Source: a virus. From it: a stretch of 36,109 nt of DNA. Shown here piece by piece: positions 1 through 36,109 of the stretch. A model generated the notes under the pieces. That model saw only the letters and a program-made list of their open reading frames with translations. It was not told where the DNA came from and did not search any database. The DNA lies in IMG/VR virus record IMGVR_UViG_3300025131_000183, positions 1 to 36,109 of that record; one strand, given 5' to 3'. The translations under genes were made by a program, and so were the position numbers. Within the stretch, counting starts at the first letter, position 1. Each line of letters begins with the position of its first letter.

Positions 1-3000
1 GGACTATACTGTAAGATAGGACTGTAACTTGCTCGACCTGCATCTATCCCACTTGGTAATTTTCCCGTTTCTGTAAAGAGTTCTTTCATCCCTTTGACTT
101 CCTTAGGATTTTCTACAACACTACCTTCTTTTGAAAGAGTTCTTTTAGGTTTTATATATTTAAATTGGTATTGCCATTTATTTGCTTTTGCATTTATTGC
201 ATGTCTGGATTTATCCCATCCTTCAAGTTTAGACCATTCTTCGGAAGAAATATCAGAAACTTTATAAGGAGATTTTGTAACTTTAACTAACAAAGTTTTC
301 CCATCTTTCCCTTTAAATTCAATAATATCTCCCTTTTCAATATCTTTAATTTGATTATATGTTCTACTGGTAGCTGTTCTATCTCCTGATTCTATTAAAT
401 CCATAGTAGATTTACCTTTAAATTCAGGTCTCATTTTATAATGAGAAGAAGGATAACCATCCCCATAAACCATTTGACTTGTAAATTTAGGTTTAATATT
501 TGTAGGATAAATTTCTTCTCCACCTACATAGAACTCTTCTTTCTGTTCTTCGTACATATTTTTCCAAGTCTTTTTCATACCATATTCTTCATCTCCAAAG
601 AACATATGAACCTTATCTCCGTCAAGGTCTGCCCCTCCCAATGCTCTCATCGTCCTTGGATGTAGCAATACTCCGTAGCCTACACGACCTGTAAAGCCCT
701 TAAATGTCAGTCTATGAGCACCAGATAAAGAATCCATCGGTACACGTAGCCCTATGCTTCTGAATATTTCCTTAGCTTCTTCCTTATTAGCATCCCACTT
801 ACCATCTCTGAACTCTTTCCAGAACTGCTCAAGTGTTTTAGACTTTCCTCCAAACAATCTTGACCAGATTTTCATATCTTTATATCCCTCATCAAGAAAG
901 AAAATATCATCCCTATCATTTAACAAGGACGTGTTGCCCTCCTTATTCTTTCTTTTTTGTAGCCATAAATCATACGGTCTCATAGCACCAGATAAACTAT
1001 TTTTCATCTTAGGCTTAGCTAACTGATTGACAACATAGTTCTGTATAACTTTTTCTATATAAGGTCTTGCAAATTTATGGTGAATGATAGCAATACTATT
1101 AGAATTAGTTTTCAGCATCCTGTCTACAACATGAGTAAATTCAGAATATTGACTCTGCCATTCCTCAGCCCCTGCTTTAGAGACCTCAGCTTCAGCCGCC
1201 ATTTCGTCAATGATATTAAGATTGATTCTCATTATCCTTTTATATGCTCCTATTGCAAAGGCTTCATTCCCGGGAGTTCTAAGACCTTCAAGTAAATGAG
1301 GTACACCTATCTTATCTATATTGTCTAATAGTTCTGTGCGTAAACTCTCATTAGCAGGGTTCTTAGAAAGATTACGCATCTTTATATTATACTCCACATC
1401 TTCAGGCTTTTGACCTTCAAATTCAATGCCAAGAAACCTGTCTCTCGCTACCCTACCAAAGATGTCTTCAATAGTCTTAGGATTTATATCCTTATATGCA
1501 AATGGTGTAAGATTTGACAACAACTGTTTTGGTATTCGCTGCTCATGTATACTATGCTCATTTTGTTTTGTACTATGTATATTATATACATCTTGTATAG
1601 GCAACTGGTATATATTTTTGTCACTCCCAAACTCTAACTTCCCCTTGTTCCAGTTGTAAGAATTAAACCGTCTGTTCCCCCATTGCTTAGCAGCAGACTT
1701 CGGTATCATCATATGTATACCATCGCCTCTTAGTCTCATCTCTTTAGATAATTCTGCTCCAGCAGCATGGAATGCATACTTACCAAGCAAAGCTCCTAAC
1801 TCTGGGTGCTTGCTTACGATGAACGACTTATTAAACCCAGCTATTTTTCTACCGTCTCTATTTAGATGGGGCAATCCTTGGTCTCTATTTATCATCTCAA
1901 GAACGTCATCCCTAACAAGGATGCCACCATCTGAAATCTCTGCATACTCTGTTGCTTTCGATTTATTTGTTAAGTTTTTTCCTTCTGCATCCTCGTACAA
2001 TATATACCTATAGTTACCATCGACAATATCAGGAGCAACAATGCTTTCAGGGTTACTGCGATACCCTGTGTTGAACCATATCTGAGCACGTTTGTTAAAA
2101 TTTTTCGCTGTATTTATAAAGCCATCACCAAGTGTATCACTCAATTTTGTTATGCCGTCTTTTAAATTCTTAACACCGCCGAAGTTTAATTCAGCTTCCC
2201 ATAATACATTAGATATGAATGCTTTTTTATAATCTGTTCGCAATTCCTTTTCAGTAATCTTTACTTCCGAATTTTTATCAACAGTTATAAACCTATCTAT
2301 AAAGCTTCTACCATCCTTATGGAATTCTTCTTCTATAACCTCACGCCCCTCCTTCTGTCCCCGTTCCTTTACTATCATATCTATTATTGTATCAAGCGCT
2401 GTATCAATAGTCTTCTCTTTAGTAGGTGTATTAGGATGGAACTTTACAAAGTAACGTCTTTCTGCATCACCCCTACCTCCAAAATAATAGTACCCATTTT
2501 CATTAGCCTGTTTCCACATACGTTGTTCTGTTTCTCGCATATAGCTATCTGCATAATCTTTATAGTAATTTCTCCAATCTTCTGGGTATTTCCTCTTAGC
2601 AACATTCTTAGCTCTCTCTATCTGCGCTCTTCTCCAATCTTCTAACCCTGTATATTCTTTTTCACCTTTGACAAAGTGGTCAAATATAAAATAAGCTGCT
2701 TCATTACTTCTTTCTCCTGTCACTCTTTCGGAAGACTCACCCCATGCTGTGTCTATTGGTTTCTCAGGCTCTACTAATTTCTTATCTGATACATTAGGGT
2801 CTAATAATCTTGTCTTTGTTTCATATCTTTTTAGTTTATGGTTGTATATTTGGTAGATACCAGCTAACATAACTGGTTTCCCCTTCATCCTCTGCTCACC
2901 CCACTGTCTCCAAAAGTCCTTAGCCTCTGTATCTAAACCTACTTTGTATTCCTTCTCAAGCCAGTTCACCATCTTTTCAGAAGGATTTTGTTTTTCCTTA

Positions 3001-4388
3001 GTAAGTAAACTACCCCAATGCTTCTGTACTGCTGAAGCAATCTCTATTTTTTTCTGTTCTCTTTCAAGAGGATTCTTTATTGTTTTGAGGGTGTCTTCAT
3101 AAGTTCTTTCAACAAAGTTTTCAGCTTTCAATATTATAGGTGTTCTTTCTATAGTCTCACCTATATCAGCATTAGTATTATCAGCAGATATGGTTCCATC
3201 TTTTAGTCGAGAGTCTTTTTTTACTGCTTCTCCGTATTCATTATACTCACCAGCAGTCTTCTTTTCGAAAGCAGCCATTTCTTTCTGAGCATCTACTACT
3301 GATATACCCTGTTCTTCTGCTATTGCGAAGACAAGAGCATCTCTTTCTGATGGCGTACCGAAAGATGTCAGAGTAGCTCTTCTAACTAAATCCTGTTCTC
3401 TTTTAGTAAGTGTATCCCACTCGGGTAATAGTTCTGGGTCTTTTGATATAGCTATCTCTGGGTCTTTTGCAGCCGCTTTACGCATCTTCTGAAGATACTT
3501 ACCCTGCATACGTGTCTCTTGAGGCATTTCACCAAAGCCGAAATAAGCACCAATGAGGTAATTATATATTTGTTCAGGTGTTGTCTCACCACGTACAGTA
3601 GAAGGCAAGCCCGTATATAAAGAAGAAGCCATCATCTTTATAGCTGTATCGCCTTGTTGTCCAGAGGATAATTTCTTCCACTTTGGTCTTCCACTGGGAC
3701 CAAGCTGATGAGGTTCTAACTTCTTGCCAAATCCTACCATATCTTTATTGATAAGATTCCCGATGCCTCTAAAGACAGCACCAGTCTCTGCTCCATGAAT
3801 AAAGCTGCTCATCATCTCGTCTACACCACCCTGCCATGCACCTACCGCACTTGCAACACCAAGGTGGAATCCACCTTCTATTATATCATGAAGTCTTTTG
3901 TTTTGTAAGAACCCTACAGCATCAGCAGTAGCACCTGCTCTTGCTACTCCAGCGGTTTTTAATACACCCTTTGTTGCCTTAGTAACTTTATTAGCCGCCA
4001 ACATAGGGATACTCTTACCACGGAGAGCTTGAGCAGCACCCACTAATTTCTGTGCTCGTAAAAGTTTGAATGGGAGGCTCGGGACATAGCCAACGAAGCC
4101 AGCGAGGTGCCCAATGTTTCTGGCTATTGCCTCCCATTCGTTCTTCGGTTGGTCCCCTATATTAAAAGTAGTGAAGCCAGAGAAGAACCCTGACCCTACC
4201 TGTGAAGCTAAGCTCGCTACACTTGCTGATAAATCAGCACGAGCAAAGGGGATGTTATAATGTGTTGCATGTCTCTCTATTAAATCGAGAGTCTTTTCGT
4301 CAAATTCCTGAGGAGAGTCTTGGTATTGCTTTATAGCTTTTTGTACAAATTCCTCTTTGACCGTAGGTTCAAAGTCATAAACGTACAT
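1..4388 (-). CDS. Giant virion protein with DLDGD two-barrel RNA polymerase motif (3' end outside window)
   Basis: The gene starts at ATG 4388 (GAGTAGCGG just upstream) and stays open for 1462 codons to the left edge, so the C-terminus is missing. Residues 1-200 are helical and Gly/Ala-rich with hydrophobic stretches, like ejected internal virion proteins. Near residues 893-957 are a MIPKSAAK element (K897, K901) and a RIPKQLLSNL element (K954) that could belong to the first barrel. Residues 1254-1258 read DLDGD, preceded by LHPRTMRALGGA and, about 30 residues earlier, by LRVPMDSLSGAHR, which recalls the RQPSLHR..AH element before the catalytic Asp triad of RNAP beta-prime. About 70 residues after DLDGD there is an ASCH-like segment (roughly 1326-1395: TATSR, then KGDIIEFKG). 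It follows the internal-protein genes. Known in the superfamily: DxDGD aspartates bind the catalytic Mg. Inferred: a packaged, injected RNAP. The polymerase call rests on motifs only. Confidence 0.62.
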   Translation of the reverse strand, partial: MYVYDFEPTVKEEFVQKAIKQYQDSPQEFDEKTLDLIERHATHYNIPFARADLSASVASLASQVGSGFFSGFTTFNIGDQPKNEWEAIARNIGHLAGFVGYVPSLPFKLLRAQKLVGAAQALRGKSIPMLAANKVTKATKGVLKTAGVARAGATADAVGFLQNKRLHDIIEGGFHLGVASAVGAWQGGVDEMMSSFIHGAETGAVFRGIGNLINKDMVGFGKKLEPHQLGPSGRPKWKKLSSGQQGDTAIKMMASSLYTGLPSTVRGETTPEQIYNYLIGAYFGFGEMPQETRMQGKYLQKMRKAAAKDPEIAISKDPELLPEWDTLTKREQDLVRRATLTSFGTPSERDALVFAIAEEQGISVVDAQKEMAAFEKKTAGEYNEYGEAVKKDSRLKDGTISADNTNADIGETIERTPIILKAENFVERTYEDTLKTIKNPLEREQKKIEIASAVQKHWGSLLTKEKQNPSEKMVNWLEKEYKVGLDTEAKDFWRQWGEQRMKGKPVMLAGIYQIYNHKLKRYETKTRLLDPNVSDKKLVEPEKPIDTAWGESSERVTGERSNEAAYFIFDHFVKGEKEYTGLEDWRRAQIERAKNVAKRKYPEDWRNYYKDYADSYMRETEQRMWKQANENGYYYFGGRGDAERRYFVKFHPNTPTKEKTIDTALDTIIDMIVKERGQKEGREVIEEEFHKDGRSFIDRFITVDKNSEVKITEKELRTDYKKAFISNVLWEAELNFGGVKNLKDGITKLSDTLGDGFINTAKNFNKRAQIWFNTGYRSNPESIVAPDIVDGNYRYILYEDAEGKNLTNKSKATEYAEISDGGILVRDDVLEMINRDQGLPHLNRDGRKIAGFNKSFIVSKHPELGALLGKYAFHAAGAELSKEMRLRGDGIHMMIPKSAAKQWGNRRFNSYNWNKGKLEFGSDKNIYQLPIQDVYNIHSTKQNEHSIHEQRIPKQLLSNLTPFAYKDINPKTIEDIFGRVARDRFLGIEFEGQKPEDVEYNIKMRNLSKNPANESLRTELLDNIDKIGVPHLLEGLRTPGNEAFAIGAYKRIMRINLNIIDEMAAEAEVSKAGAEEWQSQYSEFTHVVDRMLKTNSNSIAIIHHKFARPYIEKVIQNYVVNQLAKPKMKNSLSGAMRPYDLWLQKRKNKEGNTSLLNDRDDIFFLDEGYKDMKIWSRLFGGKSKTLEQFWKEFRDGKWDANKEEAKEIFRSIGLRVPMDSLSGAHRLTFKGFTGRVGYGVLLHPRTMRALGGADLDGDKVHMFFGDEEYGMKKTWKNMYEEQKEEFYVGGEEIYPTNIKPKFTSQMVYGDGYPSSHYKMRPEFKGKSTMDLIESGDRTATSRTYNQIKDIEKGDIIEFKGKDGKTLLVKVTKSPYKVSDISSEEWSKLEGWDKSRHAINAKANKWQYQFKYIKPKRTLSKEGSVVENPKEVKGMKELFTETGKLPSGIDAGRASYSPILQYS

Positions 4389-4395
4389 CCGCTAC

Positions 4396-5871
4396 TCAAT
4401 CTGTTAACATACTGTATAATTCAGGCATAGCTGCGGCAAGTTTAATAATATCATATGCAGCCCAAGCTGTTCCTGCTACACCAAGAACTGTTGAGGCAAG
4501 TTCTGGAACCGCCATGCCAACCGCGCTAATTCCCATTTTTGTAAGTATCTTTCTCCCAGCGCCAGACTTTTTAAGAACTGTCTTTATTGCAGTCATTCCT
4601 TCTTTTGACGTTATCTTCTTCATAACCTTAGACATAGAAAGACCACCGACAGCACCGCCAACAGTATCCGCCATCACGTTATCACCGGGCGTAAGTTTTT
4701 CCCCTATTTCATAACCTACCCTAAAGGGGAGATAACCTCTTCCGGCTTTCCCGCTTGTTATATTCTTCCAATTAGATGTCTTTTTGGTAGACGTCTTTTT
4801 GGTTGCTTTAGCTGCGTCATCAGACCAGTTATCTACAATGCCTTTGGTCTCATCTCGCATTAACCTTGCTGCTTTCAATGCTCTATCTCGAGCATGTATA
4901 TTTTTATACGGTTTCCCATCAGCTTTTTTATTACCCTTAATGGCGTTTACTTTTTTCTGCGCTTTTTCCAGTGCTGATTCAGCATCCTCTATAGAACTAT
5001 ATTTCCCAGAAGGACTTGCTGAAGTAGCTGCAGCTTCTTCAGCTATCGTCGCTGCCGTCTTCGCTGCCTTCTTCTCTGCTCTCGCAGGTGCCCCAGAAAT
5101 ATATTTATATGTACCATACCCTGTACCTGCTGCTAAAGCACCTCCTATAATTGGCGCATGTGCTCCAAGAAATGTAGACTCGTCAAAAACGTCCCATTGG
5201 TCATAGACATTTCGTTTCCATGTCCATTTTTTGTCTGCTTGAAAATCTATCTTTTCGGCTATTGAATTGAACTGTTCCGTACCATTAATAGAATTCATAT
5301 ATGATTTAAATTCTGGGTTTCCAAGCAGTAATCTTGAGTACTTTTTCTTTTCCCCCTCAGAAAAGTTACTATCAATGCCATTTATTATCTTAGCAGCTGT
5401 TCTATCTCTTTCAATTTTGGATTGAGTGTCAAACCATGTATTAAATTTATCTACATGATTGATATTAGAGTCACTATCATTAATAAACGCATTCTGCATC
5501 TCTTTCTTATTTCTGGGGAGAAAATTCATGCTGCCAAAAAGACCACTATTAAAACCCATCTCTCCAGTATTTTTATCAAAGACGAAAGCAGACTGGTCTG
5601 ATGAACCCGGTCCCATCTCAACTTCTAACTTATTAATATATTTTTTAGCATTTCTCGCTTCCTCTGCTCTTTGATTTTCCTTTTCATCCCATGCGAAACG
5701 CGTCTGTTGCATTTTTAGACCTTCTAATGCAATCGCATGTGCTCTATTTGCCTGTCTTTCTTTTTGTGCACGGTCTTTATTGCCTTGCACTGCGCTTATT
5801 GCAGACGCCATGCCTTTTTGAAATGAACCGCCAAAGTCTGAAACTTGTGGTCGTGCTGGTTGAAACGCCAT
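4396..5871 (-). CDS. Probable internal/ejected virion protein (491 aa)
   Basis: No family is recognised with certainty. The N-terminal 70 residues are Gln/Arg/Lys-rich and helical (FQKGMASAISAVQGNKDRAQ). A Gly/Ala hydrophobic stretch lies near residues 240-258 (GGALAAGTGYGTYKY). An Ala/Lys-rich helical region follows (about 262-345), and the last 45 residues form a long apolar stretch (AVPELASTVLGVAGTAWAAYD). Basic, helical proteins with buried apolar segments are typical of podovirus ejection proteins that cross or coat the envelope during DNA entry. The start codon overlaps the stop of the upstream 334-aa gene (TAATG), so translation is probably coupled. The next gene downstream is the giant RNAP-like protein, 7 bases away. 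Function is inferred from position and composition. Confidence 0.6.
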   Translation of the reverse strand: MAFQPARPQVSDFGGSFQKGMASAISAVQGNKDRAQKERQANRAHAIALEGLKMQQTRFAWDEKENQRAEEARNAKKYINKLEVEMGPGSSDQSAFVFDKNTGEMGFNSGLFGSMNFLPRNKKEMQNAFINDSDSNINHVDKFNTWFDTQSKIERDRTAAKIINGIDSNFSEGEKKKYSRLLLGNPEFKSYMNSINGTEQFNSIAEKIDFQADKKWTWKRNVYDQWDVFDESTFLGAHAPIIGGALAAGTGYGTYKYISGAPARAEKKAAKTAATIAEEAAATSASPSGKYSSIEDAESALEKAQKKVNAIKGNKKADGKPYKNIHARDRALKAARLMRDETKGIVDNWSDDAAKATKKTSTKKTSNWKNITSGKAGRGYLPFRVGYEIGEKLTPGDNVMADTVGGAVGGLSMSKVMKKITSKEGMTAIKTVLKKSGAGRKILTKMGISAVGMAVPELASTVLGVAGTAWAAYDIIKLAAAMPELYSMLTD

Positions 5872-6875
5872 TAGTATTGCCCCATTCTGTTAAATGATAC
5901 CGCTTTGCCGCCGCCGCCCTTAAATGCATTTGCACCTATAGCTCCGCCTGCCGCTATCATATCTGATTTATATTTTTGATGAGCTTCATCGCTCTCTAAT
6001 TTTTTCTTATCTTCTTGTCCTACTTCTACCCCACCAGCATCTTCAGCATCTTGTCCTTCTGAATGAGCTCTTCCTCGTCTGACTGTATCTTCATCTAATC
6101 CACTTGCTTTAAGGTCACTTTTAAACTGGTCATATTCTGATGAGTGACTTCCCCAACCAACTTCGCCTTTTAATGCGGATACACCAGAAGCAACTCTTCC
6201 TTTTATATTCTCTCGAAATTTAGAGAACCCTGATTGTACCTCATCTATATTCTTTCCTAAGCCAGATAGTGCTGCTATAGTAGCTGACCCAGCAGCATTT
6301 ATTACACCCGGAGTACGTCCTTTTATCCCTGTCATAGTTTCGGCATACTCCTGTAGCTGAGAAACTCTGGGACCAGTAGCTTGACCTTTTTCCTTCAACA
6401 CTTCTACCGTCTTTAATACTTCGTTTCCCCCCTCTGGTTCTGGTCCTGCTGGTAAACTCTCTGGAGTGGGGTTCTCCTTCACATCAAAGGGAGTATTTTT
6501 TTCATTTGTTGCCGCTTTGTTAACTGTCTTAATATCCTTAACTACACCGCCTTCACCACCGGTAATTTCACTTACAACATCGGTCTCTTCCGCAGTCGAA
6601 GTATTATCTAAACTCTGATTAGAGTTGGTCCCCGCCGCTTCCAGTAAATTCGTAGGTTCACTTCCTCCTACGGCTCCACCCGGAGGCACCGCTTCTGGGT
6701 CAGCATTCGCTCCCGCTGGTTCTGGTGTAGGTGGTGGTTGGTAGCCAACTGACGCTTCCCATTCTGACATGTCACCAGTTCTTATCGCTTTGTTAAACGC
6801 TCTTAGTTGTTGTTGATTAGTAACATACTGTTTGTATTTATCGGGTACTCCCGCATTATGCTTGAACCACGACAT
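5871..6875 (-). CDS. Disordered Pro/Glu/Gly-rich internal virion protein (334 aa)
   Basis: A perfect AGGAGGT Shine-Dalgarno lies 5 bases before the ATG, inside the end of the preceding gene, whose stop overlaps the start (TAATG). Residues 1-45 are charged and helical (MSWFKHNAGVPDKYKQYV). They are followed by a long low-complexity stretch rich in P, E, G, T and N (about 46-165, with PPPTPEPAG and PAGPEPEGG), then a more ordered helical half. The opening MSW(F/L) matches the start of the upstream S74 protein, which hints at a shared incorporation signal. No enzymatic motif is seen. Position between the S74-domain protein and the 491-aa protein suggests a component of the internal or ejected set. 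It has no confident homologue that I can name. Confidence 0.6.
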   Translation of the reverse strand: MSWFKHNAGVPDKYKQYVTNQQQLRAFNKAIRTGDMSEWEASVGYQPPPTPEPAGANADPEAVPPGGAVGGSEPTNLLEAAGTNSNQSLDNTSTAEETDVVSEITGGEGGVVKDIKTVNKAATNEKNTPFDVKENPTPESLPAGPEPEGGNEVLKTVEVLKEKGQATGPRVSQLQEYAETMTGIKGRTPGVINAAGSATIAALSGLGKNIDEVQSGFSKFRENIKGRVASGVSALKGEVGWGSHSSEYDQFKSDLKASGLDEDTVRRGRAHSEGQDAEDAGGVEVGQEDKKKLESDEAHQKYKSDMIAAGGAIGANAFKGGGGKAVSFNRMGQY

Positions 6876-7648
6876 TATAACCTCCTGTAATCTACCATCA
6901 AGTAACCGTCATGTTCTATCACAGCCTCTGGTAGATACTCTTGTACCTCCTGAGCCATAACACCTTGGTAAATCATGGGATGTCCTTTGTACCCAAAGGT
7001 ATACCACTTATGTCCATCTCTTTCTTCTAAGAATTGTATTCCATCTTTCAGTCTTTCATCTGACATTTTACCAAAAGCAGCCCCAGCCGCTTGACCTATT
7101 AAGCCAGATGTCATAGCCATTTGTGAGGAAGCTACAGCGCCTTTATTAGCTATGTTCTGTGAATATTGACTCGCTACACCAGTTGCTTTTCCTTCTCTCA
7201 TACGGTTTTCAGCAGCTTGATTAGCTAAACGAGTAGTTTGAGCCATGCCCATTAGTCCCATTCCTTGGTTACTTATCCCCTCTAATCCTTGGTTATAAGC
7301 ATTCAAAGCACCTTCTCCTGCCTGTGCCATCATTCCCATAGCTTGTTGCGCACCAGCAGCTCCGGGTCCACCGCCTCTGGCTCCAGCTTGTTGCATTTGT
7401 TGACCAGCATACCCAGCTTGGTCAAAAGCAGACGTCTGTGTTTGTTCCAACATTCGTTTACCCTGCGCAGTTTGACCGGGGTCTGTCATCATTTGCATAC
7501 CCATGTTACCTATATCTTGACCGCCATATATATTAGAAGCCTGATTAACATCGTAATCCAGCATTCCTCCTAATTTATCAAGGTCGACTTGAGATTGGGC
7601 TGTCTTCTTTTGGTCATCCCAACCTATCGTTTTACTCAACCAACTCAT
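6875..7648 (-). CDS. Ejection-type virion protein with short C-terminal S74 autoprocessing domain
   Basis: Residues 1-195 are rich in Gly, Met, Gln and Ala (MGMQMM, QQMQQAGARGGG, GAAGAQQAMG), as in gp14-like internal proteins of podoviruses. Residues 196-257 match the intramolecular chaperone/peptidase S74 domain: SDERLKDGI at 196-204 gives the Ser-Lys dyad (S196, K201), then YQGVMAQEV and a terminal VDYRRL. In characterised S74 domains, cleavage occurs before the Ser after trimer assembly. Here the domain is only 62 residues, shorter than the endosialidase type. The strong AAGGAGG site overlaps the end of the preceding gene and start and stop overlap (ATGA). It could be either an internal protein or a tail-tip component; the domain call is firm, the virion location is inferred. 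Confidence 0.8.
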   Translation of the reverse strand: MSWLSKTIGWDDQKKTAQSQVDLDKLGGMLDYDVNQASNIYGGQDIGNMGMQMMTDPGQTAQGKRMLEQTQTSAFDQAGYAGQQMQQAGARGGGPGAAGAQQAMGMMAQAGEGALNAYNQGLEGISNQGMGLMGMAQTTRLANQAAENRMREGKATGVASQYSQNIANKGAVASSQMAMTSGLIGQAAGAAFGKMSDERLKDGIQFLEERDGHKWYTFGYKGHPMIYQGVMAQEVQEYLPEAVIEHDGYLMVDYRRL

Positions 7649-7926
7649 AGCATTTCCTCCTTATACGAAAATCCTGATGCGGATGAACCATCTGAACGAT
7701 ACCATCCATCCTCTAATTTTATTTCTATATGTGCTGCGCCATCTTTTGGACTTTTAATTACACGAATGTTACCGGGTTTACCCATGGATTCATCTTTCGC
7801 TTCTACAACATCTTCAGAATTTACAGCATCTATAATATTATTCAATTCTTTATAGATATCTTGAACTATCTCTCTTTGTACTGCGCTTCCTTGCAACTTA
7901 GGTGGGCGTGCTTTACTTAATGCCAT
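7645..7926 (-). CDS. Small hypothetical virion-associated protein (93 aa)
   Basis: Not recognised. The first half is helical (REIVQDIYKELNNIIDAVNS) and the second half looks like a small beta unit with IRVIKSPKDGAAHIEIK and a GWYRSDG turn. Similar short proteins with an N-terminal helix followed by a beta piece often sit beside podoviral nozzle or needle genes. The start overlaps the stop of the nozzle ORF (TAATG) and its stop overlaps the start of the S74 protein (ATGA), so it belongs to the same coupled chain. Structural role is inferred from position only. Confidence 0.55.
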   Translation of the reverse strand: MALSKARPPKLQGSAVQREIVQDIYKELNNIIDAVNSEDVVEAKDESMGKPGNIRVIKSPKDGAAHIEIKLEDGWYRSDGSSASGFSYKEEML

Positions 7927-10900
7927 TATTTTACATGTCTCCTTCTAAAGATTGCCCCGACACTATTCACTATCATATCGAAATTATTCTTACTCTCAAG
8001 CATAAGCTTAACATCCTTAGCTTTCTTATCAGCGCTTGATATTTTTTCATAATCATTAGCAGCAGAGTCTAATTCCAGTTGTGACTTATTGCCAGCTATT
8101 CTATAATACGCATCTAAATTTGTATCTATTTCAGCATTAGTACTATCAGATACTATTCGGAGCTTCTTAAAGATTTTATCTTGCGACGGTTGGTCAGCAT
8201 CTAATCTTTTAGAATGCCATTTCCAGTTTCTTCTATTACTTTCGTAGCTCATATATTTAAATAATCTTGAATCGAGCACACCATCAGACTGATATATATA
8301 TCCATCATTTCCAGTTACGGCATCATGCAATGCAGTATGTGACCATATATCCCATCTTCCTTTAGTGACATTATAAACATAAGCAAGAGATGCATCATCA
8401 GCTGAACTATCATTATTCATAAAACATACCATAGCTCCCCTTTTTGCATCAAAACTCATCACTACTTTATCAGCATTCTCTGCTGCAATTTCAATATAAC
8501 CCCTACCAGAGGGAGAATCTTCATCAGTAAATTGAATTATAGGTGTACCTATAGGTTCCGGAGACTGACCATTGTGCATATAAATATTATTCTTATCAGC
8601 AAAAAACATACCATATTCTGTGACTATTACAGCTTTCTTATTCAGACATCCAAAACCATCAAAGGTATCTTCTATATAAAATTGGTCTGGATTAATTCTC
8701 ACCATAGTATCTTTTGACCAACAATAAACTCTTCCTTGAAAATTTGCTATTGCCAAGGGTTTAAATGGTAATCTTAGATAATCCATAGACCAATTAAACT
8801 TATCAAAATCTCCGGGTCTACTTTTAAATAGATAAGTAGATGCGTCACTAAACTCATCAGTACCACAGTCACCTACTATCAAGCAGCCTGCAGCTACAGT
8901 CCCTATCCCCCATCTTATAGTAGTATTAGTATTCGTTTCCGAAATACCGCTTCTACTTTCATACGAACCTGTTAGAGCATCGGATGTATCAATAACATAT
9001 GCATATGAATTGTACTTATTTGCCCACGCTGTTGACGGTTTACTCTCTATTAATCTATAAAGACCAAGCGGTTTACTTGCGTCATTGTCACTTTCTGGAC
9101 CATTTGCTCTGTATAAATTTATATGACTAACTCTGCTATTAACTTCGGAAGGTCTTTGTATTGTTATCTTAACTGCCACTTCTTCCAACTCATCATTGCT
9201 ATTCGCCAATTCCCATACTTCTTCTGATAGAGGTGATTCCTGATAACCATCATAGGTAAAAGATATTTTATAAAATAATCTTTTATTACTCCATACACGT
9301 GTACTGTCTCCATCATCTTCAGTCTTAGTCAAACTTAGAGAAATATTTGTTGCATCGTATATTCTATGTGTTGAAACTGGTCGTCCCAAATCGTCACCAC
9401 TTCCATCACACCCTATTAGATTTATAACTTTCTGTCCTTGTATAGCTCCTATTAATAGACCGTAATTTGGCTGATTACCTGTACTATTAGCAACATCATC
9501 TAAAAGGTCTGTCCTATCTACATCATAAACAATAGACTCAGCCCATATTCGCCAGTTATACCCATCATGTGAGCTTATGTTGCTTGATTCTTCATATGGA
9601 ATTGCATCACATACTTCCCAATCACCACATTCTTCAAATGAACTATCATCATGGTCAGTCTCAATGGGAATTAGTATCCATTTCTTACCATTATAGAATG
9701 GTTCTCCCCAAGAAGAAGTCATATATAATCTTTTAGTTTTTGGAGAAAATGCCATGCCACTCGGACCTTCCCAATCCTTATCAAGGGTACATTCTAATTT
9801 ATCCATAGCAATATAATGAATGGAAGCAGAATCACTCAAAGCTTCATCATTAGGAATATAATCATTTTTTACACCAGCTAACAAGGCAGTACCGTATAAA
9901 AATCTTCCTTCATCAGCCGTCGTACTCACAAAAACATGCTCCCACTTATTAAAGCGTCGTAAATTACACCAAGCTGATATTTGTTCCACCTCTGGTCCTT
10001 GGTCTGTAACCTCTACAAATTCAGTATGATATGAATTTTTTCCTGCTGATGTCGTTGTGACATCACTGTCGACTGACCTATATCTTGCTAAGTGAAAAAC
10101 CCAGTCTGTATGTGGATGGTGAGACAATGCTCTTCGATACGTTTGACTATACCAGTTTTCACCAGCTGAGCCTGACCAATCAGTCCAATCATCACCTGCA
10201 CAGGTTTCATTATACTGGTAACCTTCGTCTATTGTTGTCACTCTCGAGTAGTCACGGTCCCTCGACCATTGACCAAAATCTTCACTTCCATCCGGGGTAT
10301 GTTGCAATGGGTCTCTATTAGTAAAAGAAAGCGATGTCACACCGTCATAATTAGTAGTCGAAGCCTGCCAAAGAATCCCCCTGCCTTCAGATGGTGTATA
10401 ATTATCATCATCTATTTTTTTATACGCTGATAACCATATATCCCAGCCGGCGATAGCACTATAATCTAAGCCATCTTCATTACTATTTTGATTTATACAT
10501 ATCATATCGCTTATTTTAAAACCGGGGTCTAATGCTATACCTGAAGAAGAAATAGTCTGAAATGTCTCATCTTCTATATCATACTTATATAAAAGCCCCA
10601 TATCGCTACCTGAATCTAATATCCATATATAACCTTGAGGTAAATAGTGATGACCAAATGATACCTTCTGGATTCCCCCAAAATCCATACCATCAACTTT
10701 TACAGGGTCTTCCCAGTAGCCGTCCTCAGTAGTATAAACAGGGTTTACATACTTCATGTAGAGTAACTCTGTACCTTCATATTCTGCGCCCCATATATTA
10801 CCGTCTTGGTCAATACATGCTGTATCAAAGAAGCCAACGTTTGACATAGACGTTCTTAATCCAGCTTCACTTAACATTATATTTTCATTTGGGACTCCAC

Positions 10901-11429
10901 CAAATGTTGGAAATTGTTTTCTACCAAGCCACTGAGCAGGTCTATTCGGTCCGCAACCTATATGTACCTCCTTGTTGTTAGGTATAATAGTTACATCCGC
11001 AGGTCTATCCATTAGTGTACCGGGGGATACTGCTTCTCGAGCCCCATAAAAATCCTTGATAATGTTTAAATTTCCTCCTTTTTTATCATACCCTATTAAG
11101 TCTCTTTTTTCACCATTCTCGAGCCATCCTAAGGTATCCATACGTAATGCCACCTGTCCTTCAGCTAAAACAGTCCATGTATCCGGATATGTTCCTCCAA
11201 AATAGGTATCAGCCTGATTAAAAGCTATAAATAAACCCGAATCGAATTCCGTAGGAGTACCTGAACAAGCTGCGGCATCTGCCCATGCCCCAGCCCCTTT
11301 CCTCCATTTGTAGGTAGCAGCATTACCTGCACCAGATTCAACTATTTCAACATAGTACTTATGCGTATTGCTACCACTGGCAGGAACAAAAAGACCAGTA
11401 ATTGTTATTGAATTTAGATTGCCAGCCAT
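7926..11429 (-). CDS. Tail nozzle/stopper protein, main part (P22 gp10-like)
   Basis: A 1167-aa beta-rich protein. Residues about 1-95 form an inserted Ig-like unit (YYVEIVESGAG, YKWRKGAGAW, GGTYPDTWTV) seen in phage fibres and nozzles. The long middle has many Trp/Asp/Gly turns typical of a propeller. Near the C-terminal third are nozzle-family features: YDGYQESPLSEE, a fibronectin-like VSHINLYRA segment, then GRVYCWSKDTMVRINP, GCLNKKAVIVTEYGMFFADKNNIYMHNG. The family closes the portal/adaptor channel in short-tailed phages. The first codon follows directly after an in-frame TAA that ends the 81-aa ORF, which carries the expected nozzle N-terminus. No convincing Shine-Dalgarno precedes this ATG, so it may be made by reinitiation, or the TAA may be a mutation or an assembly error. 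Confidence 0.75.
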   Translation of the reverse strand: MAGNLNSITITGLFVPASGSNTHKYYVEIVESGAGNAATYKWRKGAGAWADAAACSGTPTEFDSGLFIAFNQADTYFGGTYPDTWTVLAEGQVALRMDTLGWLENGEKRDLIGYDKKGGNLNIIKDFYGAREAVSPGTLMDRPADVTIIPNNKEVHIGCGPNRPAQWLGRKQFPTFGGVPNENIMLSEAGLRTSMSNVGFFDTACIDQDGNIWGAEYEGTELLYMKYVNPVYTTEDGYWEDPVKVDGMDFGGIQKVSFGHHYLPQGYIWILDSGSDMGLLYKYDIEDETFQTISSSGIALDPGFKISDMICINQNSNEDGLDYSAIAGWDIWLSAYKKIDDDNYTPSEGRGILWQASTTNYDGVTSLSFTNRDPLQHTPDGSEDFGQWSRDRDYSRVTTIDEGYQYNETCAGDDWTDWSGSAGENWYSQTYRRALSHHPHTDWVFHLARYRSVDSDVTTTSAGKNSYHTEFVEVTDQGPEVEQISAWCNLRRFNKWEHVFVSTTADEGRFLYGTALLAGVKNDYIPNDEALSDSASIHYIAMDKLECTLDKDWEGPSGMAFSPKTKRLYMTSSWGEPFYNGKKWILIPIETDHDDSSFEECGDWEVCDAIPYEESSNISSHDGYNWRIWAESIVYDVDRTDLLDDVANSTGNQPNYGLLIGAIQGQKVINLIGCDGSGDDLGRPVSTHRIYDATNISLSLTKTEDDGDSTRVWSNKRLFYKISFTYDGYQESPLSEEVWELANSNDELEEVAVKITIQRPSEVNSRVSHINLYRANGPESDNDASKPLGLYRLIESKPSTAWANKYNSYAYVIDTSDALTGSYESRSGISETNTNTTIRWGIGTVAAGCLIVGDCGTDEFSDASTYLFKSRPGDFDKFNWSMDYLRLPFKPLAIANFQGRVYCWSKDTMVRINPDQFYIEDTFDGFGCLNKKAVIVTEYGMFFADKNNIYMHNGQSPEPIGTPIIQFTDEDSPSGRGYIEIAAENADKVVMSFDAKRGAMVCFMNNDSSADDASLAYVYNVTKGRWDIWSHTALHDAVTGNDGYIYQSDGVLDSRLFKYMSYESNRRNWKWHSKRLDADQPSQDKIFKKLRIVSDSTNAEIDTNLDAYYRIAGNKSQLELDSAANDYEKISSADKKAKDVKLMLESKNNFDMIVNSVGAIFRRRHVK

Positions 11430-11675
11430 TTAATTCGTAGCCTGCGTTGTTCCTGTTTCAAAACTAATACCATAAACACCTGTATAATCAGATATAGCCC
11501 AGCTTCCGTCCTGAATCAAAATACTATCTTTAGGAATACCACGCAGTCTACCATCTTCGCCTAATTGTTCCAAGTTTTCACTATAACTTGCAGCATCTAA
11601 TGGTAAATCATGAGCATCAGGCGATGCCTGTATACCAGCATGAAATGTTCTTATTTCAATAGCTTCCTTAGGCAT
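11430..11675 (-). CDS. N-terminal segment of the tail nozzle, separated by one in-frame TAA
   Basis: The 81-residue product has the signature of nozzle N-termini: HAGIQASPDAHDLPLDAASY, then SENLEQLGEDGRLRGIPKD, which in P22 gp10-like proteins anchors the protein under the portal/adaptor. Its TAA stop (11430-11432) is immediately followed by the ATG of the 1167-aa ORF in the same frame, so one codon separates the two parts. The start overlaps the end of the 318-aa gene by 8 bases; AGGACG lies about 13 bases upstream. Either the two chains assemble non-covalently, or some ribosomes read through or reinitiate. A sequencing error cannot be excluded. Confidence 0.7.
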   Translation of the reverse strand: MPKEAIEIRTFHAGIQASPDAHDLPLDAASYSENLEQLGEDGRLRGIPKDSILIQDGSWAISDYTGVYGISFETGTTQATN

Positions 11676-12624
11676 TTATCATTCTTCGTCCTGATGTTGA
11701 GTCCTCATCAGAGCCTGAAGTAGAATCAGAGCCTGAAGTATATTGCCCCATTCGATTATCGTAGGGGTCTGAAGTTTTACCTCTACCATATTGAAAATCT
11801 CTCAAAGCTTTCAAACTTTTAGCTCCAAATTTTCCGTCAATTTTACCTTTGTACAGTCCTAATCCCTTCATTTGTTCCTGCAGTTGCATAATCTGCTCAG
11901 AGTTTTCAGAACCAAAACCACCATTATTGCCAATCCATTTCTGTAATTGGTCAATTCTCACTCCAGACCGTTGCTCGGGAGAGTAATAGGTGTCAGCATC
12001 ACCTTGTTCTGACCAAGGATTTGGTTTATCAGTTGTTGTTTTAAATAAATCCGGGTCAGCCGGACGCTCTGCAAATGCTTGTTCTTTAGCAGCTTTTCTA
12101 TCATCTCTCCATCTACTGAAACGAGAGTTTGAACCCCACAAATCACCAAGGTCAAAGCCTTCCTTCGTACCAGAATGGTCTGGTCTTGAAGGTGCTTCTG
12201 GAGCCTGTACTGCTTGGGGAGCAGACATCATATCAGGTTGTTCTTGCCTTCTGATTTCCATAGGTGGTGCGTCAGATTGCAGATTTTCCAGAGCATAGTC
12301 CCTGTGAGCCTCTGACCCACCAGAACGTCTTACAGCCGTATCTAAAACTCTTTCATCTATACGGTCTTGTTGTGCTGCTTTAATTTCTGCCTGACTGCCA
12401 CCTCTCTGAGCATCTTGTTCAGCCATTATTCCTGCTCGCGTAACCTTTGAGTCCTGTACTCTGACTCCTACGCCTTGATTACTATCAACTGTAGAACTAT
12501 CAGGGTCTGCAGGATGTGATGAATCTCCCATCCAACCATTCCATGGGTCTGGTACATTTGCATTCCATTCATCTTGAGCACTCGGTTCCTTTGTCTTATA
12601 GTTGCCCATTCTTTCGTCTAACAT
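11668..12624 (-). CDS. Virion protein with C-terminal peptidoglycan-binding domain
   Basis: 318 residues. The first 230 are hydrophilic, Pro/Asp/Ser-rich and probably disordered with Trp-containing patches (WNGWMGDSSHP). Residues about 242-282 match a PG_binding_1 unit: IMQLQEQMKGLGLYKGKIDG, then KFGAKSLKALRDFQ. The last 25 residues are Ser/Gly/Asp-rich. This domain binds cell-wall glycan; no catalytic hydrolase domain is seen in the rest of the chain. AAGGAT is spaced 7-8 bases before ATG 12624. It lies between the phosphoesterase and the nozzle genes, so it may be a tail component that touches the wall during entry, or a targeting subunit for lysis. The domain is clear; the role is inferred. 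Confidence 0.7.
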   Translation of the reverse strand: MLDERMGNYKTKEPSAQDEWNANVPDPWNGWMGDSSHPADPDSSTVDSNQGVGVRVQDSKVTRAGIMAEQDAQRGGSQAEIKAAQQDRIDERVLDTAVRRSGGSEAHRDYALENLQSDAPPMEIRRQEQPDMMSAPQAVQAPEAPSRPDHSGTKEGFDLGDLWGSNSRFSRWRDDRKAAKEQAFAERPADPDLFKTTTDKPNPWSEQGDADTYYSPEQRSGVRIDQLQKWIGNNGGFGSENSEQIMQLQEQMKGLGLYKGKIDGKFGAKSLKALRDFQYGRGKTSDPYDNRMGQYTSGSDSTSGSDEDSTSGRRMINA

Positions 12625-12628
12625 AACA

Positions 12629-13417
12629 TTATCCTTCTATTAATTGACCCCACAATGAGGTCTTTCCATTTATTATTTGTACTACATGTACGGTAAACAA
12701 TCCGCCTTGAAAGTAATCAACAACCGCGAAAGCGTGGCTCCAATTATGTTTTCTATTCATAAGCCAATCATTCTTTTCGTCTGACATGTCCTTTAAACAT
12801 CCGATACTCCATGCACTCTTCACACCATCAAGGTGTGTAACAGAGTTCTGTTGAATATCATGGTGATGTCCATACATCACATTAGCACCGAGCTTTAGCA
12901 AGTGATTTCTCGCATGAGTAATACCCGCGAAATGATTACCATGATAGTAGTACAGTTTTCCAATTTTCAAATATTTTCCCATTGGAAAATACTTATAACC
13001 ACGTTCATCGAGGTTCATCGCCTCCTTAAACATGATGTCACCGAGGTAAGGATTCTCATAAACGAATCTGTTTAACCAGTCGTCATGGTTCCCTTCCATT
13101 AAGTACTTTTCAGTACAGCTAACCTTATCCAAAGCCTCGTCTATCACATCCATATGTTTATTGACTACTTTTATGTCATCATAAACAAATGGGAGCTGAT
13201 ATTCAAGCGGAGGACGTCTCTTTTTTTTCCACTGCCAGTGAGCAACGGATGAGAATTCTCCGATGTCGCCGAGGTCTATATAAAAGTCCGGCTTGATGAT
13301 TTCTATACTCTTTGTCAAACAACTTATCGCCCCTTTATCATGAAGAGGGAAGTGTTTATCGGGCGATATAACACCTCTCCTTACTACACCCTTATCTAAT
13401 TTGGTAGTCCTTGCCAT
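12629..13417 (-). CDS. Calcineurin-like metallophosphoesterase
   Basis: 262 residues counted from ATG 13417, which has GGGAG six to seven bases upstream; the longer frame would begin at a TTG. The two-metal phosphoesterase motifs are all present in order: D20-K-H22 (SPDKHFP), G50-D51 (DLGDIGE), G-N-H-D at 109-112 (EGNHDDW), H159 (YYHGNH) and G-H-H-H at 183-186 (YGHHHD). Such enzymes are common in phages as phosphodiesterases or nucleases of unproven substrate. The gene overlaps the zinc-ribbon gene by 22 bases and is followed by the peptidoglycan-binding gene. Being placed in the late structural operon instead of a replication block is unusual. The fold call is strong; the substrate is unknown. 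Confidence 0.88.
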   Translation of the reverse strand: MARTTKLDKGVVRRGVISPDKHFPLHDKGAISCLTKSIEIIKPDFYIDLGDIGEFSSVAHWQWKKKRRPPLEYQLPFVYDDIKVVNKHMDVIDEALDKVSCTEKYLMEGNHDDWLNRFVYENPYLGDIMFKEAMNLDERGYKYFPMGKYLKIGKLYYYHGNHFAGITHARNHLLKLGANVMYGHHHDIQQNSVTHLDGVKSAWSIGCLKDMSDEKNDWLMNRKHNWSHAFAVVDYFQGGLFTVHVVQIINGKTSLWGQLIEG

Positions 13418-13683
13418 ATAGTCTCCCAATCGTCTAAGTTAAAATGTAATTCCTCTACCTTCTGCAAATGCTTTTTTGTAGTTTTTTGAGTGAATCTTAA
13501 TAAAAATTCCCCACAATTACCACATTCCCACAGTAAGTCTCCATCATAAGCGCCGAGTATCTCGACCCCTGATATATCTGTGAATCCACAGTAAGGACAC
13601 ACATCTGGCTTTATCCTCCAGAATTTGTTCCCCTTAATTCGAAACTTATCTAAGGGATGTTTTCCCATTTTTAGAAACCCCAT
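13396..13683 (-). CDS. Small zinc-ribbon protein
   Basis: 95 residues with two CxxC knuckles, C29-P-Y-C32 and C54-G-N-C57, separated by a 21-residue acidic/hydrophobic loop (GAYDGDLLWE), the classic layout of a treble-clef or zinc-ribbon. The N-terminus is basic (KMGKHPLDKFRIKGNKFWR). The start overlaps the end of the membrane-protein gene by 13 bases and the 3' end overlaps the phosphoesterase start by 22, so the two are probably made together. A partner or substrate-delivery role for the phosphoesterase is possible but not shown. ATG at residue 6 is an alternative start. Confidence 0.7.
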   Translation of the reverse strand: MGFLKMGKHPLDKFRIKGNKFWRIKPDVCPYCGFTDISGVEILGAYDGDLLWECGNCGEFLLRFTQKTTKKHLQKVEELHFNLDDWETIWQGLPN

Positions 13684-13907
13684 TTTAATTTCATTACCGA
13701 TTTCAAGACGTCTAATACTTCTTTCATGATTGCTTCTTTTTCTTGTTTCGTAAGCTTCCCATCAGCATAACCTTCTTGAAGTTTATCAACAACTTCACCA
13801 ACTTCTTTCATAACAGACTTGTATTTTGCAGCCATTACTGTAGCTACCCCAGCCACGATTAAACCAATCAGGTAAAATCCGTTGGACCAACTAATCCATT
13901 CCATCAT
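13671..13907 (-). CDS. Small membrane protein, holin-like
   Basis: 78 residues from ATG 13907, chosen because GAGG lies five bases upstream and the start overlaps the stop of the preceding gene (ATGA); the longer frame has no good site. A single apolar segment (GFYLIGLIVAGVATVMAA, residues about 8-27) is followed by an amphipathic helix with DKLQEGYADGKLTKQEKEAI, a pattern frequent in small phage membrane proteins of lysis or tail regions. It directly follows another one-pass membrane protein, so the pair could be holin/antiholin. No endolysin is adjacent, which weakens the lysis call. Confidence 0.6.
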   Translation of the reverse strand: MMEWISWSNGFYLIGLIVAGVATVMAAKYKSVMKEVGEVVDKLQEGYADGKLTKQEKEAIMKEVLDVLKSVMKLKWGF

Positions 13908-14131
13908 ACTAACCTCATAAGTAGTGTTACTATTATAGGCACGACAAAGATAGCTGCTGCACCCCATGTCTTAAACATGATAATTGCGTTGCTATTTTGA
14001 TACACCTGACCATTTAGTTTCTCTAAATGTTTCTCAATTCTCTGTAAAGATTTAAATATACTAATTTGTCTTTCGTTTAATTTAACAAGTGAGGCTGTTA
14101 TTTCAGTTCTATATTCTTCCACATTCATCAT
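13904..14131 (-). CDS. XhlA/holin-like one-pass membrane protein
   Basis: 75 residues: an N-terminal charged coiled-coil (KLNERQISIFKSLQRIEKHL) and a C-terminal transmembrane helix (AAAIFVVPIIVTLLMRLV, residues about 57-75). This order resembles the haemolysin XhlA type of phage membrane protein. GGAGAC lies five bases before the ATG. A much stronger Shine-Dalgarno upstream serves a 12-codon ORF in another frame. It is the first gene after the only clear gap in this part of the operon. A structural membrane-anchored role remains possible. Confidence 0.65.
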   Translation of the reverse strand: MMNVEEYRTEITASLVKLNERQISIFKSLQRIEKHLEKLNGQVYQNSNAIIMFKTWGAAAIFVVPIIVTLLMRLV

Positions 14132-14147
14132 CTTTTGTCTCCGCCAT
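14109..14147 (-). other. Possible 12-codon leader ORF ahead of the holin-like gene
   Basis: An ORF of 12 codons starting MAETKDD and ending TAG begins six bases after AAGGAGGA (14154-14161 on the complement), the best ribosome site in this region. It overlaps the first seven codons of the 75-aa membrane-protein gene out of frame. It could lower or couple translation of that gene. Whether it is translated is unknown. Confidence 0.35.
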
Positions 14148-14178
14148 TAATAGTCCTCCTTAATGCAATGACCCATTT

Positions 14179-14208
14179 AATTTACTACTATACGTATCAT
14201 AAAGTCAA
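14179..14208 (-). promoter_or_regulatory. Possible sigma70-type promoter in the gap before the membrane-protein genes
   Basis: In the 85-base gap between the glycosyltransferase and the 75-aa gene, the minus strand reads TTGACT (14208-14203), an 18-base spacer and TAAATT (14184-14179), four of six bases matching the -10 consensus. A TATAGT lies closer but is badly spaced. The gap is the largest in the window, which makes a promoter reasonable. No hairpin terminator is visible in it. Confidence 0.3.
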
Positions 14209-14216
14209 CTATATTC

Positions 14217-15182
14217 TTAGATATTTTGCTTCAACCTATATTCTTCTTTTCCATCGATATACCATGTTCGGTATTTCTCTCTCAGTTCGTAGGTATAAGC
14301 AAGATAATCCTGTAACTTCTGCTCCCAATTTCTATCTACCTCTGGATTAAATATTCCAGATTTATAACTGGAAAAAGTATAGTTAATCCAATTTCTCTGA
14401 TTTTCACCATTCAAGTGGTTTTCGAACAGCATCTTGTTCACATGATAGAATGAACCTTGATGAACATGTTGTACTACTTCTATGGGTTCTACATCCTTGC
14501 CAAGAACCACTGCATATAACAAGCTTTCGCTCATATGCGTAGTATATACTTTCTCTGCTTCTTGCAGATAATAGTACATATCTATATTTCTCGGTAATAG
14601 ATTCTCTTCTCCAAGAATATCTTTCATCTCCCCTATGATAGCGTGGGTAGTTATGGGATGCGGTTTGTAGTATACATTGTCACCATAAGTATCTCTGATG
14701 TACTTTAATTTGTTTAAACAGACACGTTCTTTTACCTTATTACTGCCTACTAAAACAACGAGGACATCTCTTGGCGGATACTTCTTATTGTACTCATCAC
14801 GTTCAGTATACTTATTAGCAGTATTACCTCTAACTTTATCTCTAAAATACTGGTCATAATCATCATAGACAGTCTGTGTATCTGATGCTTCACGAATCTG
14901 TAACCTCTTTAAGTGTCCATTTAGAGGGTGTATCATCATACAATGAGCATACTCAGTATAATTTAGAGTACGATAGAATGGTATTTCCTGAGCATTGACA
15001 TCATATGCGAATTCAATATCAGGATATTTCTTCAGTTCTTCCACCATCAAGGCTTCTACATCCTGAAGGTGTTTCAAGGATAGACTTTTCTTTAATGGTC
15101 CTATCCTTTTGAGCTGCGATTTCCTCTTGAACATGACTGGTTTGCAGGCATCTTCGTCTTTTTTCTTTTTCTTACTTGGCAT
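14217..15182 (-). CDS. GT-B-like glycosyltransferase
   Basis: 321 residues with a Lys-rich N-terminal tail (PSKKKKKDED). The C-terminal half carries features of GT-B transferases of the polysialyl/CDP-glycerol/capsule type: VLVVLVGSNKV beginning a Rossmann-like strand, YYKPHPIT at 171-178 (K-P-H-P at 173-176), YYYLQEAEKVYTTHMSESLL at 203-222 and AVVLGKDVEPIEV. In those families the KPHP His and the S-S/E-S loop contact the nucleotide-sugar phosphate. AAGGAGG gives a strong start. The gene directly follows the two Thr/Asn-rich fibre genes, so modification of a fibre, or of the host surface, is an attractive but untested role. The acceptor is unknown. Confidence 0.6.
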   Translation of the reverse strand: MPSKKKKKDEDACKPVMFKRKSQLKRIGPLKKSLSLKHLQDVEALMVEELKKYPDIEFAYDVNAQEIPFYRTLNYTEYAHCMMIHPLNGHLKRLQIREASDTQTVYDDYDQYFRDKVRGNTANKYTERDEYNKKYPPRDVLVVLVGSNKVKERVCLNKLKYIRDTYGDNVYYKPHPITTHAIIGEMKDILGEENLLPRNIDMYYYLQEAEKVYTTHMSESLLYAVVLGKDVEPIEVVQHVHQGSFYHVNKMLFENHLNGENQRNWINYTFSSYKSGIFNPEVDRNWEQKLQDYLAYTYELREKYRTWYIDGKEEYRLKQNI

Positions 15183-15193
15183 TGGGCGCCTCC

Positions 15194-16819
15194 TTAACTT
15201 GGGTTTTCATAAAAAGATGTGTTAAATGTGGTATTCCACGCTGTCGTGGTATCAATATAAGTTAATATCGCTGAACTTGTGTTCCAACCTGTTAATGTAG
15301 TACGAGTCGTCGAAGTCTCCCAAGTGGTAGTTGACGCCGTATTATACGCAGTCGTTGTCTCCGCTACAGTTATATAAGTAGTAGTAGTCGTCGTTGTAGT
15401 ATTATAAGTAGTAGTTGTCGTTGTTGAAGTATTAAAATATGAAGACCAAGCCGTATAAGTTGTTGTAGTCGTATTCCACACAGTTGTAGTATCTTTAGTA
15501 GTATTCCATGTGGTCAAAGTAGTTACAGAAGTATCTTGGCTTGTTAACCATTCAGTAGTAGTAGTCGTTGTAGTATTCCACGCAGTAGTTGTTTCCTTAC
15601 TCGTATCCCAATACGACGTCCAAGCAGTAAGCGTAGACGTAGTCGTACTCCAAGTAGTAGTTGTATCCTTGCTTGTATTCCACTGAGTTTCAGTTGAATG
15701 CGATGTTTCAACTGCAGTAGCCCAAGTAGTAGTCGTAGTGTGGGAAGTTGAATACACAGTAGTAGTAGCCTGCGATGTATTCCAATATGATGTATACCCA
15801 GTAAGCGTAGTCTGAGACGTATTATAAGTAGTAGTCGTAGAGTGAGTAGTATTGTACGTGGTTGTAGTAGTCTTTGTCGTATTCCATGTGGTCAAAGTAG
15901 TTACAGAAGTATCTTGGTTCGTTAACCATTCAGTAGTAGTATTATGAGAAGTACCATACACAGTAGTAGTAGTCCTTGTCGTATTGTAATATGTTTGCCA
16001 AGCAGTTAAAGTAGTCTGCGACGTATTATAAGTAGTCGTAGTATTGTGACTTGTTGCCCAAGTTGTCGTGGTATTATGAACTGTAGTCCTTGATGTATTA
16101 TACGTAGTCGTAGTAGCATGCGATGTATTATACGTAGTCGTAGTAGCATGAGATGTAGCATATGTAGTTGTAGTCTGACGAATAGTATTCCACACAGTTT
16201 GATACGTAGTCGTAGTAGCATGACTCGTAGCCCATACAGTAGCAGTAGTCTGCGATGTATTATACGTAGTCGTAGTAGCATGAGATGTAGCATAAGTTGT
16301 TGTAGTAGCATGCGATGTATTATAAGTAGTCGTAGTAGCACGCGCTGTATTATAAGTAGTAGTAGTAACGTGAGTTGTATTATAAGTAGTCGTAGTAGCA
16401 TGCGATGTAGCATAAGTTGTTGTAGTAGAATGAGATGTTGACCATGTGGTAGTAGTAGCTCTCGTAGTATTCCAATACGATGTATAACCAGTAACCGTAG
16501 ACTGAGACGTATTATACGTAGTTGTAGTAGCGTGAGATGTATTCCACATTGTCATAGTAGCGTGAGTTGTATTATACGTTGTACCAACCTGAGTAGAATG
16601 TGTTGTCTCCCACGTAGTAGTTGTTTCCTTAGAGGTGCCGTAAGTAGTAGTAGTATTATATAAAGTATTCCATACAGTTGTCCAAGAAGTTGTAGTATTG
16701 AAATAGTTAGTCCACGTAGTCTCAGTGACTTGTGATGTATCATGTCTCGTTGAACGAGAAGTGTTTACACTTGTATTCCACGAAGTAAGAGTATTTGTAG
16801 CTCTTGAGGTATTAGGCAT
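15194..16819 (-). CDS. Thr/Asn-rich repetitive fibre protein (541 aa)
   Basis: Start taken at ATG 16819 (GGGAG upstream, overlapping the stop of the 90-aa gene); the longer frame begins with GTG. Almost the whole chain is a 10-residue repeat of the type T-S-H-A-T-T-T-T-Y-N, with Tyr/Trp once per unit and Thr runs between. About 32 N-T-S/T tripeptides are countable, and there is no Cys. Every 50-100 residues a different linker appears (TGYTSYWNTS, TAWQTYYNTT, TAWTSYWDTS, TAWSSYFNTS). Codons vary between units, so the repeat is kept at protein level. Repetitive Thr-rich fibres of this type are known among marine and environmental phages. No lectin domain is seen; the last 40 residues are less regular (FYENPS end). 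Likely a thin fibre or spike shaft. Confidence 0.75.
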   Translation of the reverse strand: MPNTSRATNTLTSWNTSVNTSRSTRHDTSQVTETTWTNYFNTTTSWTTVWNTLYNTTTTYGTSKETTTTWETTHSTQVGTTYNTTHATMTMWNTSHATTTTYNTSQSTVTGYTSYWNTTRATTTTWSTSHSTTTTYATSHATTTTYNTTHVTTTTYNTARATTTTYNTSHATTTTYATSHATTTTYNTSQTTATVWATSHATTTTYQTVWNTIRQTTTTYATSHATTTTYNTSHATTTTYNTSRTTVHNTTTTWATSHNTTTTYNTSQTTLTAWQTYYNTTRTTTTVYGTSHNTTTEWLTNQDTSVTTLTTWNTTKTTTTTYNTTHSTTTTYNTSQTTLTGYTSYWNTSQATTTVYSTSHTTTTTWATAVETSHSTETQWNTSKDTTTTWSTTTSTLTAWTSYWDTSKETTTAWNTTTTTTTEWLTSQDTSVTTLTTWNTTKDTTTVWNTTTTTYTAWSSYFNTSTTTTTTYNTTTTTTTTYITVAETTTAYNTASTTTWETSTTRTTLTGWNTSSAILTYIDTTTAWNTTFNTSFYENPS

Positions 16820-17084
16820 CACAAGCTCCCATACAATCTTCTCCGCACTCACATGGTGCCAGCCACTCGTCTGCAGTCATGATTTGAATCATTTCGGCTT
16901 GATTCTTTACCAAGGTCGTTGGGTCAGTCACGAAGGAGTCTGGTTTATCTCCCCTCCAAGATAGAAATACTGTTGTTGCGTCGTTGTTAAAGCGTACTGT
17001 GGATATATCTTCGTAAGCATCTTCCCACATATCGTCGGTAACAGCTTCAATATCCATGATTTGATATAGTTTAGACCCAGCCAT
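16812..17084 (-). CDS. Small tail-fibre-associated protein (90 aa)
   Basis: Sequence with MWEDAYEDISTVRFNNDATT, FLSWRGDKPDSF and EMIQIMTADEW resembles short proteins often found between tail-fibre genes in phages. The C-terminus is Cys-rich and acidic (C-E-C-G-E-D-C-M-G-A-C). Four cysteines so close together could bind metal or form disulfides. It lies between the two Thr-rich fibres with start/stop overlaps on both sides, so it may be a fibre chaperone or cap. Function not established. Confidence 0.6.
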   Translation of the reverse strand: MAGSKLYQIMDIEAVTDDMWEDAYEDISTVRFNNDATTVFLSWRGDKPDSFVTDPTTLVKNQAEMIQIMTADEWLAPCECGEDCMGACDA

Positions 17085-19474
17085 TATGATGGGTAATCCC
17101 CAGAATCAGTGGTTGGTCCATTGGTCATAGTCAAATTATAATTTGTACTACCTACAGCCGGGGATATTGTTGTGCCAGATATGGAAGTCATGTCATGAAA
17201 AAACATAAGGTTACTATCCCATGATGACCAATCAGCGGCACCCCCTCCATCCCAGCATTCTGTCTCTATTTCGTCTGGCGGAACCCATTCATTCCACATA
17301 GCGCACATAGAAAGATTACCCTTAAAGGGTCTTGTATTAGAAGCTTTACCATATGCTATCGCTGGATAATTAGCACTCGCCGTCCGATGTGAACCACTTG
17401 GACTTTGGTGCTCATAAGGAGTAGTAAATACTGACCATGAATTAGTAGCATAATTTCCTAAAGTCAGAGCAGCATTATTACCCGTAGAACCATTATTATA
17501 AGAAACAGAAATAAAATACCACACATTATACTCAAACGGTCTTGAACCATCCCCTGAAGCAAACTCAACTATATAATTACTTCCAGAGAAATCTTGCCTA
17601 AATCTTATTTGAAAAGCGGATGATGTCATATCAGTTAGACTGAATACCCAATTCCAGCCGCCTCCCCAGCCGCCTTGAGCTAAGTGTTGACCGGGATAAG
17701 CAGTTTGACCAGTACATTTAAAAGCAAGAGCTATTGTTCCTCCGCCATTAAATAATTGGCATATACTACTGCTGCCACTGCCCTGAAATCTTAAACCGTC
17801 GTTTGTACCGTCACACAGTATAGAATGAGATAGGTCATATCCTGTAGCCCATGACGTAGTAGTAGATGTAGTCTTCTGAGTGCTCCGATTGTAGCTCCAA
17901 CTTGTATTATAAGTTGTTTCCCAAGTAGTAGTAGTATTTTCACTGTATGCTTGAGAGGTCTGGGTATCAACGGATGTAGTCTTTGAAGTCTGACGAACAG
18001 TGGCGGTAGTATGACTCGTATTCCACGAAGTAGTTGTAGTCTTAGAGGTATTATACTTTGTAGTTTTTGCAGTACTATGCGACGTACTATAGGTTGTAGT
18101 AGTACTTTGAGACGTTAGATATGTAGTAGTAGTAGCATGAGAAGTCGCCCAAGTAGTAGTAGTATTTCTTGAAGCTATCGCGTGTGTTTGCCAAAGAGTA
18201 GTTGTGCTCTGGCTTGTATTATAAGTTGTAGTAGTAGCGTGAGTTGTATTATAAGTTGTCGTAGTAGTATGCGATGTAGCATAAGTAGTCGTAGTACCAT
18301 GCGATGTAGCATAAGTTGTTATAGTAGAATGAGATGTAGCATAAGTTGTAGTAGTAGCATGCGATGTATTATAAGTAGTAGTCGTAGAGTGAGAAGTCGC
18401 CCAAGTAGTAGTAGTATCTCTCGTAGTATTATAAGTTGTAGTAGTATCGTGACTCGTCAGTCTATGAGTCGACACAACTGTTTCTGTAGTGTGACTTGTA
18501 TTATATGTAGTAGTAGTAGCATGAGATGTAGCATATACAGTCGTAGTAGCGTGACTCGTTGCCCATGTAGTAGTATAAGTCGTTAAAGTAGTTAGAGTTG
18601 TACTATATCCCGTGAGAGTAGTATGAGAAGTCGCCCACGTAGTAGTCGTATCTCTTGAAGTAAGATGATGAGTCTCCCAAGTAGTAACAGTATCGTGACT
18701 TGTATTATACGAAGTGAGAGTAGTCTTAGAAGTCGTCCATTTAGTATTCCACTCAGTAGTGGTTTCCTTAACCGTTGCCCATTCAGTAGTCGTATCGTGA
18801 GATGTACTATAAGTTGTAGTGGTGTCGTGAGTTGTACTCCATGTGGTAGTCGTATTTCTTGAAGTTATCGCGTGTGTTTCCCATTCAGTAATAGTATCAT
18901 GAGATGTATCATACACAGTAGTGGTGTCCTTAGACGTATTCCACGAAGTAATATATTTAGTAGTAGTATTCCTAAGTGTTAACCATACAGTAGTAGTAGT
19001 CTTTGTCGTATTCCATGTAATAGTAGTGTTCCGACTCTTTAAAGCGTGTGTTTCCCATACAGTTAGAGTAGCCTGAGAAGTTTCCCACTCAGTAGTAGTA
19101 GTCTTAGAAGTAGTCCATTTAGTATTCCATTCAGTAGTAGTTTCCTTAACCGTTGCCCATTCAGTAGTAGTGGTCTTCGTAGTATTATAAGTAGTAGTTG
19201 TATTCTTACCAGTAAGAATCTTAGTTTCCCACTCAGTAATAGTCTCATGAGTTGTATTATAAGTAGTAGTAGTATCCTTGGTTGTATTCCACGATTCTTG
19301 AGTAACACGGGAAGTTGACCATACTATTAAATCCGAAGTAGTGGTATTAAAAGAAGTAGTAGTATTCTTACTGGTTAACCATGTAGTAGTGGTTTCCGTC
19401 GTAGTTTGAGTACTTTTACTTGTACCTTTATTTGTAGACCATTTATATTCGTCTAAGAATCCAAACCCGGGCAT
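17084..19474 (-). CDS. Thr-rich repetitive fibre with C-terminal LamG-like lectin domain
   Basis: 796 residues. A short N-terminus (MPGFGFLDEYKWSTN) is followed by residues about 15-540 of the same 10-residue Thr/Tyr/Trp repeat as the 541-aa fibre, broken at intervals by a charged linker (WETHALKSRNT, WETHAITSRNT, WETHHLTSRDT, WQTHAIASRNT). Residues about 545-796 form a concanavalin/LamG-type jelly-roll: DGLRFQGSGSSS, GGGTIALAFKCTG, WNWVFSLTDM, YNVWYFISVSYNNG, RPFKGNLSMCAMWNEW. Such domains bind glycans, so this is a good receptor-binding candidate. The shaft/lectin order fits a fibre whose distal tip recognises the host. The start has TTGAGGTGC upstream. The family of the repeat is not named. 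Confidence 0.8.
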   Translation of the reverse strand: MPGFGFLDEYKWSTNKGTSKSTQTTTETTTTWLTSKNTTTSFNTTTSDLIVWSTSRVTQESWNTTKDTTTTYNTTHETITEWETKILTGKNTTTTYNTTKTTTTEWATVKETTTEWNTKWTTSKTTTTEWETSQATLTVWETHALKSRNTTITWNTTKTTTTVWLTLRNTTTKYITSWNTSKDTTTVYDTSHDTITEWETHAITSRNTTTTWSTTHDTTTTYSTSHDTTTEWATVKETTTEWNTKWTTSKTTLTSYNTSHDTVTTWETHHLTSRDTTTTWATSHTTLTGYSTTLTTLTTYTTTWATSHATTTVYATSHATTTTYNTSHTTETVVSTHRLTSHDTTTTYNTTRDTTTTWATSHSTTTTYNTSHATTTTYATSHSTITTYATSHGTTTTYATSHTTTTTYNTTHATTTTYNTSQSTTTLWQTHAIASRNTTTTWATSHATTTTYLTSQSTTTTYSTSHSTAKTTKYNTSKTTTTSWNTSHTTATVRQTSKTTSVDTQTSQAYSENTTTTWETTYNTSWSYNRSTQKTTSTTTSWATGYDLSHSILCDGTNDGLRFQGSGSSSICQLFNGGGTIALAFKCTGQTAYPGQHLAQGGWGGGWNWVFSLTDMTSSAFQIRFRQDFSGSNYIVEFASGDGSRPFEYNVWYFISVSYNNGSTGNNAALTLGNYATNSWSVFTTPYEHQSPSGSHRTASANYPAIAYGKASNTRPFKGNLSMCAMWNEWVPPDEIETECWDGGGAADWSSWDSNLMFFHDMTSISGTTISPAVGSTNYNLTMTNGPTTDSGDYPS

Positions 19475-19489
19475 ATTTTAGCACCTCAA

Positions 19490-20536
19490 TTAGCTAAAAT
19501 CTCCCATATAATTAACAGCTACGATGTCCGTGCTAACTATATAGTAAGATAGGATAGAAGTTGTATCTGCCCCCGTCTCAAAGACTATTGAATCTCCTCT
19601 GGGTGTTTTCATTTCAGAAGCAAGAGTAACCGTACGACCCCCGGTTCCATCCTGTGTTAAGACTATTATACCCGTTTGTCCTTCATGGTCGGTTAAATTA
19701 CTAACTGTAAATGTTATATTTCTATCCAAAGCAATAGAAAAGTTTGTTGCCGCTGCCACATCAAGGTCTGTAGTTGCTGCCGCTGTGACTGCTGTTTGCT
19801 TTGCTACAAAACCACCGCTATCTACTAACAAGCCTTGATTAGTACCATCACTGCCTATAGTAATTCCAGCAAATGATTTAATGTTCTTCCAAAAACCTAT
19901 CTTACCATCAGCATCAACAGACATGTCAAATTGCGTATAAGGACTTGAATTATCGTAGATATTCCCATGGTGCATACGCCACATAGTATCTTCATCATCA
20001 CCATCTGGTTTATTAGAAAATCCTGCTGAAAAGTCTCTGGAAGTACCAGTATACCAGCTTATAGCACAACCATTATCTACTGTTTGACGTCTTAACCTAA
20101 TAGCACTTGTTCCAACAGGTTCAGCCCCGCCTAAATCTATAGCAGGATTAGCACCGTTCATCTCGAACAACATAGCTCCAGAACCACCACTTTCCATAGT
20201 TAGTCCTGAAGAACCATTTTCTGCCGCATCTTTTTCAATGGTGAGAGTACCTTTAATAGTACAATCTCCAGAAGAATCTACAACAAATTCGCCCGAATTA
20301 ATGTCGATACTTCCACCAACCATAGTAACAGCCGCATTACCATCTACAGCATTTTTAGCAGCATCTCCTGCCGCCGCTTGGGACTTCATAGTCCCTACTG
20401 CAACGCCATCTACTGTACCAGTTAAATCGCCTGATAATATAGAGGCTTTACTCTCGTTATCTACATTGCCTAATCCTACATCATCCTTAGATGGTTTATT
20501 ATTTTCGCTGTATTGTGCTTTCCACACTAAAGCCAT
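19490..20536 (-). CDS. Tail-fibre-like beta-rich protein (348 aa)
   Basis: The first residues (MALVWKAQYSENNKPSKDDV) resemble the start of the 850-aa protein (MALQWKP) and contain a DVGLGNVDN element common in phage fibres. The middle has GTLTIEKDAAENG-type repeats of parallel-beta character. The C-terminal 90 residues (DLDVAAATNFSIALDRNITF, then GQTGIIVLTQDGTGGRTVTL) match a beta module found at the ends of many phage head or tail fibres. AAAAGGAGC precedes the start. It is probably a receptor-interacting or decorative fibre sharing an attachment point with its paralogous neighbour. Confidence 0.7.
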   Translation of the reverse strand: MALVWKAQYSENNKPSKDDVGLGNVDNESKASILSGDLTGTVDGVAVGTMKSQAAAGDAAKNAVDGNAAVTMVGGSIDINSGEFVVDSSGDCTIKGTLTIEKDAAENGSSGLTMESGGSGAMLFEMNGANPAIDLGGAEPVGTSAIRLRRQTVDNGCAISWYTGTSRDFSAGFSNKPDGDDEDTMWRMHHGNIYDNSSPYTQFDMSVDADGKIGFWKNIKSFAGITIGSDGTNQGLLVDSGGFVAKQTAVTAAATTDLDVAAATNFSIALDRNITFTVSNLTDHEGQTGIIVLTQDGTGGRTVTLASEMKTPRGDSIVFETGADTTSILSYYIVSTDIVAVNYMGDFS

Positions 20537-20548
20537 GATGCGCTCCTT

Positions 20549-20743
20549 TTAGCCATTAGTGGCTATTACCTTCCTTTTATCATCTGTTTCCACAATGATA
20601 CTACCGGAACCTAACTTAGAGAGTCCACGTTGTACCTTTGTTAACAAATTTGCCACTGGTATAACACTGTTCCCCTGCCATGTAGATTTTTTAATAAGAT
20701 AGTCTATAACCTGAAGTTCATCTTCATTGACCGTTAGTCTCAT
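20549..20743 (-). CDS. Small hypothetical protein (64 aa)
   Basis: Not recognised. The sequence (RLTVNEDELQVIDYLIKKST, then KVQRGLSKLGSGSIIVETDD) suggests a compact helix-beta fold. GGAGG lies seven bases before the start, inside the upstream gene, with a 20-base overlap. Together with the 74-aa neighbour it may be an assembly factor of the adjacent fibres. Confidence 0.5.
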   Translation of the reverse strand: MRLTVNEDELQVIDYLIKKSTWQGNSVIPVANLLTKVQRGLSKLGSGSIIVETDDKRKVIATNG

Positions 20744-20948
20744 GTGTTGCCTCCATTAGTAGTTTATGGATATTTTGAATCTTTGTTAGCGTTTCGAACG
20801 CTTGCGCAACATCAGCTCCTGAAAAGTGTGCGTCTCTCAACGTCTTTATCAAGAGCTCTGTGTCACGTATATTCAGGGAAGAACCAGCTTTAGTAGCCGC
20901 TTCTTCCCTATTAAACAATAGCTGACTTCTCTTTATGTAGGCATCCAT
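20724..20948 (-). CDS. Small helical hypothetical protein (74 aa)
   Basis: An all-helical, charged sequence (YIKRSQLLFNREEAATKAGS, NIRDTELLIKTLRDAHFSG, VAQAFETLTKIQNIHKLL). Its start overlaps the stop of the 850-aa fibre gene (TAATG), so it is translated with it. Small helical proteins in this position are often fibre chaperones; none is recognised by sequence. Confidence 0.5.
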   Translation of the reverse strand: MDAYIKRSQLLFNREEAATKAGSSLNIRDTELLIKTLRDAHFSGADVAQAFETLTKIQNIHKLLMEATHETNGQ

Positions 20949-23500
20949 TACTCATCTACCACCATGTACATTACCCCACCAAAGGTCCCTGTTCTACCCA
21001 CAGAATAACTTGTAGCTGCTGGTGTATCTGCTGCTGTCATACCTACATGACCCATTTGCCGCGCACCTAAAGCAGTAGTTACTGTTGAGGCATAACTTGC
21101 GTCATCACCAAGTGCCGCAGCTAATTCATTCAATGTATTTAGGGCATCGGGTGCATCTCCAATGATGTTTGATGTAGCTGTTGTTACTGCAGCAGCCTTA
21201 GTCTCTGCCAAAGTACTACCACCAATTTTATCAGCATCTAATGTTTGGGCTGTTGCCCCAAACTTTAGTTTACCAGCAGCAACGGTAATTTCTTGGTCAA
21301 TCACGTTTCCAAGACCAATCCCAGATTTGCTAATCGAGATAGCTTCCCATTCTCCAGAAGTGACTGCATCGTCGCCTGCTGTAGTAGCCCTATACGATTT
21401 ATTCTCATCATCTGTATCATACCAGATATCACCCGCTGCTAAGGCTACAGGACATGCATCCTGTCTGAATGTCGATGTTTGCGCTTGGTCCAATACCTCT
21501 CCGAGTCCAATTCCAGTTTTAGTAAGTGTGATAGCTTCCCATTCTCCAGCCTTTGCTTCATTATCACCTGCAGCTGTCGCTGTATAAGACTTATTGTTGT
21601 CATCTGTATCAATCCAGATATCGCCTGCCGCTAAAGCTGTAGGAACATCATCTTGTCGGAATGTTGATGTCTGTGCTTGGTCTAAAACATCTCCGAGTCC
21701 AATCCCAGATTTGCTAATTGAGATAGCTTCCCATTCTCCAGACTCTACTGCATCATCACCTGCCGCCGTAGCTCTATACGATTTGTTCTCATCATCTGTA
21801 TCATACCAGATGTCACCAGCCGCTAAGGCTGTAGGACATGCATCCTGTCTGAATGTTGATGTCTGTGCTTGGTCTAATACATCTCCAAGTCCAATTCCAG
21901 TTTTAGTAAGTGTGATTGCTTCCCACTTTCCGCTTTCTACTGCATCATCACCCGCTGCAGTTGCGCAGTAACTCTTGTTCTCATCATCTGTATCGTACCA
22001 AATATCCCCAGCTGCTAAAGCTGTAGGAACATCATCCTGTCTAAATGTTGATGTCTGTGCTTGGTCTAAAACATCTCCAAGACCAACTCCACCTTTACTA
22101 ATTGAGATAGCTTCCCATTCTCCAGAAGTAACTGCATCATCACCCGCCGCAGTAGCCCTATACGATTTATTCTCATCGTTCGTATCGTACCAAATGTCAC
22201 CAGCCGCTAAAGCTGTAGGACAATCATCTTGTCTGAATGTTGATGTTTGTGCTTGGTCCAATACTTCTCCAAGACCAATCCCAGTTTTAGTAAGTGTGAT
22301 AGGTTCCCATTCTCCAGTCTCTACTGCATCATCACCTGCTGATGACGATGTATAAGACTTATTCTCATCACTTGTATCGTACCAGATGTCTCCCTCTGCT
22401 AAAGCTGTAGGACAAGTGTCTTGACGGAATGTTGATGTCTGTGGTTGGTCTAAAACATCTCCAAGACCAATCCCCTCTTTAGTAAGTGTGACTTTTTCCC
22501 ATTCTCCTGTTCCTACTGCATCATCACCTGCTGCAGTTGCTATATAACAGTTATTCTCATCATCTGTATCGTACCAAATATCACCTGCTGCTAAAGCTGT
22601 AGGAACATCGTCCTGTCTAAATGTTGATGTCTGTGGTTGGTCTAAAACATCTCCAAGACCAATCCCCTCTTTACTAAGTGTGATAACTTCCCATTCTCCA
22701 GTCTTTGCTTCATTATCACCTGCAGCAGTAGCGCAGTATGATTTATTTCCATCATCTGTATCGTACCAGATGTCCCCTGCTGCTAAAGCTGTAGGAACAT
22801 CGTCCTGTCTGAATGTCGATGTTTGTGGTTGGTCTAAAACCTCTCCGAGACCAATTCCAGTTTTAGTAAGTGAGATAGCTTCCCATTTTCCTGATGCTAC
22901 TTCAGCATCACCTGCCGTCGTAGCTCTATACGATTTCATCTCATCGTTTGTATCATACCAAACATCACCAGCCGCTAAGGCTGTAGGGCAATCATCCTGT
23001 CTAAATGTCGATGTTTGTGGTTGGTCCAATACATCTCCAAGACCAATTCCAGTTGCACTAAGTGTGATAGGTTCCCATTCTCCAGTTTTTACTTCGTTAT
23101 CACCAGCTGCAGTAGCATAGTATGATTTATTCTCATCATCTGTATCATACCAGATATCTCCTGCTGCTAAAGCTGTAGGAACAGCAGCTTGTCTGAATGT
23201 TGATGTCTGTGCTTGGTCTAAAACGTTGCCTAATCCAATAGAGGACGAGTCAAACGAACCCGACCCTGCATTATTTAAGGTAACTGTTCCATCGGCTGCA
23301 GTTAGCGTAATAGCACTGTTCTTTAAAGATGCCGCTGCATTGTCCTCCTTTAGGACATTGTTTTCGAATACGTCATCAGTAATATCTTTAGCTGCGGTAC
23401 CAGCTTGGGAACCAGATTTAATGTCCCCTACATCTTCTCCATCTACTTTCCCTAATAGGTCACCGTCTTGACGAAGAAGTGGTTTCCATTGTAAAGCCAT
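20948..23500 (-). CDS. Adhesin/fibre with ten tandem 64-residue repeats
   Basis: 850 residues. The N-terminal 89 residues (MALQWKPLLRQDGDLLGKVD, later SSSIGLGN) look like a virion-attachment segment. Residues 90-729 are ten head-to-tail copies of a 64-residue module with a TSTFRQDD.PTALAAGDIWY core and a D-E-N-K-S-Y...G-E-W-E ending, which resembles the GD(I/L)WYDT...W modules of phage tail and tip proteins. Residues 730-850 carry DAPDALNTLNELAAALGDD, a common fibre element, and the chain ends in FGGVMYMVVDE. Strong AAGGAG start site. The modules probably form a stacked stalk or multivalent binding surface. The exact ligand is unknown. Confidence 0.8.
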   Translation of the reverse strand: MALQWKPLLRQDGDLLGKVDGEDVGDIKSGSQAGTAAKDITDDVFENNVLKEDNAAASLKNSAITLTAADGTVTLNNAGSGSFDSSSIGLGNVLDQAQTSTFRQAAVPTALAAGDIWYDTDDENKSYYATAAGDNEVKTGEWEPITLSATGIGLGDVLDQPQTSTFRQDDCPTALAAGDVWYDTNDEMKSYRATTAGDAEVASGKWEAISLTKTGIGLGEVLDQPQTSTFRQDDVPTALAAGDIWYDTDDGNKSYCATAAGDNEAKTGEWEVITLSKEGIGLGDVLDQPQTSTFRQDDVPTALAAGDIWYDTDDENNCYIATAAGDDAVGTGEWEKVTLTKEGIGLGDVLDQPQTSTFRQDTCPTALAEGDIWYDTSDENKSYTSSSAGDDAVETGEWEPITLTKTGIGLGEVLDQAQTSTFRQDDCPTALAAGDIWYDTNDENKSYRATAAGDDAVTSGEWEAISISKGGVGLGDVLDQAQTSTFRQDDVPTALAAGDIWYDTDDENKSYCATAAGDDAVESGKWEAITLTKTGIGLGDVLDQAQTSTFRQDACPTALAAGDIWYDTDDENKSYRATAAGDDAVESGEWEAISISKSGIGLGDVLDQAQTSTFRQDDVPTALAAGDIWIDTDDNNKSYTATAAGDNEAKAGEWEAITLTKTGIGLGEVLDQAQTSTFRQDACPVALAAGDIWYDTDDENKSYRATTAGDDAVTSGEWEAISISKSGIGLGNVIDQEITVAAGKLKFGATAQTLDADKIGGSTLAETKAAAVTTATSNIIGDAPDALNTLNELAAALGDDASYASTVTTALGARQMGHVGMTAADTPAATSYSVGRTGTFGGVMYMVVDE
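21314..23233 (-). repeat. Ten in-frame copies of a 192-bp repeat
   Basis: Each copy encodes 64 residues with no gaps. Copies 7+8 and 9+10 follow the same alternating pattern (a DDVP copy ending ITLTKTGIG, then a DACP copy ending ISISKSGIG), which suggests that a two-module 384-bp unit was duplicated as a block. Confidence 0.9.
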
Positions 23501-23519
23501 GGCTTACTCCTTTCTTCTC

Positions 23520-23867
23520 TTATTCGTCTACAGCAACAACAAGGTCAGTACCGTCAAAATACACAGTACCCGCGCTGTTATCAGCCGGAGCCGAAGATAG
23601 TTCCTCAAGATGCATTGCACCCTGATAATCAACGGCAAACACTTCATTGCTACCGTTCTTTAGTTCAAAAATTCTTCCCGATGTTAAATCCGGGCTTGAT
23701 GTAAATACCAACTTATTTCCGGCTGTTAAAGAATGCTCTATTGTACTTGGGTTAAGCAGCTCCACATCCGTGGTGCCATTATCCCTATAGAACTTACCAT
23801 CCGCTTTACGAAATATCAGTTGTTGATAAACATCTTTTACAAGATTACTGTCTAATGTTCCTGCCAT
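23520..23867 (-). CDS. Small beta-rich virion or fibre-base protein (115 aa)
   Basis: The sequence includes VYQQLIFRKADGKFYRDNGT and GRIFELKNGSNEVFAVDYQG, a pattern shared with segments of phage fibres, and it ends TVYFDGTDLVVAVDE, similar to the end of the 850-aa protein. The start overlaps the stop of the 60-aa gene (TAATG). Likely a small fibre or a fibre-network connector upstream of the repeat adhesin. No exact family can be named. Confidence 0.55.
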   Translation of the reverse strand: MAGTLDSNLVKDVYQQLIFRKADGKFYRDNGTTDVELLNPSTIEHSLTAGNKLVFTSSPDLTSGRIFELKNGSNEVFAVDYQGAMHLEELSSAPADNSAGTVYFDGTDLVVAVDE

Positions 23868-24049
23868 TATGCTACTCCTACTGCAGTATATGTTGGTTGT
23901 AAGGGTGCGGTAACTGACGCATATACAGGCATAGCCGGTTTCAGCACATTCACAAATGAAGATTGGTCACTGGCTGTCTTAAATATACTATTTATCTGAC
24001 TGAAATAGTAAGATACCTGTTCGAATCTTTTTCCACCTATTCCTATCAT
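23867..24049 (-). CDS. Small hypothetical protein (60 aa)
   Basis: Not recognised. The N-terminal half is amphipathic (GGKRFEQVSYYFSQINSIFK) and the C-terminus is Pro/Ala/Val-rich (AMPVYASVTAPLQPTYTAVG). Both ends overlap neighbours (ATGA upstream, TAATG downstream), which supports a real, co-translated gene. Confidence 0.45.
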   Translation of the reverse strand: MIGIGGKRFEQVSYYFSQINSIFKTASDQSSFVNVLKPAMPVYASVTAPLQPTYTAVGVA

Positions 24050-24243
24050 TTCTCAAGCATCCCCATTAATTTTTCTAATTTTAAAGATAAATTATCCTGT
24101 CTATCATGAAGTTTAGTCATCATAGTGTAATTACGGTCATTGTCCACCCTTAAATCTTTCATAACGTACTTTAGTAATACCCCAGCAAATATTACTATCA
24201 AGCCCCACACGCCAAATGTCTCAATTAAATATTCAATGTCCAT
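24046..24243 (-). CDS. BhlA/UviB-like small membrane protein
   Basis: 65 residues: an N-terminal transmembrane helix (GVWGLIVIFAGVLLKYVM, about 11-28) then a charged amphipathic helix (RNYTMMTKLHDRQDNLSLKL). This is the size and order of BhlA/UviB holin-like proteins. The location, between adaptor and fibre genes, is unusual for a holin; a structural membrane protein is equally possible. Starts in a TAATG overlap. Confidence 0.55.
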   Translation of the reverse strand: MDIEYLIETFGVWGLIVIFAGVLLKYVMKDLRVDNDRNYTMMTKLHDRQDNLSLKLEKLMGMLEK

Positions 24244-24728
24244 TAAAAATCCACCGGCTTGATATATTTAACAGGTCCTGTTCGGGCTCTATATGCATAA
24301 GCTCTTCCATCTCTTACACCCTTTTCAAATTTGGAACCAAAGTATTGTGCGCTTTGCAAACCGGTTCCTCCTTGTTTTTCATAACCTAATTGGATTGCTT
24401 TATCTACAAGATGTTCATGAAATTGTTCTGGTATCTCTGATTGCTGACTTAAAAAATTTTCCGAGCCTGCAGTTCCCATTGTCCATGCATTTTCTTCACC
24501 CGCTGCTGATACCTTTAAATATTGCTGATTAGCATCTAAAGTTCTATTCTCTAATGCTTCTCCAGCCAACTTAAAAGGCTCAGACTTCTTATAGTAGAAT
24601 ATATGTATATCCTTACCAGCCTCACCAACTCCCGGGGATGTAAATTCCTTTGTGGACGGGTCATATTCAGCTATCCATATAGCACCCCGTTCAGTCCAAT
24701 AGACCCACTGTTTTGTATCCATACCCAT
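24243..24728 (-). CDS. C-terminal half of a head-tail adaptor-like protein
   Basis: 161 residues with features of the second half of podoviral adaptor/connector proteins: KQWVYWTERGAIWIAEYDPS, DIHIFYYKK and a closing helix IPEQFHEHLVDKAIQLGYEK. The missing N-terminal helical part is supplied by the overlapping 87-aa ORF just upstream, which ends where this one begins (TAATG, different frame). The family links the portal to the nozzle. Two chains or a frameshift product are both possible. Confidence 0.6.
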   Translation of the reverse strand: MGMDTKQWVYWTERGAIWIAEYDPSTKEFTSPGVGEAGKDIHIFYYKKSEPFKLAGEALENRTLDANQQYLKVSAAGEENAWTMGTAGSENFLSQQSEIPEQFHEHLVDKAIQLGYEKQGGTGLQSAQYFGSKFEKGVRDGRAYAYRARTGPVKYIKPVDF

Positions 24729-24991
24729 TATGTCAAATCTCTACTCTGTGGACGCCCAGCTAATCTACTTATAGCTCTACCATCAAAATCTACACTTTTA
24801 ATCTCAAGATGGTGGTCATCCAATGCATAACCACGTTGTCCCTCAACAAGGGGAAATGCATCCGCTGATTCATTGATTCTGGTTCTCGCAGAGAACTCAT
24901 CTTGAGCTCTATTTATAAGCCCACGTATCTCTACTATTCCAATATCAGGATGATGTTGTTGAATTATTTCAATCATTTCTTTAAATTTCAT
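24728..24991 (-). CDS. N-terminal half of a head-tail adaptor-like protein
   Basis: 87 residues. RGLINRAQDEFSARTRINES is the typical first helix pair of phage adaptor proteins, followed by GQRGYALDDHHLEIKSVDFD. The ORF stops just where the 161-aa ORF begins with the matching second half. It starts in an ATGA overlap with the large repeat protein. Together the two ORFs give about 248 residues. Confidence 0.55.
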   Translation of the reverse strand: MKFKEMIEIIQQHHPDIGIVEIRGLINRAQDEFSARTRINESADAFPLVEGQRGYALDDHHLEIKSVDFDGRAISRLAGRPQSRDLT

Positions 24992-27900
24992 CGAGTCACT
25001 CCTACACGTGTTGAATCTTCAGGCACATCTGTTGCATACGGAGCATAAAACTGTTCATGTAAACTCGTCACAAACTGTAATTGTCCCTGTAACCACTGAT
25101 ATACCAAGGTGTCTTTACCTATCTGTGTTTGAAAAGCTTGGATATTTTTCGAGAGATTTGTACTATATACCTGTACCTCCTTAGCTAAATCCGCTTGGTA
25201 ATGACTAAGTTCATTCTGATATCTACCCAAACTATTTGAATACTCCTGAGTCACTCTTGACAAGTCATTTTGTCCCTCCGCCATCAGTCTCTGAGACTGT
25301 AACTGATATTCAGTAACTAATTTCTGTACTTCTTGTTGGTATCCAGCGGCTAATCCATTGTATACATTCAATTCATTCTGCAACTCTGTATTAAACTCTT
25401 GTAGCTTATGTCCATATTTTACCTGCCATTCATCTATCTTCTTCTGATTATCGAGTGTCCACTCTTGGACGGCGTTATTAACCTGCGCTTGATATTCTTG
25501 CATTAATGCAGAATGCTTTTGAAGTTTTCTTCCCTCAAGAGATTCTGCAAGCTGTGCATCTTGCGTAGCTGTCTGTATCCTCCCTTGATATAGAGCATTA
25601 GTCTTGTTAAAGACATTTAGAGCATTCTGTACAGCCAGAGAATACTCTTGCATCTTCTGAGTATACTCAAATTGCCATTGCTGAAAAAGAACATCATACT
25701 GTGTCTTATAGTCTAATACTGCTTGATTAATCTGTTGTTGATGCTGTGCTACCAGACCTTGCCACTTTTGTAAAAGTTGTGCTGAATGCTGGTCTGCATG
25801 TTGTGCATTTTGGATTGCTTTCTGTATAGCTCCTTGATAGACAACATTCTCTTCATTAAATGTATTTAAATTGTTCTGAATACTTGCGCTATATTCTTGT
25901 AATCTGCTCCCGTATTCAGTTGTCCATTTTTCGATTTGCCTCTGATTATTCAGTGTCCACTGCTGTATAGCATTATTAATTTGCGCTGAATATTGCTGTA
26001 TTTGAGTACTATATTCTTGCACAGCCCTTTGAGACCTCGAATCGTGAAAAGTAGCCTCCTGTATTCTACGTTGTAAATCTTTCTGATAAGCAGTATCTAA
26101 AGCATTGAACAAGTTCAGATTATTTTGTACATTTACACTATATTCTTGCAGTCTGCTTGAATATTCAGTTGTCCATTTATCCATTAATCTTTGGTTATTC
26201 AGCTGCCATTCCTGTACAGCATTATTAATTTGCGCTGAATATTGCTGTATTTGTGAACTATATTCTTGTACAGCTCTTTGAGACCTTGAATCGTGAAAAG
26301 TAGCATCTTGTATTCTAACTTGTAAATCCTTCTGATAAGCAGTATCTAAAGAATTGAACAAGTTCAGATTATTTTGTACATTTACACTATATTCTTGCAG
26401 TCTACTTGAATATTCGGTAGTCCATTTGTCTATTAATCTTTGATTATTTAGCTGCCATTCTTGTACAGCTTGAGTCACTTCCTGCTGATGTTGCTGTATT
26501 AGTGTACCATACTCTTGTAAATCCCTTGCATATTGTGAATCTAAAAGCTGAGCATTTTGGACCGCAACTTGTAAACCAGCTTGGTATGCAACATTCTCTT
26601 TATTAAATACATTTAGTGCATTCTGAGCTTCGGCTTGATACTGCTGTAACATAGTACCATAAGCCTGTACATAAGCACTAATTTTTGAAATTTGAAGTTG
26701 CCCTAATTCTGTATCTTCTTCTTCCTCAATGAGCTCTGATAATACATTCCACCATTGCGCATAATCCATTTCATCTTGGTCATCATTTATCTCTCCTAAT
26801 GATGAAGCAATGGTCACCAAGGTTGGGTTAGATTCATCGCTTGTAACAACGGGCGCAGTAGGAGCAGTATAACCCGGAACTGTTTCGGTATAAGATAGAC
26901 TCGCTTGCCCTGTAGTAGGAGCAGCTATATCACCAGCATCTATTGAGATTAAGTCATTGTCATCCTTGGTGAGTTTTACATCAGTTAGAGTTGGATAACC
27001 GGGGGTATCAAATTCTGGGGCTGTATATGTAGGATGGGTAGCAATACCGGTTAAATCAATCGTTGATGCACCAATAATTGCACCGTTATCTTGAAGCATT
27101 TCAATGTCACCAGCATCAAAACTTATTAATTCATTATCCTTCGTAAGGTCTAAATCAGTTAGAGTTGGATAACCGGGAGTATCAAATTCTGGGACTGTAT
27201 ATTCAGGATGGTCAGCAATACCAGTTAAATCAATCGTTGATGCACCAATAATTGCGCCGTTGTCTTGAAGCATTTCAATATCACCAGCATCTAAACTTAT
27301 TAAGTCATTGCCAGCCTTGGTAAGGTCTATATCAGTTATAGTAGGGTAACCGGGGGTATCAAACTCAGGAGCTGTATAACCCGGAGCACTACCAAAAGAA
27401 CCAATCGTTACAGCAGCAGTAAGGGCAGGAGCCTCTAATTCTGTATCTAAATCTATGTCTATTAAAGCATTATCATCAGTTAAATCTAAAGAGAGTTGAC
27501 CAAGCTCCAGTACTGGTATCGTTACATCGGGGTTTGAGGCAGCTAATCCTATAGTAGGTGCTGTATAGGCTGGATAAGTAACTCCAGTCATATCGAGCGT
27601 ATTAACGCTTGATAAACTTAATGACTGTGACACTGATAGTTCTATTAAAGCATTAGAGTCACTTAAGTCTATATCATGAGTACCATGTGTTATTGGATAA
27701 GTAGGTATTATTATATCCTCATCAACTATTCCAATAGTCGGTTTTGTATATGCCGGCGCGCTTGGTAAATTCGCAATATCTCCTAAGTCAGTAATATCAC
27801 CTGCACCACCGAAATCTGGCACAGCTGGCGCTGCTGGAGCAGTTGAAAAATAACCAGTTTCCGACAATTCAAAATCAGACACTACATCAAAGGCACTACT

Positions 27901-28434
27901 TTCATCATCAAAATCATCAGGAAGAGCATCCCTTAACGCCACCATCATCATATGTAATACTCCCTGAGCTGAGTAGAGTACTATAGCCTGATAGAATTCT
28001 GCGGGAAAACTTGCTATTGTTCCATTAGCATCATCAATAGCTCCATAAACTACCTTATCTACAGTCCCTCCATCCCCTTCTTCAGGAGCAGGTTTGATAT
28101 ATAATTTGCTCTTATCTATATAATAAGCAGGACTTTGAGGTAAAGCATAATAGATACTATCCGAATCTACTATTAAATCTTTGTGTTGCACATTTACAGG
28201 AACAGCTCTATATGAACCTCTCCTGACATTTAAAACTTTTGTATGGTCTAATGTAACACCACTATCATTTTCTACTGTAACTTCACCAGAAAATAAGTGA
28301 AGAATATCGGGATTCATTGATTCCAGTCTGGCAATTACGCTTTTCTGCGCATCAGTCAGTAATTGAGTAATTTCACTACTATAAGATGAAGCATCACCTG
28401 TATAATAAGTTATTTGATTTGTAAAACTTGCCAT
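24988..28434 (-). CDS. Giant repeat protein: connector-like N-terminus, beta repeats, Gln-rich coiled-coil repeats
   Basis: 1148 residues in three parts. Residues 1-190 (ITQLLTDAQKSVIARLESMN, SGVTLDHTKVLNVRRGSYR, AEFYQAIVLYSAQGVLHMM) resemble head-tail connector proteins. Residues about 200-540 are beta-type with a 58-59-residue repeat (PEFDTPGYPT, LISFDAGDIEML, GAIIGASTIDLTGI). Residues about 570-1100 are Gln/Asn/Tyr-rich helix, built from an 83-residue repeat (VQEWQLNNQRLIDKW, RLQEYSVNVQNNLNLFN, AVQEYSSQIQQYSAQINNA). It lies immediately after the capsid gene, and the capsid-like order suggests a virion role such as a collar or whisker fibre anchored at the connector. No tape-measure features are apparent. 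The gene begins at a TAATG junction. Confidence 0.65.
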   Translation of the reverse strand: MASFTNQITYYTGDASSYSSEITQLLTDAQKSVIARLESMNPDILHLFSGEVTVENDSGVTLDHTKVLNVRRGSYRAVPVNVQHKDLIVDSDSIYYALPQSPAYYIDKSKLYIKPAPEEGDGGTVDKVVYGAIDDANGTIASFPAEFYQAIVLYSAQGVLHMMMVALRDALPDDFDDESSAFDVVSDFELSETGYFSTAPAAPAVPDFGGAGDITDLGDIANLPSAPAYTKPTIGIVDEDIIIPTYPITHGTHDIDLSDSNALIELSVSQSLSLSSVNTLDMTGVTYPAYTAPTIGLAASNPDVTIPVLELGQLSLDLTDDNALIDIDLDTELEAPALTAAVTIGSFGSAPGYTAPEFDTPGYPTITDIDLTKAGNDLISLDAGDIEMLQDNGAIIGASTIDLTGIADHPEYTVPEFDTPGYPTLTDLDLTKDNELISFDAGDIEMLQDNGAIIGASTIDLTGIATHPTYTAPEFDTPGYPTLTDVKLTKDDNDLISIDAGDIAAPTTGQASLSYTETVPGYTAPTAPVVTSDESNPTLVTIASSLGEINDDQDEMDYAQWWNVLSELIEEEEDTELGQLQISKISAYVQAYGTMLQQYQAEAQNALNVFNKENVAYQAGLQVAVQNAQLLDSQYARDLQEYGTLIQQHQQEVTQAVQEWQLNNQRLIDKWTTEYSSRLQEYSVNVQNNLNLFNSLDTAYQKDLQVRIQDATFHDSRSQRAVQEYSSQIQQYSAQINNAVQEWQLNNQRLMDKWTTEYSSRLQEYSVNVQNNLNLFNALDTAYQKDLQRRIQEATFHDSRSQRAVQEYSTQIQQYSAQINNAIQQWTLNNQRQIEKWTTEYGSRLQEYSASIQNNLNTFNEENVVYQGAIQKAIQNAQHADQHSAQLLQKWQGLVAQHQQQINQAVLDYKTQYDVLFQQWQFEYTQKMQEYSLAVQNALNVFNKTNALYQGRIQTATQDAQLAESLEGRKLQKHSALMQEYQAQVNNAVQEWTLDNQKKIDEWQVKYGHKLQEFNTELQNELNVYNGLAAGYQQEVQKLVTEYQLQSQRLMAEGQNDLSRVTQEYSNSLGRYQNELSHYQADLAKEVQVYSTNLSKNIQAFQTQIGKDTLVYQWLQGQLQFVTSLHEQFYAPYATDVPEDSTRVGVTR
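25222..26715 (-). repeat. Six 249-bp (83-residue) coiled-coil repeats
   Basis: The unit boundaries are evenly 249 bases apart. The copies at 26218-26466 and 25969-26217 are nearly identical in DNA and protein, so that duplication is recent; the outer copies are more diverged. The first and last units are partial matches. Confidence 0.8.
26930..27390 (-). repeat. 58-59-residue beta repeat, about 2.6 copies
   Basis: The sequence beginning tcagttagagttggataacc recurs at 26981 and 27155, with a diverged copy at 27332, giving periods of 174 and 177 bases. The first two copies are highly similar in DNA. Confidence 0.7.
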
Positions 28435-28625
28435 TACTTCTTCTTCTTTTTACTTAAAATATTCTGTTTCCGTCTTGATTCATCAAGTTTACTACTCTGC
28501 CATTTATCACCAACATTGTTACTGCTGACAATACCCGGCGCTGGAGCAGTAGGGTCTCGATGGGGGGCACTCCAAATAAAGCACCCCCCAATCTTTTTAC
28601 TATTAGCTAAACGTGAGGACAGCAT
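28434..28625 (-). CDS. Small basic hypothetical protein after the capsid gene (63 aa)
   Basis: The product ends in a Lys-rich tail (SKLDESRRKQNILSKKKKK). The 3' end makes a TAATG overlap with the giant repeat protein, supporting translation. The start is less sure: the only ATG in frame is inside the last codons of the capsid gene and has no good Shine-Dalgarno, and a strong hairpin lies within the first third of the ORF. Function unknown. Confidence 0.45.
   Translation of the reverse strand: MLSSRLANSKKIGGCFIWSAPHRDPTAPAPGIVSSNNVGDKWQSSKLDESRRKQNILSKKKKK
28562..28589 (-). terminator. GC-rich hairpin directly after the capsid gene
   Basis: The transcript reads GGGGGGTGCT, an 8-base loop, then AGTGCCCCCC: ten base pairs counting two G-U wobbles. 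It begins 13 bases after the capsid stop. No U-run follows on this strand, so it may act as an mRNA 3' stabiliser or a weak attenuator instead of a full terminator. On the plus strand the wobbles become mismatches. Confidence 0.5.
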
Positions 28626-30039
28626 GTGTTTCTGGTAGTTGGACTTCCAGACCGGCTTCGGTCAGGATGATGTCTTTTCTTCCGTCAACATTGTTGTTCT
28701 GTACATTCGTAATAATATGAGTATCACGAGATACACCGTTACCCTGTAATGGGCGATAAGCCACATTTTTCATATCAATAACAAGTGCGGTATCTTCGTA
28801 CATACCTCTGAGCAAAGGCTCAGCGATAAAGTGAAGGTCTCCAAACACTGTATTAATCTTAGTAACCGAATGCCCGAAAGCACCCTTGATGTTCTGTGCA
28901 TCCATCCTATAGCTCGAAGCACCAATGGTATTACCTAAAAAAGAGCCTTTATCGCCGATTTTATTAAACCAAGCAATAATTTTGCGGGAAGCTAATACAA
29001 GCTTACTGCCACTATTGCCAGACTCAGGACTCATAAAGTCCTTAAGCCAGTCTAAAAACTCGTCGTATTTGGCGCCGGCGTCGTCGCCGTCTCCATAATC
29101 AAAAGCATTATTACTACCATCGTTATATCCATGCGCTTCAGCATAGGGCATGATACCCCACGAGTGTCTAACTGGTCCAGAAGCAGCTTCATCAGAACGT
29201 CCTATGCCATAAAGCATTGCATGCTCGATGTCCATTTTATGTTCCATGAGTTTTTCTTGCCAGACCCGTTTGTACTCGTCTGATTTACCACGATAACGTG
29301 TCGCCATAGCCGTACCAGAGAATAAAGGTATAGCAGTTTTAAAAATCTGCACATAACCTTCTCTATCGTACAATTCGTCCTTCCAACCCTCTGGGTCGGT
29401 TGAACCTTCAGCAAACGCAGAACCGATTACTTGACCTTTGTAGCCATCTGCAAAATGAAAAAAGTCAGAAGTATTATTAGCTTCTAATGCAGACCCGTCT
29501 AAAGAAACAGGTGTTACAGTAATCAAGGTTGAGCCTTCAGAAGCACCGGAACGAGCTGTACTCGCTCCAACTGTAGCTACTTTAGCAACCATACGTTTTT
29601 TTGCAGTACCAGCACCATCAACATCTGTACCAACATCAACTTCTAAGTCAACAAGTTGTCCTACAACAAAATAATTGGGAGCTTCTAAAACTGTGGAACT
29701 CCGTCCATATTTATCATAAGAACAACCAAACTCGATGCTAATATTGCTTATAGCACTTCCATTCCCTGCTACTACGTAAACGTCGCCGCCGTCATCGGCG
29801 GGGACTTCCGTTTCAACTTCGAAATTACGACGTTGCCATTGATGACGCTGTTCAAGAAACTTGAAAACCGGGTCGTCAGTAGGTTTTTTCGCAACTTTCG
29901 ACAAGTAGACAAAGAAAGGACTTTGCTGTGGGGCTAATTCTGCAATTCGTTCACCGAAGTTAAACATCCGTCTGGATTGGTCCATACTCACTGCTGAGTT
30001 TAGAGCATTTCCAGCACTAACACTATATTGGTCAGCCAT
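28603..30039 (-). CDS. Major capsid protein
   Basis: 478 residues with GGAGA before the start. The N-terminus (DQSRRMFNFGERIAELAPQQ, then SPFFVYLSKVAKKP) and a central E-rich helix (RVWQEKLMEHKMDIEHAMLY, GIGRSD) fit an HK97-fold capsid subunit; the C-terminal domain (KINTVFGDLHFIAEPLLRGM, TALVIDMKNVAYRPL) recalls the SU10/DUF5309 type. It sits between scaffold and connector genes, the normal order. The length is ordinary for a capsid protein without a fused protease. The subfamily assignment is tentative. Confidence 0.85.
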   Translation of the reverse strand: MADQYSVSAGNALNSAVSMDQSRRMFNFGERIAELAPQQSPFFVYLSKVAKKPTDDPVFKFLEQRHQWQRRNFEVETEVPADDGGDVYVVAGNGSAISNISIEFGCSYDKYGRSSTVLEAPNYFVVGQLVDLEVDVGTDVDGAGTAKKRMVAKVATVGASTARSGASEGSTLITVTPVSLDGSALEANNTSDFFHFADGYKGQVIGSAFAEGSTDPEGWKDELYDREGYVQIFKTAIPLFSGTAMATRYRGKSDEYKRVWQEKLMEHKMDIEHAMLYGIGRSDEAASGPVRHSWGIMPYAEAHGYNDGSNNAFDYGDGDDAGAKYDEFLDWLKDFMSPESGNSGSKLVLASRKIIAWFNKIGDKGSFLGNTIGASSYRMDAQNIKGAFGHSVTKINTVFGDLHFIAEPLLRGMYEDTALVIDMKNVAYRPLQGNGVSRDTHIITNVQNNNVDGRKDIILTEAGLEVQLPETHAVLTFS

Positions 30040-30067
30040 GATATTTAATCTCCTATGCGAGAATCAT

Positions 30068-31006
30068 TTAGTCAAAAGGATTTTGAGCTCTATAATCCTT
30101 TATCATATCATCCATAATGCGGTCTTCACTGCTTGTCGTTTGCTCTCGATTGGAAGACGGCATTACGCCCATTGGACTTGGGATACTTTGAGCTTTGCGT
30201 GTCTGTTCAAAACCCTCTGAAGGAGGGTTCTTTACAGGGGCAGCTCTCTCCATACCACCATGGTCCAGTTGGTAAAGTTTCCACAAATTTTCGACCGTGA
30301 CTGATTCCGGGTCAGACATCTTCTTAATGAAGTCGTCTATAACTTCCGGTGCAGCATTATAGTCAGTTCGCAGGGAGTTTCTTAATTCAGAATCACGTGC
30401 TGCGGCTTCCTCGGCTTGCTTAACTGCGTTAATCCTCTGTGTCTCTGCTTCTTTCATCTCTTCGCGTTCTTGTTGGATAACAGCGGCATTATATTCGGTA
30501 TGTAACCGATTATAAGTGTCCATGTTTTCTCTCCAAGTTTCCACCGTGTCAAGATATTGAGCAGAATCACTCTGAGGGTCAGTATACGCTTCAGACCTAT
30601 CGAAGTGTTGTGGCTTTACTGGCTTTTCGGGGGGCGGGGGGAACTCTTCCCTCGCTGGTTCAGCCTGTTTCTGTTGCTCAGCCGGTTCAGACGCAGGTTC
30701 TTTATTGAAGTTTTCCATTAAAGTATCCTGCAACTTTGAATTAGTCGCCTCTAACTCGGAAATCCTATTCTGACGTTTGTCAGCTTCGGATTGCCAGTAT
30801 TGGTAACGTACTTCATCGTTAGGTGCCTGTTCCTGCTGGGGCGGAGCCGGAGAGTTTTCTTGTACGACATTATTCCTCGGTGAGGCTATTCGTTCAACAG
30901 TCTCCTGCGGTTGCTCTGCTTCAGCAAACGGGTCTAATCCCTCATTGCCAAATATGTTTTCCTCTACTTGAGAATCAGTAATCTGAGTAATCTCTTGATT
31001 GTCCAT
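30068..31006 (-). CDS. Scaffold-like protein
   Basis: 312 residues from ATG 31006, five bases after the portal stop, with AAGGAAA upstream; a longer frame would overlap the portal and is less likely. The chain is very hydrophilic, rich in Glu, Gln and Pro (EPAEQQKQAEPAREEFPPPP) with helical coiled-coil parts (QQEREEMKEAETQRINAVKQ). That composition, and a position between portal and capsid, is typical of capsid scaffold. No protease motif is seen. Confidence 0.75.
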   Translation of the reverse strand: MDNQEITQITDSQVEENIFGNEGLDPFAEAEQPQETVERIASPRNNVVQENSPAPPQQEQAPNDEVRYQYWQSEADKRQNRISELEATNSKLQDTLMENFNKEPASEPAEQQKQAEPAREEFPPPPEKPVKPQHFDRSEAYTDPQSDSAQYLDTVETWRENMDTYNRLHTEYNAAVIQQEREEMKEAETQRINAVKQAEEAAARDSELRNSLRTDYNAAPEVIDDFIKKMSDPESVTVENLWKLYQLDHGGMERAAPVKNPPSEGFEQTRKAQSIPSPMGVMPSSNREQTTSSEDRIMDDMIKDYRAQNPFD

Positions 31007-31010
31007 ATTT

Positions 31011-33185
31011 TTATTTTCCTTTTTTAGAGCCCTTACTGGATTTAGGGGTATCTTTAGTTTCTTTGGAGGCTTCATTGACCTCCTTGCGTATCATTCCAGT
31101 CGCATCATCAAGACGTTTTTCGAATACAGTTCCTGCCGCTTTAGCGCGGGTTGAAGTCTTATCCAAATCACCCTTGAATTTCTCGAGTTCAGCTTTCTGC
31201 TTAGCGTGATAAACTTCACGTTCTCGAGTCTGAAGGTCGCCCTTAAGTTCTTTTATTTGTCCCTGAGCTTGTTCGACCGCTTGCTCAAGTTTGGCGATTG
31301 TATCCGTCCGTTCAAGAACGCCTTCAATGTCGAAGACTTCCGTCTTCTTTAGCACTTCCTGCCTGTCAATAAGACCGTTTTTATATGCGTCCATATATAA
31401 CTCAAGCTGAGCATAACGATTGGTTGGTAGAGTAGAGCCTGTAACAATAACAACGTCATAATTTCCAACGGTAATATCATTAAAAACACCTATCTCATTC
31501 CCCTTATCGTCATACAGCTTTTTGTTTATTGCAATCTCAGACATACTATTATTCGGCTGGACTACACGTGCTACTTTTTCAGTAGTATATAACTGTTGCA
31601 TTAGAGGTATGATGACCTCAGCAGCACGTCTTAAACCTGCTTCTATATCCATTAACTTGGATTTCATCTTACGTTGCCCAAATTCATCAAGGCTGATAGT
31701 GGCTTTATACGTATGCGGGGCTACAGATGAGTTACCCATCATCATCTCGTATAATCCAAGTTGGTGGTCTATATCGTTTTTAGCAGTCTGCTCATTCTGA
31801 TACAGCTCATTTGGTAAAGGTAATGGCTGTACAGGCGTAGGGTTCCCTTGGTCGAAGTCAACTTCTATAGCCACTCCCGGTTGAGCCCACTTCTGCTCAA
31901 ATTCTCTCATATCCACACTCCCGCTGGGTACAAGAATTTTAACATTCGTCGAAGTTGTAGCGTGAGCTATAATCAGACTTCGAGTCTTATTAATGTATTC
32001 CTGCATATCCTTTACCATTCTTACATCTGATATAGGATATGGTGTTCTGGTATGCAAATTCATAAAAGGGACAACTGGAAAATGCTCAGTAGGTAGAACT
32101 CTTTCATATAGCATCTTATCACCCATAATAACACACATCTTAACCCTTGGCTGTTCTACCTCGATTGCTTCCACTGCCTTCTGTATAATGAGGTCTGCAA
32201 AAGAAAGTTTCTTCACATCGGGTGGAGGGACTTCATTAACAGACTGCCCTTCAATCTCAGCTTTTTTCTTCTGTTCGGCAAAAACCTGTGTTAACTTACC
32301 CATCATTCTTTCTGCCGTTGAGGGGTCGTCAACTATCTGACCATGAATAAGCCAAACAGGTTTCTGACAGTACTCGAGGAAGTCTTCTTCGTCAAGCAAT
32401 AGTTCTTTATCATCGTGCAACTGATGAATAAGATGATACTTAATCATCTCTTTATGATATCTCTCATATCCACGTATATATTCATCTGATTCCCCCCAAC
32501 CAACGGCTCGAGTAGTAGTTTCGGTATCTTCTGGGAAGATTGCCCCAACTTCTTCACGACTACGTCCAGTTGAGGGTTTATCAGAATACATATCTGTCTG
32601 GGCATTTTTAATAGCCTTTTCGTACATGGGATACATTCTTATGGCTTGGTCCTTCGTAAACATACGAGAGACAATGATGTTTTCCGCATCGTCAAGCATT
32701 CGAGTACGACTATTTGGGTCTACATAAACATCAAGAGGGTCTAAATCTCTTATCTTTACCTCACCCTTGCCTTTATCAGCATTCGGGTCTTGATAAACTT
32801 GCATATACCCTACTCCACAGACGTAATAATCATCAATAATATTTCTTAGTGCCGTATTACCATCGCTAATTGCCCAGATATACTCCAGCATACCATTCAT
32901 TACCTGTGCAACTCTATTATCAGAATCTTCTCTCGGTGAAACGCGAAAACTTGGCTTATTAGTTGTAAGCATCGCTTTCGCAGCTTCTACTGCCGGGTGT
33001 ATCCTATTTACAACAATAGGAGCCTGTCCACGTTCTGATAGAATACGCTTTTGCTCAGCAGTCCACTGGACTCCGAGCCTAAACTCTCTATCCTCTTGAG
33101 CATGTAATGCCCACTTATCCCTCGAAGAAGAATACTGTCTGAATAGGTTATGGGTCTCTTCGACCTTTTTTGTTAGCTTAGCCAT
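31011..33185 (-). CDS. Portal protein (P22-like)
   Basis: 724 residues, close to the 725 of the P22 portal. Features include RQYSSSRDKWALHAQEDREF near the start, VVNRIHPAVEAAKAML, TTNKPSFRVSPRE, a clip/stem region (SLDEFGQRKMKSKLMDIEAG), and a long C-terminal coiled coil (about 620-700) ending in a Lys/Ser tail (KGSKKGK). The portal forms the dodecameric DNA channel at one capsid vertex and docks terminase. There is no convincing Shine-Dalgarno; an 11-codon ORF overlaps the start. It lies 42 bases after terminase and 4 before scaffold. Confidence 0.88.
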   Translation of the reverse strand: MAKLTKKVEETHNLFRQYSSSRDKWALHAQEDREFRLGVQWTAEQKRILSERGQAPIVVNRIHPAVEAAKAMLTTNKPSFRVSPREDSDNRVAQVMNGMLEYIWAISDGNTALRNIIDDYYVCGVGYMQVYQDPNADKGKGEVKIRDLDPLDVYVDPNSRTRMLDDAENIIVSRMFTKDQAIRMYPMYEKAIKNAQTDMYSDKPSTGRSREEVGAIFPEDTETTTRAVGWGESDEYIRGYERYHKEMIKYHLIHQLHDDKELLLDEEDFLEYCQKPVWLIHGQIVDDPSTAERMMGKLTQVFAEQKKKAEIEGQSVNEVPPPDVKKLSFADLIIQKAVEAIEVEQPRVKMCVIMGDKMLYERVLPTEHFPVVPFMNLHTRTPYPISDVRMVKDMQEYINKTRSLIIAHATTSTNVKILVPSGSVDMREFEQKWAQPGVAIEVDFDQGNPTPVQPLPLPNELYQNEQTAKNDIDHQLGLYEMMMGNSSVAPHTYKATISLDEFGQRKMKSKLMDIEAGLRRAAEVIIPLMQQLYTTEKVARVVQPNNSMSEIAINKKLYDDKGNEIGVFNDITVGNYDVVIVTGSTLPTNRYAQLELYMDAYKNGLIDRQEVLKKTEVFDIEGVLERTDTIAKLEQAVEQAQGQIKELKGDLQTREREVYHAKQKAELEKFKGDLDKTSTRAKAAGTVFEKRLDDATGMIRKEVNEASKETKDTPKSSKGSKKGK

Positions 33186-33213
33186 TAACTATAATATTGA
33201 TAGATGTATCCAT
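33178..33213 (-). other. Possible 11-codon minigene overlapping the portal start
   Basis: MDTSINIIVNG followed by TAA, starting in the terminase-portal gap and ending a few bases inside the portal gene in a different frame. It could deliver ribosomes to the portal start, which lacks its own clear ribosome site. Speculative. Confidence 0.25.
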
Positions 33214-33227
33214 TTCGAATATACGTC

Positions 33228-34745
33228 CTACATACTTAACCAGTCAAGCATTTTATTATGTTTTTTTATTGGGGCTTCTGGGTCAAACTCTTTTACCCTG
33301 CAAGGCTTTGCTCCGTCAAGAGCATAAAAGATAGCATCCATGCAATCATCATGCTTCCCTTTTGGATACGAAAGAAATTCTTGCTGAACTTCGATATCCT
33401 GTGTCCTAAAAAAGAAATCACCCTTTGCAAGGGGAGGTACTAAAGACAATAACCTTTCACTCTTCCTTGTACGAGGCTTTACCCCTTTTTCAAGACCGGG
33501 AATGTACATGTTACTCTGAAACATGATTTTCCTTGTTGCATCCCTCAGTGCCTCCTGATAGCCTGTAGTCTCGACTTTCATCCTCTTTGGTTTATATTTC
33601 TTGTACATATCTATAATTTTCTGAGGTTGTTCTGCAGGAGAGAGTCTATGGCGGAAAACATCCACAATATAAATGTTCCCGTCGCTATCAAGACCGAGTA
33701 TAGCAATAACAAAAAAGTCAGCCCTATCAGAAAGACTACTTGCTGGGTCAATTCCAGCATATAGTTCAACGGGCTTAATTTTTTTATCCCCATCTATATA
33801 CCTCACTAAACAATTCTGACCCTTTATCCTCTCAAAACTATAATGATGCAATCTTATGTATTCAGGTCGAAATGGAGCATTATCTGGAGCCTGAGCTTCA
33901 TTCATATACTCCTGAAAAAACCCATTCAGGTTGCCAACACTCTCAAACTCTGCTTTTATATCATGAATCCTTGACATTGGGAACCTATCTTCCCAGATAC
34001 TTTCTCCACTGTCATCTGTAATACTAAACCATAAAACTGTCCATGCGGGACTTTCTTTAGCCCAGTATAGAAAACAATCTTCACTAATAACGGTACCTAT
34101 CATTACAATTCTACCATCATCCGATAAAGAAGGGATAACAGCTTCAGTTATCCATTTTCTATTCTTGGCACGAGCTTCCGGGGTAAAAGCATTTAATTCA
34201 GACTCGAAGTCATCAACAATAATAAGATTAGGACGAGTATCACCCTCTATGAATCCTCTGACTCGTTGTCCAGTCCCGACAGCCACGATTCTGGTTCCAT
34301 TAGCGAGAACAATATCTCCCCCAGTCCATCGTTGGGCTGTATGAGGACCCATATCTCCGAAGAGTTTTTTGAAGTTATCCGAATGCTGGAGATGATATTT
34401 AATTCTGCTAAGAAAGTTAATAGACTGCGTTTGGCTCTCGGAAATGATAACAATAAATAAGTCTTCTTCGGGTTTCTTGAAAGCTGCTTTATACAGGGGG
34501 AGTATGAGTGAACATACAGTACTTTTCGCTGTTCCTCTGGGCGCTGCAATTAAACAACGCCTATTTTTAGGATTAATGATAGCTTCATAGACTTCTGAGT
34601 GAAACGGGGGTATATCACGCTTTAGAGCCGTTGGAAAACAGAATTTTCCAAATAACCCCATATTCTTCCTAAACTTTTTAAGAATCTGGAGTTTTTCATA
34701 ATATTCTTCATAATCATCCTGTGTTGATGTCGCATTTTGAGACAT
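33228..34745 (-). CDS. terL: Terminase large subunit
   Basis: 505 residues from ATG 34745, which overlaps the stop of the 158-aa gene (TGATG); the longer frame uses TTG. ATPase: Walker A AAPRGTAKST (67-76, K74), Walker B LIIVDD (174-179) with E181, and a coupling MIGT at 215-218. Nuclease: D333 in YAGIDPASS, E392 in KVETTGY and HDDCMDA (D466, D467, D470). The enzyme cuts concatemers and drives DNA into the procapsid through the portal. The motifs are complete, so it should be active. The small subunit is not recognised among the upstream ORFs. Confidence 0.95.
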   Translation of the reverse strand: MSQNATSTQDDYEEYYEKLQILKKFRKNMGLFGKFCFPTALKRDIPPFHSEVYEAIINPKNRRCLIAAPRGTAKSTVCSLILPLYKAAFKKPEEDLFIVIISESQTQSINFLSRIKYHLQHSDNFKKLFGDMGPHTAQRWTGGDIVLANGTRIVAVGTGQRVRGFIEGDTRPNLIIVDDFESELNAFTPEARAKNRKWITEAVIPSLSDDGRIVMIGTVISEDCFLYWAKESPAWTVLWFSITDDSGESIWEDRFPMSRIHDIKAEFESVGNLNGFFQEYMNEAQAPDNAPFRPEYIRLHHYSFERIKGQNCLVRYIDGDKKIKPVELYAGIDPASSLSDRADFFVIAILGLDSDGNIYIVDVFRHRLSPAEQPQKIIDMYKKYKPKRMKVETTGYQEALRDATRKIMFQSNMYIPGLEKGVKPRTRKSERLLSLVPPLAKGDFFFRTQDIEVQQEFLSYPKGKHDDCMDAIFYALDGAKPCRVKEFDPEAPIKKHNKMLDWLSM

Positions 34746-34748
34746 CAA
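34730..34748. repeat. 19-bp direct repeat, left copy at the terminase start
   Basis: Identical to 35962-35980. It contains the terminase ATG and its first four codons. The two copies enclose 1213 bases carrying three small genes. Confidence 0.85.
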
Positions 34749-35221
34749 AAATCTTTACCTTTGACATACTTTTTAACGCTTCTCATCCTCTTCGACCTCA
34801 TTAATTCTTTAAATGGTGTACCAATATCTTCTATTAGTTTTGAGCGTTCAGCTTCTGTCATACCGTAATTTTGTTTACTTTTTGGATACTTGTAGTAAAA
34901 ATCTTTGTTTGTTCTTCCGATACCGAACTCTCTTTTCAGTATCGTATCAATCGTCTTAGCGTCATAGTCTTGATGCCACTTTGAATATGTACCCATCCTT
35001 GTTGATTGTCGACCTTTTTCAGCAATGGTTTCCAATCGAATCCTGTCTTTAGCCATTTTCATTAAATTAGTTTTAGGCATATTATAGTACGAAGATAATA
35101 ATTCTTCAGTTTCTCTCGCTATTCGACCCGAAGCTTTCGACTTAATATATAGAACCTTTTTAGCTTCGTCAAGCCCACCTGTTTTTAAAAATATATTCAA
35201 TACCTTTTTTATCGCACCCAT
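34745..35221 (-). CDS. Hypothetical protein upstream of terminase (158 aa)
   Basis: Basic and helical (MGAIKKVLNIFLKTGGLDEA, SGRIARETEELLSSYYNM, MTEAERSKLIEDIGTPFKEL). Position just before terL makes a small-terminase role conceivable, but no helix-turn-helix is convincing. AAGGA lies nine bases before the ATG. The gene lies inside the region bracketed by the 19-bp direct repeat, so it may be part of an inserted cassette. Confidence 0.55.
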   Translation of the reverse strand: MGAIKKVLNIFLKTGGLDEAKKVLYIKSKASGRIARETEELLSSYYNMPKTNLMKMAKDRIRLETIAEKGRQSTRMGTYSKWHQDYDAKTIDTILKREFGIGRTNKDFYYKYPKSKQNYGMTEAERSKLIEDIGTPFKELMRSKRMRSVKKYVKGKDF

Positions 35222-35227
35222 GCCTAC

Positions 35228-35803
35228 TTATCCTTCATGTAATGTCTTTTCAACATCTTTGATTGTAGCTCCCAATGCCGCATCATAAGCGGTTAGAATA
35301 GCATACATCTTAGAATTTTGTGAAGTATGAATAATAGAAGATACGTTACCGTCAATACTTTGTATTAGAATATCTACCACCTGTTGGTGCCAAATATTAA
35401 AGTTTCGGATAAATTCTTCTGGAATACCCGCTCGTCTTGCGTCTGCTATATAATTAGATACAGTCTCATTTAAATTTTTAGTCACTACTGAATTTAACCG
35501 AGCATCTGTCATCATATTAAAATCATTATTCCTTACGAGGTCTTCTAAAGCCTCTTGAAATGCTACAAATTTAATCGTTAAAAACTCTCGTGCAGTATCA
35601 GAAACTTGAAGACCCGGAATAATCAGGTCTACCCATGTATCAGCGTGGGTAAATAATGAATGATTGAGGAGAACAGATGTATCAATGATACCTGCCTCCA
35701 TTTTTCTTTGTTCCATCAAACTTTGAGTTAAGATTACTCCCATAGGTGATAGACCCGTTATAAAGGCTACTATAATAGCAGCCATATTTTTATTTATAGC
35801 CAT
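35228..35803 (-). CDS. Hypothetical membrane-anchored protein (191 aa)
   Basis: Start taken at ATG 35803, one base after the stop of the 49-aa gene; an upstream ATG at 35842 has no ribosome site. Residues about 7-25 (AAIIVAFITGLSPMGVILT) form a transmembrane or signal-anchor helix. The rest is soluble and helical (LVRNNDFNMMTDARLNSVVT, EEFIRNFNIWHQQVVDILIQ), resembling a four-helix sensor domain in layout only. The orientation is likely N-in with a periplasmic or external domain. Function unknown; a superinfection-exclusion role would be speculation. Confidence 0.55.
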   Translation of the reverse strand: MAINKNMAAIIVAFITGLSPMGVILTQSLMEQRKMEAGIIDTSVLLNHSLFTHADTWVDLIIPGLQVSDTAREFLTIKFVAFQEALEDLVRNNDFNMMTDARLNSVVTKNLNETVSNYIADARRAGIPEEFIRNFNIWHQQVVDILIQSIDGNVSSIIHTSQNSKMYAILTAYDAALGATIKDVEKTLHEG

Positions 35804-35804
35804 T

Positions 35805-35954
35805 TTATTCTCTGCGGTGATTACCTTCTTTAATCGCCTCATCTAATAAGGTGATTACAGCTTTCTCCACCAACTGTCTTAACTCTTCTTTTGTTAAGTC
35901 TATTATCATTGTAGCTGAACCATCATTATCTTCAATTATTTCTTTTACCTTCAT
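35805..35954 (-). CDS. Small acidic helical protein (49 aa)
   Basis: Begins MKVKEIIEDNDGSATMIIDL and continues as an amphipathic helix (TKEELRQLVEKAVITLLDE). Its ATG overlaps the stop of an 8-codon ORF (ATGA) and its TAA is one base before the start of the 191-aa gene, so it is in a coupled chain. The codon pattern and clean helix support a real gene although it is short. Confidence 0.55.
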   Translation of the reverse strand: MKVKEIIEDNDGSATMIIDLTKEELRQLVEKAVITLLDEAIKEGNHRRE

Positions 35955-36000
35955 CTTGGTATCGCATTTTGAGACATCAAGTTAATTCCTTAACTCTCAT
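35951..36000 (-). other. Two overlapping minigenes (7 and 8 codons)
   Basis: ATG 36000 opens MRVKELT and stops at TGA 35977; that TGA overlaps the ATG of MSQNAIPR, which stops at TGA 35951 over the start of the 49-aa gene. The second minigene starts with the same residues (MSQNA) and same bases as terminase. Translation is not proven. Confidence 0.3.
35962..35980. repeat. 19-bp direct repeat, right copy
   Basis: tcgcattttgagacatcaa, identical to 34730-34748 on the same strand. Here it contains the start of the 8-codon ORF MSQNAIPR. Confidence 0.85.
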
Positions 36001-36107
36001 TTCCATTCAACCCATGCTGAATAGTAATAACTTCCCAAATTAGGTGGATACAAATACACTAACGCATACGCAACATTATCGATTTCTAAATACTGCACCC
36101 ATTCCAT
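35997..36107 (-). CDS. Small ORF at the right edge (36 aa, possibly the end of a longer gene)
   Basis: Reads MEWVQYLEIDNVAYALVYLY and ends SAWVEWK; the frame may continue beyond the window. Aromatic-rich and compact. The stop overlaps the next ATG (ATGA). Not recognised. Confidence 0.4.
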   Translation of the reverse strand: MEWVQYLEIDNVAYALVYLYPPNLGSYYYSAWVEWK

Positions 36108-36109
36108 TG

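Follow-up and report, generated by a model that had tools for sequence, protein, structure and literature searches.

Single-chain RNA polymerases (RNAPs) of the two-barrel type that are carried in the virion have been described before, in crAss-like phages and in a Thermus phage. The crAss-like phage phi14:2 encodes gp66, summarised in two accounts as a virion RNAP that enters with the DNA and transcribes early genes (PMC10770324, PMC7886860). Thermus phage P23-45 packages gp96, which also enters with the DNA and performs early transcription (PMC10770324). In coliphage N4, the virion RNAP (gp50) is described as a 998-aa N-terminal injection region, a 1100-aa polymerase and a 1400-aa encapsidation region (PMC5512222); it, too, reaches the cell along with the DNA and transcribes early genes. 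In the RNAi polymerase QDE-1, the first barrel provides Q736, K743 and K767, and the second D1007, D1009 and D1011 (PMC1750930).

Here we describe a locus that very probably encodes a single-chain two-barrel RNAP within a giant (~3000-aa) late virion protein of a podovirus-like phage of ~53 kb, which probably injects it for early transcription. Like phi14:2 gp66 (PDB 6VR4), the protein is a single chain with two predicted double-psi barrels encoded among virion proteins; it differs in its motif (DFDID there, DLDGD here), its flanking parts and its carrier, which has ~53 kb, a P22-like portal and no match to crAss head proteins. It shares with P23-45 gp96 a two-barrel RNAP within a giant virion protein, but there the polymerase forms the N-terminal part of a tape measure protein, whereas here it is central and the phage appears podovirus-like. 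The comparison with N4 gp50 (PMC5512222) concerns a giant late protein with three parts of similar size; the N4 enzyme has a T7-type fold unrelated to the two-barrel fold here. QDE-1 and the eukaryotic RDRs (PF05183) have the single-chain two-barrel fold, a GGxDLDGD-type motif and sub-threshold Pfam matches at the second barrel (DPBB-B) in common with our protein, but are cellular RNAi enzymes without a virion role. YonO of Bacillus phage SPbeta, also a single-chain two-barrel RNAP with a DxDGDK motif, differs in being a non-virion protein of 839 aa with no profile match above shuffles.

The predicted RNAP gene and its setting

The window, the whole stretch of DNA analysed (36,109 nucleotides), is a 36.1-kb phage fragment with nearly all of its long ORFs on the minus strand. 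The minus-strand ORF at 3..4388 starts with ATG and runs off the window edge. In correction of the first-pass annotation, this ORF is not the whole protein: an overlapping contig (IMGVR_UViG_3300025141_000248, 99.986% identical to the window across 35,476 bp) contains the entire RNAP gene, and only the 1462 N-terminal codons of 3050 lie in the window. The features of the gene and its surroundings are:

3..4388, minus strand: giant two-barrel RNA polymerase gene, N-terminal part (whole gene at L002:10001-19153, 3050 aa)
2502..4388, minus strand: N-terminal region, residues 1-629, of low conservation, with a possible injection role
4396..5871, minus strand: 491-aa gene directly upstream of the RNAP gene, likely encoding an internal virion or ejection protein
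28603..30039, minus strand: major head protein (PHROG 1328, E 1e-18)
31011..33185, minus strand: P22-like portal protein (PHROG 156, E 5e-87)
33228..34748, minus strand: terminase large subunit (PHROG 38, E 2e-90)

The whole protein has an N-terminus of ~630 aa with a Gly/Ala-rich part at about residues 50-215, a polymerase of ~1000 aa and a C-terminus of ~1400 aa, and no transmembrane-grade hydrophobic stretch was found in it.

The gene order in the window begins with the terminase large subunit, followed by the P22-like portal and the head protein; tail-fibre and further structural genes come next, then endolysin-like and chaperone-bearing ones, and the RNAP gene closes the series. This gene indeed belongs to the structural operon, as had been proposed: it shares its strand with the terminase, portal and head genes and lies at or near the operon end. 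The same strand and position were found in five related contigs, and all four contigs that reach past the RNAP gene have an oppositely directed module beyond it, which in the one annotated case (G010) contains a primase-helicase, a Sak4-like gene and other replication genes. In six further loci a relative of the 491-aa gene adjoins the RNAP gene, and in 74 of 81 distinct loci the two ORFs before the RNAP gene share its direction. A 53,236-base contig has a short repeat at its ends, which suggests a genome size of about 53 kb. The window's head protein is nearest to that of Roseobacter phage CRP-810 and has no crAss match; judged from head, portal and genome size, the carrier is probably a podovirus-like phage with a P22-like portal, outside Crassvirales.

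We found no shared early-gene promoter motif in four genomes, where k-mer counts equalled those of shuffles and repeats resembled chance pairs. A count of sigma-70-like sites in one early region gave 44, with 41.5 expected, which is uninformative in such AT-rich DNA.

Predicted catalytic barrels and fold

The polymerase part carries the following features:

1509..1946, minus strand: first double-psi barrel (DPBB-A), residues about 815-960, with the motifs DGG, NKSFIV...GALLGKY, K901 and PKQ(L/M)
1779..1781, minus strand: K870, candidate active-site lysine, invariant; counterpart of QDE-1 K743 or K767 by motif order, not superposition
1686..1688, minus strand: K901, candidate second active-site lysine, invariant; assigned by motif order only
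564..773, minus strand: core of DPBB-B, residues 1206-1275, RVPMDS.SGA..L.F.GFTG..G.G.LLHPRTM.ALGGADLDGDK
615..629, minus strand: DLDGD, with predicted Mg2+-binding aspartates D1254, D1256 and D1258

The translation agrees exactly with the first-pass annotation's DLDGD at residues 1254-1258 (bases 615-629) in a GGADLDGDKV context, and the sequence element it noted about 30 residues earlier is LRVPMDSLSGAHR, at residues 1214-1226. Its suggestion of a first barrel around lysine-bearing elements at 897-901 and 954 is borne out by the barrel at about 815-960; of these lysines, the family keeps K901 and K954 without exception, whereas position 897 is usually Glu.

An IMG/VR scan with the DLDGD region returned 127 viral stretches encoding relatives, and a scan with the family alignment 195; we analysed 80 from each. 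GADLDGD is encoded by 80/80 loci retained from the first scan and, given this conservation in a family of 127 and 195 relatives, DLDGD is not a chance motif. The motif and the candidate lysines K854, K870, K901 and K954 are invariant or nearly so in the family, and all three aspartates plus K870, K901 and K954 are invariant across 39 diverse cores. In 40 representatives, the invariant positions cluster at residues 765-960 (NKR.Q.W; DG; NKSFIV; GALLGKY; AAKQ.G.R; PKQ), followed by a second cluster at 1215-1270 (RVPMDS.SGA..L.F.GFTG..G.G..LHPR.M.ALGGADLDGDK) and further ones at 1463-1485, 1548-1560 (SDPMDE) and, C-terminally, 2600-3030.

An AlphaFold model of residues 630-1650, built from an alignment of 39 sequences, reached a pLDDT of 80 and a pTM of 0.81. 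In this model DLDGD is flanked by a short helix and a strand of a double-psi barrel. A 37-residue helix (1463-1499, P0002 numbering), outside the window, follows the DLDGD barrel and by its position fits a bridge helix. Searching the PDB with Foldseek, we obtained phi14:2 gp66 as the best match (E 9.3e-9), then QDE-1 (5e-5 to 4e-4) and ZmRDR2 (1.4e-2), and later AR9 nvRNAP (weak) and cellular beta-prime chains. The gp66 and QDE-1 alignments extend over 520-1080 columns; the TM-scores to gp66 are modest (0.38/0.20), which distant kinship and shifted domains may account for. The structure prediction proposed as a check of the initial reading has DLDGD on a double-psi barrel, with two-barrel RNAPs as the top solved matches, and together with the profile comparisons it supports a single-chain RNAP of the two-barrel superfamily.

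Profile comparison with HHalign gave a score of 54.3 for the family against 69 crAss-like RNAPs, compared with at most 27.0 for 20 block-shuffled versions and 25.9 for the reversed one. The 150 residues around the motif scored 28.0 (40 shuffles, at most 18.2) and aligned over 59 gap-free columns of the form R(V/I)P...G(A/S)D(L/F)D(G/I)DK, in which RVPMDSiSGAh.L.F.GFTG...GADLDGDKAfiFF of the family faces RIPNQGQSSNDPLQIVGILP...GSDFDIDKMYVML of the crAss RNAPs. Away from the catalytic barrel, the match to the crAss profile is not convincing. P23-45 gp64 gave a marginal match relative to shuffles, and the match to P23-45 gp96 was not above them. Pfam RdRP (PF05183) matched the second barrel in 6 of 24 contigs with per-contig E values of 1.4e-5 to 2e-3, all below the cut-off; among the control genomes it matched B. 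subtilis alone, the host of YonO's prophage. Rpb1_2 (PF00623) had no matches in 16 records while its controls matched 14/14, and PF00940 (T7-type polymerase) had none in 13 records, in a search without positive control. A specific relation to YonO was rejected, its profile score lying inside the shuffles. Of the two families named at the outset for a profile search, crAss-like RNAPs and YonO, only the former scored above shuffles, with weak additional support from PF05183; the lineage is divergent, as had been suspected, but not isolated, its nearest relatives being the crAss-like RNAPs.

Family, C-terminal part and inserts

The complete distinct proteins of the family (n=66) have a median length of about 2980 residues (range 2471-3587). 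No Pfam or PHROGs family covers the polymerase part and the GenBank phage set gave no match to it; single-sequence searches against Pfam, PHROGs and PDB, and profile A1 against PDB sequences, yielded nothing useful. Among viral models, the top two Foldseek matches were the unnamed UniProt entries A0A516LW39 (26% identity) and A0A516LAI4 (24%), which match the C-terminal part as well, so databases already contain the family, though unnamed; several crAss-like phage proteins were among the other matches. Two scans of bacterial and archaeal genome contigs returned no relatives, and thus neither a host nor a prophage. We found no biochemical or virion data on the family in the open-licence literature; it may have been described elsewhere.

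The C-terminal part of relatives is ~42-55% identical to the window's protein and the polymerase part 31-40%. The C-terminal part gave a weak model (pTM 0.46), with convincing fold-search matches to family members only, and a packaging role for this part therefore rests on analogy. We do not claim homology to the giant proteins that cultured phages encode in their last structural gene (VS-ABTNL-3 PVS_24, Kuura_021, CRP-810 gp35); the similarity of PVS_24 to the C-terminal part is only suggestive (HMM E 0.009, hhalign 0.016).

The spacer that separates the catalytic barrel from the bridge-type helix is 30-80 residues in most members and about 170 in the window's protein, which carries an extra domain:

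159..506, minus strand: ASCH-like accessory insert, residues 1295-1410, absent from most relatives

This insert matches Pfam ASCH below the cut-off (E 0.04) and is 42% identical to a domain in a giant RNAP-type protein of crAss phage cr272_1. At the same site, L012 has a SLOG domain of the cpYpsA type (E 2e-27) together with a weak DUF4326, and L037 a DUF4326 (E 1e-5); in L031 and L056, cpYpsA lies in the C-terminal part. The inserts are reminiscent of phage polyvalent proteins, for which the available part of PMC5512222 names N4-like RNAPs as the only RNAPs.

Proposed role and alternatives

In the proposed mechanism the two double-psi barrels would meet at the active site, where D1254, D1256 and D1258 would bind Mg2+ and the first-barrel lysines K870 and K901 (perhaps also K854 and K954) would hold phosphates, and the long helix directly past the second barrel would work as the bridge helix. 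After late translation the protein would be packaged in the head, leave it ahead of the DNA or together with it, and refold in the cell, there to transcribe early genes, presumably with DNA as the template; its C-terminal (and N-terminal) parts would serve head packaging and passage into the cell. This is the most likely mechanism because of the operon context and the N4-like layout, the steps after translation being drawn by analogy with phi14:2, P23-45 and N4.

A two-barrel RNAP can also work without entering the virion: YonO acts inside the cell on late genes (PMC5467207), and P23-45 gp64, another single-chain two-barrel RNAP, is absent from virions (PMC10770324). That our protein is, like YonO, a non-virion enzyme, made late for late transcription within the cell, is unlikely, as its gene sits inside the late operon itself and the protein has ~2000 non-catalytic residues, partly very conserved, as in packaged giant proteins, whereas YonO (839 aa) and gp64 (616 aa) lack such extra parts.

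PolD, too, has the two barrels (PMC10770324), and a scan of early genes in one related genome recognised no DNA polymerase; yet we regard a PolD-like DNA polymerase or primase as very improbable, since the best 50 Foldseek matches are RNAPs with PolD not among them, the barrel leads into a long bridge-type helix, the crAss virion RNAPs form the nearest family and a separate primase-helicase is present. The higher conservation of the C-terminal part would suit a degenerate polymerase kept as a structural or ejection protein, but the aspartates and K870, K901 and K954 do not vary in the diverse cores, which makes this the least credible reading of all.

The packaged, injected RNAP that we favour adds to the known virion enzymes a widespread family of compact phages that resembles both crAss-like RNAPs and QDE-1 and for which databases have no annotated family. 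Its more than 80 distinct sequences provide a good alignment to trace the divergence of cellular and RNAi polymerases, and with the inserts by the active site nature offers ready-made experiments on how modular the polymerase is. With somewhat more doubt than confidence, we propose that podovirus-like phages, independently of N4, built a three-part packaged transcription machine around a crAss/QDE-1-type polymerase, and that the site by the catalytic barrel repeatedly accepts domains related to small molecules (SLOG, DUF4326 and ASCH-like), which may modulate early transcription or counteract host defences based on nucleotide signals. The N4 parallel suggests that placing a packaged polymerase inside a giant ejected protein has arisen repeatedly in evolution, each time from a different, unrelated fold.

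Small domains within the giant polymerases

Some members of the giant polymerase family carry assorted small accessory domains as inserts (cpYpsA SLOG, DUF4326, ASCH-like), and several of these share an insertion point immediately past the DLDGD barrel.

window 159-506, accessory insert in the window's polymerase
L012:5624-9736, core of an insert-bearing viral polymerase
L037:8240-11323, insert-bearing viral polymerase
L031:13205-15898, insert-bearing viral polymerase
L056:13262-15982, insert-bearing viral polymerase
L003:53236-72396, giant protein of crAss phage cr272_1, annotated CDS
L084:291-2141, gp64 of Thermus phage P23-45

The cr272_1 protein has GSDFDID. Some 1600 residues further on comes an ASCH-like domain, which shares 42% identity with the one in the window's polymerase. 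Read with table 11, this CDS contains in-frame stop codons, which suggests stop recoding. P23-45 gp64 is a proven non-virion RNA polymerase, yet its RefSeq name remains 'head protein'.

Other genes in the window

window 12629-13429, metallophosphoesterase-like gene (PHROG 221, E 1e-18)
window 20948-23500, tail-fibre-like gene (850 aa)

The former has a TTG start and sits among structural and lysis genes. The latter aligns to itself with 80-83% identity at a shift of 384 bp, and its internal repeats are therefore ~128 codons each.

Giant genes of cultured phages

Three cultured phages have a head protein distantly related to the window's. Each has a giant gene that is placed much like the polymerase gene, close to where the structural operon ends, and that lacks DxDGD.

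L340:14062-20112, giant gene of CRP-810
L341:18477-22553, giant gene of Kuura
L342:17815-23187, giant gene of VS-ABTNL-3

The giant VS-ABTNL-3 protein PVS_24 shows weak, collinear similarity to the C-terminal part of the polymerase family, which hints that the polymerase may have been gained or lost within a giant ejection protein.
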